A DNA stretch of 64,000 bases. Origin: Flavobacterium sp. K5-23 (GTDB taxonomy: Bacteria > Bacteroidota > Bacteroidia > Flavobacteriales > Flavobacteriaceae). The DNA lies in assembly GCF_023278045.1 (NCBI RefSeq), contig NZ_CP056783.1, positions 1,054,001 to 1,118,000 of the forward strand, in the 5' to 3' direction. Below the pieces are notes generated by a model that saw only the letters and a program-made list of their open reading frames with translations, searched no databases and was not told where the DNA came from. This document shows positions 1 to 64,000 of this stretch, piece after piece (position 1 is the stretch's first letter; each line of letters begins with the position of its first letter). The translations under genes were made by a program, and so were the position numbers.

Positions 1-851
1 TTTTGTTCTGGTCGAATGTAATGCAATAATGAAACCGATATTTCCTGATTATAAAGATCTGAATTGAAGTTAAAATAGTGCACTTCGATTGATAGGTCTT
101 GTCCACCTACAGTGGGATTATAGCCAATATTCATCATTCCGAAAACTATTTTGTTGTTGATTTCGCTTTTTACAACATAAACACCGTTTTTCGGAACCAA
201 TTTGTAACTTTCCTTTATTTTTAAGTTTGCAGTTGGAAACCCAATGGTTCTGCCAAGTTGTTTTCCTTTAAAAATCGTACCCGAAAAAAAATAGTCGTAT
301 CCCAGGTATTCATTGGCTAATGCCATATTCCCTTCTGATAAAGCCTTTCTTATTTTTGTAGAGCTCACTGAAATAGCATCAATTTCCTGTACTGAAATTT
401 GTTCTACTTCAAATCCGTAGTGTTGCCCAAATTCGATTAGATTATCAATATTTGCTGTTCGGTTTCTTCCAAAACGATGATCGTGGCCAATAATGATTTT
501 ATGAATATGGAATTGATCTACAAGAATGGTACTTACAAATTCTTCCGCTGTTAATCTCGAAAATTTTTCGTCAAAAGGATGAATTACTAAATTTTGAATT
601 CCGATATTTTCTAATAACTCAATTTTTTCAGAAATTGTGTTTAACAATTTAATATCTGATTGTTCTTGTAGAACCATTCTTGGATGTGGAAAAAATGTAA
701 GCACAAGACTTTCATACTTCTCGTCCTTTGTTTGTTGTATCAGTTTTTCCAGTATTTTTTTATGACCAATATGAACCCCGTCAAACGTTCCTAGTGTAAG
801 GATCGTTTTTTTATTAGAACTAAAATCGTTTATTGAGTTGAAAATCTTCAA
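1..851 (-). CDS. ribF: Bifunctional riboflavin kinase / FAD synthetase, 3' end cut by window edge
   Basis: Makes FMN from riboflavin with ATP, then adenylates FMN to FAD; cytosolic. Reading the minus strand from position 851 gives an open frame with the N-terminal FAD synthetase nucleotidyl-transferase signature LGTFDGVHIGH, then IIGHDHRFG and the SSTKIRKAL stretch. The riboflavin kinase domain follows, with GRTIGFPTANL and NGVYVV. About 283 codons are visible and the usual family length is about 310, so only the extreme C-terminus is missing beyond base 1. The start appears to be TTG at 851-849 (giving M-K-I-F-N), because no ATG lies in frame between it and the promoter-like box at 874-881. 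Identity is confident; the start is inferred. Confidence 0.93.
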   Translation of the reverse strand, partial: MKIFNSINDFSSNKKTILTLGTFDGVHIGHKKILEKLIQQTKDEKYESLVLTFFPHPRMVLQEQSDIKLLNTISEKIELLENIGIQNLVIHPFDEKFSRLTAEEFVSTILVDQFHIHKIIIGHDHRFGRNRTANIDNLIEFGQHYGFEVEQISVQEIDAISVSSTKIRKALSEGNMALANEYLGYDYFFSGTIFKGKQLGRTIGFPTANLKIKESYKLVPKNGVYVVKSEINNKIVFGMMNIGYNPTVGGQDLSIEVHYFNFNSDLYNQEISVSLLHYIRPEQ

Positions 852-873
852 AAGTTGTTGTTTTAAGATTGTG

Positions 874-881
874 CAAATTTA
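874..881 (-). promoter_or_regulatory. Flavobacterial -7 promoter box for ribF
   Basis: The minus strand reads TAAATTTG, a match to the Bacteroidetes -7 consensus TAnnTTTG, 22 bp ahead of the probable ribF start. No clear TTTG -33 box is visible at the usual spacing. Confidence 0.45.
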
Positions 882-1041
882 TAGTATCTATTTTAATTAT
901 ATTGGTATGAGGAATCGAAATAATATAGATATTAGTACTGTTTATTTAAAAAAGTGATAACATTTTATGGAAATGTGGCTTTATTAGGGTTGTTTTTTTT
1001 AAAATAGGGGAGTGTATTTATAGATTTTAATATAAATGCCT

Positions 1042-1049
1042 TAATTTTG
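1042..1049 (+). promoter_or_regulatory. -7 promoter box for the metalloprotease gene
   Basis: TAATTTTG matches TAnnTTTG 21 bp ahead of the ATG at 1071. The -33 region is only a loose match (TTTA), so this is a weak call. Confidence 0.35.
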
Positions 1050-1070
1050 ATGTTTTAATATCTCATTTAC

Positions 1071-3752
1071 ATGAAAAAAATCATCATCCTTCAATTACTT
1101 TTTATTACTTTTTCTGCAGCGTATGCCCAAAACACTACTCCATGGGTAAAAGTGGAACGGAATAACGTTTTCCTTTCTGAAAAAAACGGGGGTGATTTTA
1201 AATCAGAGGATCAATTGTTTTATAGATTAAATATAGATGCTGTTAAAAAAACGCTATCGACTATTCATGGTAAAACCGTTTCTAAAAATGGAGTTGAACT
1301 TTCTATGCCTAACGGGGATGGTTTAATGGAGAAGTTTATGGTTTGGGAATCTTCTAATTTTGATCCAGAATTACAAGCTAAATATCCTGACATTAGGTCT
1401 TATAGGGGTATTGGTGTAACAGATTCCAAAGCCACTTTGAATTTCAGTTTGTCTCCAAAGGGTTTGCAAACTATGATTTTAAGAGCAGATTCAGCATCAG
1501 AATTTATAGAATCAGTTCCCGGCAAAGAATCAACTTATGTGCTTTTTACCTCCACTTCCAGAAATAAAGGGAGTTTGCCTTTTTCCTGTAAAACCGAAGA
1601 TGTTGTTCTAAATAGTCAATTGTTAAATAAAACTAGTAAAATATCCGCTAATAATCAGGTTTTTAAAACGTTGCGTTTGGCATTGTCTTGTACGGGTGAG
1701 TATACGGCCTACCATGGCGGGACCAAAGCATTGGCTTTAGCGGCGATGAGCGCTACAATGACACGGGTGAACGGGATATTCAATAAAGATTTAGCGGTAA
1801 AGTTGATTTTAATTGCAAAAAACACTGATTTAATATATGAAAATCCAGCTACAGACCCTTATTCTCCTGCTTCCGAGATGGTTGATTGGGGCTTACAACT
1901 TCAAAAGAATTTAACGGCAACTATTGGCAATGGCAATTATGATATAGGGCATTTATTCGGAGCTTCAGGCGGGGGTGGTAATGCAGGTTGCATTGGTTGT
2001 GTTTGCGTAGATCCAGTTGATGCAACTTCTTTGGCTAAAGGGAGTGCTTATACCTCTCCTTCTGACGGTAAGCCTGAGGGAGATACTTTCGATATTGATT
2101 TTGTTGCGCATGAATTCGGCCACCAACTGGGTGCTAATCATACATTTTCATTTGATAGCACTGAAAACACAGGAGTTAATGTGGAACCCGGAAGTGGGTC
2201 TACTATTATGGGTTATGCAGGAATTACTAATTATAATGTTCAGGATAATTCGGATGATTATTTCGCTTATGTGAGCATTAATCAAATTCAAAACAACTTG
2301 GTGTCAAAACCGTGTGTCGTCGATATCCCATTAACAAATACTCCTCCTGCCTTGAATGCAGGTGGAAATTGGGCTATCCCGAACGGTACCGCATTTATTT
2401 TGAAAGGATCAGGTTCTGATTTGGATGGGGATGTTTTAACTTATTGTTGGGAGCAAAAAGATTCGTTTTTAACGCAATCTGGAGCTAGTAGCGTCGCTTT
2501 TCCCACTAAAGTTGATGGTCCTCTTTTTAGGTCTATTAGACCTAGTGGTTCTGCAACAAGATATATGCCTTCTTTAAATAATGTGCTTGCTAATAAGTTA
2601 ACGACCACCTGGGAATCAGTTTCTTCTATAGCGCGTACTCTTAATTTTACTTTGACAGCTAGAGAGAATGCTCCTGCTGCAGGTAATGGCCAAACAAATA
2701 CGGCTTCCGTAGTTGTGACTGTTAGCGGAAGTGCAGGTCCATTTGCGGTAACCTCACAAAACACGGATAATTTCAATTGGTATAAAGGGGAAAGCAAAAC
2801 GATAACTTGGAGCGTCAATGGTTCTAACGCTTTGCCTGGTTCGGCCAATGTGAATATCAAGCTTTCTGTTGACGGGGGATTGACTTTCCCGACAATTTTG
2901 GCGGCCAATACCCCAAATGACGGTTCGGAGACTATTGTTGTGCCAAATATTGCGGCGGCAACAAATTGCAGGATTCTAATCGAGCCCACCGCCAATATTT
3001 ATTATGCGGTAAACAGCAATTCATTCCCAATAGGGTATTCGATAAGTTCTTCCTGTAATACTTATGCTTTTGGCGTGCCTATTCCCATTCCGGATGGTGT
3101 TTTAACGTATTCAACAAGATCAATTTCAGTGCCTACAACGACAGCTACAGTCTCTAAAGTGAGCTTAAATGTTGATTTTAAACATACATGGATGTCAGAT
3201 GTTCAAATTGAATTGATGAGTCCTCAAAGCACGATTGTGAGGTTGTTTGACAGGAATTGTACTAGTACCAACAGTAGTTTTGTGTTGAATTATGACGATA
3301 ATGGAGGGGCGCTTTCTTGTGCTACCACTGCACTTCAAACGGTTAGTCCTTCTCAACCTTTGACTAATTTTAATGGGCAAAACCCTCAGGGGAACTGGGT
3401 TTTTAGGGTTAGGGATGTTGATGCTCCTAAATCGGGAACTATAAATTCGGCATCGGTTACGATATGTACTAAAACATTTACATTAGGTACGACTGATTTT
3501 GAAATTAATGATTTTGTGATGTATCCAAATCCAAATAAAGGGGTTTTTAACATTCAGTTTACAAGCCAATCAGAGCGTGGTATCAAAGTTTTGATTCACG
3601 ATATTATTGGAAGAAAATTATTCGAGAAGGAGTATGGAAACAAGGTTGACTTTAATGAGAGTGTTACAATGCCAAATCCACAATCAGGAATTTATTTGTT
3701 AACTGTCGTTGATGGGGAAAGAAAGTCTGTTAGAAAAATAGTGATAGAATAA
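1071..3752 (+). CDS. Secreted reprolysin-like zinc metalloprotease with P-domain and type IX sorting domain
   Basis: An 893-residue exported protease. A signal peptide covers about residues 1-19 (ending AAYAQ). A propeptide-like region follows, then a metzincin catalytic domain with the zinc motif HEFGHQLGANH (H347, E348, H351, H357) and a Met-turn IMGYAG at M380, typical of M12B/reprolysin-like peptidases. After Ig-like or fibronectin-like segments, residues of about 675-795 form a proprotein-convertase P-domain (FKHTWMSDVQIELMSP; GNWVFRVRDVD). The last ~80 residues, starting FVMYPNPNKGVFNIQF and ending in a Lys/Arg-rich strand, are a type A T9SS C-terminal domain, so the protein is predicted to cross the outer membrane through the type IX system and be released or anchored. 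It stands alone and ends at a strong terminator. The substrate is unknown; a role in extracellular protein degradation is inferred. Confidence 0.93.
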   Translation: MKKIIILQLLFITFSAAYAQNTTPWVKVERNNVFLSEKNGGDFKSEDQLFYRLNIDAVKKTLSTIHGKTVSKNGVELSMPNGDGLMEKFMVWESSNFDPELQAKYPDIRSYRGIGVTDSKATLNFSLSPKGLQTMILRADSASEFIESVPGKESTYVLFTSTSRNKGSLPFSCKTEDVVLNSQLLNKTSKISANNQVFKTLRLALSCTGEYTAYHGGTKALALAAMSATMTRVNGIFNKDLAVKLILIAKNTDLIYENPATDPYSPASEMVDWGLQLQKNLTATIGNGNYDIGHLFGASGGGGNAGCIGCVCVDPVDATSLAKGSAYTSPSDGKPEGDTFDIDFVAHEFGHQLGANHTFSFDSTENTGVNVEPGSGSTIMGYAGITNYNVQDNSDDYFAYVSINQIQNNLVSKPCVVDIPLTNTPPALNAGGNWAIPNGTAFILKGSGSDLDGDVLTYCWEQKDSFLTQSGASSVAFPTKVDGPLFRSIRPSGSATRYMPSLNNVLANKLTTTWESVSSIARTLNFTLTARENAPAAGNGQTNTASVVVTVSGSAGPFAVTSQNTDNFNWYKGESKTITWSVNGSNALPGSANVNIKLSVDGGLTFPTILAANTPNDGSETIVVPNIAAATNCRILIEPTANIYYAVNSNSFPIGYSISSSCNTYAFGVPIPIPDGVLTYSTRSISVPTTTATVSKVSLNVDFKHTWMSDVQIELMSPQSTIVRLFDRNCTSTNSSFVLNYDDNGGALSCATTALQTVSPSQPLTNFNGQNPQGNWVFRVRDVDAPKSGTINSASVTICTKTFTLGTTDFEINDFVMYPNPNKGVFNIQFTSQSERGIKVLIHDIIGRKLFEKEYGNKVDFNESVTMPNPQSGIYLLTVVDGERKSVRKIVIE

Positions 3753-3770
3753 GCTGTTCGATAATAATAA

Positions 3771-3807
3771 AAAAAGGGAAAATGTATTTTACATTTTCCC
3801 TTTTTTT
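3771..3807. terminator. Bidirectional terminator between the metalloprotease gene and pth
   Basis: Perfect 11-bp stem GGGAAAATGTA (3776-3786) and TACATTTTCCC (3790-3800) with a 3-nt loop, an A run on the left and a T run on the right. It can end both converging transcripts. The T run includes the first bases of the pth stop codon. Confidence 0.85.
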
Positions 3808-4432
3808 ATTTTCCGTTATACATATTCATTGTGTTTTCGAGTCCCGCAGTTCCAAATGATTTAATTATCTCTGAGGCCAGTTCAAATCGTTCCGTAAGTT
3901 TTGCTTTCTCGGTTTCGTCCCATTCTCCCAATACATAATCCACCTGCTGTCCTTTTTTAAACTCGTCACTGATTCCAAAACGGAATCGGGTATATTGATT
4001 TGTATTTAGGATCAAATTGATGTTTTTAAGTCCGTTGTGGCCTCCGTCGCTTCCTTTTGGTTTAATCCTGATTGTCCCAAAAGAGAGATTTAGATCATCA
4101 GTAATTATCATTATGTTTTCCAGTGGAATATTCTCTTTGTCCATCCAGTATTTTACCGCTTTTCCACTGAGATTCATATAAGTGTTTGGCTTTAACAGAA
4201 AAAAGCTTCTTCCTTTGAATTTGTACTCTGCAAGTGAACCTAATTTTACGGTTTCAAAGGATAGTCCTTCTTTTTTAGCCAAAAAATCGACTACCTTAAA
4301 ACCAACATTGTGTCTTGTGTTTACGTATTCAGCTCCAATGTTGCCTAAGCCTACTATTAAATATTTTTTCATACAATCTGTGTTCTCTTCTGTCTTAGTT
4401 GATGTAAACAGTTTTTGGATCCATTTTATCAT
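3806..4432 (-). CDS. pth: Peptidyl-tRNA hydrolase
   Basis: Releases tRNA from stalled peptidyl-tRNA in the cytosol. The family core begins KKYLIVGLGN; the catalytic His is in NTRHNVGF (H41), followed by KPNTYMNLSG, the ITDDLNLSFG segment and GSDGGHNGLKNI. The full frame is 208 residues, with about 20 residues ahead of the usual Pth start (a second Met is M21 at base 4372). The longer form begins at an ATG and similar N-terminal extensions occur in flavobacterial homologues as I recall them, so I keep it, but the start is open. It lies downstream of prs and ctc on the same strand, separated from ctc by a terminator and a dispersed repeat, so it may have its own promoter. Confidence 0.95.
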   Translation of the reverse strand: MIKWIQKLFTSTKTEENTDCMKKYLIVGLGNIGAEYVNTRHNVGFKVVDFLAKKEGLSFETVKLGSLAEYKFKGRSFFLLKPNTYMNLSGKAVKYWMDKENIPLENIMIITDDLNLSFGTIRIKPKGSDGGHNGLKNINLILNTNQYTRFRFGISDEFKKGQQVDYVLGEWDETEKAKLTERFELASEIIKSFGTAGLENTMNMYNGK

Positions 4433-4534
4433 CTGGCAAAAGTAATGTAATTAGATAATTTCTCAATTAGAAAATGAGATTATATGTGAATGCGACTGCG
4501 GCTATTTGGTCTCTCTGGAGATAGATGATGTAGA

Positions 4535-4601
4535 TAGCCCTGATGGGAGTGTTATCCTTTTATGCCATTGTTTGGCATAAAAGATATAGCGGACAGCAGG
4601 A
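4535..4601 (-). repeat. Dispersed intergenic hairpin repeat, family A copy 1
   Basis: Read on the minus strand, the element starts CCTGCTGTCCGCTATATC, has a hairpin TTTTATGCCA / TGGCATAAAA, then GGAT, and ends CATCAGGGCTA. The outer motifs match copies at 17519-17578 and 57322-57392, but the inner stem sequence differs. It fills the ctc-pth gap. Confidence 0.75.
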
Positions 4602-4660
4602 GGGGTGTTTCTTTAATAGTTATAAAGGATGCTTTAAACATAAAGTATTAAAATAAAAGC

Positions 4661-4695
4661 AAAAAAAAAGCACCAGTTGTAAAACTGATGCTTTT
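4661..4695 (-). terminator. Terminator after ctc
   Basis: On the minus strand AAAAGCATCAGTT pairs with CAACTGGTGCTTTT (one G-T pair) around a 3-nt loop and is followed by a run of T. It lies 20 bp past the ctc stop. Confidence 0.8.
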
Positions 4696-4714
4696 AAGTA
4701 TGATTGAAAAAATA

Positions 4715-5329
4715 TTATTTTTTCTTTCCTTTTGCAGGTCCTGCTTTTGCAGCTTTTGCAGCTTCTTGAGCCGCTTTCATAGCAGCACGAGAAATCTTCA
4801 CTTGACAAATTACTGTGTTGTCAGGGTGCATAATTTTGAAATTTTCAGATGGCACTTTAGTAACATATAATTTGTTACCCATGTCAAGTGGAGTAATGTC
4901 AGCTTCAACAAAATCAGGAAGATTTTTAGGAAGTGCTCTTACTTTTAATTTACGGTTGTTCAAACGTAAATCCCCACCAGCCATAACTCCTTTAGAGTTT
5001 CCGATGATTTTTACTGGAACTTCCATAGTGATTTCTTTGTCATCAAAAATTTGAAAGAAATCAATGTGTAAAACCTTGTCAGACACAGGGTGAACCTGAA
5101 TGTCTTGAAGAATTGCATCGAAAGTTTTTCCGTTAGCCAATTCAATCACAACTGTGTGAGCGTTTGGAGTGTAAACCAAGCTTTTGAATGCTTTTTCTTC
5201 TGATGAAAAATGTACTGGTTGATCTCCTCCGTATAACACGCAAGGAACCGCTCCAGCATTACGTAGGGCTTTAGTTGCTACTTTACCCACGCTTTCTCTT
5301 TCTGATCCTTTAATTGTAATCGATTTCAT
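4715..5329 (-). CDS. rplY: 50S ribosomal protein L25/Ctc, long (TL5) form
   Basis: Binds 5S rRNA in the large ribosomal subunit. The N-terminal L25 domain ([16 protein letters not shown], then [12 protein letters not shown]) is followed by the C-terminal beta domain of the TL5/CTC form ([18 protein letters not shown]), and the protein ends in a flexible Ala/Lys-rich tail ([14 protein letters not shown]). At 204 residues it is the two-domain version, not the short E. coli type. It is 87 bp downstream of prs on the same strand; prs-ctc-pth is a common order in bacteria. It ends at a clear terminator. Confidence 0.95.
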
Positions 5330-5416
5330 TGTAAAAAAATATAGTTATTAAATAATTTACTTGTTTGGCTTTAAGCTTTTGGCTATCAGCATTTTTATAA
5401 TTTCCAGACCTAAGTC

Positions 5417-6358
5417 TTACATTATAAATTTTCCACTAATGGAATTGTTGTGGTGCACCATGTGCATAACTTCAGCAAAAAGAGGTGCACAACTCAACAC
5501 TCTTATTTTATTTGATTCTTTCTTTAATGGGATAGAATCAGTAACAATTAATTCTAATAATTTAGAATTTTCTATTTTTTCGTAGGCGTCTCCTGATAAA
5601 ATGGCATGGGTACATATAGCTCTTACGCTTAATGCTCCTTTTTCCATCATTAAATCAGCGGCTTTCGCCAATGTTCCTCCGGTATCAATCATGTCATCAA
5701 CTAAGATTACATTTTTACCTTTTACTTCACCTATCAACTCCATAGTGTTGATGATGTTAGCTTCTTTTCTTTGTTTGTAGCAAATTACGACATCAGATTC
5801 CAGGAATTTAGAATACGCATATGCTCTTTTTGAACCTCCCATATCTGGAGAAGCAATTGTTAAATTGCTAAGTCCTAAACTTTTTACATAAGGCAAAAAG
5901 ATAGTAGATGCAAAAAGATGGTCCACTGGTTTTTCAAAGAATCCTTGAATTTGATCTGCATGCAAATCCATTGTCATTACTCTTGTTGCTCCAGCAGTTT
6001 CTAACAATTTCGCTGTTAGTTTTGCTCCAATCGGAACTCTTGGTTTGTCTTTTCTATCTTGCCTTGCCCAACCAAAGTAAGGTATTACTGCGGTTATATG
6101 TCTGGCCGAAGCACGTTTTGCAGCATCTATCATAAGTAACAATTCCATCAAATTATCTGAATTTGGGAATGTAGAACATACAATAAACACACGTAAACCT
6201 CTGATAGACTCCTCGTAAGAAGGTTGGAACTCACCATCACTATATTTTGACATAGTAACTTTTCCTAATGGAATTCCGTACTCTGCAGCGATTTTCTCCG
6301 CTAGATAGACACTTTGTGAACAAGCAAATATTTTAGCTTCAGGTTCTAGGTGTGACAT
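5417..6358 (-). CDS. prs: Ribose-phosphate pyrophosphokinase
   Basis: Makes PRPP from ribose-5-phosphate and ATP for nucleotide, His and Trp synthesis; cytosolic. The 313-residue length fits class I enzymes. Visible motifs are the N-terminal FACSQSVYLAEKIA strand, RQDRKDKPRVPI (ATP-binding flexible region), MDLHADQIQGFF and the PRPP loop VDDMIDTGGTL. First gene of the prs-ctc-pth cluster. A consensus -7 box on the minus strand (6408-6415) lies about 50 bp ahead of the ATG. Confidence 0.97.
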   Translation of the reverse strand: MSHLEPEAKIFACSQSVYLAEKIAAEYGIPLGKVTMSKYSDGEFQPSYEESIRGLRVFIVCSTFPNSDNLMELLLMIDAAKRASARHITAVIPYFGWARQDRKDKPRVPIGAKLTAKLLETAGATRVMTMDLHADQIQGFFEKPVDHLFASTIFLPYVKSLGLSNLTIASPDMGGSKRAYAYSKFLESDVVICYKQRKEANIINTMELIGEVKGKNVILVDDMIDTGGTLAKAADLMMEKGALSVRAICTHAILSGDAYEKIENSKLLELIVTDSIPLKKESNKIRVLSCAPLFAEVMHMVHHNNSISGKFIM

Positions 6359-6407
6359 TTAATTTGTTGTTTTGTAGTTAGTTGTGTGTTTCGTTTTTAA
6401 CGAGCTG

Positions 6408-6415
6408 CAAATTTA
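6408..6415 (-). promoter_or_regulatory. -7 promoter box for prs
   Basis: The minus strand reads TAAATTTG (TAnnTTTG). It is the only consensus box between prs and the divergent tRNA-Leu. No -33 TTTG at standard spacing is visible. Confidence 0.5.
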
Positions 6416-6481
6416 TGAAATTTATTCAACTCTGAAAGGAAAATTTTAAGTATTTTTTTTCGAATATCTAATTATATTTTT

Positions 6482-6489
6482 TACATTTG
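6482..6489 (+). promoter_or_regulatory. -7 promoter box for tRNA-Leu
   Basis: TACATTTG matches TAnnTTTG and lies 88 bp ahead of the mature tRNA 5' end, leaving room for a trimmed leader. Confidence 0.45.
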
Positions 6490-6577
6490 CACCGTGTTAA
6501 AGGAATTGATGGTTGATTTAAACACAATCACATCTTTTATTGCGTTGAGATAACTGCTGTTATTTCATGTCTGCTAA

Positions 6578-6657
6578 GCCCGGATGGCGGAATTGGTAGA
6601 CGCGCTGGTCTCAAACACCTGTGGGAAACCGTGCCGGTTCGACTCCGGCTCCGGGTA
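6578..6657 (+). tRNA. tRNA-Leu (anticodon CAA)
   Basis: Class II tRNA of 80 nt. The acceptor stem GCCCGGA pairs with TCCGGGT, the D-loop is AATTGGTAGA, the anticodon loop is CTCAAAC, the variable arm is TGGGAAACCG and the T-arm is GCCGG TTCGACT CCGGC. CCA is not encoded. The anticodon stem CTGGT/ACCTG has a T-T mismatch at the second pair, noted separately. A rho-independent terminator follows directly. Confidence 0.95.
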
Positions 6658-6658
6658 C

Positions 6659-6688
6659 AAAAACCGCTTCGAAAGAAGCGGTTTTTTT
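6659..6688 (+). terminator. Terminator after tRNA-Leu
   Basis: AAAACCGCTTC and GAAGCGGTTTT form a stem around a short GAAA-type loop, followed by a T run, directly after the tRNA. Confidence 0.85.
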
Positions 6689-6786
6689 GTTTTATTTTTT
6701 TTTCGAAGTTTAAGTGTTCAGTCGTGAAATATTATAAATAGCAGTAGGTTATGTGGTTACTGTATTTTTTAATAAGTTATATTTCT

Positions 6787-7002
6787 TTATATTATTATTA
6801 ATATCAATAATATCAAGACTGATATAGCTATGGAAATTATGAAGCCGCTACCTATGTAATAATAAAGTGTGTTTTCTTTACTATCTATAGTTCTAATATT
6901 AATTCTACTCTTCTTAATTCTTGATTTTGGATCTGTCATCAAAAGTTTATTTTGTATCTTTTCTTTTACATCAAATTTCCAAATATTAAATTGTTTATAC
7001 AA
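6787..7002 (-). CDS. Small putative membrane protein, unknown
   Basis: An open frame of 71 codons on the minus strand. The first ~45 residues are polar and lysine-rich (MTDPKSRIKKSRINIRTID); the last ~25 form one hydrophobic helix rich in Ile and Leu ending at the C-terminus, like a tail-anchored protein. A later Met (M22, in MTDPKSR) could be the true start. I recognise no family and see no promoter or conserved neighbour, so it may be chance coding in AT-rich DNA. Confidence 0.35.
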   Translation of the reverse strand: MYKQFNIWKFDVKEKIQNKLLMTDPKSRIKKSRINIRTIDSKENTLYYYIGSGFIISIAISVLILLILIII

Positions 7003-7131
7003 TACCCACTTTTAGTGATATTTAGGTTTTTTTATGGTAAATAATTACAGACTGAAATTGTTAAAGAAATTGTAGTGCTGTTTTTCGTCACCACCTTTTT
7101 TATAATTGGCAAGCAACAACGTTTTTTTTAT

Positions 7132-7572
7132 CTACACCTTTTTTATCACATAGGTCACAATTCCCCAAATGATCAGTTCGTTATCCTCTGTTACTTTTAT
7201 TGGACTGTAATTTGAGTTTTCTGGCATAAGGTACAGGCAGTCTTTCTCTAGTTGAATTCGTTTTACAGTGAATTCACCGTCAACACAACAGATTGCGATT
7301 TTGTTGTTTTGCGGTTCCAGGCTTCGGTCCACAACCAAAACATCTTTATCATTGATACCTGCATCAATCATGGAATTGCCTTTGACCCTGATATAAAAAG
7401 TGGCCAATGGATTCTCGCTCAACTCCTTGTTTAGGTCAATGTTGTTTTCCATAAAGTCCGCAGCGGGCGAGGGAAACCCCGCCGAAACAGCATCAGTAAT
7501 GAAGGGGATATTCAGTTCGCTTTCAAAATCGGGATGGAAAAATATCAGTTTTTGCTCTTTCTTTATTGGCAT
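7132..7572 (-). CDS. umuD: UmuD-like S24 autopeptidase, DNA polymerase V accessory subunit
   Basis: Partner of UmuC in error-prone translesion synthesis. In known UmuD, RecA filaments trigger self-cleavage to active UmuD'. At 146 residues it has the size of plain UmuD, not LexA (no HTH). The cleavage site is seen as Ala31-Gly32 (VSAGFPSP), the nucleophile Ser67 in KGNSMIDAGI and the general base Lys104 in EFTVKRIQ, so autoproteolysis should be intact. The start codon lies inside the end of umuC (10-nt overlap), so it is probably translated by coupling and sits second in the operon, the reverse of E. coli umuDC. Confidence 0.92.
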   Translation of the reverse strand: MPIKKEQKLIFFHPDFESELNIPFITDAVSAGFPSPAADFMENNIDLNKELSENPLATFYIRVKGNSMIDAGINDKDVLVVDRSLEPQNNKIAICCVDGEFTVKRIQLEKDCLYLMPENSNYSPIKVTEDNELIIWGIVTYVIKKV

Positions 7573-8837
7573 TTTATTTCGAGTATCTCTTTAAAGTTTG
7601 TTGTGTATTTTGGTGACAAATGGTTTTGATTCATGTTCCAGGTCAATCCTAAATTTTGGGTGGCCAATTTTACTTGAGTGTAGCCAATTTTTTTGTTGAG
7701 GTTGTCCATCACTTTCATCAAGGCTAAATGTTTTGGGTTTTCATCCTCAAACAGCAGGAACTGTTTCTTGTCCTCGTCGATTAATTCGCTTACTATTACC
7801 CCCGCTTTTTTAAACTTCAAATGCTCATTTCCATTATAAAGCTGTTTCAACATATCGATGGCCACATTCGAAATCGTCAAACTGGAATTTGTAGCATAGG
7901 GCAAGGTTATTACCATATTAAAATAATATTTTGAAGTCTCAACAGTATGCTTATCGATAACCAACATCACGATTATGGTGTGACAGCAGGATTTTTGTTT
8001 CCGCAACTTCTCGGCGCACACGGAGGCGAATGTTGTTATGCGTTCCCGCAGTAAATCAAAATCGGAAATTTGTTTGGGAAAGCTTCTGGTGACGGAAATG
8101 CTTTTCTTTTGATTTGGAATGGGTTCCAAATCCAATACCGATTTTCCCTCCAACTCATATTTCAACCGTAGCCCAATAACGCCCATTTCTTTTTTTATCC
8201 AAGCTTCATGCTGTGGCTGAATGAAATCGAATGCGGTAGTAATGTTACGCAGTTTTGCTTTTTTGGTGGTTCTGTATCCAATGCCCCAAACGTCCTCGAT
8301 TTGGGTCCATTTCAAGGCTTTGATTCGTTTGTCGTCATCATCAATTACATACACGCCCGAGGTTCTGTCCTGAAATTTCTTGGCAATCTTGTTGGCGACT
8401 TTTGCCAAAGCTTTGGTTGGAGCAAAGCCAACACAAACCGGGATTCCTACCCATTTTTGAACCCGTTTTTTCATCTGGACACCATAATCATAATATCCGT
8501 CAATTGCCATTCCGTCAAAATTCATAAAGGCTTCATCGATACTATATATTTCGATATTGGGTGTGAATTGACCTAAAACCGACATCACTCTATGGCTCAA
8601 ATCACCATAAAGAGCATAATTGGACGAAAATAATTTGACATTTTTTTCTCGGACCAAATCTTTGATCTGAAATGCTGGGGCTCCCATCGGGATTCCAACA
8701 GCTTTTGCCTCGTTGCTTCTGGAAATTACGCAGCCATCATTGTTTGACAATATAGCAACCGGCTTTCCGTTGAATTCCGGTTGGAAAACACGTTCGCAAG
8801 AGGCATAAAAATTATTGCAATCGACTAGAGCATACAT
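7563..8837 (-). CDS. umuC: Y-family DNA polymerase, UmuC
   Basis: Catalytic subunit of DNA polymerase V, copying past lesions. The palm begins MYALVDCNNFYASCERVF with catalytic Asp6, and the SIDEAFMNF motif gives the second Asp and Glu. PVAILSNNDGCVISRSNEAK is the conserved finger region. Little-finger and C-terminal UmuC tail regions follow, with 424 residues in total, a normal length. The start is the first ATG after an AT-rich gap. It overlaps umuD by 10 nt in the same operon. I see no recognisable LexA operator ahead of it, so its damage control cannot be read from the sequence. Confidence 0.95.
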   Translation of the reverse strand: MYALVDCNNFYASCERVFQPEFNGKPVAILSNNDGCVISRSNEAKAVGIPMGAPAFQIKDLVREKNVKLFSSNYALYGDLSHRVMSVLGQFTPNIEIYSIDEAFMNFDGMAIDGYYDYGVQMKKRVQKWVGIPVCVGFAPTKALAKVANKIAKKFQDRTSGVYVIDDDDKRIKALKWTQIEDVWGIGYRTTKKAKLRNITTAFDFIQPQHEAWIKKEMGVIGLRLKYELEGKSVLDLEPIPNQKKSISVTRSFPKQISDFDLLRERITTFASVCAEKLRKQKSCCHTIIVMLVIDKHTVETSKYYFNMVITLPYATNSSLTISNVAIDMLKQLYNGNEHLKFKKAGVIVSELIDEDKKQFLLFEDENPKHLALMKVMDNLNKKIGYTQVKLATQNLGLTWNMNQNHLSPKYTTNFKEILEIKCQ

Positions 8838-9242
8838 AATGCAAAATTACTCAATAAGCCTTTAGGAGAGTTCGGAACTAAAATTAATTTTAGGGATTGT
8901 TGATAAGTAGTTTTGAGCAAACCATTTTCAATTTATAACTGTTTTTTACTTTTTTTCGAATGCTTAATTCACTAAAACCACAAGAAAATTTTAAATCACA
9001 GTTCTAGAATTGTATTAAATAAAACTTAATGTTTACCTATGAAGAAAATATATTATTTTATTTTTTGGATGCGTAATGTATAGATTTATAGATGATTAAC
9101 GCTAAATAAATGGTTTGGAACCCTAAAACACGAAACCGTGATTTAAATCTTTGGCACGCAACTTGAATATACCTAATCAAATAAGTAAATAAGCGAAAGC
9201 CGAAAAGCTCAAGAGTAGGCAAAAATATAAATAACAATTATT
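8838..9242. other. Intergenic region between umuC and the 9243 gene
   Basis: About 400 bp of AT-rich DNA with no convincing ORF. Near its right end it holds the sigma-54-like promoter (9152-9167) and, 11 bp further upstream, a small inverted repeat CACG-aaac-CGTG at 9129-9140. No terminator for umuC is needed here because the genes diverge. Confidence 0.5.
9152..9167 (+). promoter_or_regulatory. Sigma-54-type (-24/-12) promoter for the 9243 gene
   Basis: TGGCACG-N4-TTGAA matches the RpoN consensus TGGCACG-N4-TTGCW except for A in place of C at -12. The invariant GG (-25/-24) and the -13 G are present with correct spacing. Predicted transcription start is near 9178, giving a ~65-nt leader. 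No TAnnTTTG box competes with it. Confidence 0.6.
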
Positions 9243-9932
9243 ATGAAAAAAATTACTTTTTTAGTAGCTAGTATCTTCTTATTTGGAGGTGGTATAGCAA
9301 ACGCAACAGAGAAAAACAATTTTTCTCATGAACGTAGATTAGCTGTGGATTTTAGAAATGCTGAACCTATTGTGTTCGTAGAAAGAGGAGTTGAATTCTT
9401 CGTGTTTCCTGACGGCCAATTTGATTTTAATACACGTCCATCAACATCTAACGATGTATATCATAGGTCAGGTAGAAGTAGCGCAGTAAACAGAACGTAT
9501 GGCGCACCATCTTCTTTTAGAAATGGAAATTATGGTGTAAAGGTGGAACACGATAATTTTGGTAGAGTTAGACGAATTGGAAACGTGTTTGTTAACTATG
9601 ATTCTAATGATAGGATTAAACGAATTGGGTCTGTATACATGTCTTATAACCGTTTTGCATTAGAGCAAATAGGTGGTTTACAAATAATCTACAACCGTCG
9701 TGGTCAAATTATTGATATGGTAGGAAACGTAAAAGGAGGTAGAGGAAGCGAATATTCCCAAAACAATAATGGAAGTTATGATTATGGAAATAGTCAAAAC
9801 TCAAATGATCAAGATTACGGTAACAACCAAAATACTAACGATCAAGATCAGTATTACTTTAAATCAACTGGTACAAAAACTAAGGATTCTAAAATATCTG
9901 GAAGTTTAGATATTCGAGTTGATAAAAGATAA
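9243..9932 (+). CDS. Secreted protein of unknown function, Asn/Gln/Asp-rich C-terminal part
   Basis: A 229-residue protein with a clear signal peptide (MKKITFLVASIFLFGGG...ANA, about 21 residues), so periplasmic or outer-surface. The N-terminal half carries FVERGVEFFVFPDGQFDFN, then two similar stretches (VRRIGNVFVNYDSNDRIK and IKRIGSVYMSYNRF) that look like short internal beta repeats. About residues 178-205 are low-complexity, with repeated QN-S/T-NDQD units. I recognise it as a conserved flavobacterial hypothetical type but cannot name a function. It has its own sigma-54-like promoter and its own terminator, so it is a single-gene unit, possibly linked to nutrient or envelope stress. Confidence 0.85.
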   Translation: MKKITFLVASIFLFGGGIANATEKNNFSHERRLAVDFRNAEPIVFVERGVEFFVFPDGQFDFNTRPSTSNDVYHRSGRSSAVNRTYGAPSSFRNGNYGVKVEHDNFGRVRRIGNVFVNYDSNDRIKRIGSVYMSYNRFALEQIGGLQIIYNRRGQIIDMVGNVKGGRGSEYSQNNNGSYDYGNSQNSNDQDYGNNQNTNDQDQYYFKSTGTKTKDSKISGSLDIRVDKR

Positions 9933-9956
9933 TAGATTTGATGCAAATGTTTATTA

Positions 9957-9993
9957 AAAAAGCCCCGTTGGTTCTAATACCAACGGGGCTTTT
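9957..9993. terminator. Bidirectional terminator between the 9243 gene and the FrnE-like gene
   Basis: AAAAGCCCCGTTGG pairs perfectly with CCAACGGGGCTTTT around an 8-nt loop, with A and T runs on both sides. It serves the two converging genes. Confidence 0.9.
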
Positions 9994-10013
9994 GCTTATA
10001 TCAAAATCTTTAT

Positions 10014-10730
10014 TTAGTCACATCCATCAACTCCACAACTGTCTCCGTCTTTAGTATCTAGATGAGTTATTTTTGAACCAAATTGTCCTTCTTTCCATAC
10101 TTTTTCCAGTGTTTTTACAAAAGTCTCCTCATGTTGTGCTCCGGATACGGCATATTTATTATCGAATACAAAAAACGGTACACCTTGAACCCCTATGTTT
10201 CCTGCCATTTCTATATCCTGTTTTACGTCATTTGCATACGCATCAGAGTTTAATACTTCATTAATGGCTTCTGCATCAAGACCCACTTCCAGTCCAAGTT
10301 CGCTCAATGTTTTATTGTTATTTATGTTTTTACCATCTGTTAAGTAGGCTTTAAACAATAATTCTTCGAGCTCATGAGATAGTTTATGTTTTTTAGCCAA
10401 ATGCAATAAACGATGCGCATTAAAAGAATTGGCCATAATCGCTTTTTCAAAATGAAAATCCAATCCCGAATTTTTAGCATTCTGCGTCATATTATCCATC
10501 ATTTCTTTGGCCCATACTTTGTCTTTTCGGTATTTCTCTGCTAGATGATCCGTTAGATTATCATCCGCTGAAGCAACAAAATTGGCATCCAACTGGAAAC
10601 TCTTCCATTCGATTTCAACGTTTTCTTTATGCGCAAATTGCTCTAATGCTCCTTCAATTCTTCTTTTTCCTATATAGCAATACGGACACATAATATCCGA
10701 CCAGATTTGTATTTTTAATTTATTTTCCAT
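10014..10730 (-). CDS. DsbA-family oxidoreductase, FrnE-like
   Basis: Thioredoxin-fold disulfide oxidoreductase of the DsbA/FrnE group, 238 residues, without a signal peptide, so probably cytosolic as FrnE proteins are. The active site is in IWSDIMCPYCYIGKRR (CPYC). The inserted helical domain is seen in the middle, followed by the cis-Pro region GVQGVPFFVFDNKYAVSGAQ typical of the family. The C-terminus holds a second cysteine cluster (GDSCGVDGCD), which FrnE relatives can use for redox or metal binding. It is a single gene facing the terminator at 9957-9993. The substrate is unknown; a role in oxidative stress is inferred from the family. Confidence 0.9.
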   Translation of the reverse strand: MENKLKIQIWSDIMCPYCYIGKRRIEGALEQFAHKENVEIEWKSFQLDANFVASADDNLTDHLAEKYRKDKVWAKEMMDNMTQNAKNSGLDFHFEKAIMANSFNAHRLLHLAKKHKLSHELEELLFKAYLTDGKNINNNKTLSELGLEVGLDAEAINEVLNSDAYANDVKQDIEMAGNIGVQGVPFFVFDNKYAVSGAQHEETFVKTLEKVWKEGQFGSKITHLDTKDGDSCGVDGCD

Positions 10731-10864
10731 TGTGATTGTGTTTTGAACGTCTTGTTGTTTGTATATACAAATGTATTAAAAACGTTTTGGAAATTAATAC
10801 TGTTTGGGTTTTAATTGGGATTTGGGAATTTGTTAGACAGCTTCCGGTATTCTATAGTAAACAA

Positions 10865-10896
10865 AAAACCCATCAAAATTACTCTTGATGGGTTTT
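10865..10896 (-). terminator. Terminator of the nuo operon
   Basis: 12-bp perfect stem AAAACCCATCAA / TTGATGGGTTTT with an 8-nt loop, 25 bp past the nuoN stop. A and T runs flank it, so it may act in both directions. Confidence 0.85.
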
Positions 10897-10920
10897 GTAT
10901 ATAAAGTTTAAAAATATTTT

Positions 10921-12291
10921 CTATGCCAATAAATCCAAGACTAAAGATGGAAACAAACCTAAAGCGATATTCAAAACAATCGCTATAATAGCCACTGCAT
11001 AAATAACAACAGGAGTTCCTGTTCTCGTTTCGTTCGCCTCTTTAGTATACATCACCAGGATCAATTTAAAGTAGTAACCAACGCTTATAATCGAATTGAT
11101 AACCGCAACGATAACTAATGCAATATAACCCGCTTCAATCGTTTGATTGAATAAAAACAGTTTAGCGAAGAATCCAGCAAAAATTGGAATACCAGCCATT
11201 GACAATAAAGAAGCGGTAAGAATAGCTGCTAATAATGGGTTGGTTTTTCCTAATCCGTGGAAATTGGTGATGTCTTCGTTTTCGTTGTTTTTACAAACAT
11301 ATAGTATTACACTAAAAGCAGCGATTCCAGCTAAAGCATAAGCAGATGTATAGTATAATAAAGTTCCAGCTGCATTAGCCGTACTTAATAAAGTCATCAA
11401 CATAAAACCGGCATGTGAAATTCCTGAAAAAGCCAACATACGTTTTACGTTCACCTGACGCAATGCCATAATGTTTCCTACTGTCATTGAAGCCATAGAA
11501 ACGATAACGATAACTAATTGGAAAGAACCTGAAAGATCAGCATTCATAATAGTTACTAACTTATATAAGGTAGCGATAGCAACTACTTTTGCCAATGTAC
11601 TCATCAAAGCTGTTGTCAATGCAGGAGAACCTTCATAAACATCTGGTGCCCAAAAATGGAAGGGAACAGCTGCTATTTTGAAAAGCATTCCAACAAAAAG
11701 CAATACAATCCCGATAGGGAACCATACAGGCAATTCTGCTGAACTGGATAATTCACTGATTTCAATAACATCAAAGCTTCCCATAGCTCCGTATATTAAA
11801 CAGATACCAAACAATATAATACCTGAAGCGAAAGATCCCATTAGGAAATATTTCAATCCTGCTTCGTTACTTTTTAAACTCGATCTGTCACTTGACGCCA
11901 AAACGTATAAAGCAATAGATAAAATTTCGATACCTAAAAAGAACATCGCTAAATTTCCAAAAGAAACCATTGCAACCGCACCTGCTAATAAAAATATTTT
12001 TATCGCAACAAAATCTGAGATTTTGGCTTGTTGGTGTTCGTAAAATTTATGACCTAATGTTATTAAGAAAATAGTTAGAATGATAAACAACCCAGAAAAT
12101 GCAGTTGAAAATTTACTAACAATAATCATATTGTTGTAGTACGAATCAGGAGAATTAAATTCAGAGATATTAAGTCCAAGTACGGCCAATAATCCAATAA
12201 TTGTTACTGGAATAATCGCTTTTCTTAAATCGATGATTTCAAATAAAAGGCATAAAACACCTAATCCTATTATAGCTATTAATGTATTCAT
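10921..12291 (-). CDS. nuoN: NADH-quinone oxidoreductase subunit N
   Basis: Antiporter-like, proton-pumping membrane subunit of complex I; 456 residues, almost entirely transmembrane helices (about 13-14). Family motifs include the lysine helix in GMLFKIAAVPFHFWAPDVYEG and MALRQVNVKRMLAFSGISHAG. Last gene of the nuoA-N operon, followed by the operon terminator. It is separated from nuoM by an inserted four-helix-bundle gene. The start is the ATG at 12291. Confidence 0.97.
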   Translation of the reverse strand: MNTLIAIIGLGVLCLLFEIIDLRKAIIPVTIIGLLAVLGLNISEFNSPDSYYNNMIIVSKFSTAFSGLFIILTIFLITLGHKFYEHQQAKISDFVAIKIFLLAGAVAMVSFGNLAMFFLGIEILSIALYVLASSDRSSLKSNEAGLKYFLMGSFASGIILFGICLIYGAMGSFDVIEISELSSSAELPVWFPIGIVLLFVGMLFKIAAVPFHFWAPDVYEGSPALTTALMSTLAKVVAIATLYKLVTIMNADLSGSFQLVIVIVSMASMTVGNIMALRQVNVKRMLAFSGISHAGFMLMTLLSTANAAGTLLYYTSAYALAGIAAFSVILYVCKNNENEDITNFHGLGKTNPLLAAILTASLLSMAGIPIFAGFFAKLFLFNQTIEAGYIALVIVAVINSIISVGYYFKLILVMYTKEANETRTGTPVVIYAVAIIAIVLNIALGLFPSLVLDLLA

Positions 12292-12310
12292 ATTTTGATT
12301 GTTTGATTTG

Positions 12311-12329
12311 GGATTTAAGAATTAGGATT
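12311..12329. repeat. Left arm of a 19-bp perfect inverted repeat around the four-helix-bundle gene
   Basis: GGATTTAAGAATTAGGATT is the exact reverse complement of 12744-12762. The two arms bracket the gene at 12367-12735 inside the nuo operon. Confidence 0.85.
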
Positions 12330-12366
12330 TATTAGCTGCTAATCGTATAATTCTTTATGCCTAACC

Positions 12367-12735
12367 TTAATTTTTGATGTTGTTTTTTTCTTTTATTGTT
12401 CTTATTCCCGCTGAAAAAATGGCTACCAATTCATCGGCTTCTTTTATTAATCTTTCAAGCTCAATTGTATTACATTGTATTTCTAAACCTTTAATAAATT
12501 CTAACCAAAATAAACTTTCATCAGCTTCTTCATCAACGATTTTTAATTTATTTAAAAAATCAGCGTTTGATTTGCCTCTGCAAACTGCTCTATAATTAGC
12601 AGCAACTGATGAAGAGGATTTAAAGAGTTGGTAGGAAACCACATCAACCGCTTTGTTTTTCTCTAATTCCATTAGAAATTTAAACACATTTAATGCAAAT
12701 GTTTTGGTGCGATTTTTAAGTTCTTCTTTAGTCAT
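12367..12735 (-). CDS. Four-helix-bundle protein (23S rRNA intervening-sequence type), inserted between nuoM and nuoN
   Basis: A 122-residue, all-helical protein of the family first seen in 23S rRNA intervening sequences and later found scattered in Bacteroidetes chromosomes; no enzyme activity is known. The family pattern is seen in YQLFKSSSSVAANYRAVCRG and NKLKIVDEEADESLFWLEFI, followed by the last helix LIKEADELVAIFSAGIRTIK. It lies in the same direction as nuo, with 75 bp to nuoN and 40 bp to nuoM, and a perfect 19-bp inverted repeat surrounds it, which suggests insertion into a pre-existing operon. It is unrelated to complex I chemistry as far as known. It belongs to a different subgroup from the copy at 19831-20205. 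Confidence 0.88.
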   Translation of the reverse strand: MTKEELKNRTKTFALNVFKFLMELEKNKAVDVVSYQLFKSSSSVAANYRAVCRGKSNADFLNKLKIVDEEADESLFWLEFIKGLEIQCNTIELERLIKEADELVAIFSAGIRTIKEKNNIKN

Positions 12736-12743
12736 ATCGTGAT

Positions 12744-12762
12744 AATCCTAATTCTTAAATCC
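12744..12762. repeat. Right arm of the 19-bp inverted repeat
   Basis: AATCCTAATTCTTAAATCC, exact reverse complement of 12311-12329. Followed by another TAATCCTAAAT unit that runs up to the nuoM stop codon. A related AAATCCTAAATCCTAAATC run is seen at 52942-52960. Confidence 0.85.
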
Positions 12763-12775
12763 TTTAATCCTAAAT

Positions 12776-14218
12776 TTATTTAATTCTATTAATTTGAGTT
12801 AAAATATTTTCCAAACTTGGTGTAATCAAATCTGTAATTGGTTTTGGATACATTCCAAAGAAAAACAAAACAGCAATGATTATTACCAAAGCAAGCCCTT
12901 CTTGAAAAGTAACCTCTGCAAATGGTTTTGTATTGGTTTCACCTAACATAACTTGTTGGTACATTTTCAACATATAGTAAGCTCCTAAAATAATCGTTGT
13001 TCCTCCTAAAAGTGCAAACCAAACATTTATTTGAGATAAGCTGTACAGTACCGTAAATTCTCCAACAAAGTTAAAAGTTGTTGGCAAAGCCACAGAGGCT
13101 AAAACCAAAATCATAAACATAGAGGCAAATTTTGGCGTTTGTGTACGAATACCACCCATTTCAGCAATTGCTCTAGTTTCATATCTTCTGAAAATAATTT
13201 CAGAGATAAAGAACAAACCAACAACCACAAAACCGTGAGCAATCATTTGTAATACTGCACCGCGCAATCCATCAAGTGTAAGTGTATAGGTTCCTGCAGC
13301 AATTAGACCCACGTGGGCTAATGAAGAGTAAGCCAATAATTTTTTCAAGTCTTTTTGTCTCAATGCTACAATAGAACCATAAATTACTCCTGCAATTCCA
13401 AGACTAATTAATATAGTTGAATGACCTTTTGCAGCTAATGGAGTAATAGGTAATTGCCAACGGATAACACTGTATAATCCCATTTTCAACATAATTCCTG
13501 AAAGTAACATAGTACCTACAGCAGGAGCTTTTTGGTACACATTTGCTTGCCAAGTATGAAAAGGAATCAATGGAATTTTAATGGCATACGCTAAAAAGAA
13601 TGCAGCGAAAATCCAAATTTGTTCGTTTACTGTTAAGTCTAAATTATACAAATCTTCAATTAAGAAGCTACCTGCTTTTTGGTACATATATACAAAAGCA
13701 ACTAACATAAATAAAGATCCTGCAAGTGTGTAGATAAAGAATTTCACCACTGCTTTTTTACGTTCTTCTGCATCACCATTACCCCAAATCAAGGCGATGA
13801 AGTAAATAGGTATTAAGGCTAATTCCCAGAAGATATAATATAAAAGACCATCAGAAGCTAAAAATGTTCCCACCATGGCAAAAGCCATAAATAAGATTAG
13901 TGCATAGAAAGCTTTTGCGTTTTTATAGTCATTCCCAAAAGAAGTGAATATGATAATTGGTGTCAATGCCGTTGTCAGTAATAACATAGCGATGGACAAA
14001 CCATCAGCATGTAATGCAAAGGAAACATTGGGTTGGTTGATCCATTGGTTTATAAAACTAATGTTCTCACCTAAGTTGAAATGGTTTAACAATACAAGCG
14101 AACATCCTAAAGAAGCTAATCCAAAGAACAAAGCCACTTTTGAAGCCAGTTTGTCACCAGCGAAATAAGTTGCAAATGCGCCAACTAATAGTATAATTAA
14201 TATAAGAGATACGTTCAT
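12776..14218 (-). CDS. nuoM: NADH-quinone oxidoreductase subunit M
   Basis: Proton-pumping antiporter-like subunit of complex I, 480 residues, polytopic. Recognised by FWELALIPIYFIALIWG (the helix-5 Glu), KIPLIPFHTWQANVYQKAP and the RQKDLKKLLAYSSLAHVGLI loop. Ten bases downstream of nuoL in the same operon. The final residues are encoded next to the low-complexity repeat that borders the inserted four-helix-bundle gene. Confidence 0.97.
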   Translation of the reverse strand: MNVSLILIILLVGAFATYFAGDKLASKVALFFGLASLGCSLVLLNHFNLGENISFINQWINQPNVSFALHADGLSIAMLLLTTALTPIIIFTSFGNDYKNAKAFYALILFMAFAMVGTFLASDGLLYYIFWELALIPIYFIALIWGNGDAEERKKAVVKFFIYTLAGSLFMLVAFVYMYQKAGSFLIEDLYNLDLTVNEQIWIFAAFFLAYAIKIPLIPFHTWQANVYQKAPAVGTMLLSGIMLKMGLYSVIRWQLPITPLAAKGHSTILISLGIAGVIYGSIVALRQKDLKKLLAYSSLAHVGLIAAGTYTLTLDGLRGAVLQMIAHGFVVVGLFFISEIIFRRYETRAIAEMGGIRTQTPKFASMFMILVLASVALPTTFNFVGEFTVLYSLSQINVWFALLGGTTIILGAYYMLKMYQQVMLGETNTKPFAEVTFQEGLALVIIIAVLFFFGMYPKPITDLITPSLENILTQINRIK

Positions 14219-14227
14219 ATGATATGA

Positions 14228-16111
14228 TTATTGAGCTAAAAATAAATAGGTTACAATGGCACAAAGTCCTAAAACAAAAGCAAAAAGGTAACGACCAATA
14301 CTTCCGTTTTGTAATTTCTTTCCTTGAAAACCAATTTCGTTGGTTAATGTTCCTAATCCAAGTACTAATGAAGATAAAGACGTTTCTACAGTATCTCTAA
14401 AGAATCTTGATAATGCATTTGTTGTTTTTACAAATAATGCATCGTAGATTTCATCGATATAGTATTTATTGTAAAGAACTTTTGCAAAACCTGTAATAGC
14501 AGCATCCTCAGCCGGTACTTCATTTTGTTTGATATATTTAACATAAGCAATTACAATTCCAACTAATCCACCTATTACGGCAACAGTCATCAAGGCATAT
14601 TCTGTAGTTCCAAAATGATGAGCTTCATGAGATGCTTTTGAAAATAAAGGGGCTAAATATCCATTCAACCAGCTATATGTTGGTAAACTAATCAAACCGC
14701 CCACTGTTGCTAAAATTGCCAAAACAATTAAAGGGAAAGTGATCAATGTAGGACTTTCATGTAAATGACTTTTTTGCTCTGCCGTTCCTCTAAATTCTTT
14801 GAAGAAAGTAAGGTATAATAAACGGAACATATAGAATGCAGTCATAAGTGATGCTAACGAAGCGATGAACCATAATACTTTGTTGTGTTCAAAAGCAACC
14901 ATTAAGATTTCATCTTTCGAGAAAAATCCTGAAAATGGAGGGATTCCTGAAATGGCTAGTGAAGAGATTAAGAAAGTTATGAAAGTAATTCCCATCACTT
15001 TTTTCAAACCTCCCATTTTGCGCATGTCTTGTTCGCCATGTAAAGCGTGTATTACTGAACCTGAACCTAAGAACAAACAAGCTTTAAAGAAAGCGTGTGT
15101 GATTACGTGAAAAACGGCTACTTCATAAGCACCTAATCCCAAAGCCAGGAACATTAATCCCAATTGAGATACGGTAGAGTAGGCCAGTACTTTTTTGATA
15201 TCGGTTTGTACCAATGCAATTGTAGCCGCTACCAGAGCGGTAACAGAACCAACAATAGCAATGATGTTTTGAACGTCTGGAGCTAAATCGAAAACGAAAT
15301 TCAATCTCGTAATCATAAAGATACCTGCAGTTACCATCGTTGCAGCATGTATTAATGCAGAAACGGGTGTAGGTCCAGCCATTGCATCAGGCAACCAAGT
15401 GTACAATGGAATTTGTGCTGATTTTCCACAAGCTCCAATGAACAAAGCGAAAGCGGCAGCTGAAATCCAATATAAGTTTAAATCTGTTGCTCCAGCGATT
15501 GCTGTTTTTAAAGTAGCATAATCCAATGTCGAAAACATAGAACCCAAGATGAAAATCCCGATTAACAATCCTAAATCCCCAATACGGTTCATAATGAAAG
15601 CTTTCTTGGCCGCATCATTGAAATCTTGGTTTTTATGCCAGAACCCAATTAGCAAGTAAGAACAAAGTCCAACACCTTCCCAACCGATGAATAATACTAA
15701 TAAGTTACTTCCAATTACCAAAGTAATCATAAAGAAGATAAACAAGTTTAAGTAAGCAAAGAACTTGTGCATATTCTCGTCATCATGCATATAGCTGATT
15801 GAGTACATATGAATCAATGAACCAATTCCAGTCACAAAAAGCAACCATAATATCGATAATTGGTCTAATTGAAATCCAAAATCAACTTTGAAATTGCTGA
15901 TTTGAATCCAATCAAATAGTGAAATGTGGATTCCTTCAGGATTTGAAGAAATTACTCCAAAGAAATAAGCAGTCACGATAAAAGAAACCACAATTGTTAA
16001 CGTCCCGATAAATCCAGAAGCTGATTTTCCGATGCTTTTTCCAAAGAAAATATTAAATAAAAATCCTAAAAAAGGAGCTAGTAATAAGAGTAAAGCTAAA
16101 TTCGTATTCAT
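14228..16111 (-). CDS. nuoL: NADH-quinone oxidoreductase subunit L
   Basis: Largest antiporter-like subunit, whose C-terminal lateral helix couples the membrane arm. 627 residues, the usual length. Motifs include FIGWEGVGLCSYLLIGFW, AQIPLYTWLPDAMAGPTPVS and HAATMVTAGIFMITR. The C-terminal part has the long amphipathic stretch followed by a last membrane helix. Six bases separate it from nuoK. Confidence 0.98.
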   Translation of the reverse strand: MNTNLALLLLLAPFLGFLFNIFFGKSIGKSASGFIGTLTIVVSFIVTAYFFGVISSNPEGIHISLFDWIQISNFKVDFGFQLDQLSILWLLFVTGIGSLIHMYSISYMHDDENMHKFFAYLNLFIFFMITLVIGSNLLVLFIGWEGVGLCSYLLIGFWHKNQDFNDAAKKAFIMNRIGDLGLLIGIFILGSMFSTLDYATLKTAIAGATDLNLYWISAAAFALFIGACGKSAQIPLYTWLPDAMAGPTPVSALIHAATMVTAGIFMITRLNFVFDLAPDVQNIIAIVGSVTALVAATIALVQTDIKKVLAYSTVSQLGLMFLALGLGAYEVAVFHVITHAFFKACLFLGSGSVIHALHGEQDMRKMGGLKKVMGITFITFLISSLAISGIPPFSGFFSKDEILMVAFEHNKVLWFIASLASLMTAFYMFRLLYLTFFKEFRGTAEQKSHLHESPTLITFPLIVLAILATVGGLISLPTYSWLNGYLAPLFSKASHEAHHFGTTEYALMTVAVIGGLVGIVIAYVKYIKQNEVPAEDAAITGFAKVLYNKYYIDEIYDALFVKTTNALSRFFRDTVETSLSSLVLGLGTLTNEIGFQGKKLQNGSIGRYLFAFVLGLCAIVTYLFLAQ

Positions 16112-16117
16112 TATAGT

Positions 16118-16438
16118 TTATCCTTTTAAGTTTTTTAAATTATTGATGTCAATCGAACCTAAATTTCTAAATATCGCTACCAGTATAGCAAGTCCTACTG
16201 CAACTTCAGCAGCGGCAACAGCCATAGAGAAGAATACAAAAACTTGTCCTTGTGCATCCTGATGATAAGTAGAGAATGCCACAAACAATAGGTTTACTGC
16301 ATTCAGCATAATTTCGATAGACATAAATACGATGATGGCATTTCGTCTGTATAAAACTCCAAAGACTCCAATACAAAAAAGTATTACAGAAAGGAAAATA
16401 TAGTTTTCGATGCCTATTTCATTTAAAATATTGTTCAT
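16118..16438 (-). CDS. nuoK: NADH-quinone oxidoreductase subunit K
   Basis: Small three-helix membrane subunit of complex I, 106 residues. The conserved acidic helix is seen in [20 protein letters not shown] (Glu in the middle of the membrane) and a second Glu in [13 protein letters not shown]. The start ATG overlaps the nuoJ stop by one base (TAATG), a sign of translational coupling. Confidence 0.98.
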
Positions 16439-16950
16439 TATTTCTCTGTTTTTTCTTTTTTAGACAATAGAACTGCACCAATCATAGCTACTAAAAGCAA
16501 TATAGATGCAAATTCAAAAGGAACCATGTACTCATTTAAAAGTACTTTACCCAATATTTTTATCGATTGGTAATCTTCTCCTGTTATATCATATTCTCCA
16601 ATAATAGGTTTAGAGTTGATGAAAACAGCTAGCAATACTAATGATATAAGACAAAAGGAAACAATAGCACCTAAACGTGTAATTCTTGGCTTATGTACTT
16701 CGTTTTCTTTATTCAGGTTCATTAACATGATGGTGAATAAAAACAAAATCATTATCGCCCCAGAATAAACAATTACGTGAACAAATGCTAAAAATTGAGA
16801 ATTCAGTAATAAGTAATGTCCTGCTATAGAGAAAAAACAAATTACTAGATAAAGCGCACTGTGTATTGGGTTTCTACTAAAAATTGTCAAAAATGCAGTT
16901 GACAAAGTGATGGCTGCTAAAAAGCAAAATATAATAAGTATCGTCGACAT
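16438..16950 (-). CDS. nuoJ: NADH-quinone oxidoreductase subunit J
   Basis: Five-helix membrane subunit near the quinone channel, 170 residues. The family helix [20 protein letters not shown] is clear, and the C-terminus ends in a short charged cytosolic tail. Overlaps nuoI and nuoK by one base on each side. Confidence 0.97.
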
Positions 16951-17495
16951 TAGTTAGCGTTTTTAAGTTGAGCATTTTTCATTGCGATATCTAAAGGCAT
17001 AACTAGTTTGTCTTTTCCAAAAATGAAATCTTCTCTGTTAGAACTAGAAGGAACCAATACTTTTGAAGTCGTTAAGTAAACCGCGTCTTTTGGACAAGCC
17101 TCTTCACACAAACCACAAAAAATACAACGCAACATATTGATTTCATATATTTCAGCGTATTTTTCTTCTCTGTATAAATGCTTCTCGTCCGCTTTACGTT
17201 CTCCCGCTTTCATTGTAATCGCTTCCGCAGGACATGAAAGTGCACATAAACCACAAGCTGTACAATTTTCTCTTCCTAGTTCATCACGTTTCAATTGATG
17301 TTGTCCACGGTAAACAGGGCTCATCTCACGTACTTGCTCTGGATACTGAATCGTAACTTTTCTTGTGAATAAATGTTTAATCGTAATGATCAAGCCTTTT
17401 ACAATTGCAACAAGATACAATCTTTCCCAAAAGGTCATCTCTTTATTAGAGACTTGCTTTTTTCTTCCCGATAAGGATATGGTTTCTATTGACAT
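16950..17495 (-). CDS. nuoI: NADH-quinone oxidoreductase subunit I (two 4Fe-4S clusters)
   Basis: Carries clusters N6a and N6b that pass electrons toward NuoB. Two ferredoxin motifs are visible: CTACGLCALSCPAEAI and CIFCGLCEEACPKDAV. 181 residues, peripheral arm subunit docked to the membrane by its N-terminal helix. The start is the ATG at 17495. The 143-bp gap to nuoH is filled by two intergenic repeat elements. Confidence 0.97.
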   Translation of the reverse strand: MSIETISLSGRKKQVSNKEMTFWERLYLVAIVKGLIITIKHLFTRKVTIQYPEQVREMSPVYRGQHQLKRDELGRENCTACGLCALSCPAEAITMKAGERKADEKHLYREEKYAEIYEINMLRCIFCGLCEEACPKDAVYLTTSKVLVPSSSNREDFIFGKDKLVMPLDIAMKNAQLKNAN

Positions 17496-17518
17496 TTTTT
17501 TTATTTTATTTGAAGCTA

Positions 17519-17578
17519 TTTCCTGCTATCCGCTATATCCACGCCAAAAAGCGTGGGATGTCGCTGCTATCAGGGCTA
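17519..17578 (+). repeat. Dispersed intergenic hairpin repeat, family A copy 2
   Basis: Reads CCTGCTATCCGCTATATCC on the plus strand, then hairpin CACGC/GCGTG, GGATGTCG, and ends CTGCTATCAGGGCTA. It lies between nuoH and nuoI, antisense to the operon. Outer motifs are shared with the copies at 4535 and 57322. Confidence 0.8.
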
Positions 17579-17610
17579 TTGCTTTTCTGTATAAATTATA
17601 TTAATCCTAA

Positions 17611-17640
17611 TTTATTCCCCCTTCGGGGGTTAGGGGGCTT
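17611..17640. repeat. Dispersed C/G-run repeat, family B copy 1
   Basis: CCCCCTTCGGGGG hairpin followed by TTAGGGGGC, abutting and touching the nuoH stop codon. Similar C/G-rich hairpins with an adjacent G run lie at 53694-53720 and 53847-53879. It stands out strongly against the AT-rich background. Confidence 0.7.
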
Positions 17641-18691
17641 AAAATCCTAAATAAGCTGCTATATCTGCTCTCAAAATTACAATTCCTGTAATGATTATAT
17701 TGAAGATAGAAAGTGGGATTAATATTCTCCATCCTAAATGCATCAATTGGTCATATCTAAATCTTGGAATAGTCCATCTTACCCACATAAATATGAATAT
17801 GAAACCACATATTTTAGTAAATAAAACACCAATTCCTATTACATTAGCAATGTTTACTCCCCAGTTTTCTACAGCCCAAGCCATTCCAGGATAGTTATAT
17901 CCTCCAAAGAATAATACAGCTAATATTGTAGAAGAGATAAACATATTTGCATATTCAGCAAATAAGTAAAAACCCATTTTCATCGATGAATATTCAGTAT
18001 GGTATCCACCTATTAATTCTGTTTCACATTCCGCTAAGTCAAATGGAGTTCTGTTTGCTTCTGCAAAAGAACAAATCAAGAAAATCAAGAAAGAAAGTGG
18101 TTGGTAAAATACATTCCAATGCATTCCCGGTTGTTGCGCTGAGATTTCTCTCAAACTCAAAGTTCCCGTCATCATCAACAATGCAATTATTGATAATCCC
18201 ATGGCTACTTCATAAGAAACCATTTGTGATGCAGCACGAACCGCACCTATCAATGAGAATTTATTGTTAGAAGCCCATCCACCTATCATAATTCCGTAAA
18301 CACCTATAGAAAGGATTGCGAAAATGTATAATAATGCATTATCAATATCTGTTGCTTGTAAAATAATGTCTCTTCCAAAAAGATGAAGTTTATCACCCCA
18401 TGGAATTACGGCACTCGTCATCAAAGCTGTACTCATAGCAAGTGCAGGTCCTGCGAAGAATAAAAATCTATTTGGTGTATTTGGCTCAAATTCTTCTTTC
18501 GAAAATAATTTTAAACCATCGGCAAGGGGTTGTAAAATCCCTCCTTTACCTGCTCTGTTTGGACCAATACGGTCTTGAAGCCAAGCGGCAACTTTACGTT
18601 CGGCTAGAGTGGAATACATGGCCATAAGCATTGTAATTGCAAAAACTACAAGTATGATGACTCCTTTTTCTATTATAATAGTACTATCCAT
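17639..18691 (-). CDS. nuoH: NADH-quinone oxidoreductase subunit H
   Basis: Membrane subunit that forms the quinone-binding pocket at the arm junction. 350 residues, about eight helices. Signature regions are AAWLQDRIGPNRAGKGGILQ and FAEANRTPFDLAECETELIG. Three bases after the nuoG stop, so tightly coupled. The stop codon lies within the family B repeat. Confidence 0.98.
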   Translation of the reverse strand: MDSTIIIEKGVIILVVFAITMLMAMYSTLAERKVAAWLQDRIGPNRAGKGGILQPLADGLKLFSKEEFEPNTPNRFLFFAGPALAMSTALMTSAVIPWGDKLHLFGRDIILQATDIDNALLYIFAILSIGVYGIMIGGWASNNKFSLIGAVRAASQMVSYEVAMGLSIIALLMMTGTLSLREISAQQPGMHWNVFYQPLSFLIFLICSFAEANRTPFDLAECETELIGGYHTEYSSMKMGFYLFAEYANMFISSTILAVLFFGGYNYPGMAWAVENWGVNIANVIGIGVLFTKICGFIFIFMWVRWTIPRFRYDQLMHLGWRILIPLSIFNIIITGIVILRADIAAYLGF

Positions 18692-18694
18692 ATT

Positions 18695-19744
18695 TTAAAG
18701 ATTTCCGTGTTTAAAATTAGCCTCTTCATCTTTTTCTAATGGAATAGCAGGCATACTGATTTTAACTCGGTCTTGTTCGCGTCCTTTTAAAATTTGATCT
18801 TCAGTGTTTATAACAACAGTATCTAATTCCTGTGTGTAATTGTTTTGATTGATAACAGAATCTTTGTCAAATTCTCTTGGTCCTTCAATTACCCAGTCAG
18901 CAGTATCTTTGTGGTCAAAACGACAACCGTTACAAATGAATTCTTCTACCTCGTGATAAATATCTTTTCTACCGGTAACTCTTTGTATTTCGTCACCAAA
19001 CATCCAAAGCGTTGTTTTGCCACAACATCCAGGAGTAGTACACTCTCTGTGTGCATTGTAAGGTTTGTTGAACCAAACTCTAGATTTGAATCTAAATGTT
19101 TTATCGGTTAACGCTCCCACTGGACATACATCGATCATATTTCCTGAAAATTCGTTATCGATAGCTTTAGAAATACAAGTTGATATGTTAGAATGATCTC
19201 CTCTGTCCATTACTCCGTGCACACGATCGTCTGTCAATTGATCAGCAACCATTACACAACGGTAACAAAGGATGCAACGATTCATATGCAATTGAATATT
19301 TGGACCTATATTTTCTGGTTCAAATGTTCTTTTTTCTTCTATGAAACGACTTTTTGCTTTTCCGTGTTCAAAACTTAAATCTTGTAAATCACATTCCCCA
19401 GCCTGATCACATACTGGACAGTCTAATGGGTGATTGATTAATAAAAATTCAGTTACAGATTCTCTGGCTTCTTTAACCCTGTCAGATGATTTACTGTTTA
19501 TTTCCATACCATCCATGCATCCTGTAACACAGGAAGCCATTAGTTTTGGCATAGGTCTTGGATCGGCGTCACTTCCTTTTGCAACTTCCACTAAACAACA
19601 ACGGCATTTTCCACCGCTCCCTTTTAGTTTAGAATAATAGCACATGGCTGGCGGAACACTTTCCCCACCAATCATTCTTGCAGCCTGCAAGATGGTTGTT
19701 CCTGCTTCTACTTCAATTTCCTGACCGTCTATTGTTACTTTCAT
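18695..19744 (-). CDS. nuoG: Short NADH-quinone oxidoreductase subunit G (2Fe-2S / 4Fe-4S part only)
   Basis: Electron-transfer subunit of the peripheral arm. The N-terminal 2Fe-2S ferredoxin domain (CYYSKLKGSGGKCRCCLVEV) is followed by the His-Cys3 cluster site HPLDCPVCDQAGECDL, the CILCYRC...CPVGAL 4Fe-4S pair, and the start of a molybdopterin-oxidoreductase 4Fe4S segment (CTTPGCCGK...CNGC). It then stops at 349 residues, while E. coli NuoG has about 900. A natural stop and intact operon spacing show it is a short form, not a frameshift; the large C-terminal domain is simply absent, as in other flavobacteria I know of. Confidence 0.93.
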   Translation of the reverse strand: MKVTIDGQEIEVEAGTTILQAARMIGGESVPPAMCYYSKLKGSGGKCRCCLVEVAKGSDADPRPMPKLMASCVTGCMDGMEINSKSSDRVKEARESVTEFLLINHPLDCPVCDQAGECDLQDLSFEHGKAKSRFIEEKRTFEPENIGPNIQLHMNRCILCYRCVMVADQLTDDRVHGVMDRGDHSNISTCISKAIDNEFSGNMIDVCPVGALTDKTFRFKSRVWFNKPYNAHRECTTPGCCGKTTLWMFGDEIQRVTGRKDIYHEVEEFICNGCRFDHKDTADWVIEGPREFDKDSVINQNNYTQELDTVVINTEDQILKGREQDRVKISMPAIPLEKDEEANFKHGNL

Positions 19745-19748
19745 TTCT

Positions 19749-19845
19749 TTTAAGTCTTAATGTCTTAATGTCGAATGTCTAAATGTCCTATTGTCTGGTG
19801 TCGAATCGATCGACTTTATGACTTTTGACTTTATGACTTTTGACT
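19749..19845. repeat. Low-complexity repeat cluster between nuoG and the four-helix-bundle gene
   Basis: Runs of CTTAATGT and GTCTAAATGTC-like units, then two overlapping copies of TTATGACTTTTGACT (19816-19832 and 19831-19845). The same 17-mer TTATGACTTTTGACTTT occurs again at 20217-20233 on the other side of the inserted gene. The left copies encode the last residues of that gene. Confidence 0.75.
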
Positions 19846-20205
19846 GTCATTTAAATATTTAATAAATCCACTCAATAATTTTGATATATCTGTAACATTT
19901 AAATATAATTCATCGAATTCTATCTTCGAAATATAATTTAAATCTAATGCCAAATATAACTGCGACCTGACTTCTCCGGCCGACGCTTTTGCAACATATA
20001 AAAAATAAACAAATTCTTTATCTGTATTTCTTTCGAATCCTTCAGCTATATTTGAAGAAATTGAAATTGATGCTCTTCTAATTTGTCTAACTAAATCGAA
20101 ATCTTTTTTAAAATCTGAATTCTCAGTTATTTCATAAATTCTTTTATTAAATAATCTAGATTTCTGCCAAGAATTAATTTCTTCAAAAGAGTTAAACTTA
20201 CCCAT
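19831..20205 (-). CDS. Four-helix-bundle protein (23S rRNA intervening-sequence type), inserted between nuoF and nuoG
   Basis: A 124-residue helical protein of the classic subgroup: SFEEINSWQKSRLFNKRIY, then RQIRRASISISSNIAEGFER and FLYVAKASAGEVRSQLYLAL are family hallmarks. In the operon it lies 6 bp after nuoF. The same 17-bp sequence flanks it directly on both sides and encodes its own last residues (NDSQKS) as well as those of nuoF, so the gene looks inserted together with, or into, that repeat. No enzymatic role is known; family members have been proposed only as structural or RNA-associated. This is the second such insertion in one nuo operon. Confidence 0.9.
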   Translation of the reverse strand: MGKFNSFEEINSWQKSRLFNKRIYEITENSDFKKDFDLVRQIRRASISISSNIAEGFERNTDKEFVYFLYVAKASAGEVRSQLYLALDLNYISKIEFDELYLNVTDISKLLSGFIKYLNDSQKS

Positions 20206-20211
20206 TCTTGT

Positions 20212-21579
20212 TTACGTTATGACTTTTGACTTTGAGACATTTAGACTACTAAAAGGCTCAGTAGTAAAGTGATCTCTGTTTTTTATTCTTTCCGGGAAAC
20301 GTACATGGTACTCAAATTCTTCTCTAAAATGACGAATAGCTGCTGCTACTGGCCATGAAGCCGCGTCACCTAGTGGACAAATTGTGTTTCCTTCAATTTT
20401 ACTTTGAATGCTCCAAAGCAAATCGATATCTTCTTCACGACCGTGACCGTTTTCGATACGGTGTAATACTTTCTCTAACCATCCTGTTCCTTCACGACAA
20501 GGCGAACATTGTCCACAACTTTCATGGTGATAAAAACGAGCGAAATTCCAAGTATTGCGTACAATACAAGAAGTGTCATTATATACAATGAATCCACCTG
20601 AACCTAACATTGATCCAGTTGCAAATCCACCATCACTTAATGATTCGTATGACATTAAACGGTCTTCACCATTTGCAGTTTTATAAATTAAATCAGCTGG
20701 TAAAACAGGCACTGATGATCCTCCAGGAATCAAGGCTTTCAAAGGTCGGTCTGAACTCATTCCGCCTAAGTACTCATCTGAATTCATAAATTCGTAAACA
20801 CTTAATCCCAATTCAATTTCATAAACACCAGGATTTTTGATATGCCCAGATGCAGAGATTAATTTGGTACCAGTCGATCTACCAATTCCGATTTTTGCAT
20901 ACTCATCACCTGAATTGTTTACAATCCAAGGCACTGATGCAATAGTTTCCACATTGTTTACTACAGTTGGATTTGACCACAATCCAGAAACTGCTGGAAA
21001 TGGTGGCTTGATACGAGGATTTCCTCTTTTTCCTTCTAATGATTCAATTAATGCAGTCTCTTCACCACAAATATAAGCTCCGGCACCACAATGAACATAA
21101 AGTTCTAAATCGTAACCTGTTCCTAATATATTTTTTCCTAACCAACCTGCAGCTTTCGCTTCAGCAATGGCTCTTTCCAGAATTTTATAAACCCACATGT
21201 ATTCTCCACGAATGTAGATGTATGATAGGTTAGCACCCAAAGCAAAACTAGAGGTAATCATTCCTTCGATCAATAAGTGAGGAATAAATTCCATCAAATA
21301 ACGGTCTTTGAAAGTCCCTGGTTCTGATTCATCGGCATTACAAACCAAATGTCTTGGTTTTCCTGATTTTTTATCAATAAAACTCCACTTCATTCCAGCT
21401 GGGAATCCAGCACCACCACGACCACGTAGTCCTGATTTTTTTACTTCTTCAACAACTTCATCAGGAGTCATTGCCTTCATCGCTTTTTCTACAGAAGCAT
21501 AACCACCATTTTGGCGATATACTTCATAAGTTTTGATTCCTGGAACGTTTATTTTATCTAATAATATTTTTTTTGACAT
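20212..21579 (-). CDS. nuoF: NADH-quinone oxidoreductase subunit F (NADH/FMN-binding)
   Basis: Entry point of electrons: binds NADH, FMN and 4Fe-4S cluster N3. Visible motifs are GLRGRGGAGFPAGMKW (FMN/NAD site), GAGAYICGEETALIESLEGK and the cluster motif ESCGQCSPCREGTGW with a later CPLGDAASW. 455 residues. The last residues (SKSKVIT) are encoded by the TTATGACTTTTGACTTT repeat that flanks the inserted gene downstream, so the C-terminus was probably re-made by the insertion. Functional impact is unlikely because this tail lies outside the conserved core. Confidence 0.97.
   Translation of the reverse strand: MSKKILLDKINVPGIKTYEVYRQNGGYASVEKAMKAMTPDEVVEEVKKSGLRGRGGAGFPAGMKWSFIDKKSGKPRHLVCNADESEPGTFKDRYLMEFIPHLLIEGMITSSFALGANLSYIYIRGEYMWVYKILERAIAEAKAAGWLGKNILGTGYDLELYVHCGAGAYICGEETALIESLEGKRGNPRIKPPFPAVSGLWSNPTVVNNVETIASVPWIVNNSGDEYAKIGIGRSTGTKLISASGHIKNPGVYEIELGLSVYEFMNSDEYLGGMSSDRPLKALIPGGSSVPVLPADLIYKTANGEDRLMSYESLSDGGFATGSMLGSGGFIVYNDTSCIVRNTWNFARFYHHESCGQCSPCREGTGWLEKVLHRIENGHGREEDIDLLWSIQSKIEGNTICPLGDAASWPVAAAIRHFREEFEYHVRFPERIKNRDHFTTEPFSSLNVSKSKVIT
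20217..20233. repeat. Right copy of the 17-bp direct repeat around the four-helix-bundle gene
   Basis: TTATGACTTTTGACTTT, identical to 19816-19832 and in the same orientation. It lies inside the 3' end of nuoF. Confidence 0.8.
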
Positions 21580-21580
21580 C

Positions 21581-22111
21581 TTATTTATCTTGTAATATTA
21601 TTTTTCCTTCTTTACAATCAGTGATTAGCTGATCCATTTTTTCTGGTGTTAGGTTTTCTTTGTAGAAATCACCTAATTGTAACATTGGTGCATAACCACA
21701 AGCCCCAAGACATTCTACACCTACAACTTGGAACAATCCATCTGAAGTGATTTCACCTTCTTTAACGCCTAATTTATCACAGGTGTAATCCATTAAGTTT
21801 TCAGTACCGTTAAGACAACAAGGGGAAGTTCTGCAAAATTCGAACATGAATTTTCCAATTGGTTTCAAATTATACATAGTATAAAACGAGGCTACTTCGT
21901 AAACTTCAATGGGTTTGATTTCAAGGATTTCAGCTACTTTGTCCATTAATTCAATACTCAACCAATTGTCGTGAGCATCCTGAACTTCATGTAAAACAGG
22001 TAATAAAGCTGATTTTCTTTTGTCAGAAGGGTAATGGCTGATTAATTCATTGATGCGATTCATCAATGTTTCAGTCATGTTTATGTTTTGTTTTTGATCT
22101 GTATGTATCAT
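21581..22111 (-). CDS. nuoE: NADH-quinone oxidoreductase subunit E (2Fe-2S)
   Basis: Thioredoxin-like 2Fe-2S subunit partnering NuoF. The four cluster cysteines are in FEFCRTSPCCLNG and GVECLGACGYAPM. 176 residues. An internal Met (MTETLMNRI, residue 12) could be the real start, but the first ATG sits right after the nuoD stop, so I keep it. One base separates it from nuoF. Confidence 0.96.
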   Translation of the reverse strand: MIHTDQKQNINMTETLMNRINELISHYPSDKRKSALLPVLHEVQDAHDNWLSIELMDKVAEILEIKPIEVYEVASFYTMYNLKPIGKFMFEFCRTSPCCLNGTENLMDYTCDKLGVKEGEITSDGLFQVVGVECLGACGYAPMLQLGDFYKENLTPEKMDQLITDCKEGKIILQDK

Positions 22112-22114
22112 AAT

Positions 22115-23353
22115 TTATGCGTCTAATTCTCCAGCAATTACATTCAAACTTGATAAAATCACAATAGCATCTGAAAGCATTGCTCCTTTAATCATTTCTG
22201 GATACGCTTGGTAATAAATAAAACAAGGTCTGCGGAAATGCAATCTATATGGGGTTCTGCTTCCGTCAGTAACTAAGTAGAAACCTAATTCTCCGTTACC
22301 GCCTTCAACAGCGTGATATATTTCGGCTACTGGAACTGGAATTTCACCCATTACAATTTTGAAATGATAGATAAGCGACTCCATATTAGTGTAAACATCT
22401 TCTTTTGGAGGTAAATAATAGTCAGGAACATCCGCATGGAATTCATTTCCTTCTGGCATTTTTGCTAATGCTTGACGGATGATGCTTAAACTTTCCCAAA
22501 CTTCTGCATTACGAACACAAAAACGGTCGTAAGTATCACCTGATTGTCCTACTGGAACACTAAATTCAAAATCTTCGTATGAACTGTATGGTTGTGCCAC
22601 ACGAACATCATAATCTACACCTGCCGCACGTAAGTTTGGCCCTGTAAATCCGTATGAAACGGCTTTCTCAGCTGATATTGGCCCTACATTAACTGTACGG
22701 TCAATGAAAATTCTATTTCTTTCGAATAAGTTTTCAAATTCTTTCCAAGCTGCAGGAAATTCTTCTAAAAACACATCTAGTTTTCTAAAAGCTTCAGGAG
22801 ACCAGTCTCTTTCGAAACCACCTATTCTACCCATATTTGTAGTTAAACGAGCACCACAAATTTCTTCGTAGATTTCGTATACTTTTTCCCTGAATTGGAA
22901 AACATAAAGGAAGCCTGTATAAGCTCCAGTATCCACTCCTAAGATCGAGTTACAAATGATGTGATCCGTAATTCTCGCCAATTCCATTACGATAACTCTT
23001 AAATATTGAGCTCTCTTTGGAACTTCAACACCTAATAATTTTTCCAATGTCATCCACCATCCCATATTGTTAATAGGAGAGGAGCAATAGTTTAATCTAT
23101 CTGTAAGGGGTGTGATTTGGTAAAAAGGACGGTTTTCAGCAATTTTTTCAAAAGCACGGTGAATGTAACCAACGGTTGGTTCAGCATCCAAAATGCGTTC
23201 TCCATCCATCAATAGTATATTCTGGAAAATACCATGGGTTGCTGGGTGAGTAGGACCTAAATTTAGAATTGAAAGTTCACTTCCGTCTTCATTTAGCTTC
23301 TCTTTTATTATTTTAGCATATCTATGCTCTGGTGGTAATAATAGTTCTGACAT
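22115..23353 (-). CDS. nuoD: NADH-quinone oxidoreductase subunit D
   Basis: 49-kDa-type subunit that lines the quinone site. Recognised by LNLGPTHPATHGIFQNILLM, VGYIHRAFEKIAENR and GRIGGFERDW. 412 residues, separate from NuoC (some bacteria fuse them). A 32-bp gap divides it from nuoC. Confidence 0.98.
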   Translation of the reverse strand: MSELLLPPEHRYAKIIKEKLNEDGSELSILNLGPTHPATHGIFQNILLMDGERILDAEPTVGYIHRAFEKIAENRPFYQITPLTDRLNYCSSPINNMGWWMTLEKLLGVEVPKRAQYLRVIVMELARITDHIICNSILGVDTGAYTGFLYVFQFREKVYEIYEEICGARLTTNMGRIGGFERDWSPEAFRKLDVFLEEFPAAWKEFENLFERNRIFIDRTVNVGPISAEKAVSYGFTGPNLRAAGVDYDVRVAQPYSSYEDFEFSVPVGQSGDTYDRFCVRNAEVWESLSIIRQALAKMPEGNEFHADVPDYYLPPKEDVYTNMESLIYHFKIVMGEIPVPVAEIYHAVEGGNGELGFYLVTDGSRTPYRLHFRRPCFIYYQAYPEMIKGAMLSDAIVILSSLNVIAGELDA

Positions 23354-23385
23354 TTATAGAATGTGAAAAATTATATATTGTGTTC

Positions 23386-23907
23386 TTAGCAATTGTCTAT
23401 TGTTCTTCCGAAAAAACGGTCGTCTTTATCCGTTCTTCCTCCATCTTCCATTGGAAATTCTTTTCGCATTGGAAAAGAAACCATCTCATCCATATTCAAA
23501 ATACGTTTCAATTGAGGATGACCTATGAAGTTGATACCGTAAAAATCGTAAGTTTCTCTTTCCATCCAGTTTGCACTTAGGAAAATAGAAGATACTGTTT
23601 TGATTTCAGGCGTTTCTCCGTTGATGTATACCTTAATTTTGATTCTTATGTTTTCATACCAATTGTGTAAGTGGTAGACCACTGCAAACTGGCGATCCGC
23701 TTCGTTTTCAGGATAATGTATAGCACATAAATCAGTCAAAAAGTTAAAACGGGTAGTTTCATCGTTTTTCAAAAAAAGAATAACAGCAGTAATTTTATCT
23801 GCGTTTACTTCAAATGAAAAAATATCCTTTTCTTGTTGATATTGGAAAACAGCAGAACCAAAAGTTTCTGTTAATTTATCCTGGATTTGGGTTGTGTCTA
23901 AAGCCAT
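23386..23907 (-). CDS. nuoC: NADH-quinone oxidoreductase subunit C
   Basis: 30-kDa-type peripheral subunit, 173 residues. The family signature is NWMERETYDFYGINFIGHPQ followed by LKRILNMDEM. Unfused to NuoD. It lies one base after nuoB. Confidence 0.96.
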   Translation of the reverse strand: MALDTTQIQDKLTETFGSAVFQYQQEKDIFSFEVNADKITAVILFLKNDETTRFNFLTDLCAIHYPENEADRQFAVVYHLHNWYENIRIKIKVYINGETPEIKTVSSIFLSANWMERETYDFYGINFIGHPQLKRILNMDEMVSFPMRKEFPMEDGGRTDKDDRFFGRTIDNC

Positions 23908-23908
23908 T

Positions 23909-24457
23909 TTATTTGATGTTATAAGAAGCTAATAATTCTTGATATTCAGGAGAATTTCTTCTTCTTACCGACTCATTTTTAACTATTTCTTGTAATTTCA
24001 TTACGCCATCTACAATTTGTTCCGGCCTTGGAGGACATCCAGGAACGTAAACATCCACAGGAATTACTTTGTCGATTCCTTGTAAAACAGAGTAAGTATC
24101 AAAAATACCACCTGAAGAAGCACAAGCGCCAACAGCAATTACCCAACGAGGTTCTGCCATTTGTTCGTAAACCTGACGTAAAATAGGCGCCATCTTTTTA
24201 GAAATCGTTCCCATTACCATCAACATATCAGCTTGACGTGGAGAGAAACTCACACGCTCAGAACCGAATCGTGCCAAATCATAATGTGAAGCCATAGTTG
24301 CCATAAACTCAATACCACAACATGAAGTTGCGAAAGGTAAAGGCCATAGTGAATTAGCGCGTGCTAATCCTACTACATCATTCAGTTTTGTAGCGAAAAA
24401 TCCTTCTCCTACAACACCTTCTGGCGGCTCAACCATATTTATATTTGAATTGCTCAT
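23909..24457 (-). CDS. nuoB: NADH-quinone oxidoreductase subunit B (cluster N2)
   Basis: Holds the terminal 4Fe-4S cluster N2 that reduces quinone. Ligands are visible as the tandem Cys in FATSCCGIEFMA, then GACASSGG and the last in VPGCPPRPEQI. 182 residues. Ahead of it lies an 80-bp AT-rich repeat instead of the tight spacing seen elsewhere in the operon. Confidence 0.98.
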   Translation of the reverse strand: MSNSNINMVEPPEGVVGEGFFATKLNDVVGLARANSLWPLPFATSCCGIEFMATMASHYDLARFGSERVSFSPRQADMLMVMGTISKKMAPILRQVYEQMAEPRWVIAVGACASSGGIFDTYSVLQGIDKVIPVDVYVPGCPPRPEQIVDGVMKLQEIVKNESVRRRNSPEYQELLASYNIK

Positions 24458-24463
24458 TTTTTT

Positions 24464-24535
24464 AATTTTGAATTATAAATTTTAAATTTTAAATTTTGAA
24501 ATCATTCATAATTTAAAATTCAACATATAAAATAA
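24464..24535. repeat. AT-rich low-complexity repeat between nuoA and nuoB
   Basis: Units of TTTTAAATTT and an inverted counterpart ATAATTTAAAATTCAA fill the gap. The two halves can pair (AATTTTAAATT with AATTTAAAATT). A shorter relative, TTCATAATTTAAAA, lies ahead of sucB at about 57451. Confidence 0.5.
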
Positions 24536-24539
24536 TTGT

Positions 24540-24905
24540 TTATTCCCACTCTAATGCTTTCTTTTTGATGATGTAGAAAAACCCTACCAAAAGTAAAAGC
24601 ATAAATACGATCATTTTCATCATTCCTTCCATACCTAATTCCTTGAAATTAATAGCCCATGGATAAAGGAAGATAACCTCTACATCGAATAATACAAATA
24701 AAATAGCTACAAGGAAATATTTTACTGAAAAGGGTATGCGTGCATTTCCTACAGATTCAATACCACATTCAAAGTTGGCGTCTTTAATTTTAGAGGATCT
24801 TTTAGGTCCTAATTTACCGGATATAATAATTGTCCCTATGACAAAGCCCACAGCTAAAAGGAGCTGCATTAAAATAGGAATATAATTTAATTGATCAGAT
24901 TGCAT
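24540..24905 (-). CDS. nuoA: NADH-quinone oxidoreductase subunit A
   Basis: Three-helix membrane subunit, first gene of the operon, 121 residues. Family motifs are ANFECGIESVGNARIPFSVK and FVLFDVEVIFLYPWA, with the conserved Cys and acidic residues of the quinone-linked loop. It is preceded by the best promoter match of this region at 24937-24967. Confidence 0.97.
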   Translation of the reverse strand: MQSDQLNYIPILMQLLLAVGFVIGTIIISGKLGPKRSSKIKDANFECGIESVGNARIPFSVKYFLVAILFVLFDVEVIFLYPWAINFKELGMEGMMKMIVFMLLLLVGFFYIIKKKALEWE

Positions 24906-24936
24906 ATTTATCGATTTTTTGTACTAAAATAAACCA

Positions 24937-24967
24937 CAAAGATAGGTTTAGGGGATTTAAAACACAA
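24937..24967 (-). promoter_or_regulatory. Promoter of the nuo operon
   Basis: On the minus strand TTG (-33 box), 20-bp spacer, TATCTTTG (-7 box), matching the Bacteroidetes consensus TTG-N17-23-TAnnTTTG. It lies 32 bp ahead of nuoA. Confidence 0.75.
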
Positions 24968-25084
24968 GTGTAATGCAAGTTTAAGTTGGAATTGAATTGC
25001 GATTACTTCTTAATTTTTAATGATTATAAATAAAGGGTTTTATATTTCATTTGTTTCATAAGAATTTTCACAATTAAGCAAAAA

Positions 25085-25117
25085 AAAACGTTCCGAAATA
25101 AATCGGAACGTTTTGAA
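25085..25117 (-). terminator. Terminator of the cold-shock gene
   Basis: 12-bp perfect stem AAAACGTTCCGA / TCGGAACGTTTT with a 6-nt loop and an A run giving a U tract on the minus-strand RNA. Confidence 0.85.
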
Positions 25118-25149
25118 CATTCGTAGGCTTTATAAATAAATTTATAAGC

Positions 25150-25344
25150 TTAGATAACTGCTACTTTCGCAGCAACTTTTCCTTTTCTTCCTTCTTCTTC
25201 TTCATAGCTAACTCTGTCACCTTCGCGTAATTCTTCCGCGTTGATTCCTGAAGCATGAACAAAAATGTCTTTTCCTGTTTCTTCGTCTGTAATGAATCCG
25301 TAACCTTTAGATTCATTGAAAAATTTAACTGTACCTGTACGCAT
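25150..25344 (-). CDS. Cold-shock domain protein
   Basis: A 64-residue single cold-shock domain that binds single-stranded nucleic acid as an RNA chaperone. RNP1 is seen as SKGYGFIT and RNP2 as DIFVHASGI. The middle is unusually acidic (VSYEEEEGRKGK). Alone between its own promoter (25374-25381) and terminator. The C-terminus ends in KVAAKVAVI, completing the last strand. Confidence 0.95.
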   Translation of the reverse strand: MRTGTVKFFNESKGYGFITDEETGKDIFVHASGINAEELREGDRVSYEEEEGRKGKVAAKVAVI

Positions 25345-25373
25345 TGTAATAGTAATAATAATTTATAATGAGG

Positions 25374-25381
25374 CAAATGTA
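25374..25381 (-). promoter_or_regulatory. -7 promoter box of the cold-shock gene
   Basis: TACATTTG on the minus strand, 29 bp ahead of the start codon, giving a very short leader. This is unlike the long cspA leader of E. coli. Confidence 0.55.
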
Positions 25382-25386
25382 ATATT

Positions 25387-25408
25387 TAATATCATACGAA
25401 TGATATTA
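25387..25408. promoter_or_regulatory. Perfect palindrome upstream of the cold-shock promoter
   Basis: TAATATCAT-acga-ATGATATTA, a 9-bp perfect inverted repeat covering the -20 to -40 zone of the cold-shock promoter. It looks like an operator or activator site, but no cognate regulator is visible in the window. Confidence 0.5.
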
Positions 25409-25454
25409 TTGTGCGTTTTTTTGTAAAAATAATTGATATTCAGCGTTTTGGTGC

Positions 25455-27206
25455 TTAAATACGGTCTATTTTTATATGCAATTCCTTTAATTGTGCGTCG
25501 TCAATTGTAGCTGGAGCGTCTATCATTACGTCTCTTCCGGAGTTGTTTTTTGGAAATGCAATGAAATCACGTATCGTTTCTTGTCCTCCAAGAATAGCTA
25601 CTAATCGATCCAGTCCAAAAGCTAATCCTCCATGAGGGGGAGCTCCAAATTGGAATGCATCCATCAAGAAACCGAATTGTGCTTTGGCTTCTTCATCAGT
25701 AAATCCTAAATATTTGAACATTAATTGCTGGGTTGCCTTGTCGTGAATACGAATTGATCCTCCTCCAATTTCGTTTCCGTTCAATACCATATCATAAGCA
25801 TTAGCACGTACTTTTCCAGGATCAGTTTCTAATAAGTGCATGTCTTCCGGTTTAGGAGAAGTAAATGGATGGTGCATCGCGTGGTAACGACCGCTTTCTT
25901 CATCAAATTCCAATAAAGGGAAATCAACTACCCATAATGGTGCAAATTCCGTTGGTATTCTCAATCCTAAACGAGTGGCTAATTCCATTCTCAAGGCACT
26001 AAGTTGTGTTCTAGTTTTATCAGCAGGACCGGATAATACAAAAATCATATCTCCAGCTTGTGCGCCAGTAGTTTTTGCCCAATTTGACAAATCGCCTTGA
26101 TCGTAGAATTTATCTACTGATGATTTATAGGTTCCGTCTTCGTTGCATTTTACATACACCATTCCAGAAGCACCTACTTGTGGGCGTTTTACCCATTCGA
26201 TTAATGCGTCAATTTCTTTTCTAGTATAATTTCCAGCTCCAGGAACTGCAATTCCAACTACTAATTCAGCAGCATTGAAAACAGGGAATTCCTTGCTTTT
26301 TGCCACTTCATTCAATTCGCCAAATTCCATTCCGAAACGAATGTCCGGTTTGTCATTTCCGTATGTTTTCATAGCGTGCTCGTATGTCATACGAGGAAAC
26401 TTGTCTACTTCAATACCTTTGATTTCTTTTAGTAAATGACGCGTTAGTCCTTCAAAAACATTTAAAATGTCTTCTTGTTCCACAAATGCCATTTCGCAAT
26501 CGATTTGTGTGAATTCCGGTTGTCTGTCAGCACGTAAATCTTCATCACGGAAACATTTCACGATTTGGAAATATTTGTCCATTCCACCTACCATCAATAA
26601 TTGCTTGAAGGTTTGTGGGGATTGTGGTAAAGCATAAAATTGCCCTTCGTTCATTCGAGAAGGAACAACAAAATCTCTAGCTCCCTCAGGAGTTGATTTG
26701 ATTAAGTAAGGTGTTTCCACTTCGCAAAAATCTAAATCCGAAAGATATTTACGCACTTCCATTGCTACTTTATGACGGAATAACAAGCTGTTTTTCACAG
26801 GATTTCTTCTAATGTCCAAGTAACGGTATTTCATTCTGATGTCTTCACCACCATCCGTTTCATCTTCAATAGTGAAAGGAGGGGTCAAGGCAGCATTCAA
26901 TATATTTAGTTCAGTAACTAAAATTTCAATTTCTCCAGTTGCAATGTTTTTGTTTTTGGCTTCACGCTCAATAACAGTTCCTTTTACCTGAATCACGAAT
27001 TCACGACCTAGTGTTTTTGCCAATTCAAATACCGTTTTTTCGGTACGACCTTCGTCAAAAATAAGCTGGGTAATTCCGTAACGATCACGTAAATCGATCC
27101 AGTTCATAAAACCTTTATCTCTGGATTTCTGAACCCAACCCGCAAGTGTAACTTCAGTATTTATATGTGAGGCGTTTAATTCGCCACAGTTATGACTTCT
27201 ATACAT
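25455..27206 (-). CDS. aspS: Aspartyl-tRNA synthetase
   Basis: Class II synthetase that charges tRNA-Asp. N-terminal OB fold with [20 protein letters not shown], motif 2 [17 protein letters not shown], the bacterial GAD insertion domain, and motif 3 [15 protein letters not shown]. The frame opens upstream at a TTG (27212) but the ATG at 27206 gives the usual start [11 protein letters not shown], so I use that; the length is then 583 residues. A -7 box lies about 90 bp ahead. The genomic island begins just upstream. Confidence 0.97.
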
Positions 27207-27296
27207 AATCAATTATTTGTTTTAAACCCTTTTGTATAAAGGGTTGTTCTTTGTCAAGTACCGTATGGTAACCAAAACCGTATTAATTTACGTCGG

Positions 27297-27304
27297 CAAA
27301 GGTA
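27297..27304 (-). promoter_or_regulatory. -7 promoter box for aspS
   Basis: TACCTTTG on the minus strand fits TAnnTTTG. There is no TTG at the -33 spacing, and that position lies within a few bases of the neighbouring island gene's stop codon, so the upstream half may have been replaced by the insertion. Confidence 0.45.
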
Positions 27305-27317
27305 TTAAAAAGGCTTC

Positions 27318-27512
27318 TTATTTTAGTCCTTTAGTTTGAATTTCGCAAAGATGTTTTATTAGATATTGTTTCTTTCTACCGATTCTGGTAAATCGTATTT
27401 TACTTTCTTTTTCATATTTTAGCATCGTCCCTTTGGAAATACCTAAAATGGTTTGCGCTTCTTTAAAGTTGACTGATATTATCATCTGACCCTGATTTGT
27501 ATTTTCTTTCAT
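27318..27512 (-). CDS. Small helix-turn-helix DNA-binding protein, excisionase-like
   Basis: A 64-residue protein with a MerR/excisionase-type HTH (ISVNFKEAQTILGISKGTML, then a wing around RIGRKKQYLIKHL). Such proteins usually direct excision or control element genes. It is the outermost gene at the aspS side of the island, with the tyrosine recombinase at the opposite end, about 12 kb away. A second Met at residue 10 is an alternative start. The role is inferred from fold and position. Confidence 0.7.
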   Translation of the reverse strand: MKENTNQGQMIISVNFKEAQTILGISKGTMLKYEKESKIRFTRIGRKKQYLIKHLCEIQTKGLK

Positions 27513-28068
27513 GCATTCTACATTAATCCCACATCTTTGTTAATGTGGTACAGTTATATGTAGTAATGGCATGAAAGTTTCTTTTTTGAATTATCTTTTT
27601 GATACCCATTGTGGTTATTCTCTTTTATGTATGTCTGAGGTAGCTTGGTTTTCTGCTTTATCTACGGGGTTATTCAGAAAAAACAACTCATCAACTCACC
27701 ATTGATTAATCATATTAAGATTCAAATCAATCATTTACACATAAGAGGCATAGAATAGCAAGTTCTAAATAAATCAATTTTGTATATTTTTGTATATTCT
27801 TTTATGTTTTCTTTCTGTTTTCCCGTAGTACTAAATCGTCAAATACATAGCGATTCTGTAGCCGTTTTTTACAAAATGATGGAATATTGTAAAAACATAG
27901 ATTTTAACAACAAAACTATCCACTGTTGCTAATTTATTTTTTGGACTTCATTATGAAGTATCTAAATTAATTTTAAAAAGTCTTAATTGTTTTTTAGAAA
28001 AATAGAATGATATGCTACAAAGAAGGGCTAATCCGATGTTTTTCTAATCTTGATTACCAATGGATTCA
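27513..28068. other. Gene-poor stretch inside the island
   Basis: About 550 bp of AT-rich DNA with no ORF I trust on either strand, no RNA gene and no strong hairpin. It separates the excisionase-like gene from the repeat-protein gene and may hold the promoter of the former. Confidence 0.4.
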
Positions 28069-28878
28069 TTAAAGCAACCCACTCTCTATTTCATCAATTA
28101 AGATTAGAAAATTATCTAAATTTAGTTCATCATCATCGGTCCATATCTCGAAATATCGTTGATATTGAATGATTAAAGTAAGGTGTTCGAGATTGTTTTG
28201 GATTTGCAACGGCATGAATTTGTGGCCATATTTTGATTGTTGTCGTATTTCAACCTTCATTTTTTCCGTGTCAAAATAACCAGTATTTATGCTACCTGCT
28301 GTAAGGTCAATATAAATAGTTCCGTCAAATTCCTTAAACCCAATCAAATTTTTCAAATAATTTGAATGTGCGTGAAGATCTCCCTTAAACCTTTCGGGTA
28401 CGCCAGTAAAATCCGTTAGTTGGTTGTGAGAGCAGATTAGGTTACCAAAAAAGTCTATAGGACACCCATGCAAAGATTTTAGCCTATTCATTTTGCAAAT
28501 TAATTCTCTTCCGATCTCTGGTGCACAGCCATGCAGATCCGTTAATTTATTACGACTACAGTCATAAGTTCCACCCACAGATTTAGGACCATATTTTAAT
28601 GTGGTCAACTCATTATTATCACAATTGAAATCATATCTGACATGAGTAGGTGATCCTTTCAAAGATTGCAATGCAAGTCCACCACAATTAAATGAGCCAT
28701 AAATTTTTCCAAATTTTAGAGGTATATAATCCAAGCTGGAATATTTGATATCCACATCACCATGCACGTCGATTGCTCCCATAGAACTGATTGTATATGT
28801 TCCCAAGCCCAAAGAGATGTTGAATTTTCTCATGATTGTATTAACCTCAACCCTATTTATGATTCTCCGTTTCCTCAT
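28069..28878 (-). CDS. Leucine/cysteine 21-residue repeat protein, unknown
   Basis: 269 residues. From about residue 63 to 188 there are six tandem units of exactly 21 residues with the pattern (F/L)xCxxNxLxxLxGxPxxxxG, for example FNCDNNELTTLKYGPKSVGG and YDCSRNKLTDLHGCAP. This is a short leucine-rich-repeat-like solenoid seen in phage and mobile-element proteins. The C-terminal 80 residues are not repetitive and contain aromatic and acidic residues. No signal peptide. A second Met (MRKFNIS, residue 16) is a possible start. It lies in the island, downstream of the HUH-like gene; function unknown, a binding protein at a guess. Confidence 0.75.
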   Translation of the reverse strand: MRKRRIINRVEVNTIMRKFNISLGLGTYTISSMGAIDVHGDVDIKYSSLDYIPLKFGKIYGSFNCGGLALQSLKGSPTHVRYDFNCDNNELTTLKYGPKSVGGTYDCSRNKLTDLHGCAPEIGRELICKMNRLKSLHGCPIDFFGNLICSHNQLTDFTGVPERFKGDLHAHSNYLKNLIGFKEFDGTIYIDLTAGSINTGYFDTEKMKVEIRQQSKYGHKFMPLQIQNNLEHLTLIIQYQRYFEIWTDDDELNLDNFLILIDEIESGLL

Positions 28879-28950
28879 TTCTTTAGCTTTAATACCTGCT
28901 AATTTAAAAAATGAAATGCAGAATAGCCAGCGATTAATAACTACATTGAT

Positions 28951-29493
28951 TTACTTATTAGCACCTTTACTGATATAATTGAGGAACTTGGTATGATTAC
29001 CTATTTTTGACATATGCATGTTTTTCTTATAACAAAGTTTTCTTTTAAGCTTAAAGCTAAGCATATCCCTAACATCATCAATAACTTCAAAAGGTGCCGT
29101 TGTCCCTAAATGAATATGGTAACTATTCTCCTTTTTTCCTGTTTCGACGCTATAAATAGTCCGATACGGACAGAGATGTTCACATAAATACATTCCAATT
29201 TGATCATAATAATCTGCTGTATGATCATCATGTAAATTAATGGTGATTTCATTTATATAATAGATTTTTTTATGTGTTTTAAGCCTTCTTTTTGCCCTAA
29301 ATAAATCAATTAGTGAGATGTGTATATGCCACTTATTACTCTTAAATTCGGCTAGTGCGCCATCTTCAATCTTACCTACTTTAATCTTACCTTCCTTTAT
29401 TAATTTCTTAAGTCTATTTTTTATCATCCGATATTTTAGATCAGTGAAATTGTTTTTTTCTATTTGAATAAGCGAGTAATAGATTGCGGTCAT
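28951..29493 (-). CDS. Putative HUH-endonuclease-like (Rep-type) protein
   Basis: 180 residues, unassigned. The C-terminal half resembles single-stranded-DNA replication initiators: a beta strand ITINLHDDH (83-91), then RTIYSVETGKKENSYHIHLG with Glu117 and the HUH pair His126-Ile-His128, then a terminal NYISKG with Tyr173 and Lys176 that could be the nucleophile motif. The first 75 residues look like a basic helical DNA-binding part. The order strand, Glu, HxH, Tyr-Lys is that of Rep/HUH nucleases, but the protein is short and the motif 1 strand is weak. The region upstream has repeated TGCCCC motifs. A decayed replication or transposition gene of the island is the likely alternative to an active enzyme. 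Confidence 0.55.
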   Translation of the reverse strand: MTAIYYSLIQIEKNNFTDLKYRMIKNRLKKLIKEGKIKVGKIEDGALAEFKSNKWHIHISLIDLFRAKRRLKTHKKIYYINEITINLHDDHTADYYDQIGMYLCEHLCPYRTIYSVETGKKENSYHIHLGTTAPFEVIDDVRDMLSFKLKRKLCYKKNMHMSKIGNHTKFLNYISKGANK

Positions 29494-29876
29494 GTTATAT
29501 AGTTATATTTTAGATATATATAAAACATTATAGGTAGCACGGAGGATACGCAAGATTTATATTTTATCTAAAACTATATATTAAAGAGAAACTGCCCCTT
29601 TATCACTTTTTTTAATAAATAATCAAATAAACAATGTAACTATCTGAAATACAACAATATAAAATTTAATATATTTAATTATTTTTTTAAAGAACAGGGA
29701 GGTTACATCGATTGAATGTAGAATACATTCGATTATATCCCAAAATAGAGATAATTCATATTGCCCCTTCTAATTTTCAAGATATTCTTAGTGCCCCCTT
29801 ATAAATTGTAGAAAACGATAATGAATAACTTTCTAGTTTGTTAAAAGTATTGAGGATTTTCTATTCGAAGTAAATC
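29494..29876. other. Gene-free region with repeated TGCCCC motifs upstream of the HUH-like gene
   Basis: No ORF. Holds three similar motifs: CTGCCCCTTTAT (about 29591), TTGCCCCTTCTA (about 29760) and GTGCCCCCTTATA (about 29792), standing out in AT-rich DNA. It also has a 7-bp inverted repeat GAATGTA-gaa-TACATTC at 29714-29730. This is compatible with an initiator-binding or control region; unproven. Confidence 0.4.
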
Positions 29877-30362
29877 TTAAATGCTTGAAACTATTTCATT
29901 ACTATCATCTAATAAATCAGTAATAATCCCCCAATTTTCAAGATGCTTTTCTTCCTTATCACCAAACATACGCATCGGGTTATCATTATGTTCTTTACCA
30001 TTTTTACCTGGTGTCTCTAACCAATTTACATGACCTTTTCTAACTTCTTCAGCAAGCTTCACACTAGAGATTATGTAGAAATTTGGTCTTTCGCCGTCCT
30101 TCTTCATATTAACGAAAACAAAGATCAGGTTGTCACTATGCACATCTTCATTTTTTTTGGACAACAGCCACCCTTTTCGTTTGTTATGCTGATTAGTTTT
30201 TACTTGTATTCCTATCGATTTAAAGGAATCTTCTGATGAAGCTAGAATATCTACACCAGCAGTGTTTTTCAACGTAATTAAGGCTATATACCCCCTTCTT
30301 GATAGCTCCGCTGCCACATAATAGGTCCCAGCTATTCCAGATAAATTTCGTGATATTGTCAT
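29877..30362 (-). CDS. Small PD-(D/E)XK-nuclease-like protein, fourth gene of the defence operon
   Basis: 161 residues, soluble. The N-terminal part reads SGIAGTYYVAAELSRRGYIA, then GVDILAS and IGIQVKTNQ, giving Glu19, Asp38 and Gln53-Val-Lys55. This is the helix-strand-strand layout (E, D, QxK) of the PD-(D/E)XK fold found in restriction-like and Holliday-junction-type nucleases. I cannot name the family. It starts 22 bp after the HerA stop on the same strand, so it should belong to the same transcript as the RM, SIR2 and HerA genes. It could supply DNA cleavage to HerA, or be a passenger; the catalytic assignment is inference. Confidence 0.7.
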   Translation of the reverse strand: MTISRNLSGIAGTYYVAAELSRRGYIALITLKNTAGVDILASSEDSFKSIGIQVKTNQHNKRKGWLLSKKNEDVHSDNLIFVFVNMKKDGERPNFYIISSVKLAEEVRKGHVNWLETPGKNGKEHNDNPMRMFGDKEEKHLENWGIITDLLDDSNEIVSSI

Positions 30363-30384
30363 TTAGTTCTGATCATTAATTGAA

Positions 30385-32565
30385 TTAAAATAAATCATCT
30401 TCTTCATTGTTGAAGTCCTCTTTTTCTTCATTTGGAAGCTCTTCATCAGAAGGCTCTTCATCAGGAAACTCTTCATCAGGAAGCTCTTCATGAGGACGGT
30501 CTTCGTTAGGGCGGTCTTCATCAAAGCTGTTTTTAGGAATGAACCAGTGTTTGCTAATATCACTATTTGCGCTATTAGGTAATGGATCAGCATCATTCAC
30601 TTTGAAAAGAGTTGGGATCTGGACAGAACTACCAAACACCAATGCATGTTGAGTAGGAATTGACGGTAGGCGAAACAAGATATTAGATGAAATGTGTGGT
30701 GTCATCTGTCTTATGTGGTTCAAATCATCGGGGTTTTGTATTCTATGTACAATAAAATTGCTGCATTGCGATAAAACAGTTTTAGATAGTTCACTGGGTC
30801 TCTGAGATGAAACCATTAAGAATAAGCCATACTTTCTTCCTTCCTTAGCAACTCTTTCAAAAATTTTATTTGCTTCACCGAAATGTGAATTCTTATTCTC
30901 AGAAATATATCGATGTGCTTCTTCCAGAATCAAATTTACAGGAAATGAGTTTCTTTCATGAATGGATTTTATTCTTTCAAAAAGCATACGAGTAACAACG
31001 CATGAAACAACTTCAACAACCTCATCCTCTGCGGAATTTAAATCAATTACTGTAATTTGAGTCTGTTTTTTGTTTTTTTTGACTCCCAATAATTCATCCA
31101 GAAATCGTCTCTTCTTGATATCATCTTCATTTTGAGAAAGAAAGTTAAATTCGTGTCTTTCTTTCAAGCTTTTGAAACGAGTGATTAATGAAGAGCAATA
31201 ATCACGTATTTGTTTATTGCCATATGCCTCCTCATGTAAAATTGCAATATCCAGGGCATCTTCCAATGTATTAAATGAAAATTTTGTGTCTGGATTAACT
31301 TCTGGAATTTTAATTCTGTTAGATAAGAATTTATACTCTCCAGATTCTTCCACTTGTTCAATATATTGAATTAATTGATCTGCTCCAACCAGCCCTCCGT
31401 AGTTTACGATTAAACAGTTGTTGATCGTACAATCTACTGTAACCCTATCATATTTTAACTGTGTCAGCACAGTAGCATTAGCATCCAAATAACTAAACTG
31501 TTTAGAAAGTTCAATGTCGACAGTTTTGTATTTATTTAAAATAGATATGATCCTATCCCTTTTAGAAGGACTACCAATATCCGATCTTAATATTTGACCA
31601 ATAGCTGTAGCTAGAATAAAGTTTAATTGCTGTTTAAATTCTTTTGAATTTTGGTTTTGCTCGTTAATTAGAATTGCAATACCTAATGCTTTTCTCAATA
31701 TCGGCAATTGAGTTTTTTCAGATGCTTGTAATAATAAGGCCCACTCATCAATATTTAAAAACCAATGGGGTAATTTGAAACTGTCGTACTCAATTGTTTC
31801 TGTTATATCTTCTTTATATTCAAACGATTCATTGCTTTTTGTTTCATTGATAGAATAATATTTGACTTCAATATCATCATTTCCAAGTTGACTAAATGCC
31901 TTGTGGTATTCACCATTAACATCAAAAAATATAAATGAGGCACCAACAGCACTATAATTATCTTTGTTGAATAGTGTTTGAATCATTGATGATATGGTGC
32001 ATGATTTCCCACTACCAGTATTACCGAGTACGGCAGAATGAGCACCAAAGAATTCATTTATATTTACTTTTACCTTATAATCTGGAAAAATGGTTGAAGT
32101 ACCTATTTCTAACAGTTTTAACTTCGTTGGACCAGTTATTTCCTGCACTGGAATTTCATCATCGTTGTATTCAAAAATAATATCTAGCTCTTCCTTTTTT
32201 ATATATAGTACATCAGTGTATAAAGTTGGAAATATTGATACACCATATCTAAATTTCCCTTTTTGAATAGTCCCAATAGGGTTTATGTCCAGATACTTTA
32301 CAGAATTAGATTTATTAAGAATTTGCTCTTTCTCTCCCTGCCACTTTACATCTGAATCTCTTTCTCTTACTCCAAAAATTTCAGCAACGATGTAGAAATC
32401 TTGATTGGGTAATATAACGTATCCATTTATCTGAGCGTACTGATAGATGTCTTCAAAGCCATTGGTTGTAAAGTTTATTGACTGGTTTAATAATTCAACG
32501 GTGAATTTGTCAGAGTTGATGCTAATTAGTTTCCCGATTACTCTTTGCTTATCATCTTTAATCAT
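30385..32565 (-). CDS. HerA-type hexameric ATPase of a SIR2-HerA defence pair
   Basis: 726 residues. N-terminal HAS-barrel-like region (about 1-130), then a DUF87/HerA FtsK-like motor with Walker A GNTGSGKSC (181-189), Walker B LILEEAHRYI (about 545-554) and the downstream SSQRPSELSKTVLSQC sensor region. In known SIR2-HerA (Nezha) systems the HerA hexamer assembles with SIR2 and both are needed for phage defence. Its start codon overlaps the SIR2 gene by 8 nt behind a GGAGAAGG ribosome-binding sequence, rare in this genome. The last ~50 residues are a very acidic tail made of about seven five-residue units (EELPD-like), absent from the conserved ATPase core. Confidence 0.9.
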   Translation of the reverse strand: MIKDDKQRVIGKLISINSDKFTVELLNQSINFTTNGFEDIYQYAQINGYVILPNQDFYIVAEIFGVRERDSDVKWQGEKEQILNKSNSVKYLDINPIGTIQKGKFRYGVSIFPTLYTDVLYIKKEELDIIFEYNDDEIPVQEITGPTKLKLLEIGTSTIFPDYKVKVNINEFFGAHSAVLGNTGSGKSCTISSMIQTLFNKDNYSAVGASFIFFDVNGEYHKAFSQLGNDDIEVKYYSINETKSNESFEYKEDITETIEYDSFKLPHWFLNIDEWALLLQASEKTQLPILRKALGIAILINEQNQNSKEFKQQLNFILATAIGQILRSDIGSPSKRDRIISILNKYKTVDIELSKQFSYLDANATVLTQLKYDRVTVDCTINNCLIVNYGGLVGADQLIQYIEQVEESGEYKFLSNRIKIPEVNPDTKFSFNTLEDALDIAILHEEAYGNKQIRDYCSSLITRFKSLKERHEFNFLSQNEDDIKKRRFLDELLGVKKNKKQTQITVIDLNSAEDEVVEVVSCVVTRMLFERIKSIHERNSFPVNLILEEAHRYISENKNSHFGEANKIFERVAKEGRKYGLFLMVSSQRPSELSKTVLSQCSNFIVHRIQNPDDLNHIRQMTPHISSNILFRLPSIPTQHALVFGSSVQIPTLFKVNDADPLPNSANSDISKHWFIPKNSFDEDRPNEDRPHEELPDEEFPDEEPSDEELPNEEKEDFNNEEDDLF
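30425..30529 (-). repeat. 15-bp tandem repeat encoding the acidic tail of HerA
   Basis: Seven consecutive 15-bp units beginning TCTTCA or TCTTCG on the plus strand (at 30425, 30440, 30455, 30470, 30485, 30500, 30515). Units 2-4 are nearly identical, the outer ones diverged. The period is a multiple of three, so copy-number changes keep the frame. Confidence 0.9.
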
Positions 32566-33889
32566 TTCCTTCTCCTTTAGTCCTAAGTAATTCTATAAGA
32601 TTTTTATTGGCTTCCTCAATCTTATCCTGTGTATAGTCTGGGAATAAATCATTTGCAATGGTGTCAAAGAAATGTAATCCTTTATGACCATCCTCTATAA
32701 TCACATTCCGATCCGTATCATTATCAACTTCCGTATCGGAGCCTATTATCCATATCCTAGGGTCATTCAAATTTTTTAGTTTTTCAATATTTTTGCGAGC
32801 TGGTTCATATTTACCGCCGACATAATATCCCATATCAGAAAAAATAACCAATCTGAAAGACGGAATGGTTAATGCCTGATATATAATATTATTGATATGT
32901 TCGTCACCAAAACTAAATCCCATTGTTACTAATGTGCTTTGCTTCTGTGTTATCCTTTTTTGAAACTCTCTGAATAAATCAGCATACGGTGATCCTAAAC
33001 TTGCGTTTTGTTTTAACGGTGATGGATAGATCATATAATTAGCTTCAGTCTTTAATCGATCAAAGTTTACATCCTGTATTTCTTGAATGCTAAAAAGCTT
33101 GTTGTTACTTTCTTTTTCTACCCAGTTCACCGAGCCATGAATTTTAAACAAATAGATAAAACTATCGATTATACTCCATTTTAGAGAGCTAATATCCATT
33201 TGTTCCGCAAGTGCATAATTGAAAATCGACGGGTTAAAGAATCGTTCGACAAAACCAGAAAAGCCATTGGTATATGAAATTCCTAAGTTATCCATTGCAC
33301 GTTCTGAAAACAAATCATAATTGGTCGTAAAGACATTTGGCTTTTGCAAATTACTATCTCTCAAAGAAAGCTTTCGGTAAAACTGCTGATACGTTTCTAC
33401 AATGTCACCATCTTCTCCTTTATTCTTTTCGTTTAAACATTCATACAATATATACTCCTTTGTTCTTTTGATTATTTTATTTAAATCTTCGAGGTCTTGA
33501 TCAAAGGCTGATTCTTTAGCTTCCTGAAGTTTTTCTAAATAAAATCTAAAGCTATATAGTGTACCCAAAAAGGTTTCCAGATTTGTTCTAAAAGGCTCGT
33601 TCTTATAATTGATTTTAAATTTTTCTAGAATTTCAATATGTTCAGTTTCAAAAACCTTATCCTTTAAATCTGGATGAATATCATCTTTCGGTTCGAATAA
33701 ATTATCTGCTAATTGCTTCATTGTTGGGATGCCGTTGACTCCTAACGAGCAGCCGGAACCAATCAAAAAAGAAAGATTTCGGGTGTCTAGAATCTTAGAT
33801 AGATCCTTTTTAATGGTTTCCCTTATCTTGTCAAAATCCTGCTCTTGTGTAATAATATTTTGATTTCCTTTATAAAAAAAATGCTTCAT
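32558..33889 (-). CDS. SIR2-domain protein, partner of HerA
   Basis: 443 residues, soluble. Sirtuin-type NAD-binding features are visible: FLIGSGCSLG (Gly-rich loop, 42-50), VFTTNYDLFSERA (Asn190-Tyr-Asp192), catalytic-type His251 in FKIHGSVNW, and VTMGFSFGDEHI (321-332). This arrangement is that of the defence SIR2 group, which hydrolyses NAD+ during infection, rather than the deacetylase sirtuins (no Zn-binding Cys4 module). It is 62 bp downstream of the type IIG RM gene and overlaps HerA by 8 nt, so SIR2 and HerA are probably made together. NADase activity is known of the family, not shown here. Confidence 0.9.
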   Translation of the reverse strand: MKHFFYKGNQNIITQEQDFDKIRETIKKDLSKILDTRNLSFLIGSGCSLGVNGIPTMKQLADNLFEPKDDIHPDLKDKVFETEHIEILEKFKINYKNEPFRTNLETFLGTLYSFRFYLEKLQEAKESAFDQDLEDLNKIIKRTKEYILYECLNEKNKGEDGDIVETYQQFYRKLSLRDSNLQKPNVFTTNYDLFSERAMDNLGISYTNGFSGFVERFFNPSIFNYALAEQMDISSLKWSIIDSFIYLFKIHGSVNWVEKESNNKLFSIQEIQDVNFDRLKTEANYMIYPSPLKQNASLGSPYADLFREFQKRITQKQSTLVTMGFSFGDEHINNIIYQALTIPSFRLVIFSDMGYYVGGKYEPARKNIEKLKNLNDPRIWIIGSDTEVDNDTDRNVIIEDGHKGLHFFDTIANDLFPDYTQDKIEEANKNLIELLRTKGEGND

Positions 33890-33951
33890 TTATACTTGTA
33901 TTTTGATTCATTAGCATACATTACCAGTAGCTAACACAGATTATTCTTATT

Positions 33952-36900
33952 TTAGCTATTCTCCACAATTTTAATTTCCTCTTCACTCAAGCCATAAAGT
34001 TCATACACCATTCTATCAATTTCTCTATCAACCTTATTAATTTCTTGCTTGATTATTTGTGCTTGACTTTTGTAATCCTCAAAAAGATCCATCCAGCCTA
34101 TTTCAGCTTTTTTGGTAAGCGGTGCTCCATTGTGTTTTTTGATGGCCTTGTTTATTTCTTTAATGAAATTAGCAAATGATGAATCGTCCCAGTTTTGAAG
34201 TTTGTTTGATAATTTTTGAATATTGAGTTGTCCTGAAAAATACCGTGCAAATTTCTTATTGATGTTTTTATGTTCAATATTCAGCAATAAAATCATATCA
34301 ACTTTAATTGATAATTCAGCACTTAAAATTTTAGGAATAGGAATAAGTCCAAAATATTTCCATATTAATTGGCATCCATTTTGAATTTGTGTGCAAAATT
34401 TAGTTATTAACCACCATCCCATTTTAGAATTTAGTACTCCTAATAATGCTTTGTTATCCGAAGGAATTATCCACATTGAGTCATTACAATAAAGCTCCTG
34501 ATCGTCAAAAATAAAACAAGGTTTAACTTGAAATTTTTGATACATTATTTTAGGCTTTCTATATAAATCTAAATATTTTTTTGATGGGTTGTTGTCTAGT
34601 TCCAACCAATGATGCTGTCCAGAAAATGGTTTCTCAATGGTTACCTTACTTCCGTTACATTGCCCTCTTTTCTTTAATTTGTATTCGTATTGCATTAGGT
34701 GATTAAAAATAGCTGGATATTCATTTTCTAAATATTTATAGCTCCCAAATGATGCTAATATTATGTTATCAAGGTCAGATTCGTCAGGCTTACCATATCT
34801 TTTTATATTTCTACCCCGTAGAATAGACCCAATAAGTGCGGCCGAATTATTATCCTCCATAATTATTTTATCCTTAACATCATCGGTAATTAAGAAAGCT
34901 TCTGTTAAGCCAAATTTAATTCCATAATATGCTTCCCCATTAACAAATTCGTCTAATGTTTTGCATTTTGCTTTCAAATCGGACAATAGTGTATGTTCCT
35001 TGTTTGATGATATAACCCAAGTGTCGCCACTAAATTTTGAAGTTTCAAAGATCTCTTGTGACAATATTATATTTGTATCAAAATCAAGAATGTCTTTCTG
35101 TAAAGTGGAAACCTTAAAGGAATTACTCGGGTCAGACTTTTGAGAAATGAAAACACAGGGGTATGTAGTTGCACCTTCAAAAATTTGAATATCACCAAAA
35201 TCTATAAGTTGAATCATTTTGTATTTCAAAAAATATTCTCTTAATGACCTGCCATATCCAGCTTGAAACCATTTATTGGGCATGATATACGAGAGCATCC
35301 CATTAGGTTTAAGCAATTCAAATCCTTTCTCTACAAAAATGCAGTATAGATCTCCCTTCTTATTGAATGTTTTGTACCTTTTTTTTTCTAGTGCTTCTGA
35401 TGTTTCTTTAATTTTTTCTAAATTCACATAGGGTGGATTGCCAATAATAACATCAAAACCACCATTAGTAAACACCTCAGGAAATTCTTCCTTCCAATTA
35501 AATGCTTTATCGCCAGCATCCGTTTTACTATCAATCAGTGAATTTCCACATTTGATATTATTATTCAAACTCGTTAGCTTTCGTTTAGGTTGGGCAGTTC
35601 GAAGCCATAATGATAATTTAGCAATTTCGATACTTTCCTCGTTAAGATCAACACCATATATATTATGTTCCAAGATTTGGTTTTCAATGTCGGGGAACGC
35701 GAAGCCTCCACCAAATAATTGTTTGGTGAGTTCGTCTATATAGGCGTGTTCTTTAATTAGGAAATCTAAAGCTTGGTTGAGAAATGCACCAGATCCGCAT
35801 GCAATATCACAAATGGTTAATTGTAAGAGCCATTCTCGATAATCTTTAAGTTGTTGTTCTAGTTTGATAATGGTTGTTGCCTGCCTGTTCTTACGCCCTT
35901 TAGCATATTCCTCATCCGTTATACCAATTTCTTGCTTTTTCTCAGTACAGAGCTTGCCTATGGTGTTCTCGACGATGTATTTAGTAATGTATTTTGGCGT
36001 GTAAAAGACACCATCTTTCTTTCTTTTTGTTTTTTGTTTGTCGAAATCAGTACCTTCAATTTCAGCGTTTACACTTTCAATTTCATTTAGTGAATGTTCG
36101 AAAATATGTCCTAGGATATTAACATCAACTTGACTTTCAAAATCATAAGTTGACAACTTTATAGTATGACGGTATAACAAATCATCATCAATGATAACAG
36201 CATCTAAAATAGCATCAGGTTTGAATAAACCACCGTTATAAGCGAAGATTTCTTCTTTTTTGTCCGTTCCTTTTCGTCCAGTATCTAGATAATTGAAATA
36301 TTGTTTGTAACGATCATACAGAGGAACAACCATGTCTAATTCTTTCAATTCCTGCCACTCCTTTAGTATGGTGTTAATTGAATTTGGTGATAGTAATCCA
36401 CGGTCTTCGGCAAACAGAATAAATAGAAAACGGTCAATCAGTTTTTGTGATTTTTCAAACAGAATTAACTTTGAGGTTTTTTCCCCCAGCTCCATCAGCA
36501 TAACGTTATTGCGGTTTTGTTTCACCAAATCACGATATAGTTCTCGCTTGAAAAGAGAATAATCCGCATAGAAAGTCTTAGTAATTTTTTCCTCCTCCAC
36601 AATAGAATCTTCCTTTATTCTAAGGGGTTTATTGGCGAGTATATTGTCTTTAGACAAGCAGAGGTAGAAGAACTCAAATTGCACAGCAGTAAGCGTAAAA
36701 AGGTCAAATTCCTCGTAGTCAACGGCATTGTTTATGTAGAACCGTAGTTTTTCAAAATTTGAGGTGATCACATAAATACAACCCGTTTGGTTAGCTTTAT
36801 AGTCAAATGCTTGCTGACGTATACTTTCCAGATCTTTTGTATTGGTGCCCTTTAGTTCAATGACTCCTAGTGCTTCACCATCTTTTAAGATTGCACCATC

Positions 36901-37161
36901 AACTTTTTTAGCCCCTTTAATATTCTTTAGCTCCGTGGTAAGGTTGAACTTTGGTGTCGGATTAAGGGTGTAGCCTAATATATCTACAAATAGTTCTCTA
37001 AGAAATCCTTCCTGAAATTGTTCTTCTTTACTGTTGCGAATGTTTGCTTGAATTGCGATATTATGAAAATACCTCGTATATTTTCTGTAAGCTTTTTGAA
37101 CAGTAGCGGTGTCCTGTTGTTGCAAGTATTTTTTAAGGACGGAGGGTTGAAATAATGACAT
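33952..37161 (-). CDS. Type IIG restriction-modification enzyme (nuclease, methylase and specificity in one chain)
   Basis: 1069 residues. The N-terminal part carries a PD-(D/E)XK site, Asp88 in KKVDGAI and Glu102-Leu-Lys104 in GVIELKG. A helical connector follows with GVFYTPKYITKYIVENTIG (384-402). The N6-adenine methylase has motif I CDIACGSGAFL (451-461) and motif IV GNPPYVNL (574-581). The C-terminal ~350 residues look like a TaqI/Eco57I-type target-recognition region (NGCQLIWKYFGLIPIPK). Such enzymes modify one strand and cut unmodified DNA with no separate HsdS. It is the first gene of the island's defence operon. PglX of BREX is similar in size but lacks the N-terminal nuclease seen here. 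Confidence 0.9.
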   Translation of the reverse strand: MSLFQPSVLKKYLQQQDTATVQKAYRKYTRYFHNIAIQANIRNSKEEQFQEGFLRELFVDILGYTLNPTPKFNLTTELKNIKGAKKVDGAILKDGEALGVIELKGTNTKDLESIRQQAFDYKANQTGCIYVITSNFEKLRFYINNAVDYEEFDLFTLTAVQFEFFYLCLSKDNILANKPLRIKEDSIVEEEKITKTFYADYSLFKRELYRDLVKQNRNNVMLMELGEKTSKLILFEKSQKLIDRFLFILFAEDRGLLSPNSINTILKEWQELKELDMVVPLYDRYKQYFNYLDTGRKGTDKKEEIFAYNGGLFKPDAILDAVIIDDDLLYRHTIKLSTYDFESQVDVNILGHIFEHSLNEIESVNAEIEGTDFDKQKTKRKKDGVFYTPKYITKYIVENTIGKLCTEKKQEIGITDEEYAKGRKNRQATTIIKLEQQLKDYREWLLQLTICDIACGSGAFLNQALDFLIKEHAYIDELTKQLFGGGFAFPDIENQILEHNIYGVDLNEESIEIAKLSLWLRTAQPKRKLTSLNNNIKCGNSLIDSKTDAGDKAFNWKEEFPEVFTNGGFDVIIGNPPYVNLEKIKETSEALEKKRYKTFNKKGDLYCIFVEKGFELLKPNGMLSYIMPNKWFQAGYGRSLREYFLKYKMIQLIDFGDIQIFEGATTYPCVFISQKSDPSNSFKVSTLQKDILDFDTNIILSQEIFETSKFSGDTWVISSNKEHTLLSDLKAKCKTLDEFVNGEAYYGIKFGLTEAFLITDDVKDKIIMEDNNSAALIGSILRGRNIKRYGKPDESDLDNIILASFGSYKYLENEYPAIFNHLMQYEYKLKKRGQCNGSKVTIEKPFSGQHHWLELDNNPSKKYLDLYRKPKIMYQKFQVKPCFIFDDQELYCNDSMWIIPSDNKALLGVLNSKMGWWLITKFCTQIQNGCQLIWKYFGLIPIPKILSAELSIKVDMILLLNIEHKNINKKFARYFSGQLNIQKLSNKLQNWDDSSFANFIKEINKAIKKHNGAPLTKKAEIGWMDLFEDYKSQAQIIKQEINKVDREIDRMVYELYGLSEEEIKIVENS

Positions 37162-37280
37162 TGATTATGTTTTAACAATACTATACCAAAATAGCCTTTT
37201 TTCTTTAATATCAGACTTCCCTTAATAAAAAGTTATGCAGATGATATTAACTATTTGAGCGGCTAGTCAACACAAACTTC

Positions 37281-37604
37281 TCATATTTGAGATAATACTT
37301 TTCCGACGTAATTTGAGTCCATAAAAAGTAACCTATGGTTACATAATTCAATTTCCGAAATAAGTCTAGCTCTATCTCCGCTCCGCATTTTCATTTCGGT
37401 AGGGATGTCACAATAGAGCTTGACTCCACATTCAAGTACTACGCATGATTTTCTTACAACAGACTCTTTTCCGTGCCAGACATATAGGAATCTGTCTTCA
37501 ATCGGATTCTGAACAATCTGGGACAATGTAATTTTGGAATTTATGAATTCCAGCAACTGATTAAAGGATATTAAAAAATATACGGAGCCAACACAGCTGT
37601 TCAT
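37281..37604 (-). CDS. Hypothetical protein between integrase and RM gene
   Basis: 107 residues, no family recognised. It starts with a hydrophobic stretch (MNSCVGSVYFLISFNQLLEF), then mixed beta-like sequence with five cysteines in total (for example SCVVLECGVKLYC). It has no clear signal peptide cleavage site. The frame is clean and is spaced about 120 bp from the RM start, but there is no independent support such as a promoter, so it may be an RM control protein, an unrelated cargo gene or noise. Confidence 0.45.
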   Translation of the reverse strand: MNSCVGSVYFLISFNQLLEFINSKITLSQIVQNPIEDRFLYVWHGKESVVRKSCVVLECGVKLYCDIPTEMKMRSGDRARLISEIELCNHRLLFMDSNYVGKVLSQI

Positions 37605-37803
37605 TCTAGCACGAAATGTTAGCCTGGGTTCAGCCAGTCCTTCCTCTTATATGTAATTGTAAAATATCACCCTCGCAATTAAGTACTGTGTATGAGTTTT
37701 TCATCTAATATATATAAAAAATGAATTCTTACTTTTGAGCTATAACCAGATCAATTACCATTTTCCAAAACTTTTGTCACTATTCTGTTTTTGAAATTGA
37801 TGC

Positions 37804-39165
37804 TCAATATTTGAATAATGTTGTTTTGTTTCGGTCTACTATTTTTTTTGCTTCTAAATAAAATATTTCCGCTCGATATAGCTTTTCGACTCTGACATAT
37901 ATGCTTACAGCTGTAGTACTTTCTATTTTTTTAGGGTGTGTAATTAGTGCTATTTTGTCTAAAGGCAAAAGATTATTTGCAAGATTCGTAACTAAAGTAC
38001 TACGCAGGTTATGTTTTGAAAAATCTTTAGATTGTGGTACATTAAAATAAGCAAGGATTTTCTTAACAGTCTTGTTATAGGTCACTGAGCTGTAGTTCCA
38101 TACGGGGAAGTGATCATTAACACATAATTTTTTCACACAATAAGGAAGTGGTATAAAACATTCTGTACCCGTTTTTCCCTGTTCAGAATCGATGTAACTA
38201 TATCCATGTTTTGTGCATTTTGCTATAGGTTGACCACTACACCACGACATTGATTGAGTTCTCATTCCTGTTAGAGATGCAAGAATAATGTACTGCCTGG
38301 TGTTTTCCCATGTTTTGTTCTCAAATTTATGGTTAATAATCTCTAATAATTTATCTTCCTTCAAATAAAGATCGACTTTTGAATTGTCTAGTTTAACTTT
38401 CTTTAGGTCAATTTTTAATTTTTTATGGTTAGCTATCATCCCCAGTTTTTCTCCATTCTCTTGAGCTAATGTACACATTCGAAGCAAGCAACCCTGATAG
38501 CTGGAAAGCGTTCGAGGCTTGTACGGTACACCGATTTTCTTTATACGGTTATCATTTGCAAATTTCCATAAATCGTGAAATATTTGCTCCGTCAATTTTG
38601 CGAATGTAAGTTTACTTCCAATGTGGGTGTCGTATAAATTAATAATCGAATTAACCACAGGTAATTGTCGTACTGTATTGTGACTTAAACACTCACTTCT
38701 GCCTGTCCCTTGAATATTTTTTAGGAAGATTACGTGTTTTTCAATAAAGTTATGGACGGAACTAACAGTACGTGTATTCGCCATAGGGTCATATGCAAAT
38801 GTCTTGACGATGAAATCAATAATTTCGTGATTCTCTGGATGCTCGTATTCATACCTATTAAATAGTGAAGTCATTACAGCGTCAAATTTCATTTGATTCT
38901 TGCGAAAGTCAAATGTTGGTATCAAATGTTCGTTAACTACTTTACTAGAATAGGTTATTCCATTTCCTGATTTTGTGATGTTGCCAAAATACGTGGGTTT
39001 TATTGATACCCCCAGGTTTACATATTGGCATTTCGATGTTGGTATACCGTCAACCTTATAAGAAGGTAATGATATTCGAACCCAAACTGGCTCTTGCTTG
39101 GTTCTTTTTTCTAAAGGTAATTTGCTACTCGGTTTTAAGTAGAAATTATAAGTCAGTCTCTTCAT
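37804..39165 (-). CDS. Tyrosine recombinase / integrase
   Basis: Catalyses site-specific integration and excision of the island. The frame is open from 39198, but the ATG at 39165 starting MKRLTYNFYLKP fits Bacteroidetes integrases better. A SAM-like core-binding domain is in the middle. Catalytic residues, numbered from 39198, are Arg313 (LTGMRTQSMSW), His396 and Arg399 (SKHNLRSTLV), His421, and Tyr434 (AVSIYVRVEK), so it appears intact. About 450 residues from the preferred start. It is the outermost island gene at the right side; the excisionase-like gene lies at the left. No transfer genes are present, so the island is an integrative but not self-transmissible element. Confidence 0.9.
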   Translation of the reverse strand: MKRLTYNFYLKPSSKLPLEKRTKQEPVWVRISLPSYKVDGIPTSKCQYVNLGVSIKPTYFGNITKSGNGITYSSKVVNEHLIPTFDFRKNQMKFDAVMTSLFNRYEYEHPENHEIIDFIVKTFAYDPMANTRTVSSVHNFIEKHVIFLKNIQGTGRSECLSHNTVRQLPVVNSIINLYDTHIGSKLTFAKLTEQIFHDLWKFANDNRIKKIGVPYKPRTLSSYQGCLLRMCTLAQENGEKLGMIANHKKLKIDLKKVKLDNSKVDLYLKEDKLLEIINHKFENKTWENTRQYIILASLTGMRTQSMSWCSGQPIAKCTKHGYSYIDSEQGKTGTECFIPLPYCVKKLCVNDHFPVWNYSSVTYNKTVKKILAYFNVPQSKDFSKHNLRSTLVTNLANNLLPLDKIALITHPKKIESTTAVSIYVRVEKLYRAEIFYLEAKKIVDRNKTTLFKY

Positions 39166-39198
39166 ATTTTTGTAATTTACTGTTATAGCAAAAAACAA

Positions 39199-39455
39199 AT
39201 CAAAAGTTTACAATAACCGTATAAAATTTTCTGGACATTAATATACTTTATTGGACTTTGTTGAACTGTAAATTTTTATATTTACAATGTAATCTTCTGA
39301 TTTGCAATATAAACAACTCGTTTTTAGTTACTTGCAAAACAGCTTTTGACTTCTATACATTATCGAAAATTTTAGACTGCAAAAGTAAACACAAAAATTA
39401 AATTAATGCAAAAAACGAGAAAACTTCAAGAAATTAATTTTATGTTAATTTATTA
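39199..39455. other. Right boundary zone of the island
   Basis: AT-rich, no gene. It contains a minus-strand promoter (39380-39411) for the integrase and no tRNA. The AACCGTAT octamer at 39215-39222 also occurs at 27275-27282 near the other end, in the same orientation, but eight bases are too few to call an att site. Confidence 0.45.
39380..39411 (-). promoter_or_regulatory. Candidate integrase promoter
   Basis: Minus strand TTG, 21-bp spacer, TACTTTTG, a full match to TTG-N17-23-TAnnTTTG. It is about 215 bp ahead of the integrase start, so the leader would be long. Confidence 0.5.
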
Positions 39456-39484
39456 TTTGTCTTCGTAATTATAAATTAGATTTG
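39456..39484 (+). promoter_or_regulatory. Promoter of the TlpA-like gene
   Basis: TTTG, 17-bp spacer, TAGATTTG: full flavobacterial consensus, 26 bp ahead of the ATG at 39511. Confidence 0.75.
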
Positions 39485-39510
39485 TTTAGTAGTGTTTAAA
39501 TTACATAATT

Positions 39511-40515
39511 ATGAAAAAAATATTTTTTATCGGATTAGGAATGCTTTGCTCTGTTGTTAGTATAGCCCAAGTGAAAACTAAAATGTCTTTTCATGCTGAA
39601 ATATCGAATAGAAATTCGGACTCGTTATTTATTCGAAACAGCACGAATGGAAATGTTATTAAAAGAATGGGTGTCAATAAAGAGGGCTTTTTTAAGGATA
39701 GCTTTAGTGTTGAGGAAGGGATTTACCTTTTATATGATGGCAAGGAGTATGCTAAAATATTCGTTAAAAATGGATATGATTTAAAACTTAAAATGGATGC
39801 TGCCCAATTTGATGAGTCTATGGTTTTCTCAGGTAGTGGAGCTGAAGAGAATAATGATTTAGTGCAAGGCGGACTTTTAGATGATAAATATGATTACAAA
39901 TTACTTTTGGCTGCGGATGAAGTAACATTCAAAACATTGGTTGAAGATAAAAAATCTGTTGAATTTGCTCGTTTAGACAGGAAAAACTTGGACTCAAATT
40001 ATAAAGCCCTTCAAAAAAAATATATTGAAGAGTCAATAGGCGGGGTAACGCAATATTATAATCAAATATTAGAGAATAATAAACTAAATGGTTCTATGTC
40101 TCCTAGTTTTAATTTTGATAATTATAAGGGTGGTAAAACGAAGCTAGAAGATTTTAAAGGGAAGTATGTTTATATCGATATTTGGGCTACTTGGTGTGGT
40201 CCTTGTATTGCTGAAATTCCGTCCCTTAAGAAAGTAGAAGGGAAGTACCACGATAAAAACATCGTTTTCTTAAGTATGTCAATAGACAAATTGAAAGATC
40301 TTGAGAAATGGAAGAATATGGTGAAAAGTAAAGAATTAGGTGGTGTGCAGGTTTTTGCCGATAATGATTTTAATTCTAAATTCATTCAAGATTATAAAGT
40401 TACAAGTATACCAAGATTTATTCTAATTGACCCAACTGGTAAAATTGTTAAAGCAGATGCTGAAAGACCATCATCTCCAAAACTGGAAGTGGAGTTAGAC
40501 GCTCTTTTAAAATAA
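39511..40515 (+). CDS. TlpA-like thiol-disulfide oxidoreductase with DUF4369-type N-terminus
   Basis: 334 residues, exported: signal peptide MKKIFFIGLGMLCSVVSIAQ. The N-terminal ~100 residues match the DUF4369 beta domain common in Bacteroidetes (ISNRNSDSLFIRNSTNGNVI). The C-terminal thioredoxin domain carries YIDIWATWCGPCIAEIPSL with Cys229 and Cys232, and the cis-Pro in TSIPRFILID. It should reduce disulfides in the periplasm, for example for cytochrome maturation; the substrate is not evident. A single gene with its own promoter and terminator, directly beside the island end. Confidence 0.92.
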   Translation: MKKIFFIGLGMLCSVVSIAQVKTKMSFHAEISNRNSDSLFIRNSTNGNVIKRMGVNKEGFFKDSFSVEEGIYLLYDGKEYAKIFVKNGYDLKLKMDAAQFDESMVFSGSGAEENNDLVQGGLLDDKYDYKLLLAADEVTFKTLVEDKKSVEFARLDRKNLDSNYKALQKKYIEESIGGVTQYYNQILENNKLNGSMSPSFNFDNYKGGKTKLEDFKGKYVYIDIWATWCGPCIAEIPSLKKVEGKYHDKNIVFLSMSIDKLKDLEKWKNMVKSKELGGVQVFADNDFNSKFIQDYKVTSIPRFILIDPTGKIVKADAERPSSPKLEVELDALLK

Positions 40516-40532
40516 AATAGTTCTACAAAATC

Positions 40533-40568
40533 AAAAAGCCATTCGCGTGTTTGCGAATGGCTTTTTTT
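40533..40568. terminator. Bidirectional terminator between the TlpA-like gene and the RND operon
   Basis: AAAAAGCCATTCGC / GCGAATGGCTTTTT stem around a 6-nt loop with a T run. A-rich on the left, so usable for the opposing RND operon as well. Confidence 0.9.
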
Positions 40569-40648
40569 ATGGAATAAATTCAGTATTCTTATTCTGGTTT
40601 CTCAATCAATACTTTTACTGCTAAATAGAACAGTAAGTGTTTAGTACA

Positions 40649-43600
40649 TTATATTTTTACTTTTTTTGTGATCCTCCAAAGTTTGAATAGATTCACTAAA
40701 TAATACAATACAGGCACCACAATTAAGGTTAGAAATGTTGCGAACACTAATCCGAATATAACGGTCCAGGCCAATGGTCCCCAGAATATTACATTATCTC
40801 CTCCCATATAAATTTTAGGGTCTAAATCACTAAACAATGAAAAGAAATCAATGTTGAAACCTATTGCTAATGGTATTAATCCTAATACCGTAGTTATAGC
40901 AGTTAATAAAACAGGCCGTAACCTTGCTTTACCACCACTTACGATGGCTTCAAATATATATTCCTTGTCTAAAATAGTACTTTCCGGTACGTTTAATTCT
41001 TCTTTTTTACGGCTCAGTAACAATTCAGTATAATCTAAGAGTACCACCCCGTTGTTCACTACAATTCCCGCCAATGAAATAATCCCCATCATAGTCATCA
41101 TAATTACAAATGGCCATCCGGTAATCATTAAGCCTAAGAATACTCCAATAAAACTTAAAAACACGGCAACCATTATAATTGCTGGTTTTGAAATAGAATT
41201 AAATTGGAAAACTAATATAAGCATAATCAAGCCTAAGCCCGTAAAAAGGGCACCCATCAAGAAGGACATTTGTTTGTTTTGTTCTTCTATTTGCCCTGTA
41301 AAATCAAATTTCACGGATTTTGGAGCATCAAAATCTGCCATTTCAGCTTGAATTTGATTGACAACTGATCCTGCATCTGTAAAACCTGGAGACAAAGCGG
41401 AATACAATACAACTACTCGATTTAGATCTCTATGTTTAATTGCGCTAAAGGACGAGGTGTTCTTTTGGCTTGCCACTGTCGAAACAGGAATTTCTTTTAA
41501 TTGGCCTGAAGCCATATCTCTAAAAGTTATATTTTGATTGAAAAGCGTACTTTGATTGTATCGGTCTTCATTATTAAATCTAACATTTATATCATAGTCT
41601 TCGCCTGATTCTTTATAAACTCCCGCTTTTTCTCCAAAAACAGAACGTCTTAATTGATTACCAACTTGACCCGCTGATATTCCCATTCCACCCGCTTTTT
41701 CACGATCAACCACTACTCTCATAGCTGGTTTTCCTTTGTTGACATCTACCTTTAGTTCGTCAATTCCAGGTACGTTTCTACCGTTAAGGAAATCTTTCAT
41801 TTTTTCAGCAGTAACAATGAGTTCAGTATAATCTTTACCTTTAATCTCAATATTAATTGGGTATCCTGCTGGCGGACCTGCTTGGTCTTTTTCTACAGAA
41901 ATTGAGATTCCAGGATAAATATCTTTTAAAGCTTCTTGGACTTTAAGTCTCATTTCTTCAGAATCTCTTCCGTTTCTATACTTGTATTCTTGCATTGAAA
42001 CGGTAATCTTTGCTTTGTGTGGCATTTCTGCTGATGAACCTCCATCCGTTTGTGGATTTCCGGCGCCTTCTCCAACTTGGGAAACGGCTGATTCCACTAA
42101 ATAGTTAGATTTAGTAGTCTCATCTACAAATTCTTTAGCATCAAGAACTGCGTAAACTCTTTTCTCAATGTCTTTTGTTATAGTGTTTGTTTTCTCAATA
42201 TCAGTTCCCTGTGGGTATTCGACATACACTATAATTTGATTGGGTTTATTGTCAGGGAAAAATTCGACTTTTGTTCTCCCGCTTCCAACACTCCATCCAA
42301 AATAAGTTATCAGGACGATAAAAAACATAAAGAACATCACAATTACTACGATGTATGGTTTTTTACCGGTCAAGAAGAATTTCAATCCTTTTTCATAACT
42401 GTTTTCTAATTTATTTAAAGTGTTATTCTGAAATTTTAATGTTCTGTCTTTTATGACATATTTGTACAACCAAAACATTAAAACTGTAAATAACATTAAT
42501 GATCCAAGACCTCGAACAGCTCCACCAAAAAAGAGGATCAAAAGGCCAAAAGAACCTAAAATTAAAGTCAGGCGGATTAACTGTTTCTTTGTTAATATTT
42601 TTTCGTTGATGTCCATAAACTGTGACACCATAACAGAGTTAAAAAAGATTGCTACAAATAATGAAGAACCTAATACTACCGAAAGGGTTATAGGGAAATA
42701 AACCATAAATTGTCCCATTACACCTGGCCACAAACCAAGAGGCACAAAGGCGGCCACGGTTGTAAGAGTAGAAATGATAATAGGCATGGCGATTTCACCA
42801 ATTCCTTCTTTTGCGGCTTGCAAACGTCCCATTCCTTCGTCTTCCATTAATCTATAGACATTCTCGACAACTACAATTCCGTTATCGACAAGCATTCCCA
42901 GTCCCATAATAAGCCCAAATAGAATCATCGTGTTCATCGTGTAGCCTAAGGCGTCTAATACCATAAAGGACAAGAACATTGACATAGGTATGGCGAATCC
43001 AACAAATAGTGCATTTCTAAATCCTAGAAAAAACATTAAAACCCCTACCACAAGGACAATTCCAAAAATGACATTGTTTACAAGGTCATCCACTTGATTT
43101 AATGTTTTTGAAGAAGAATCATTTGATAGTGTTAAGTTTAAATCCTTCGGTAAAACATTTTCTTTTGCATTAGCAATAATTGTTTTAATTTTTTCCGAAG
43201 CTTCTATCATATTTTTTCCAGCTCTCTTTTTTACATCAAGCATCACAACACTTTTACCAAATTCTCTGGCGTAAGTGGTTTTGTCAACGTTTTTAAAGGT
43301 AACGGTAGCGACGTCTTTGAGGTAAACAGTTCCGTTTTGGGTTTTTACAACAAAGTTTTCTAAATCGGTTGGTTTTTCTATTTCTCCCTTAATGCTGATA
43401 GTTCTCCTTTGTCCGCTTGAAATTATATTTCCTGCTGACATCGTCACGTTTCCGTTTCGGATAGCGTTTATTACGTCATCAAAACTAACTTTTGAAGCCA
43501 TCATTTTGAAAACATCTACGGCAACTTCAACTTCTTTTTCTTGGGCTCCACGAATGTTTACTTGTTTGATTTCGGCTAAGCCTTCGATTTCATCTTTTAA

Positions 43601-44119
43601 GTATTCACCAAATTCCTTCAATTTCTCTATTGGAAAATCACCCGATAGATTAATGTTCAAAATTGGAATTTCTTCGGAAAGATTTAAGTCAAAAACATTA
43701 GGTTCCACTTTTACTCCATTAAAAGTAGGCCAGTCTTCATTCGATTTTTTGGCGTCAACCTTGTCTTTTACTTTTTGTTTTGCGTCTTCAACTGAGATTT
43801 TCTCGTCAAATTCAACCGTAATTATTCCGTAATCTTCTTGAGAAGTCGAAACAATTTCAACAACATTGCTTATGTTCTTTATGTCTTCCTCAAGTGGATC
43901 TATGACAAGGCGCTCAATGTCTTCGGCTGTGTTACCGGGATAGATTGTGCTTATGTATATTTTTGTTTCTTTGATTTCCGGAAAATCCTCTCGCGGCATT
44001 GCGTAATAGGCTGAAATCCCCAAAACAAAAAACAATGCCATGATAACATAGACGGTCATTTTGTTGTCAATGGCTAATGATGACAGTTTGAATTCTTTGT
44101 TTTTATTGTTCGTGCTCAT
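40649..44119 (-). CDS. RND efflux transporter, inner-membrane permease
   Basis: 1156 residues, proton-driven inner-membrane pump of the AcrB/HAE1-related family. Twelve predicted helices in two halves; the first cluster reads NNVIFGIVLVVGVLMFFLGF and the RND motif GLGMLVDNGIVVVENVYRLM is visible. Two large periplasmic loops are present (the first begins IYPGNTAEDIERLVIDPLE). A ~100-residue insertion with extra hydrophobic stretches before the second half makes it longer than AcrB. Last gene of a TetR-TolC-MFP-RND operon; the substrate is unknown. The charged helix-4 residues indicate a functional pump. Confidence 0.95.
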   Translation of the reverse strand: MSTNNKNKEFKLSSLAIDNKMTVYVIMALFFVLGISAYYAMPREDFPEIKETKIYISTIYPGNTAEDIERLVIDPLEEDIKNISNVVEIVSTSQEDYGIITVEFDEKISVEDAKQKVKDKVDAKKSNEDWPTFNGVKVEPNVFDLNLSEEIPILNINLSGDFPIEKLKEFGEYLKDEIEGLAEIKQVNIRGAQEKEVEVAVDVFKMMASKVSFDDVINAIRNGNVTMSAGNIISSGQRRTISIKGEIEKPTDLENFVVKTQNGTVYLKDVATVTFKNVDKTTYAREFGKSVVMLDVKKRAGKNMIEASEKIKTIIANAKENVLPKDLNLTLSNDSSSKTLNQVDDLVNNVIFGIVLVVGVLMFFLGFRNALFVGFAIPMSMFLSFMVLDALGYTMNTMILFGLIMGLGMLVDNGIVVVENVYRLMEDEGMGRLQAAKEGIGEIAMPIIISTLTTVAAFVPLGLWPGVMGQFMVYFPITLSVVLGSSLFVAIFFNSVMVSQFMDINEKILTKKQLIRLTLILGSFGLLILFFGGAVRGLGSLMLFTVLMFWLYKYVIKDRTLKFQNNTLNKLENSYEKGLKFFLTGKKPYIVVIVMFFMFFIVLITYFGWSVGSGRTKVEFFPDNKPNQIIVYVEYPQGTDIEKTNTITKDIEKRVYAVLDAKEFVDETTKSNYLVESAVSQVGEGAGNPQTDGGSSAEMPHKAKITVSMQEYKYRNGRDSEEMRLKVQEALKDIYPGISISVEKDQAGPPAGYPINIEIKGKDYTELIVTAEKMKDFLNGRNVPGIDELKVDVNKGKPAMRVVVDREKAGGMGISAGQVGNQLRRSVFGEKAGVYKESGEDYDINVRFNNEDRYNQSTLFNQNITFRDMASGQLKEIPVSTVASQKNTSSFSAIKHRDLNRVVVLYSALSPGFTDAGSVVNQIQAEMADFDAPKSVKFDFTGQIEEQNKQMSFLMGALFTGLGLIMLILVFQFNSISKPAIIMVAVFLSFIGVFLGLMITGWPFVIMMTMMGIISLAGIVVNNGVVLLDYTELLLSRKKEELNVPESTILDKEYIFEAIVSGGKARLRPVLLTAITTVLGLIPLAIGFNIDFFSLFSDLDPKIYMGGDNVIFWGPLAWTVIFGLVFATFLTLIVVPVLYYLVNLFKLWRITKKVKI

Positions 44120-44127
44120 AACGGATA

Positions 44128-45291
44128 TTATTTTATTATAGACACTTTTTGTCCGTCTTTTATACTTCTAGCTCCTTCTTTTATAATGGAATCACCATCG
44201 TTCAATCCTTCTAGAATTTCAATTAAATCGCCCTGTGATTTACCGGTTTTAACAATTACTTTTTTGGCAATTGCCTGATTGTCTTTACCTGTTTTCTCAG
44301 CGATATAAATGTATTGTTCACCATCTGCATTTTCTGAGATTATGCTTAATGGCACAGTGATTACATTTAAATTAGAATAATCGTTGATGTTTATTTTAGA
44401 AGACAGATTTGGTTTTATAAGCCCCGATTTATTAGGCACCTGAATTTGAACTTTAAAGGAACGGTTTCCTGGGTTTATATTATTGTTTACTAATGATATT
44501 GTAGTGTTTATTGTTTCATTCAACATAGGGAAATCCACTATTACTTCTGTTCCGCGTTTTATTGATCCAATGTATTTCTCCGGCACTTCAGCTTCCAGAT
44601 ACATGTTTCCAAGACTGATGACCCTTAAAAGTGGGCTTCCAGGCCCTACAACCGAACCTTTTTCTGTTATTATTTCGTCAACTATACCTGAAAATGGTGC
44701 TTTTATAACTGTTTTAGCCATTTGTTTCTTTAATTGAAGAACGGCTTTGTTTTGCGCTTCATAGGTTGATTTGGCTTGTAAGAATTGAATTTCTGAACCA
44801 ATTTTTTGATCCCAAAGATTCTTTTGTCTGTCAAAGGTAGTTTTAGCTAAAACAGCTTGAATTTCTAACTGGGCTAATTGCTGTGTAAGTCCACCATCAT
44901 CAATTTTTCCTAATGCTTGTCCTTTTGTTACTCGTTGCCCTTCTTTCACGTTTATTTGCGTAAGGATCCCTCCAAATTCAGCATTAACGACTATGTTTTC
45001 TTTGGTTTCAACTGCCGCCTGTAATTCTAAATAATGTTTAAAAACACTTTCTTTGGCTTCAAATGTTGTAATGAGAGTTTCTTTATGATTTACATCCAAG
45101 GTACTTATAGCATCATCTATTTTTTTTAATTCTTTCGATAATACATCCGCTTCTGTAATAATTTCAGAACGTTTTAATCGCAATTCTTTTAGGTCGCCTT
45201 TTTCTATTAAAGCTTCGGTTGAATTTTTTTTATCACCGCCGCATGAAAGCAATACAAGTGAAAATACGGTTAGTAAAATATTTTTTTTCAT
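44128..45291 (-). CDS. RND periplasmic adaptor (membrane fusion lipoprotein)
   Basis: 387 residues. A lipoprotein signal ends with LLSC, modified Cys17 (FSLVLLSCGGDK). A coiled-coil hairpin (about residues 30-180, for example LAKTTFDRQKNLWDQKIGSE) lies between lipoyl halves (GGILTQINVKEGQRVTKGQ and IKAPFSGIVDEIITEKGSVV), followed by a beta-barrel domain. Bridges the permease and TolC partner across the periplasm. Eight bases separate it from the permease start. Confidence 0.95.
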   Translation of the reverse strand: MKKNILLTVFSLVLLSCGGDKKNSTEALIEKGDLKELRLKRSEIITEADVLSKELKKIDDAISTLDVNHKETLITTFEAKESVFKHYLELQAAVETKENIVVNAEFGGILTQINVKEGQRVTKGQALGKIDDGGLTQQLAQLEIQAVLAKTTFDRQKNLWDQKIGSEIQFLQAKSTYEAQNKAVLQLKKQMAKTVIKAPFSGIVDEIITEKGSVVGPGSPLLRVISLGNMYLEAEVPEKYIGSIKRGTEVIVDFPMLNETINTTISLVNNNINPGNRSFKVQIQVPNKSGLIKPNLSSKININDYSNLNVITVPLSIISENADGEQYIYIAEKTGKDNQAIAKKVIVKTGKSQGDLIEILEGLNDGDSIIKEGARSIKDGQKVSIIK

Positions 45292-45315
45292 TTTTATAAA
45301 ATTATAGTATGGTTC

Positions 45316-46671
45316 TTATTTATTGATTACTTTTTCTAAACTTGCTTTTTTGTTGATAATATTTACCATTGATTGCAAGTATTGTTGTTGTGTTGAAAAC
45401 AATTGTCTTTGTGCTTCGCTGAAATCAAAACTGGAAGACAAACCTTCGGTAAACTTAATTTGTTGCTTCTTTTCGATTCTTTCAGCTAGATTTAAATTGC
45501 TTTTAGCGGTTGCATATTCTTCGATACTAAACTCGTATTCACTTTTTGCATTAGCGTATTGCAGTTTTAATCGTTGCTCCGTTTCGTTCAATTGTGTTTT
45601 GGCTTGGTCCAGTGCAATTTTAGCTTGTTGGGTTCTTGAACTTCTGGCAAGGCTGCTGAAAATCGGAATGTTTAAGCTTACGCCAACATTTGAATAGTTC
45701 AACCATTTTTGATTTTGTTCGAAGAATTGAAATTGATCTCCAAAAGCATTGTATCCAAAATTCATGGTAGCTGATAGAGTAGGCAAGGCCTTACTTCTTT
45801 GTAGCTTGTATTCTAATTGTCTTTGTTCTTCAAAATTCAAAGCCATTTGGTAATTTACATTTTCAGATGTTACAAACCCTTTTTGAGAAAAAGCCAAGTC
45901 TAAATTAGTAATGGTTAAATTGTCTAATTTGTCTGTTAGAATTAGTTCATCGTCTATGTCGATACCCAAATTAATTTTCAACATTTTATTGGCAATTTCC
46001 AATAAGCGAATGGTATTCTTTAAATTACTGTTTACAGATGACAGAGTGATTTGTAGTTGCTCTACATTTTCCTCCTCTATTAAACCGTTTTTAAATGTTT
46101 CTTTAGTGTCAAACAATGTTTTTTCTAAAGTGGATTTGTTCTTTTTAAGTATGGCAATGCTTTCTTCAGCAAGTAAGACGTTTCCATAAGAATTGATAGT
46201 CATTTCTTTAATGTCTGTATCTGTCTTATGTTTTGCATTTTCATAAAATTTTAAATACGTTTTTGAAGCTTGTAAAGCAACAATGTAGGATCCGTCAAAA
46301 AGTAATTGGCTTAAAGAAACACGTGCGTTCATATTGTGTTTAGTTCCAAAAGCGACTTCAGCAAATTCTCCTTTATTTCCTCCAAAAAATTCAGCGGGCA
46401 CAAGTGATTTTTGAAGCTCAAAATTGTTGGTGTAATCTACAACACCATTGATTTGAGGTAGTCCTGCCGCTGTGGTTTCCCATTTTTTTTGTTTAGCCGT
46501 TTCTATGTCTCTAGACGCATTGATAGCCGAATAGTTATTAGTCAAAGCGTGACTAATGGCTTGGTCAAGACTAAGCGAATGGCTTTGTTTTACCTTATCG
46601 CCTTGGCTCGCGTTTTGTGATTTTGCCGTAGTTGCAAATACCAACAAGGTTATTAATACTATTCTTTTCAT
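45316..46671 (-). CDS. TolC-family outer-membrane efflux protein
   Basis: 451 residues with signal peptide (MKRIVLITLLVFATTAKS). Two repeats of long alpha-helical coiled coil and outer-membrane strands, typical of TolC (LSLDQAISHALTNNYSAINA; LNLAERIEKKQQIKFTEGL). Forms the trimeric exit duct for the RND pump encoded downstream. Its start overlaps the tetR stop by one base. Confidence 0.95.
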   Translation of the reverse strand: MKRIVLITLLVFATTAKSQNASQGDKVKQSHSLSLDQAISHALTNNYSAINASRDIETAKQKKWETTAAGLPQINGVVDYTNNFELQKSLVPAEFFGGNKGEFAEVAFGTKHNMNARVSLSQLLFDGSYIVALQASKTYLKFYENAKHKTDTDIKEMTINSYGNVLLAEESIAILKKNKSTLEKTLFDTKETFKNGLIEEENVEQLQITLSSVNSNLKNTIRLLEIANKMLKINLGIDIDDELILTDKLDNLTITNLDLAFSQKGFVTSENVNYQMALNFEEQRQLEYKLQRSKALPTLSATMNFGYNAFGDQFQFFEQNQKWLNYSNVGVSLNIPIFSSLARSSRTQQAKIALDQAKTQLNETEQRLKLQYANAKSEYEFSIEEYATAKSNLNLAERIEKKQQIKFTEGLSSSFDFSEAQRQLFSTQQQYLQSMVNIINKKASLEKVINK

Positions 46672-47270
46672 TATATATAAGGATTTAATAAGTGTTTTTC
46701 AAGTTCAATAATTCCATTTGGTGTTGCCATTGCTCTAGTGTGATATTCTAAAGCTTCCAGTTCCAGTTCTTGTGCTTCTTTTTCAGACATTGTGTTTCCA
46801 TTTATATTAAAAACCAACATGTAGTAAAATTTAACATGAGTGTCAATTTTCAATTCTTTTCGATAAAAACCATTTTCGATTCCTTTTTCTATGTTTTGTC
46901 TAAAGCACTTGGAGCATTCGTCTACTTCTCGTAACATTACTTTCTCAAAAATTTCAGGATAATGTTTTTTTAATTGATAGATAGGTGAGGTTTCTGAAGA
47001 GGATTTAAACATTTCACTAAACATTTTCCTGATTTTGAAATTCTCTTCAATGGCATTATAATCCATACTCACTATTTTGTCAATAGTTTGATGCACTTCT
47101 TTATGTATAAGGGCAGTGGTTTCTTCTACAAGAACTTCTTTATTACAAAAATATTTATAGATTGTCTTTTTTGATATACACATCTCACAGGCTATATCGT
47201 CCATGGTGATGCTTTTAAAGCCCAATTTTAAAAACAGTTCACTTGCTTTTGCAATTATTTTCTCTTTCAT
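46671..47270 (-). CDS. TetR/AcrR-family transcriptional regulator
   Basis: 199 residues, dimeric repressor. N-terminal HTH visible in AKASELFLKLGFKSITMDDI and ISKKTIYKYFCNKEVLVEE. The C-terminal ligand domain is divergent, as usual. It is the first gene of the efflux operon, so it most likely represses its own operon until a ligand is bound. An inverted repeat right upstream is a candidate operator. Confidence 0.93.
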   Translation of the reverse strand: MKEKIIAKASELFLKLGFKSITMDDIACEMCISKKTIYKYFCNKEVLVEETTALIHKEVHQTIDKIVSMDYNAIEENFKIRKMFSEMFKSSSETSPIYQLKKHYPEIFEKVMLREVDECSKCFRQNIEKGIENGFYRKELKIDTHVKFYYMLVFNINGNTMSEKEAQELELEALEYHTRAMATPNGIIELEKHLLNPYI

Positions 47271-47284
47271 TTTCTTTCGTTTTC

Positions 47285-47312
47285 TTTTTTAAAATTCAAC
47301 TATTTTAAAAAA
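47285..47312. promoter_or_regulatory. Inverted repeat upstream of tetR, possible operator
   Basis: TTTTTTAAAA and TTTTAAAAAA flank the 8-bp spacer TTCAACTA, directly ahead of the tetR start (15 bp). TetR repressors bind such palindromes, but the arms are AT-only, so chance is possible. Confidence 0.35.
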
Positions 47313-47337
47313 GCAGTTGTTGTGTATTGGTAGCTTT

Positions 47338-47865
47338 TTAAATTATGAATTCTAAATTTGCTATAAGATGTATCTTTTGAGCTGTTGCTACAGTTTCTGG
47401 ATTATTGTGAAATTGAGTAGCCAACCCAAAATCTTTCGGGTCTATTTGTCCTTTTATTTCAAAAAAAGCTTTTTTGACTCCATTATAGGTATTGTAACCC
47501 ACTAATTTAGTGTCCAATTCCACCACTTTAGTCACGTTTTTAATAGTTAAATTCCCTTTTAAAAAATTGATGTTGTTGTTTATTTTTTCAAAATAAGTTG
47601 ATTTGAAGGTTATCATTGGATGCGCCTCATTAGCAAAATAATCACTTAGTCTCAAGTGATTGTCTATGTCTTTTAATTTAGAGTGGTTTTTATTTATTTC
47701 TAACGAAAAGGCCAGTGCTACATCTTCCAGTTTATTATCCTTTATATCTACATGGCCGTTGAAGTTGTCCTTAGTACCTGATAAATAAGCAATTATTGAT
47801 CTTCTTTTTTTTATCAAAACATCTGATTGGCTCGAGTCAATTGTCCAAGTTGTTGTCATATTCAA
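47338..47865 (-). CDS. YceI-family protein
   Basis: 175 residues of the lipocalin-like YceI fold, which binds isoprenoid-type lipids in known structures. Recognised by the opening TWTIDSSQSDVLIKKRR, the HLRLSDYFANEAHPMITFKS signature and LKGNLTIKNVTKVVELD. No signal peptide, so it may be cytosolic, unlike the exported E. coli relative. Just upstream of, and in the same direction as, the efflux operon with a 67-bp gap; a functional link is possible but unproven. Confidence 0.9.
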   Translation of the reverse strand: MNMTTTWTIDSSQSDVLIKKRRSIIAYLSGTKDNFNGHVDIKDNKLEDVALAFSLEINKNHSKLKDIDNHLRLSDYFANEAHPMITFKSTYFEKINNNINFLKGNLTIKNVTKVVELDTKLVGYNTYNGVKKAFFEIKGQIDPKDFGLATQFHNNPETVATAQKIHLIANLEFII

Positions 47866-48428
47866 TGAATTTTATATGGAATTTTTATTATAAACTGTTG
47901 GACTTCTATCTGCCTATTGTCTTTTAGAAGTTAAAAATTCCGCTGCAAATATATAAAGGAAACTTTAAACACACTAAAAGTTTCCAAAGTATTTTTCAAT
48001 TATTTCTATTCATTAAGAAAAAATTTAATTCGAACCCGATTTAGAAATTAAAAAATCAATAAGTCTTTTAATAAGTGAAAAGTCAAAATGCGTATGTGAA
48101 TGATTGTAAAAGGTGTTTTTTTGATTTCTTTTTAGCTGTTTTTTATCTAAAAAGTTAAAAAAAACTAAATGTCTTTCATAGTTTTTTGTTGCTAAAGCCC
48201 GACTCATAAAGGTGTAAGAAAAATAACAACATAAAAGTTATTTAATTTGTAATATTCTAATTTCAATTCTTTTTATTTGTAATCGAAATCTTAGTATATG
48301 AATTAATATTAATCTGAAATTCAGAATATTTCTTATAGTCAGTAAGGAATTCTGAAGTATAAGTGGAATTAAAATGTAAGATTTAATTCAAATAAGTTGA
48401 ACAACTTAAAAACTAAATATTACCAACT
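47866..48428. other. Intergenic region between YceI and GLPGLI genes
   Basis: About 560 bp, AT-rich. A 60-codon open frame at 48025-48207 on the minus strand has no family and poor codon quality; I do not count it as a gene. Promoters for the two divergent genes must lie here, but no clean TTG-N-TAnnTTTG pair was found. Confidence 0.4.
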
Positions 48429-49160
48429 ATGAAATATATCATTGTGTCTTTGTTTTTTCTTCAGTTGTCGTTTGGACAAAATAATTTGGAAATTAGTTAT
48501 ATAATTAAATACAATACGGAAATCTATAATGAAAGAAATGGCACTCTAATCTTAGATCTAAAACAAAACAAAGCTGTTTTTTTTATTTCTAAAATCAATT
48601 TAAAAAAAGATTTACGTGCAGTAAACAATGAAATTAATATTATTCAGAAAGATGATGAACGCTATATTGCTACTGATTTAATTAATGATTCATTGTTTTC
48701 TAAAGAGAAAATTAAAAATGGAAACTATATTGTTTCTGAAAATGTTCCAAAAATGAGCTGGGAACTTGCTACAGCAACAACAAAAAAAATTGGGGATTAT
48801 ATTTGTTATAAAGCAACAACAAATTTTAGAGGTAGAAATTTCACCGCATGGTATTCCACAGATTACCCCGTTCAATTAGGGCCTTGGAAATTCAATGGTT
48901 TGCCAGGATTAATAATGGAAGTATATGATGAAACGAATCGCTATTATTGGGGTGTGATCGAAATAAAGCCAACAAACAAAGAGGTCGTATTTCCTAATGA
49001 TATCAGCCTGCATAAAAAAATTGATTTAAAAAAATATGTTGAATTAAGATACGATACGAATATGGACAATCTAGATTCAAGATTGCCTAGAGGTACACAA
49101 ACTCAAACAATAAAAGTTGAAAGAAATGGGCTCGAAATCAAGTTTGAATGGGAAAAATAA
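48429..49160 (+). CDS. GLPGLI family protein
   Basis: 243 residues, exported (MKYIIVSLFFLQLSFGQ signal). The name-giving motif is seen in GPWKFNGLPGLIMEVYDETN, preceded by FTAWYSTDYPVQLGP. GLPGLI proteins are Bacteroidetes-specific and typically encoded beside an outer-membrane TonB-dependent-like barrel, as here; their activity is unknown. The 3' end overlaps the next gene by 13 nt, so the two are translationally linked and probably act as a pair in the envelope. Confidence 0.93.
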   Translation: MKYIIVSLFFLQLSFGQNNLEISYIIKYNTEIYNERNGTLILDLKQNKAVFFISKINLKKDLRAVNNEINIIQKDDERYIATDLINDSLFSKEKIKNGNYIVSENVPKMSWELATATTKKIGDYICYKATTNFRGRNFTAWYSTDYPVQLGPWKFNGLPGLIMEVYDETNRYYWGVIEIKPTNKEVVFPNDISLHKKIDLKKYVELRYDTNMDNLDSRLPRGTQTQTIKVERNGLEIKFEWEK

Positions 49161-51820
49161 TAGACAAAAGCATAATAGTCTTCATTTTATTTTTTTGTTT
49201 GCCTTGCTGGTCACAAAACAAGTTCACAGGAAAAATAATAGATAATAATGACAATGCAGTAATTTCGGCTAGTGTTATTCTTAAAGATAGTATTGGTAAA
49301 ATAGTAAGCTATACGTATTCTGATAAATTTGGAAAATACAGTTTGACTTCAGATGTTAAAATGGGAAAGCTCATTTTGTTTGTAAACTCTATGGGTTTTG
49401 AACCAAAAAACATTGATGTCTTTATTAATAAAAAAAATGACGATCAAGTCATTGATATTGGATTAACTACAAAGCAATTAGAGTTGAAGGAAGTGGTCAT
49501 CAAAACAACAAGACCCATAACGATTGAAGGAGACAAAATAACATTTGACGTAAAATCCTTTAGTCAAGGTAATGAACAAGTTGTGGAAGACCTACTGAAA
49601 AAAATTCCGGGACTTAATGTGTCTTCTGATGGAACAATAAAAGTAGGTAATCAAGAAGTTGAAAAAGTAATGATTGATGGGGATGACTTTTTTGAAAAAG
49701 GTTATAAAATAGTGACCAAAAATATGCCTGTAAGTCCTATTGATAAAATTGAATTATTAAAAAGGTATTCAAACAACAAGCATTTAAAAGGTATTGAAAA
49801 TAGTGAAAAAGTGGCTTTAAATCTTGTGTTAAAAGAAGATTACAAACGACAATGGTTTGGTAATATGCAATTAGGGTACGGTTTAGTTTCAAATAATCGT
49901 TATGAGGTAAGAGGGAACTTAATGAATTTTGGAAAGAAAAGTAAATATTATTTTTTAACTAATCTTAACAACATCGGTTTTGATGCAGTAGGGGATGTTG
50001 ACAATTTAATACGACCTGTCAGGCAAGGAGAACCAGCAAGTATTGGAGACAATCAATCCGCTAATGCTTTACTGGGTTTTGGTTCTGATTTACCCAATTT
50101 AAAACCAAAAAGGACTAACTTCAATAATACTGAAATGCTATCTATGAATAGCATTTTTACGCTTTCGCCCAAAACAAAACTCAAAACATTAGGTTTTTTC
50201 AATGCTGATGAAAATGATTTTTACAGAAATAGCTTTCAATCTATTTCTGTTAACACTACTAATTTTGAAAACACGGAAGATTTTATAGGAAGTAAAAAAA
50301 AGATAATTGGTTTTGGTAAACTGGATTTAACCTATGATATTTCTAAAACCAAAACACTTGTGTATGTTGGGAAATTTAATAAAAACAAAAAGGATAACAG
50401 TAGCGATTTAGTTTTTAACGGTAATTTATTGAATGAAAAGCTAAAAAGTAACAACCAACTTTTTGACCAAAAAATAGTATTTACAAACAAATTCAAAGAA
50501 AATAAGGTATTACTGCTTTCGGGAAGATACATCAATGAGAAAACGCCACAAATTCATTCGACTAATCAATTTTTATATCAAGATTTGTTTGGCCAAAATG
50601 CAAATAATAGTATTCAAACAAGTGAAAATAAAATGCAATTTGCAGGTTTTGAAGCCCATTTGTTAGATAAGAAAAACAACGGTGATTTGCTGGAAATACA
50701 ATTTGGGAACCAGCTTAGGATAGACAATTTAAGAAGTGGTTTTCAATTAAGAATGGATGACTATGGTATTGGCGAACCTGTAAATTATCAAAATAATCTT
50801 AATTATTCAAGTGACAATATGTATTTATCAACGAAATATCGTTTTAAGATAAATAAATTTAGCTTGATAACCCAGGCTAATTTTCATCAACTCTTTAATC
50901 GTTTAGAAAATTTAGAAATAAAGAAATCGCAGAATCCTTTTTTTATCAATCCAAAATTGGGTGTTGAATGGAAAATGAATGATAAAAATAAAGTGGTCTC
51001 TTCGTATTCTTATAACACCACCAATGCAAGTATTTTAGATGTTTATGATAATTATATTCAAACAGGTTTTCGTTCTTTCTCTAAAGGGACGGGTGATTTC
51101 AATCAATTAACAGCTTCATCGGTTTTGTTTAACTATACCTATGGAAATTGGGGCGACAAATTTTTTGCCAATACTTTTTTGATGTATTCCCAAAACCATG
51201 ACTTTTTTAGCACGAATTCGATTATCGCCCAAAACTATTTGCAATCAGAAAAAATAGTCATTAAAGACAGACAATTTATAACGGCATCGACTGACGTAGA
51301 CAGATACTTTAAATCCATTTCATCAAATTTAAAATTATCTTTAGGAGGTTCAAAATCTAATTATGAAAATAGTGTAAACAATTCATTTTTAAGAGAAGTA
51401 AAAAACAATTCACTAAACTATGGATTTGAATTACGCTCTGGTTTTAAAGGATTTTTTAATTATCACATAGGTTCAAAATGGGATTATAACGAAGTGAAAA
51501 CTACTTTTACCAATTCGTTTACAGATAATATGTCCTTTCTTGATTTGTCGTTTATGATGAGTGAAAAAATCAATTTCCAAATACAAACGGAACGATATTA
51601 TTTTGGTAATTTAGAAAAACAAAACAACAAGTATTATTTTATGGATCTAGAAGGTCGTTATACGGTTAAAGAAAACAAGCTGACTTTTTCTCTTTCTGGA
51701 AACAATCTTTTCGATACAAAGAGCTTTAGAAATTACAGTATTAGTGATATTAGTGTTTCTAAAACAGAATACCGTTTACAACCAAGATACGTGATGTTGA
51801 AAATTGAATTTAGGTTTTAA
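49148..51820 (+). CDS. TonB-receptor-like outer-membrane beta-barrel protein with CarboxypepD-reg-like domain
   Basis: 890 residues. Signal peptide (IIVFILFFCLPCWSQ), then a carboxypeptidase-regulatory-like Ig domain (FTGKIIDNNDNAVISASVIL; residues about 25-110), a plug-like domain (VVEDLLKKIPGLNVSSDGTI) and a long C-terminal barrel ending in an aromatic residue (MLKIEFRF). This group is often called outer-membrane beta-barrel family protein; it lacks an obvious TonB box, so active TonB-driven uptake is not certain. Overlaps the GLPGLI gene by 13 nt. The ligand is unknown. Confidence 0.92.
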   Translation: MGKIIDKSIIVFILFFCLPCWSQNKFTGKIIDNNDNAVISASVILKDSIGKIVSYTYSDKFGKYSLTSDVKMGKLILFVNSMGFEPKNIDVFINKKNDDQVIDIGLTTKQLELKEVVIKTTRPITIEGDKITFDVKSFSQGNEQVVEDLLKKIPGLNVSSDGTIKVGNQEVEKVMIDGDDFFEKGYKIVTKNMPVSPIDKIELLKRYSNNKHLKGIENSEKVALNLVLKEDYKRQWFGNMQLGYGLVSNNRYEVRGNLMNFGKKSKYYFLTNLNNIGFDAVGDVDNLIRPVRQGEPASIGDNQSANALLGFGSDLPNLKPKRTNFNNTEMLSMNSIFTLSPKTKLKTLGFFNADENDFYRNSFQSISVNTTNFENTEDFIGSKKKIIGFGKLDLTYDISKTKTLVYVGKFNKNKKDNSSDLVFNGNLLNEKLKSNNQLFDQKIVFTNKFKENKVLLLSGRYINEKTPQIHSTNQFLYQDLFGQNANNSIQTSENKMQFAGFEAHLLDKKNNGDLLEIQFGNQLRIDNLRSGFQLRMDDYGIGEPVNYQNNLNYSSDNMYLSTKYRFKINKFSLITQANFHQLFNRLENLEIKKSQNPFFINPKLGVEWKMNDKNKVVSSYSYNTTNASILDVYDNYIQTGFRSFSKGTGDFNQLTASSVLFNYTYGNWGDKFFANTFLMYSQNHDFFSTNSIIAQNYLQSEKIVIKDRQFITASTDVDRYFKSISSNLKLSLGGSKSNYENSVNNSFLREVKNNSLNYGFELRSGFKGFFNYHIGSKWDYNEVKTTFTNSFTDNMSFLDLSFMMSEKINFQIQTERYYFGNLEKQNNKYYFMDLEGRYTVKENKLTFSLSGNNLFDTKSFRNYSISDISVSKTEYRLQPRYVMLKIEFRF

Positions 51821-51915
51821 TAATGTAAAATAGACAATAAACGGTCTTGTTACTATTCACGGTATTTGTGTGTCAATAGTTTGATTTTAGAAACTAATAA
51901 TTCATAATGGAATTG

Positions 51916-51923
51916 TATCTTTG
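51916..51923 (+). promoter_or_regulatory. -7 promoter box for the polyprenyl synthetase
   Basis: TATCTTTG matches TAnnTTTG 29 bp ahead of the ATG at 51953. No clear -33 TTG at normal spacing. Confidence 0.5.
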
Positions 51924-51952
51924 GACTTTTTGAAACCCAGAACCTTACTTTT

Positions 51953-52927
51953 ATGCATGCCATTTACGAGTATCAAGAGTTTTTTAGTAGTTATCTAAAA
52001 AAACAAACCATCCTTAAAGAACCTAAAAATCTTTATGAGCCTATAGCGTACATTGTAGGTTTAGGGGGTAAAAGAATGCGTCCTGTTTTAACATTAATGG
52101 CTGCCGAAGTTTTTAATGCTGATTATGAAAAAGCATTGCCAGCAGCTATGGCTGTTGAAGTATTTCATAATTTTTCTTTGGTTCACGATGACATTATGGA
52201 CGATGCTCCTTTGCGCCGTGGAAACCCAACCGTTCATGAAAAATGGAACATCAATACTGGAATTTTATCCGGTGATGCGATGCTTATATTGGCCTACCAA
52301 TTTTTCGAACAATACGAACCGGTTATTTTCAGGGATTTGGCAAAATTATTCAGTAAAACGGCTCTTGAGGTTTGTGAAGGCCAGCAATGGGATGTTGATT
52401 TTGAAACTCGTGATGATGTTACGATTCCGGAATATCTTAAAATGATTGAATATAAAACGGCGGTTCTTGTTGCTGCTGCCATGAAAATGGGGGCGATTGT
52501 TGCCGAAACTTCTGAGGAAAACGCCAATTTGATTTATGAATTTGGTTTGAATCTGGGGTTGGCATTTCAATTACAAGACGATTATCTCGATGCCTTTGGT
52601 AATCCAGAAACTTTTGGCAAGCAAGTGGGCGGTGATATTATCGAAAATAAAAAAACTTATTTATACTTGAAAGCGATTGCGTTTTCTGAGAAAACTCAGG
52701 CAGATGAGTTGAGAAAACTATTTGCGATTCAGCCAGAAGATAATTCGAATAAAATAGAATCGGCTAAAAAAATATTTAATGATTCCGGAGCTTCAGCAGC
52801 TACCCAACAAGCCATAAAAGAGTATACTTTTAAAGCTTTCGAAACCTTGGATAAAATGAATATTGAAGACGATAAGAAAGAAGTACTAAGGGTTTTTGGT
52901 CAAAATCTAATGGGGAGGAACGTTTAG
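51953..52927 (+). CDS. Trans-polyprenyl diphosphate synthase
   Basis: Elongates allylic diphosphates with isopentenyl diphosphate, making the side-chain precursor for quinones or the lipid carrier. 324 residues. The first aspartate-rich motif is SLVHDDIMDDAPLRRG (Asp79, Asp80, Asp83) and the second AFQLQDDYLDAFG (Asp209, Asp210, Asp213). The first motif has no two-residue insertion (DDxxD), as in geranylgeranyl to longer-chain enzymes rather than bacterial FPP synthases. Exact chain length cannot be read. Start chosen at the ATG after the -7 box. Confidence 0.93.
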   Translation: MHAIYEYQEFFSSYLKKQTILKEPKNLYEPIAYIVGLGGKRMRPVLTLMAAEVFNADYEKALPAAMAVEVFHNFSLVHDDIMDDAPLRRGNPTVHEKWNINTGILSGDAMLILAYQFFEQYEPVIFRDLAKLFSKTALEVCEGQQWDVDFETRDDVTIPEYLKMIEYKTAVLVAAAMKMGAIVAETSEENANLIYEFGLNLGLAFQLQDDYLDAFGNPETFGKQVGGDIIENKKTYLYLKAIAFSEKTQADELRKLFAIQPEDNSNKIESAKKIFNDSGASAATQQAIKEYTFKAFETLDKMNIEDDKKEVLRVFGQNLMGRNV

Positions 52928-52964
52928 TTAACTGTTTTCAAAAATCCTAAATCCTAAATCGAAT

Positions 52965-53318
52965 ATGTTTATAGCTCCACTAAATACTGATGCATTACTA
53001 TCTGAGGCCGAAAAAGAATTTTTGTACCTCAAGTTAGTAGAACAAACCAAAAAGGATTTTAATCTGGCAAATGAAGGAATTGATTTCCCTATGAGCATTA
53101 GCCCGGATGAGTTGAAAATCCAACTGCACGAAAAAATATACAGACTCATTCAATATAAATTTGCCGAATATTTAAACTTGCTTTATATTATAGACGTTTC
53201 TGAGGAAGAAGTAAAAAAAATGGATGGCTCTGATTTGGTTGTATTGGCTGAACAAGTGTCTTTTTTAATCCTAAAAAGGGAATGGCAAAAAGTATGGTTT
53301 AGAAACAAGTATAAGTAA
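52965..53318 (+). CDS. Conserved small protein downstream of the polyprenyl synthase, unknown
   Basis: 117 residues, soluble, mostly helical and charged (ALLSEAEKEFLYLKLVEQTK at the start, then LQHEKIYRLIQYKFAEYLN-like helices and LAEQVSFLILKREWQKVWF). No signal or membrane helix. It begins 37 bp after the prenyl synthase, behind a low-complexity AAATCCTAAATCCTAAATC run. I do not recognise a named domain; the good codon frame and operon position support a real gene. Confidence 0.8.
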   Translation: MFIAPLNTDALLSEAEKEFLYLKLVEQTKKDFNLANEGIDFPMSISPDELKIQLHEKIYRLIQYKFAEYLNLLYIIDVSEEEVKKMDGSDLVVLAEQVSFLILKREWQKVWFRNKYK

Positions 53319-53693
53319 GTCGGAAATCAAGGAGTTAGGAGTTAAGACTTAAAGTTTAAAAGTTAGGTTTTTGAACTTCCATCTCCCGCCTTCCAATTTT
53401 TTATTCTCAGCAACATTGCGCTCGACTTCTATGTTATAAAATTAAGGATTCATTGCCTCCGGTTTTAGCTGGTATTGTGAGGATTTTCATTGATAAAGAC
53501 TTTAGTCAAAAGATTGATTTCAAATTATTTCATCTTTGTGAAAGTTTTAAATTTTGATAAAGATTTTTCGAGTTACTTAACTTAAAAACCAATATTAAGT
53601 CTAATAAACTCAATCTTTATTATAGTTTTTAATGATTGTGAGTACTTTAGAGTAGTATTAACAAAATTAAATATTTACATTTAAACAATAACA

Positions 53694-53720
53694 CACCCCT
53701 AACCCCTCTCAAGAGGGGAA
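53694..53720. repeat. Dispersed C/G-run repeat, family B copy 2
   Basis: ACACCCCTAACCCC, then the hairpin CCCCTCT-ca-AGAGGGG. Same type as 17611-17640, in the reverse orientation. Confidence 0.65.
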
Positions 53721-53846
53721 TTCGCCCCTATTAACATTTAACCATTAGTTGTTTTTAAGCAAATAAATAGAAAGATTTTTATTTAAATATCTTAATTTCA
53801 AAGAAATTGAGTTATTTAAAATCCGATAGTTTGGTATTCGATCAGT

Positions 53847-53879
53847 CACCACCTCCTTTGGAGGGGGCTGGGGGGAGGA
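53847..53879. repeat. Dispersed C/G-run repeat, family B copy 3
   Basis: Hairpin CCTCCTTTGGAGG followed by GGGCTGGGGGGAGG, directly at the stop codon of the 53880 gene. Opposite orientation to copy 2, 126 bp away. Confidence 0.65.
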
Positions 53880-54425
53880 TCAAAAATACATTCTCACAAA
53901 AGGCATAAACGCATTGCTGTATGCGCTTTTATTGTCGTTGTGAAGTACATTGTAACGAACTCCCATAGTTACATTACCGCTTCTATATCCTCCACCAAGA
54001 AATAAACCGGTATTCCAATAATTGTTTGATTTTATCGATGGGTCTTGAAAATTCACATTAACTCTTAACTGTTCTAATTCAGCCGAAAGTTGTAATTCTC
54101 TAAAAGGGTTGAATAATCCTATTATACTGGCCCCGTATAAATTAGAGGTGTAAAAATATTTTTGCTTTGCATAAGTGTATTGTACTCCCAATCCCAAAGC
54201 AAATTGCTGGTCAAAATTATATATGGCACTCGGGGACACTGAAATATCTGTAAATCCTGTTCCGAAACCTAGTCCGATTCCGCCTCCAAATTGTACTTTT
54301 CTCCAAAAATCAGCCGATTGATTTTGTGTTGATGAATTTTGTTGTGCCAATAAACTATTCGAAAGCAATAAAAGAATAACTACTAAAATTGATTTCGAAA
54401 CAGTCAAAATGCGATAATTTTCCAT
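53880..54425 (-). CDS. Small outer-membrane beta-barrel-like protein divergent from sucA (often mislabelled alpha-ketoglutarate decarboxylase)
   Basis: 181 residues from the ATG at 54425; the frame is open to 54524, but that leader is lysine-rich and not a signal, whereas MENYRILTVSKSILVVILLL starts a clear export signal ending NSLLAQ. The mature part alternates aromatic and polar residues (FGGGIGLGFGTGFTDISVSP, LGLGVQYTYAKQKY) and ends in Phe (FVRMYF), typical of outer-membrane barrels. Databases call homologues alpha-ketoglutarate decarboxylase because they sit beside sucA; no catalytic motif is present. Function unknown. Confidence 0.85.
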   Translation of the reverse strand: MENYRILTVSKSILVVILLLLSNSLLAQQNSSTQNQSADFWRKVQFGGGIGLGFGTGFTDISVSPSAIYNFDQQFALGLGVQYTYAKQKYFYTSNLYGASIIGLFNPFRELQLSAELEQLRVNVNFQDPSIKSNNYWNTGLFLGGGYRSGNVTMGVRYNVLHNDNKSAYSNAFMPFVRMYF

Positions 54426-54486
54426 AAACAATTCAATTTTTAACAATTTAATACATAAAAGTAAATATAAATTTATTGGTTTATCG

Positions 54487-54494
54487 TACTTTTG
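54487..54494 (+). promoter_or_regulatory. -7 promoter box for sucA
   Basis: TACTTTTG matches TAnnTTTG, 37 bp ahead of the sucA ATG. No good -33 match. Confidence 0.5.
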
Positions 54495-54531
54495 CCAAAC
54501 TATTTTAACAAAAAGTATATTCACTAATATT

Positions 54532-57309
54532 ATGGATAGGTTTTCATTTCTAAACGCAGCACATACAGAGTTTTTTGCACAATTATACGATCAATATACA
54601 GAGAATCCAGATAGCGTAGAGCCTAGTTGGAGAGGTTTTTTTCAGGGTTTCGACTTTGGAATGGCAACTTATAATGATGAGAATCCAGCAGTTTATGCTG
54701 CAAATGCCGCTTCTGGCGCAGTTGACAGCAGCTTGATTTCTGAAAAACTTCAAAAAGAATTTAATGTTTTAAAACTGGTTGAAGGATATCGTACTCGCGG
54801 ACATTTGTTTACTAAAACAAATCCGGTAAGAGACAGAAGATCTTACGAGCCTACTTTAGATATAACAAATTTCGGACTGTCAACAGCAGATTTAAATACT
54901 GTTTTTGATGCAGCTAAAATTATTGGAATAGCCCCATGTTCTCTAACGGACATTATAAAACACCTTGACACTATCTATTGTCAGCACATTGGGGTGGAGT
55001 ATATGTACATCCGAAAACCAGAGATTATTCAATGGATTCAAAGTAAATTAGGGGTAAATGATAATCAGCCTAATTTTTCAGTAGATGAAAAGAAGTCTAT
55101 TTTAAATAAATTAAACCAGGCGGTTTCCTTTGAGAATTTCTTGCATACGAAGTATGTAGGTCAAAAACGTTTTTCACTTGAAGGTGGTGAGTCAATTATT
55201 CCAGGACTGGACGCTTTAATTGAAAAAGCAGCCGAAAAAGGAGTAGAGCAGTTTGTAATGGGAATGGCACACCGTGGTCGTTTGAATGTTTTAGCAAACA
55301 TCTTTGGGAAATCCACTCAGGATATTTTTGGAGAATTTGATGGTAAGGATTACGATCAGGAATATTTTGATGGTGATGTAAAATACCATTTAGGACTTAC
55401 AGCTGATAAAATTACAAGTACAGGAAAAAAGATTAATATCAATCTAGCTCCTAATCCTTCTCACCTTGAAACAGTAGGTGCGGTAATTGAAGGGATTACA
55501 AGAGCAAAACAAGATAAATATTTTCCAAATGACTTTTCAAAAGTATTACCTATTGCCGTTCACGGTGATGCTGCAATTGCAGGACAAGGAATTCTTTATG
55601 AAATAGTGCAAATGGCACAGTTAGACGGATACAAAACGGGTGGAACAATACATATTGTCATCAATAACCAAGTTGGATTTACAACTAATTATCTTGATGC
55701 TCGTTCTTCTACTTATTGTACGGATGTTGCCAAGGTTACATTGTCTCCAGTATTGCACGTAAATGCGGATGATGCTGAAGCAGTAGTGCACGCAATGTCT
55801 TTTGCATTGGATTTCAGAATGCAATTTGGTCGTGACGTATTCATTGACTTATTAGGATATAGAAAATACGGTCATAATGAAGGTGATGAGCCTCGTTTTA
55901 CACAGCCAGTATTATATAAAATCATAGCAAAACATCAAAACCCAAGAGATCTTTATGCTGAAAAGCTTTTGGCTGACGGAGTTATTGATGCTGCTTATGT
56001 AAAAGGATTAGAGAAAGAATACAAATCAGGATTAGAAGTAAACCTGGAAGCTTCACGTAAAAAAGAACTGACTATAATCACACCATTTATGCAAAATGAA
56101 TGGCAAGGTTTTGCTCGTGTTTCTAATGATGAAATGCTTAAAAAAGTAGATACTTCTTTTTCTAAAGAAGGTCTTACAGCTGTTGCAAATGCAGTTTGTA
56201 ACTTACCTACTGATAAAAAGTTTATTAATAAAATCCAAAAATTAATAAACGACAGAAAAACAATGTTTTTCGAAACCAACAAGCTGGACTGGGCTATGGC
56301 TGAGCATTTAGCTTACGGTTCATTAATGATAGAAGGATATGATGTTCGTATATCTGGACAGGATGTAGAGCGTGGTACTTTTTCTCACCGCCATGCGGTT
56401 GTTAAAGTAGAAGATTCTGAGGAAGAAGCTGTCTTGATAAACAATATAGAAGGAGAAAAAGGAAAATTCAATGTCTTTAACTCCCTGTTGTCTGAGTACG
56501 GAGTTCTTGGTTTTGACTATGGATATGCATTGACAAATCCAAATGCACTGACTATTTGGGAAGCACAATTTGGAGATTTCTCTAATGGAGCCCAAATTAT
56601 GATTGACCAGTATATTTCATGTGGAGAAGACAAGTGGAACAACCAGAACGGAATTGTTTTATTATTACCTCACGGATATGAAGGGCAAGGTGCTGAGCAC
56701 TCTTCGGGAAGAATGGAACGTTATTTACAACTTTGTGCAAGACACAATATGTATGTTGCTGACTGTACAACACCGGCTAACTTCTTTCACTTGTTGAGAA
56801 GACAAATGAAAACGACTTTCCGTAAACCATTAATTGTGTTTACACCAAAAAGTTTACTACGTGATCCAAGATGTGTTTCACCTATTGAAGATTTTGTAAA
56901 CGGTTCTTTCCAAGAAACGTTTGATGACGAAACAGTAAATAAAGAAGAAGTGAAAACGTTAGTTTTCTGTACAGGTAAATTCTATTATGATATTACTGCT
57001 GAAAGAGAAAATAACGGTCGTAAAGATGTTGCCGTAGTTAGAATCGAGCAATTATTCCCATTGCCAGTAGAGCAATTGGCAGCAATTATAGCGAGATACC
57101 CTAATGCTGATGATTACGTTTGGGCACAAGAAGAGCCTAGAAACATGGGGGCTTATAGCTTTATGTTGATGAATTTTGATCTAGTGAAATGGAGATTAGC
57201 GTCATTAAAAGCCTATTCAGCATCAGCATCAGGAAGTTACACAAGAGCAAAACGCCGTCAGGCAGATGCAATCCAAATGGTATTTAATAAAGATTTATTT
57301 AAATGTTAA
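54532..57309 (+). CDS. sucA: 2-oxoglutarate dehydrogenase E1 component
   Basis: Thiamine-diphosphate-dependent decarboxylase of the TCA cycle. 925 residues. N-terminal motif DRFSFLNAAHTEFFAQLYDQ, then KRFSLEGGESIIPGLD, GMAHRGRLNVLANIFGK, VHGDAAIAGQGILYE, the ThDP-binding region and GHNEGDEPRFTQP, and near the end QEEPRNMGAYSFM. These assign E1o with no doubt. Followed by a hairpin repeat and then sucB in the same direction, a normal E1-E2 pair; the shared E3 (lpd) is elsewhere. Confidence 0.98.
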   Translation: MDRFSFLNAAHTEFFAQLYDQYTENPDSVEPSWRGFFQGFDFGMATYNDENPAVYAANAASGAVDSSLISEKLQKEFNVLKLVEGYRTRGHLFTKTNPVRDRRSYEPTLDITNFGLSTADLNTVFDAAKIIGIAPCSLTDIIKHLDTIYCQHIGVEYMYIRKPEIIQWIQSKLGVNDNQPNFSVDEKKSILNKLNQAVSFENFLHTKYVGQKRFSLEGGESIIPGLDALIEKAAEKGVEQFVMGMAHRGRLNVLANIFGKSTQDIFGEFDGKDYDQEYFDGDVKYHLGLTADKITSTGKKININLAPNPSHLETVGAVIEGITRAKQDKYFPNDFSKVLPIAVHGDAAIAGQGILYEIVQMAQLDGYKTGGTIHIVINNQVGFTTNYLDARSSTYCTDVAKVTLSPVLHVNADDAEAVVHAMSFALDFRMQFGRDVFIDLLGYRKYGHNEGDEPRFTQPVLYKIIAKHQNPRDLYAEKLLADGVIDAAYVKGLEKEYKSGLEVNLEASRKKELTIITPFMQNEWQGFARVSNDEMLKKVDTSFSKEGLTAVANAVCNLPTDKKFINKIQKLINDRKTMFFETNKLDWAMAEHLAYGSLMIEGYDVRISGQDVERGTFSHRHAVVKVEDSEEEAVLINNIEGEKGKFNVFNSLLSEYGVLGFDYGYALTNPNALTIWEAQFGDFSNGAQIMIDQYISCGEDKWNNQNGIVLLLPHGYEGQGAEHSSGRMERYLQLCARHNMYVADCTTPANFFHLLRRQMKTTFRKPLIVFTPKSLLRDPRCVSPIEDFVNGSFQETFDDETVNKEEVKTLVFCTGKFYYDITAERENNGRKDVAVVRIEQLFPLPVEQLAAIIARYPNADDYVWAQEEPRNMGAYSFMLMNFDLVKWRLASLKAYSASASGSYTRAKRRQADAIQMVFNKDLFKC

Positions 57310-57321
57310 GTTAGGAGTTTT

Positions 57322-57392
57322 TTCCTGCTGTCCGCTGTATCCACGCAAAAAAGCGTGGGATGCCTCCCGAAGTTTCGGGACCATCAGGGCTA
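57322..57392 (+). repeat. Dispersed intergenic hairpin repeat, family A copy 3
   Basis: CCTGCTGTCCGCTGTATCC, stem CACGC/GCGTG, GGATGCC, a second hairpin TCCCGAAGTTTCGGGA, and CATCAGGGCTA at the end. Located in the sucA-sucB gap, sense to the genes. Shares outer motifs with 4535 and 17519, but adds an extra hairpin. Confidence 0.8.
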
Positions 57393-57474
57393 AAAAAATA
57401 AAACACACAATAAACAGAGGTTGTTTGAAAGAACACTCTAACATATAAAATTCATAATTTAAAAATTATACAAG

Positions 57475-58692
57475 ATGATTTTAGAAATGAAAGTCCCATC
57501 ACCAGGGGAATCTATAAAAGAAGTTGAAATTGCAACTTGGTTAGTAAAAGACGGAGACTATGTAGAGAAAGACCAAGCAATTGCTGAGGTTGATTCTGAT
57601 AAAGCAACACTGGAATTACCAGCTGAAGCAAGCGGAATTATCACATTAAAAGCAGAAGAAGGTGATGCAGTAGAAGTAGGTGCAGTTGTTTGTTTAATTG
57701 ACACTGCAGCAGCTAAGCCATCTGGTTCAGCTCCAGCAGCTGCGGCAGCTCCAGTTGCTGAAGCTCCAAAAGCAGCTCCAGCTCCAGTAGCAGCAGCTCC
57801 GGCAGCAACTTATGCTTCAGGAACACCATCTCCAGCAGCTAGAAAAATATTAGACGAAAAAAATATCGCTCCAGCTTCAATAACAGGAACTGGTAAAGAC
57901 GGTAGAATCACTAAAGACGATGCTGTAAATGCAGTGCCTTCAATGGGAACTCCTACAGGAGGAAGCCGTGGTTCTGAACGTACAAAATTATCAATGTTGC
58001 GTCGTAAAGTAGCAGAACGTTTAGTTGCTGCAAAAAACGAAACGGCTATGTTAACTACTTTCAACGAAGTAAACATGACGCCTATCAACTTGATTCGTAA
58101 TCAATATAAAGATGAGTTCAAAGCGAAACACGCTGGTGTAGGTCTTGGATATATGTCTTTCTTTACAAAAGCAGTTACAAGAGCTTTAAAATTATATCCA
58201 GATGTAAACTCTATGATGGATGGTGATTATAAAATAGCTTACGATTTCTGTGATATTTCTATCGCAGTATCAGGACCTAAAGGATTAATGGTTCCTGTTG
58301 TTCGTAATGCTGAGAATTTGACTTTCCGTGGTGTAGAAGCTGATATCAAAAGATTAGCTATTAGAGCACGCGATGGACAAATCACGGTTGATGATATGAC
58401 TGGTGGAACATTTACTATCACTAATGGTGGAGTATTTGGATCTATGTTGTCTACTCCTATTATCAATCCTCCACAGTCTGGAATCCTTGGAATGCACAAC
58501 ATTATCGAACGTCCTATTGCCGTAAACGGTAAAGTGGAAATTCACCCTATGATGTATGTAGCGCTTTCTTATGACCACAGAATCATTGATGGTCGTGAGT
58601 CAGTTGGTTTCTTAGTTGCTGTAAAAGAAGCTTTAGAAAACCCAATGGAATTGTTATTAGATAACAATCCTAAAAGAGCATTTGAGTTGTAA
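57475..58692 (+). CDS. sucB: 2-oxoglutarate dehydrogenase E2 (dihydrolipoyl succinyltransferase)
   Basis: Core of the oxoglutarate dehydrogenase complex. One lipoyl domain with lipoyl-Lys43 in [14 protein letters not shown], an Ala/Pro-rich linker (about 80-110), E1/E3-binding domain [13 protein letters not shown] with GRITKDDA, and a catalytic acyltransferase domain ending in [12 protein letters not shown] with His368 and Asp372. 405 residues. Same direction as sucA, separated by the family A repeat. A strong terminator follows. Confidence 0.98.
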
Positions 58693-58712
58693 TAACTTCA
58701 TTTTATAATAAC

Positions 58713-58746
58713 AAAAAACCCGTTTGAGAAATCAAACGGGTTTTTT
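58713..58746. terminator. Bidirectional terminator after sucB
   Basis: AAAACCCGTTTGA and TCAAACGGGTTTT around a GAAA loop, with A and T runs on both sides. Ends sucB and the converging lipoprotein gene, whose stop codon lies next to it. Confidence 0.9.
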
Positions 58747-58747
58747 G

Positions 58748-59494
58748 TTATTTATTATTGTATTCCACAAAATCAAAAAGGGCATAATTTTGGGTTTTTG
58801 GAATGTGTTCTCCAATAAATGTTAAATTTTCTAAACTACAAAATATTTTGAACTTTGTTTTAGAGCCGTAACTAAGTTGCACTGTTGAAGCAAGTATATC
58901 GTTAATTCTCCAATTTACCTGATATTTTCTACTTGAATTTAGTGTCAATTCCATTGAAAAGGTATGCCATTGGTTTCTTTTAATTTTAGTGGCATAAGAC
59001 TGAAAAGGATTGGCTTGCGAAGTCATGTATACTAAAAGATCATCAGTTGCTGCATTTAATTCGTTTCGAATGATTTGCTTTCCATAACCTATTTCAAAAT
59101 CAAGTTCGTGGGTGTCATTGTTGTATAAAAACGCTCCTATGCTCGCCATATCTCCTTCCCCTATTGCAGGGACAAAGATTCTCCAGGTGTAGGTGCCGGT
59201 ACTATAAGTTGTGGTGGTTTTTATTTTTGTTCTTTCCCATGTGTTTGGATTGGTAAAGATATTTAAATGTCCATTTTCTATGTAGTAATTAGGATTTCCT
59301 ACTTGGGTTGCATCTTCCCAGCCCGTTAAATTATCAAAACTCCAATTCGTCAATGTACTTGTGTTTCCTCGTTTCGACAAAGAGTAATCTGGTGTTAACG
59401 TGGTTTCGATTTCTTTATTTAATTCCTCTTGAGAACATGAAAATAGAAGGAGTCCCATAGTAAACAATGCTAGTAATTTGATATTTGTTTTCAT
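58748..59494 (-). CDS. Lipoprotein with a concanavalin/GH16-like beta-sandwich domain
   Basis: 248 residues from the ATG at 59494 (an upstream in-frame ATG at 59518 gives eight more residues). A lipoprotein signal ends GLLLFSC (Cys20). The mature part, from TSTLTNWSFDNLTGWEDA on, shows jelly-roll-like strands: YYIENGHLNIF, STGTYTWRIFVPAIGEGDMA, HELDFEIGYG, NQWHTFSMELTL. This resembles GH16-like laminarinase or polysaccharide-binding folds; the catalytic ExDxxE motif appears only as ELDFEIG, so activity is doubtful. Probably binds sugars at the cell surface. In an operon with the retropepsin-like gene. Confidence 0.8.
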   Translation of the reverse strand: MKTNIKLLALFTMGLLLFSCSQEELNKEIETTLTPDYSLSKRGNTSTLTNWSFDNLTGWEDATQVGNPNYYIENGHLNIFTNPNTWERTKIKTTTTYSTGTYTWRIFVPAIGEGDMASIGAFLYNNDTHELDFEIGYGKQIIRNELNAATDDLLVYMTSQANPFQSYATKIKRNQWHTFSMELTLNSSRKYQVNWRINDILASTVQLSYGSKTKFKIFCSLENLTFIGEHIPKTQNYALFDFVEYNNK

Positions 59495-59524
59495 CTCTTG
59501 CATGGTTATATTGGACATTTTTCA

Positions 59525-59962
59525 TCAAAGTAAATATACGAAATAATTAAAGTAATCTACTATTGCCTTGCTTTTGAGTAATATATCAGCTCCTATAATT
59601 CCATGGATAGGTTTTTCCTTATGGAAAATTAATGCTTCATTGACGTGTGATAAGTCAAAAATCACAAGATTGAAATTATTGGTTTTCCAATATCCTATTT
59701 GAAGATCGTTGTTTGTTGCTATTTGAGTAGTTATTCCCGTTGCACCAGCTCCTGATGCTTTTGTGTCTGATACTTCTGCATTAACCTGAAACAATTCAAT
59801 ACTTTCATATCCTATGCAACTGTTTGAGGCTCCCGTATCTAAAATGAAATCACCCTTAACACCATTGATTTTTACTTTTATCAAAAGGTGCTGTGTTTTT
59901 GTAATCTTAAATTTTATTTTTTTATACTTCTCCTTTTTAAGAATGTCGTGAAGGTTTTTCAT
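59525..59962 (-). CDS. Retropepsin-like aspartic protease
   Basis: 145 residues. Aspartic protease motif DFILDTGASNSCIG (Asp42-Thr-Gly-Ala-Ser46) and the flap-end HGIIGADILL near residue 125, the hallmarks of the single-domain, dimeric retroviral-like proteases present in bacteria. No signal peptide. Six bases upstream of the lipoprotein gene start (or 30 bp with the later start), so one transcript. The target is unknown. It has a -7 box upstream (59980-59987). Confidence 0.9.
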   Translation of the reverse strand: MKNLHDILKKEKYKKIKFKITKTQHLLIKVKINGVKGDFILDTGASNSCIGYESIELFQVNAEVSDTKASGAGATGITTQIATNNDLQIGYWKTNNFNLVIFDLSHVNEALIFHKEKPIHGIIGADILLKSKAIVDYFNYFVYLL

Positions 59963-59979
59963 AAATAGTAAGTGAAACT

Positions 59980-59987
59980 CAAATATA
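59980..59987 (-). promoter_or_regulatory. -7 promoter box for the retropepsin gene
   Basis: TATATTTG on the minus strand, 17 bp ahead of the ATG. Fits TAnnTTTG. Confidence 0.5.
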
Positions 59988-60031
59988 GTTTAAAATGTGC
60001 AGGAATCTAAAAATCTGCCATTTCAAAATTG

Positions 60032-60039
60032 TAACTTTG
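60032..60039 (+). promoter_or_regulatory. -7 promoter box for tatD
   Basis: TAACTTTG fits TAnnTTTG, 19 bp ahead of the ATG at 60059. Confidence 0.55.
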
Positions 60040-60058
60040 CTGCTTTCAAAAACTAGAA

Positions 60059-60826
60059 ATGATAATCACAGATACCCATACCCATCTTTATAGCGAAGAA
60101 TTTGATTTAGACCGTAACGAAATGATTCAAAGAGCAATTGATGCTGGAGTTTCTCGTTTTTTTGTGCCTGCTATTGATTCAACGTGTAAAGAGGCGATGT
60201 ATGAACTTGAAGAAAATAATCCAGATACAGTTTTCCTAATGATGGGTTTGCACCCTACTTATGTTAAAGATAATTATCTGGAAGAATTACAACATGTAGA
60301 AACGGAACTTGGAAAACGAAAATTTTATGCCATTGGAGAGATAGGGATCGATTTATATTGGGATAAAACTCATTTAAAGGAACAGCAAGCTGCTTTTAAA
60401 AAACAAATTCAATTAGCCAAACAATACAAGTTGCCAATTGTTATTCATTGCCGTGATGCTTTCGATGAAATATTCGAAATATTGGAAGAAGAAAAGTCGG
60501 AAGATTTGTTCGGGATTTTTCATTGCTTTACGGGAACTTACGAGCAGGCGTTACAGGCGATTTCGTATAATATGAAATTGGGAATTGGTGGTGTTGTTAC
60601 TTTCAAAAACGGAAAAATTGACCAATTTCTAAACCAAATAGACTTGAAGCATATTGTTTTAGAAACCGATTCTCCTTACTTGGCTCCAATACCATATAGA
60701 GGGAAGCGTAATGAAAGTGGTTATATCGTTAATGTTGTTGCTAAATTAGCTCAGATTTACACGGTTTCCGCCGAAGAAATTGCCGCAATAACAACCGAAA
60801 ATTCCAAAGCAATTTTCGGGATTTAA
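60059..60826 (+). CDS. tatD: TatD-family metal-dependent hydrolase
   Basis: Metal-dependent nuclease or hydrolase of the TIM-barrel amidohydrolase type. 255 residues. Metal-binding motifs are DTHTHLYSEEF (His7, His9), GLHPTYV, GEIGIDLYWD, VIHCRDAFDE, FHCFTGTYEQA and ETDSPYLAP. First of three same-strand genes leading to the acyltransferase and asparaginase. Confidence 0.95.
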   Translation: MIITDTHTHLYSEEFDLDRNEMIQRAIDAGVSRFFVPAIDSTCKEAMYELEENNPDTVFLMMGLHPTYVKDNYLEELQHVETELGKRKFYAIGEIGIDLYWDKTHLKEQQAAFKKQIQLAKQYKLPIVIHCRDAFDEIFEILEEEKSEDLFGIFHCFTGTYEQALQAISYNMKLGIGGVVTFKNGKIDQFLNQIDLKHIVLETDSPYLAPIPYRGKRNESGYIVNVVAKLAQIYTVSAEEIAAITTENSKAIFGI

Positions 60827-60887
60827 TGCAGAATTCCCCATAAATTAATATTTTTTTTGTTCATTTGTCCTCACTAAAATAACTATA

Positions 60888-62030
60888 ATGCAAAAATTTG
60901 ACGCAATTCGTCCATTTTACGATTCAGAAATAAATGAAGCTCTTCTTAGCGTGGTTAATCACCCTATGATGAAGGCATTGATGAATTTCACTTTTCCTGA
61001 AGTAGCTGATGAAGTTTGGAAAGAACAACTTAGAAAAACACATTCTATTCGTGACTTTCAGTGTAACTTTATTTATCATACCATAAGAAAGGTTTTAGAG
61101 AATAGTTCTGATGGATTGACATTGTCAGGTTTCGAAAAATTAGAAAAAAATGAGTCTTACCTATTTGTGTCTAACCATAGAGACATTGTTTTAGATACTA
61201 CTTTGTTGAATGTAGCTTTATTCGAAAACGGATTGGTAATGACTGCTTCGGCAATTGGAGATAATCTGGTTAAGAAAGAATTTCTAAATATTTTAGCAAA
61301 AATGAACCGCAATTTTTTAGTGCAACGCGGTTTGACGCCTAGAGAAATGCTAATGAGTTCTAAATTATTAGCAGAATACATTGGCCACTTATTGCAACAC
61401 GAAAGTCGTTCTGTCTGGATTGCGCAGCGAGAAGGAAGAACTAAAGATGGCAAGGATGCAACCAACCCAGGTGTTTTAAAAATGCTAGGAATGGGATCAG
61501 ACGAACCTAATTTAATGGATTATTTCAAAAAGATAAAAATTGTTCCTGTTTCTATTTCGTATGAATATGATCCTACGGACGTTTTAAAAATTCCACAGTT
61601 GATGGCTGAGGCCAATAACGAAGTGTATATTAAAGAAAAGAACGAAGATTTCATGACGCTTCTTAGTGGTGTTATGGGACCTAAGAAGAGAATTCATATT
61701 CACATATGTGATGTGTTAGATAAAGAAATAGATGTAATTAAAGCCGAATTTGATAATTCAAACAAGCAAGTTCAAGCATTAGCGCAGACTATTGATGACT
61801 CTATCTTAAGTAACTATAACTTGTGGCCTACTAATTATATAGCTTACGATATTTTGAATAAAACAAATTCGTTTTCTCATTTGTATACTGAAAGCGAAAA
61901 ATCTCTTTTTGAACGTAGATTGGATAAAAGGATTGACGCTGAAAACCCTATTGCATTGCAGGGATTGTTAGATATGTATGCAAATCCTGTTGTGAATAAA
62001 TTAAAATACACCAATGAGTTCAAAAGCTAA
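60888..62030 (+). CDS. 1-acyl-glycerol-3-phosphate acyltransferase-like protein
   Basis: 380 residues of the LPLAT/PlsC-type acyltransferase superfamily. The catalytic histidine-acid motif is in FVSNHRDIVLD (spacing from His to the last Asp is one residue longer than the textbook HX4D), and a substrate motif is in SVWIAQREGRTKDG. The N-terminus has no signal; the protein is probably peripheral at the inner membrane. 62 bp after tatD; its 3' end overlaps asparaginase by 17 nt. Confidence 0.9.
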   Translation: MQKFDAIRPFYDSEINEALLSVVNHPMMKALMNFTFPEVADEVWKEQLRKTHSIRDFQCNFIYHTIRKVLENSSDGLTLSGFEKLEKNESYLFVSNHRDIVLDTTLLNVALFENGLVMTASAIGDNLVKKEFLNILAKMNRNFLVQRGLTPREMLMSSKLLAEYIGHLLQHESRSVWIAQREGRTKDGKDATNPGVLKMLGMGSDEPNLMDYFKKIKIVPVSISYEYDPTDVLKIPQLMAEANNEVYIKEKNEDFMTLLSGVMGPKKRIHIHICDVLDKEIDVIKAEFDNSNKQVQALAQTIDDSILSNYNLWPTNYIAYDILNKTNSFSHLYTESEKSLFERRLDKRIDAENPIALQGLLDMYANPVVNKLKYTNEFKS

Positions 62031-63045
62031 AATACTTTTAATTTATACAGGTGGAACCATCGGGATGCGCAAGGATTTTAATACTGGTGCATTAAAGGCA
62101 TTCAATTTTAGTAAATTATTGCAAAGAGTTCCCGAGTTGAAGCAATTAGATTGTGAAATTGAAACTTTTACTTTTGACAATCCTATTGATTCGTCTAATA
62201 TGAATCCGCAAGAGTGGGCTAATATAGCAACGATTATCGAAGATAAATACAATGCATTTGATGGTTTTGTGGTACTTCACGGTTCGGATACAATGTCATA
62301 TTCAGCATCTGCATTGAGTTTTATGTTAGAGAATTTAGCTAAGCCAGTTATTTTCACTGGCTCTCAATTGCCTATTGGTGATTTAAGGACTGATGCTAAG
62401 GAAAACCTAATAACAGCAATTCAAATCGCTTCTTTACAAGCAAATGGTCATCCGGTTGTTAGTGAAGTATGTCTTTATTTCGAATACAAATTATATAGAG
62501 GAAATAGAACAACTAAAATAAGTGCTGAGCACTTTAAAGCTTTTACTTCTCCTAATTATCCTGCATTAGTCGATTCAGGGGTTAATCTTAAGATTAGATC
62601 TGAGTTGTTATTGCCAAGACAGAATTCAAATGACTTAGTAGTTCATAAAAAGTTAGATAACAATGTAGTTATTGTGAAAATGTTTCCTGGAATGAGTGAA
62701 ACAGTTTTGGAGGCTATTTTAGCGATACCAAGTCTAAAAGGGGTTGTTCTTGAAACGTATGGGTCAGGAAACGCTCCTACTGAGGATTGGTTTATAGCTT
62801 TATTAGTTAAAGCAATAAATAGAGGTGTGCATATCGTAAATGTGACACAGTGTTCTGGAGGTAGTGTAAATATGGGGCAATATGAAACAAGTACTTCTAT
62901 GAAAGAGATTGGAATTATTTCTGGAAAAGACATTACTACTGAAGCCGCAATTACAAAATTAATGTATTTATTGAGTTTGAACATTCCATTAAAAGAGTTC
63001 AAAGCAATATACGAAACAGCAATAAGAGGTGAAATAGGAGAATAA
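62014..63045 (+). CDS. ansA: L-asparaginase, type I (cytoplasmic)
   Basis: Hydrolyses Asn to Asp and ammonia. 343 residues, no signal peptide, consistent with the cytosolic type I. Catalytic threonine motif ILLIYTGGTIGM (Thr12, Thr15) and the second motif VLHGSDTMSYSASAL. Starts 17 nt inside the end of the acyltransferase gene. The downstream region holds tRNA-Ser. Confidence 0.95.
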   Translation: MSSKAKILLIYTGGTIGMRKDFNTGALKAFNFSKLLQRVPELKQLDCEIETFTFDNPIDSSNMNPQEWANIATIIEDKYNAFDGFVVLHGSDTMSYSASALSFMLENLAKPVIFTGSQLPIGDLRTDAKENLITAIQIASLQANGHPVVSEVCLYFEYKLYRGNRTTKISAEHFKAFTSPNYPALVDSGVNLKIRSELLLPRQNSNDLVVHKKLDNNVVIVKMFPGMSETVLEAILAIPSLKGVVLETYGSGNAPTEDWFIALLVKAINRGVHIVNVTQCSGGSVNMGQYETSTSMKEIGIISGKDITTEAAITKLMYLLSLNIPLKEFKAIYETAIRGEIGE

Positions 63046-63102
63046 TCCTGTTTTATTTTTCTAACTCATTTTTTTTGATGTTATTTGCAGCCTTAATAAA
63101 AT

Positions 63103-63187
63103 AGAGAGGTGGCCGAGTGGCTGAAGGCGCACGCTTGGAAAGCGTGTATATGGCAACATATCGAGGGTTCGAATCCCTTCCTCTCTG
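63103..63187 (+). tRNA. tRNA-Ser (anticodon GGA)
   Basis: Class II tRNA, 85 nt: acceptor AGAGAGG/CCTCTCT, anticodon arm CACGCTTGGAAAGCGTG, long variable arm ATATGGCAACATAT, T-arm GAGGGTTCGAATCCCTTC. Discriminator G; CCA is not encoded. Confidence 0.95.
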
Positions 63188-63196
63188 CAAATATTT

Positions 63197-63228
63197 AATG
63201 CTTCCTGAAAGGGAAGCATTTTTTGTTT
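63197..63228 (+). terminator. Terminator after tRNA-Ser
   Basis: AATGCTTCC / GGAAGCATT stem with a 6-nt loop and a T run, 10 nt after the tRNA. Confidence 0.8.
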
Positions 63229-63230
63229 TA

Positions 63231-63768
63231 TGTGTGACAAACTTTTTTGTTTGTCTAAGCGTATAAAATAAAAAAAGATCAGGCATAAAATGCCTAGCAT
63301 TAATTTCGTTGTGAGATACCCTCTTTTAGGAATCAACAAAGTTAATCCCTTTCTCTCTGCAAAGAAATTTATGCTTCCTGAAAAGGGAGCATTTTTTGTT
63401 TTATAGTGTTATGTGTTTTTTGTGTGTGATTTTCTCCTAAGGAATCAATAATTTTAATTACTTGCTCTCAATATCAATAAATACAATTCGCTGGTTTATA
63501 GCGACTTAGTGTTTTCCCGTTAAAAGTATATTTTTTCAAATTATATTCTGAACGAACAATACCCGATTAATGCAGTTGTTATTACACTAACATTCTATTT
63601 ATTTGTAGTGTTTAACTTATTTATAAAAATAAGAAAAATACTATTTAAAAAACATAATTGTGTAGTTTATCGATTATATTCGTTGTTTAATCGGAGTTAT
63701 TATAAGTTTGACTTAAGATTATTAAAGAGGTTAAATAATTACTTTGTTTAAGTTTAAATTAAAAAAAA
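63231..63768. other. Intergenic region with decayed tRNA-Ser 3'-end copies
   Basis: No gene. Contains the hairpins GACAAAC-tttttt-GTTTGTC (about 63236) and AGGCATAAAATGCCT, a clear copy of the tRNA-Ser 3' end (63344-63403), and a fainter one around 63436-63470. The rest is AT-rich. Confidence 0.6.
63344..63403 (+). repeat. Duplicated tRNA-Ser 3' end plus terminator
   Basis: AATCCCTTTCTCTCTGCAAA followed by a terminator-like hairpin TGCTTCC...GGGAGCA and TTTTTTGTTTTA, matching 63172-63230 with a handful of changes. No 5' half of a tRNA is present, so it is not a functional tRNA gene. Confidence 0.8.
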
Positions 63769-63891
63769 ATGATAAAAGAAAACGAAAAAAACGGATTATA
63801 TTATTACTTAGGAGCATTTTTTGTTGCTACTGCTAGTTTCTCTGTTGGGGCTTTGTTGTTAATGGTTTTATATATTTCCTTAGGGATATAG
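63769..63891 (+). CDS. Small putative single-span membrane protein
   Basis: 40 residues. Starts MIKENEKNGLYYYLGAFF and continues as one hydrophobic helix (ASFSVGALLLMVLYISLG). An A-rich stretch precedes the ATG, as often seen for Bacteroidetes starts. No family is recognised; short size and lack of neighbours keep this tentative. Confidence 0.4.
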   Translation: MIKENEKNGLYYYLGAFFVATASFSVGALLLMVLYISLGI

Positions 63892-64000
63892 ATTCTATCA
63901 AATAAACTATATTTGTATTGCTCTATAGTATTACACCTTCGTTTTAAATAATTTTTATTACGACGTAATCTTTAACTATAATCAATATGAGACTATTTCT

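Follow-up and report, generated by a model that had tools for sequence, protein, structure and literature searches.

A mobile element of Flavobacterium sp. K5-23 with a type IIG gene ahead of a SIR2–HerA pair, a candidate two-layer anti-phage operon

The window analyzed here, a stretch of 64,000 nucleotides from Flavobacterium sp. K5-23, contains four neighboring genes that are the cargo of a tyrosine-recombinase element. We consider it somewhat more likely than not that this element carries a two-layer anti-phage operon composed of a type IIG head gene and an exchangeable second module, here a SIR2–HerA pair. The type IIG enzyme, encoded by the first gene, would methylate the cell's own DNA and cleave incoming DNA that lacks this modification, and a SIR2–HerA complex of the Nezha type would destroy NAD+ upon sensing phage that escaped the IIG layer. 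The slot behind this operon head often holds other defense genes in related genomes; modules would be exchanged via the 3' end of the IIG gene, which is conserved and would in part move along with the module, and the target-recognition region would be exchanged separately from the downstream module. Both the restriction activity and the layering of the two parts are what we infer.

The integrated element and its four genes

The element occupies positions 27193..39360 (12,154 bp repeat to repeat) at the 5' end of aspS. It is flanked by a 14-bp direct repeat, of which the left att-like copy (27193..27206) corresponds to codons 1–5 of aspS and the right att-like copy lies at 39347..39360; the site is uninterrupted in the relatives G006 and G004. 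Its tyrosine recombinase (464 aa, 37804..39198, minus strand, TTG start as listed) has an HNLR motif and matches Pfam Phage_integrase (24.6 bits, just under the curated cut-off of 27.1) and the PHROG integrase family (34.9 bits). The sequence-only reading had described an integrase-bounded island; the insertion and the integrase stand, and the boundary is now refined to one tyrosine recombinase with the direct repeat at 27193/39347. Among viral contigs, the integrase matched none, and an integrase match in genome G190 is distant (25% identity).

Other minus-strand ORFs of the element encode a 107-aa protein (37281..37604, 119 bp upstream of the IIG gene) with no Pfam, PADLOC, or PHROG match and one weak unrelated NCBIfam match, a 269-aa leucine-rich-repeat-like protein (28069..28878) with weak matches only, and a 180-aa protein (28951..29493). 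The latter has no family match in Pfam, PADLOC, NCBIfam, or PHROG and no confirmed relative among viral contigs, and its single-sequence structure model (mean pLDDT 45.3) is too poor for use; an HxH motif (HIHL at 126) makes it a possible HUH-type protein.

The four cargo genes lie on the minus strand in the order type IIG, SIR2, HerA, and small protein (1069, 443, 726, and 161 aa from ORF calls), with spacings of 62, −8, and 22 bp, exactly as first read. The terminator-like sites listed by a consensus scan include none in the junctions between them and one, on the minus strand, inside the HerA gene, and a Bacteroidota-type promoter motif is absent from the five regions examined, including that upstream of the IIG gene; promoter and terminator counts equal those of shuffled sequence, so these scans are uninformative. 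We infer that the IIG, SIR2, and HerA genes are co-transcribed. The identities first assigned to these three proteins are borne out by matches to PADLOC models PDLC03609, PDLC04084, and PDLC04102, respectively, and by Pfam.

The IIG protein (33952..37161, minus strand; PDLC03609, 999 bits) unites a nuclease, a methylase, and a specificity part in a single polypeptide. Pfam identifies Eco57I, MmeI-type methylase, and TaqI_C domains, and the motifs VDGAIL (87), IELKG (101), ACGSGAF (454), and NPPY (575) are present; the nuclease part is assigned from its motif and weak HSDR_N/MmeI_N matches. This composition predicts an enzyme with a defined DNA target site for both cleavage and methylation. The predicted target-recognition region (residues 681–1000; 34162..35121, minus strand) is variable, with 29% identity to the IIG of G190 vs 61% across residues 1–680.

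The SIR2 protein (32558..33889, minus strand) is NADase-like (PDLC04084, 474 bits; Pfam SIR2_2) and matches the SIR2 chain of a SIR2–HerA entry in the PDB (E 5.7e-35). It contains the motifs GSGCS (44), TTNYD (188), and KIHGS (249), and the NADase residues N168 and H227 reported for Vibrio cholerae SIR2 (PMC11559045) have counterparts, matched by motif rather than by superposition, in N190 of TTNYD and H251 of KIHGS. The HerA-type ATPase (30385..32565, minus strand; PDLC04102, 803 bits; Pfam DUF87) matches HerA in the PDB (E 7.9e-47) and has both Walker A (GNTGSGKS, 181) and Walker B (EEAHRY, 548) motifs. The two genes adjoin on the same strand with an 8-bp overlap, as expected of a sir2-herA system. 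Their products score 161.1 and 220.7 bits against NCBIfam anti-phage equivalog cut-offs of 500 and 850, which delimit narrow equivalogs and not the whole family. The two proteins would form a complex with NADase activity that would deplete NAD+ on infection. At E 1e-60, a cut-off that hides distant pairs, the SIR2 sequence was found in its own genome only among samples of the phylum (395 genomes) and family (339 genomes); the three matches in phages have 28–29% identity.

Comparison with G190 and G285 delimits an exchanged central segment of HerA (residues 286–440; 31246..31710, minus strand). Residues 300–435 are 25% identical to G190, although the flanks are 86–87% identical, and 46% identical to the otherwise more distant G285. 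A repeat search also located an acidic C-terminal tail with a 15-nt tandem unit (30425..30529, minus strand), which is absent from the HerA proteins of G190, G077, and G285. The central segment is a candidate for the region that senses or gates in SIR2–HerA, and one that can be put to the test.

Genes downstream of the type IIG subfamily in Flavobacterium

The IIG subfamily is represented by 51 loci, related to one another, in 48 of 397 Flavobacterium genomes; scoring was limited to two candidates per genome, and paralogues may therefore have been missed. SIR2–HerA is encoded directly or 1–2 ORFs downstream of the IIG gene at five of the 51 loci, always on the same strand, and in the stretches read around the 51 loci no such pair was found upstream or on the opposite strand. 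The five loci represent three lineages (the window with L106, L201 with L210, and L211) whose SIR2 proteins are 28–31% identical; a one-in-four test on the five gives p 0.001, which is overstated given only three lineages.

This position is part of a broader asymmetry. A co-directional neighbor lies within 40 bp downstream of the IIG gene at 29 of 42 loci and upstream at 2 of 42 (Fisher p 5e-10), a count that leaves out seven loci with a short or broken IIG, L179, and, on each side, one intact IIG without a neighbor; at three of the 51 loci (L179, L230, and L233), the stretch includes no gene downstream. In the same stretches, a tight downstream neighbor is found for 19 of 70 other complete ORFs of at least 500 aa (p 3e-5 vs IIG), or for 16 of 61 when genes directly following an IIG are removed from this control (p 2e-5 vs IIG). 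The IIG gene thus usually opens a tight operon. Type IIG enzymes are usually described as single-gene systems, unlike this subfamily, in which a co-directional gene mostly follows at once.

The first downstream genes include varied defense candidates. Of 34 such genes, three ORFs of at most 60 aa were left out, and half of the 30 tested, which do not include the SIR2 gene of the window, have a PADLOC match (E ≤ 1e-5) to models for dCTPase, Gabija, Lamassu, AbiH, AbiZ, and others; the other 15 have none. The matches at L204 and L217 are to generic ATPase models and those at L216, L220, and L224 have low scores. At the 20 loci where upstream ORFs were scored as well, PADLOC matches were obtained for 11 downstream genes vs three nearest upstream ORFs (p 0.019; second ORF used upstream in L198, L206, and L215), a comparison that favors the downstream side given that selection there required a co-directional gene within 120 bp whereas the upstream ORF was any nearest one, and smaller. 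Because defense genes cluster anyway, part of the downstream signal is island clustering. The association of the IIG with varied downstream defense genes suggests a mix-and-match unit of first-line and second-line functions.

Island clustering bears on another account, in which the restriction–methylation gene, the Nezha pair, and the PD-(D/E)XK gene are functionally unrelated and share one mobile element, and perhaps expression, by chance. Consistent with this account, 26 of 29 SIR2–HerA loci lack a nearby gene of any of the three tested methylase types, the family of the small protein occurs near SIR2–HerA at one of 80 loci, and the IIG proteins of the window and G190 are not sisters in a tree even though their SIR2 proteins are 86% identical. 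G391 has its SIR2–HerA pair on a contig other than that of its IIG from this subfamily, which counts, like the 26 loci, against the two-layer operon. However, clustering alone predicts no side, and all three SIR2–HerA lineages are downstream and co-directional, as are nearly all tight neighbors, and at the 20 loci scored on both sides the PADLOC matches are predominantly downstream; given this one-sided position, we regard chance co-location as rather unlikely.

Apparent exchange between loci and the small PD-(D/E)XK-fold protein

Two junctions suggest that sequence from the IIG 3' end travels with the downstream module. Between loci L198 and L200, nucleotide identity is 90% over a tract that begins 266 nt ahead of the IIG stop codon and runs through the dCTPase gene, while no nucleotide alignment is obtained for the stretch containing the target-recognition region. 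In G190, a decayed copy of the IIG 3' tail (33952..34017 in the window, minus strand) lies directly upstream of SIR2, and another IIG gene is located 2.1 kb upstream. Modules would presumably be exchanged by recombination. The IIG proteins of the window and G190 are about 50% identical vs 86% for SIR2, which indicates that IIG and SIR2 evolve separately.

These observations also bear on a true composite, in which the IIG methylase would mark self DNA, HerA would load onto DNA that lacks the mark or has been cut by the IIG, and only under these conditions would SIR2 deplete NAD+. The recurring IIG–SIR2–HerA order agrees with it, the IIG tail remnant in G190 suggests an adjacency older than the split between the window and G190, and in G077 a MmeI-type IIG gene and SIR2 overlap, by 1 bp. 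However, the same IIG subfamily precedes unrelated modules with equally tight spacing, roughly half of which match defense models, and most SIR2–HerA loci lack the methylase types tested for. In G190, decay has affected the IIG beside SIR2 but not SIR2 itself or the HerA flanks, which are conserved (dN 0.08–0.09; dN alone is given, dS being saturated or undefined), the second IIG upstream notwithstanding. V. cholerae stripped of its whole island except SIR2–HerA, and with it of a type II restriction–modification system, is reported to have stayed resistant to the two phages shown (PMC11559045). We consider such a composite very improbable. The sequence-only reading had offered either a layered module or a composite with the methylase marking self DNA for SIR2–HerA; the layered module fits the sequence comparisons better, and the fixed composite is not supported, given the loci lacking the methylase types tested for, the varied downstream genes, and the separate evolution of IIG and SIR2. 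What survives of the proposed single unit is the recurring order of its restriction–methylation and SIR2–HerA parts; a similar pairing is seen on a Lactobacillus plasmid, where an N6-methylase gene precedes SIR2–HerA.

The fourth gene encodes a small protein (29877..30362, minus strand) with no match in Pfam, PADLOC, or NCBIfam; its PHROG matches are limited to families without an assigned function and a weak one to an ATPase. Its initial description as PD-(D/E)XK-like gains support: E19, D38, Q53, and K55 are invariant in 28 aligned sequences, and Foldseek matches the AlphaFold2 model (mean pLDDT 86.6) to SPARDA nuclease chains, I-Ssp6803I, Hjc, and EcoRV (E 5e-5 to 1e-3). The E...D...(E/Q)xK motif and the modeled core fold place it as a predicted member of that superfamily.

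Membership in a four-gene system had been suggested for this protein, which its neighborhoods do not bear out. Its family, found by alignment search (a search with the single sequence confirmed none), lies near SIR2–HerA at the one locus noted above, L058 (Bdellovibrionales), where SIR2 and HerA are followed by the small protein 2.1 kb on; only 36 of the 80 loci extend at least 5 kb in both directions, and the HerA search relied on a single sequence, so that distant or cut-off pairs can be missed. Of four Flavobacterium loci read, none has the small protein near SIR2–HerA; the protein is absent behind HerA in G190, and no neighbor family is common to more than five of 78 loci clustered. The sequence-only reading would be refuted if homologs of the two were almost never neighbors of SIR2–HerA; on this measure the small protein fails and the IIG passes weakly, at about 10% of its loci. 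A general fourth member is rejected by these loci and the neighbor clustering, and the gene is most likely an independent passenger.

The same protein might instead be a working partner of this SIR2–HerA branch, for example a HerA-fed nuclease, which would be compatible with the other readings. The 22-bp spacing behind HerA and the arrangement in L058 are in line with this, as are P0005, a small-protein homolog of 74% identity, and P0128, a SIR2 homolog of 86% identity, which may sit on one contig given that the source is the same and the longest contig named for each is 4708 bp. The scarcity of the family near SIR2–HerA, its absence in G190, and the lack of common neighbors make such a partnership quite improbable.

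Relation to known defense systems

The SIR2–HerA pair resembles the Nezha system (Gao19) in its adjoining, overlapping genes, its N/H and Walker motifs, and its PADLOC and PDB matches, and differs in falling outside the NCBIfam equivalogs, in the type IIG gene in front, and in the exchanged central segment and added acidic tail of HerA. The head protein resembles type IIG enzymes of the Eco57I/MmeI kind in joining, within a single polypeptide, a nuclease-type motif near the N terminus, the motifs of an N6-methylase, and a TaqI-like specificity domain.

Type I restriction–modification operons that contain a second, often suicidal, defense module are reported for PrrC, DarTG2 (PMC12255303), and TgvAB (PMC11411939), and Makarova et al. 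(2012) put forward a coupling hypothesis that also links SIR2 enzymes to type I systems (PMC3506569). The locus studied here is similar in pairing a restriction–modification gene with such a module, but whereas the modules described lie between or beside hsd genes, here the module follows a single-chain IIG and varies by genome; no hsd genes were found among the island ORFs scanned, so that the module is not embedded within hsdMSR. BREX and BREX-related loci are described as a methylase-containing core with many alternative backup effectors (PMC12839542), a likeness to the present arrangement; unlike BREX, the element has no match to PglZ, BrxC, or other BREX core genes among the island ORFs scanned, except for the weak match of the IIG methylase to PglX models. 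Among the titles and abstract openings listed in searches of an open-access library, none describes operons with a type IIG gene at the head and an exchangeable module behind it.

A more elaborate form of the two-layer operon, which we advance tentatively, is a combinatorial platform in which a conserved nuclease–methylase core of the IIG would carry a swappable target-recognition cassette, the conserved 3' tail would serve as a docking and recombination site, and interchangeable modules (SIR2–HerA, Gabija, Lamassu, dCTPase, and Abi) would either be controlled by the restriction–modification layer or depend on its failing, with the central segment of HerA as a second cassette setting what is sensed. 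If the two-layer operon is correct, the idea of coupling restriction–modification to suicide would be extended beyond multi-gene type I systems to type IIG systems made of a single gene, and one head gene followed by many second modules, intact and decayed, would provide a natural series for testing layering against mere clustering.

The predicted operon and its integrated element

The four genes lie on the minus strand as the sequence-only reading had placed them, with ORF coordinates confirmed: a type IIG restriction–modification (RM) enzyme (IIG, 1069 aa, 33952–37161), SIR2 (32558–33889), HerA (30385–32565), and a small protein (161 aa, 29877–30362), separated by gaps of 62, -8, and 22 bp. 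IIG, SIR2, and HerA match profiles PDLC03609 (999 bits), PDLC04084 (474 bits), and PDLC04102 (803 bits), respectively, and motif inspection finds catalytic motifs in all three. A 14-bp repeat, TGACTTCTATACAT, is present at 27193 and 39347, 12,154 bp apart and with no further copy in the window; its left copy forms codons 1–5 of aspS. In two relatives (G006, locus L194; G004, locus L195), the aspS start joins directly to sequence like that right of 39347 in the window, and a homolog (45–48%) of the thioredoxin-like gene is next after this uninterrupted junction. Two more relatives (L193, L196) have the repeat core at the aspS start with different sequence behind it. Besides the four genes and one tyrosine recombinase (37804–39198), the insertion encodes an LRR-like ORF and ORFs of 107 and 180 aa, the latter with an HxH motif. 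Given this content with a single recombinase and the empty site in relatives, we conclude that a small integrated element carries the predicted operon as cargo. The 180-aa ORF (28951–29493) and the LRR-like ORF (28069–28878) are without clear family; the former is a possible HUH protein by motif, with a poor structure model.

The small protein has no match in Pfam, PADLOC, or NCBIfam profile scans. Residues E19, D38, Q53, and K55 are unchanged across 28 aligned sequences, the structure model is confident (pLDDT 86.6), and a Foldseek search with this model retrieves SPARDA nuclease chains, I-Ssp6803I, Hjc, and EcoRV; on these grounds the protein is assigned a PD-(D/E)XK fold. At E≤0.001, 1120 of 1153 candidates are homologs, and the genome loci of the family extend from Flavobacterium through Patescibacteria and archaea. 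Two members (P0079, P0100) are named "aspartate ammonia-lyase" in public records, which looks like mis-annotation. The proposal that this protein belongs to a four-gene system was not borne out: SIR2 and HerA occur at only one (L058) of the best 80 of 117 genome loci, which have at least 5 kb on both sides in 36 cases and on at least one side in 70. Neighbor families are each common to at most five loci (78 of 83 loci clustered). The protein is encoded in 10 of 398 genomes of the genus, its own included, and SIR2, HerA, and IIG are absent at the four genus loci read (50–53% identity). A 74% homolog of the small protein and an 86% homolog of SIR2 both name a 4708-bp contig, so the pairing may exist elsewhere. 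The small protein is most likely a passenger.

SIR2–HerA and the type IIG gene at other loci

SIR2 homologs (E≤1e-20) are found in 21 of 398 genomes of the genus, its own included. In G190, the gene order is IIG, a 598-aa ORF, SIR2, and HerA, followed by a second SIR2-domain gene and a Schlafen/AlbA-type gene. The 598-aa ORF (L106, 7197–8993) has a hydrophobic N-terminus and no Pfam or PADLOC match; its relatives are also found behind IIG at L197 and L207, and it is possibly an unnamed module. In G077 (SIR2 51% identical), an MmeI-type IIG overlaps SIR2 by 1 bp; this SIR2 frame (L107, 9330–10670) is broken by a stop, yet the upstream IIG frame is full-length. The 9.8-kb contig of G285 (SIR2 50%) carries no IIG. 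Methylase neighbors were read at 29 SIR2–HerA loci, some on short contigs: 16 belong to the genus (15 among the 21 non-window places of the SIR2 search, plus one from a separate search), two are on viral contigs, and 11 are on plasmids picked from 68 records. One of the methylase types tested for is present at 3/29, every time upstream and on the same strand, and a thirtieth locus (L202) has none of the tested types. Given this scarcity, we regard SIR2–HerA as self-standing, as in V. cholerae, where resistance was kept after removal of the rest of the island, leaving SIR2–HerA (PMC11559045).

Among 397 genomes of the genus, 48 carry the IIG subfamily, at 51 places in total, with two candidates scored in each genome. 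Every one of these loci was inspected together with its flanks, up to the contig end or a reach of ~7 kb; at L179, L230, and L233, IIG has no downstream gene inside the stretch. SIR2–HerA is found downstream on the same strand at five loci, directly adjoining in the window and L210, after one ORF in L106 and L211, and after two in L201. These represent three lineages (window/L106, 86%; L201/L210, 77%; L211), with SIR2 otherwise 28–31% identical. The pair was not found elsewhere around the 51 loci in the stretches read; L243 has a 20-bit HerA match on the opposite strand without SIR2, and G391 encodes IIG and the pair on separate contigs. Around 43 intact IIGs, the nearest downstream gene runs in the same direction at a gap of at most 40 bp in 29/42, and the nearest upstream gene does so in 2/42, unlike other complete ORFs of at least 500 aa (downstream 19/70, upstream 35/70; 16/61 and 27/60 without genes directly behind an IIG), which argues that IIG is typically the first gene.

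Modules behind the type IIG gene and their proposed exchange

Thirty of the 34 first downstream genes (co-directional, ≤120 bp from IIG) were tested, and 15 have a PADLOC match (E≤1e-5): dCTPase (2), AbiZ (2), OLD/Ari-like (2; generic ATPase matches), and one each of ThsA-like SIR2, GajA, PDC-S06, LmuA, GmrSD-like, AbiH, PDC-S31, PD-T7-4, and SIR2. The deaminase, SIR2, OLD-type, GmrSD, and AbiH assignments are backed by Pfam. At the same 20 IIG loci, 11/20 downstream genes match versus 3/20 near upstream ORFs (p 0.019). This control is asymmetric: no rule on gap or strand applied to the upstream ORFs, which are also smaller. The first ORF behind IIG lacks a PADLOC match at L106, L201, and L211, though SIR2–HerA comes later.

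Between the window and G190, SIR2 is 86% identical, and the IIGs, distant from each other in the tree, are 61% identical over residues 1–680 and 29% past 680. About 64 bp directly upstream of the G190 SIR2 match the 3' end of the window IIG; two single-base indels in this match compensate for each other. A different, intact IIG ends 2.1 kb upstream. The dCTPase-type proteins of L198 and L200 are 90% identical, as is the nucleotide sequence from 266 nt before the IIG stop through the dCTPase module; the first 1736 nt of these IIG genes are 82% identical, and the stretch that separates these two regions gives no nucleotide alignment. The IIG tail motif is conserved throughout the subfamily. These two junctions suggest that a piece of the IIG tail may travel with the module.

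HerA residues 286–440 (window 31246–31710) are swapped between lineages as a cassette with nearly constant flanks. Window and G190 HerA are 87% (residues 1–285) and 86% (445–680) identical, but 25% over residues 300–435, with dN of 0.74 at 286–440 and 0.08–0.09 in the flanks; G285 and G077 have the same pattern (85%, 80%, and 26%). The central segment of the window is 46% identical to that of G285, a protein whose flanks reach just 58% and 67% identity. We infer that the exchanged segment serves in sensing or gating. A further feature of the window HerA is an acidic C-terminal tail with a 15-nt tandem unit (30425–30529), not found in HerA of G190, G077, or G285, and this unit might be variable in length.

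As judged from sequence, these loci fit best a predicted operon of two layers that is headed by RM and whose second module would be exchangeable. RM and suicide modules are already known to be coupled (PMC3506569, PMC12255303, PMC11411939, PMC12839542), and the window operon would be a new version of this coupling.
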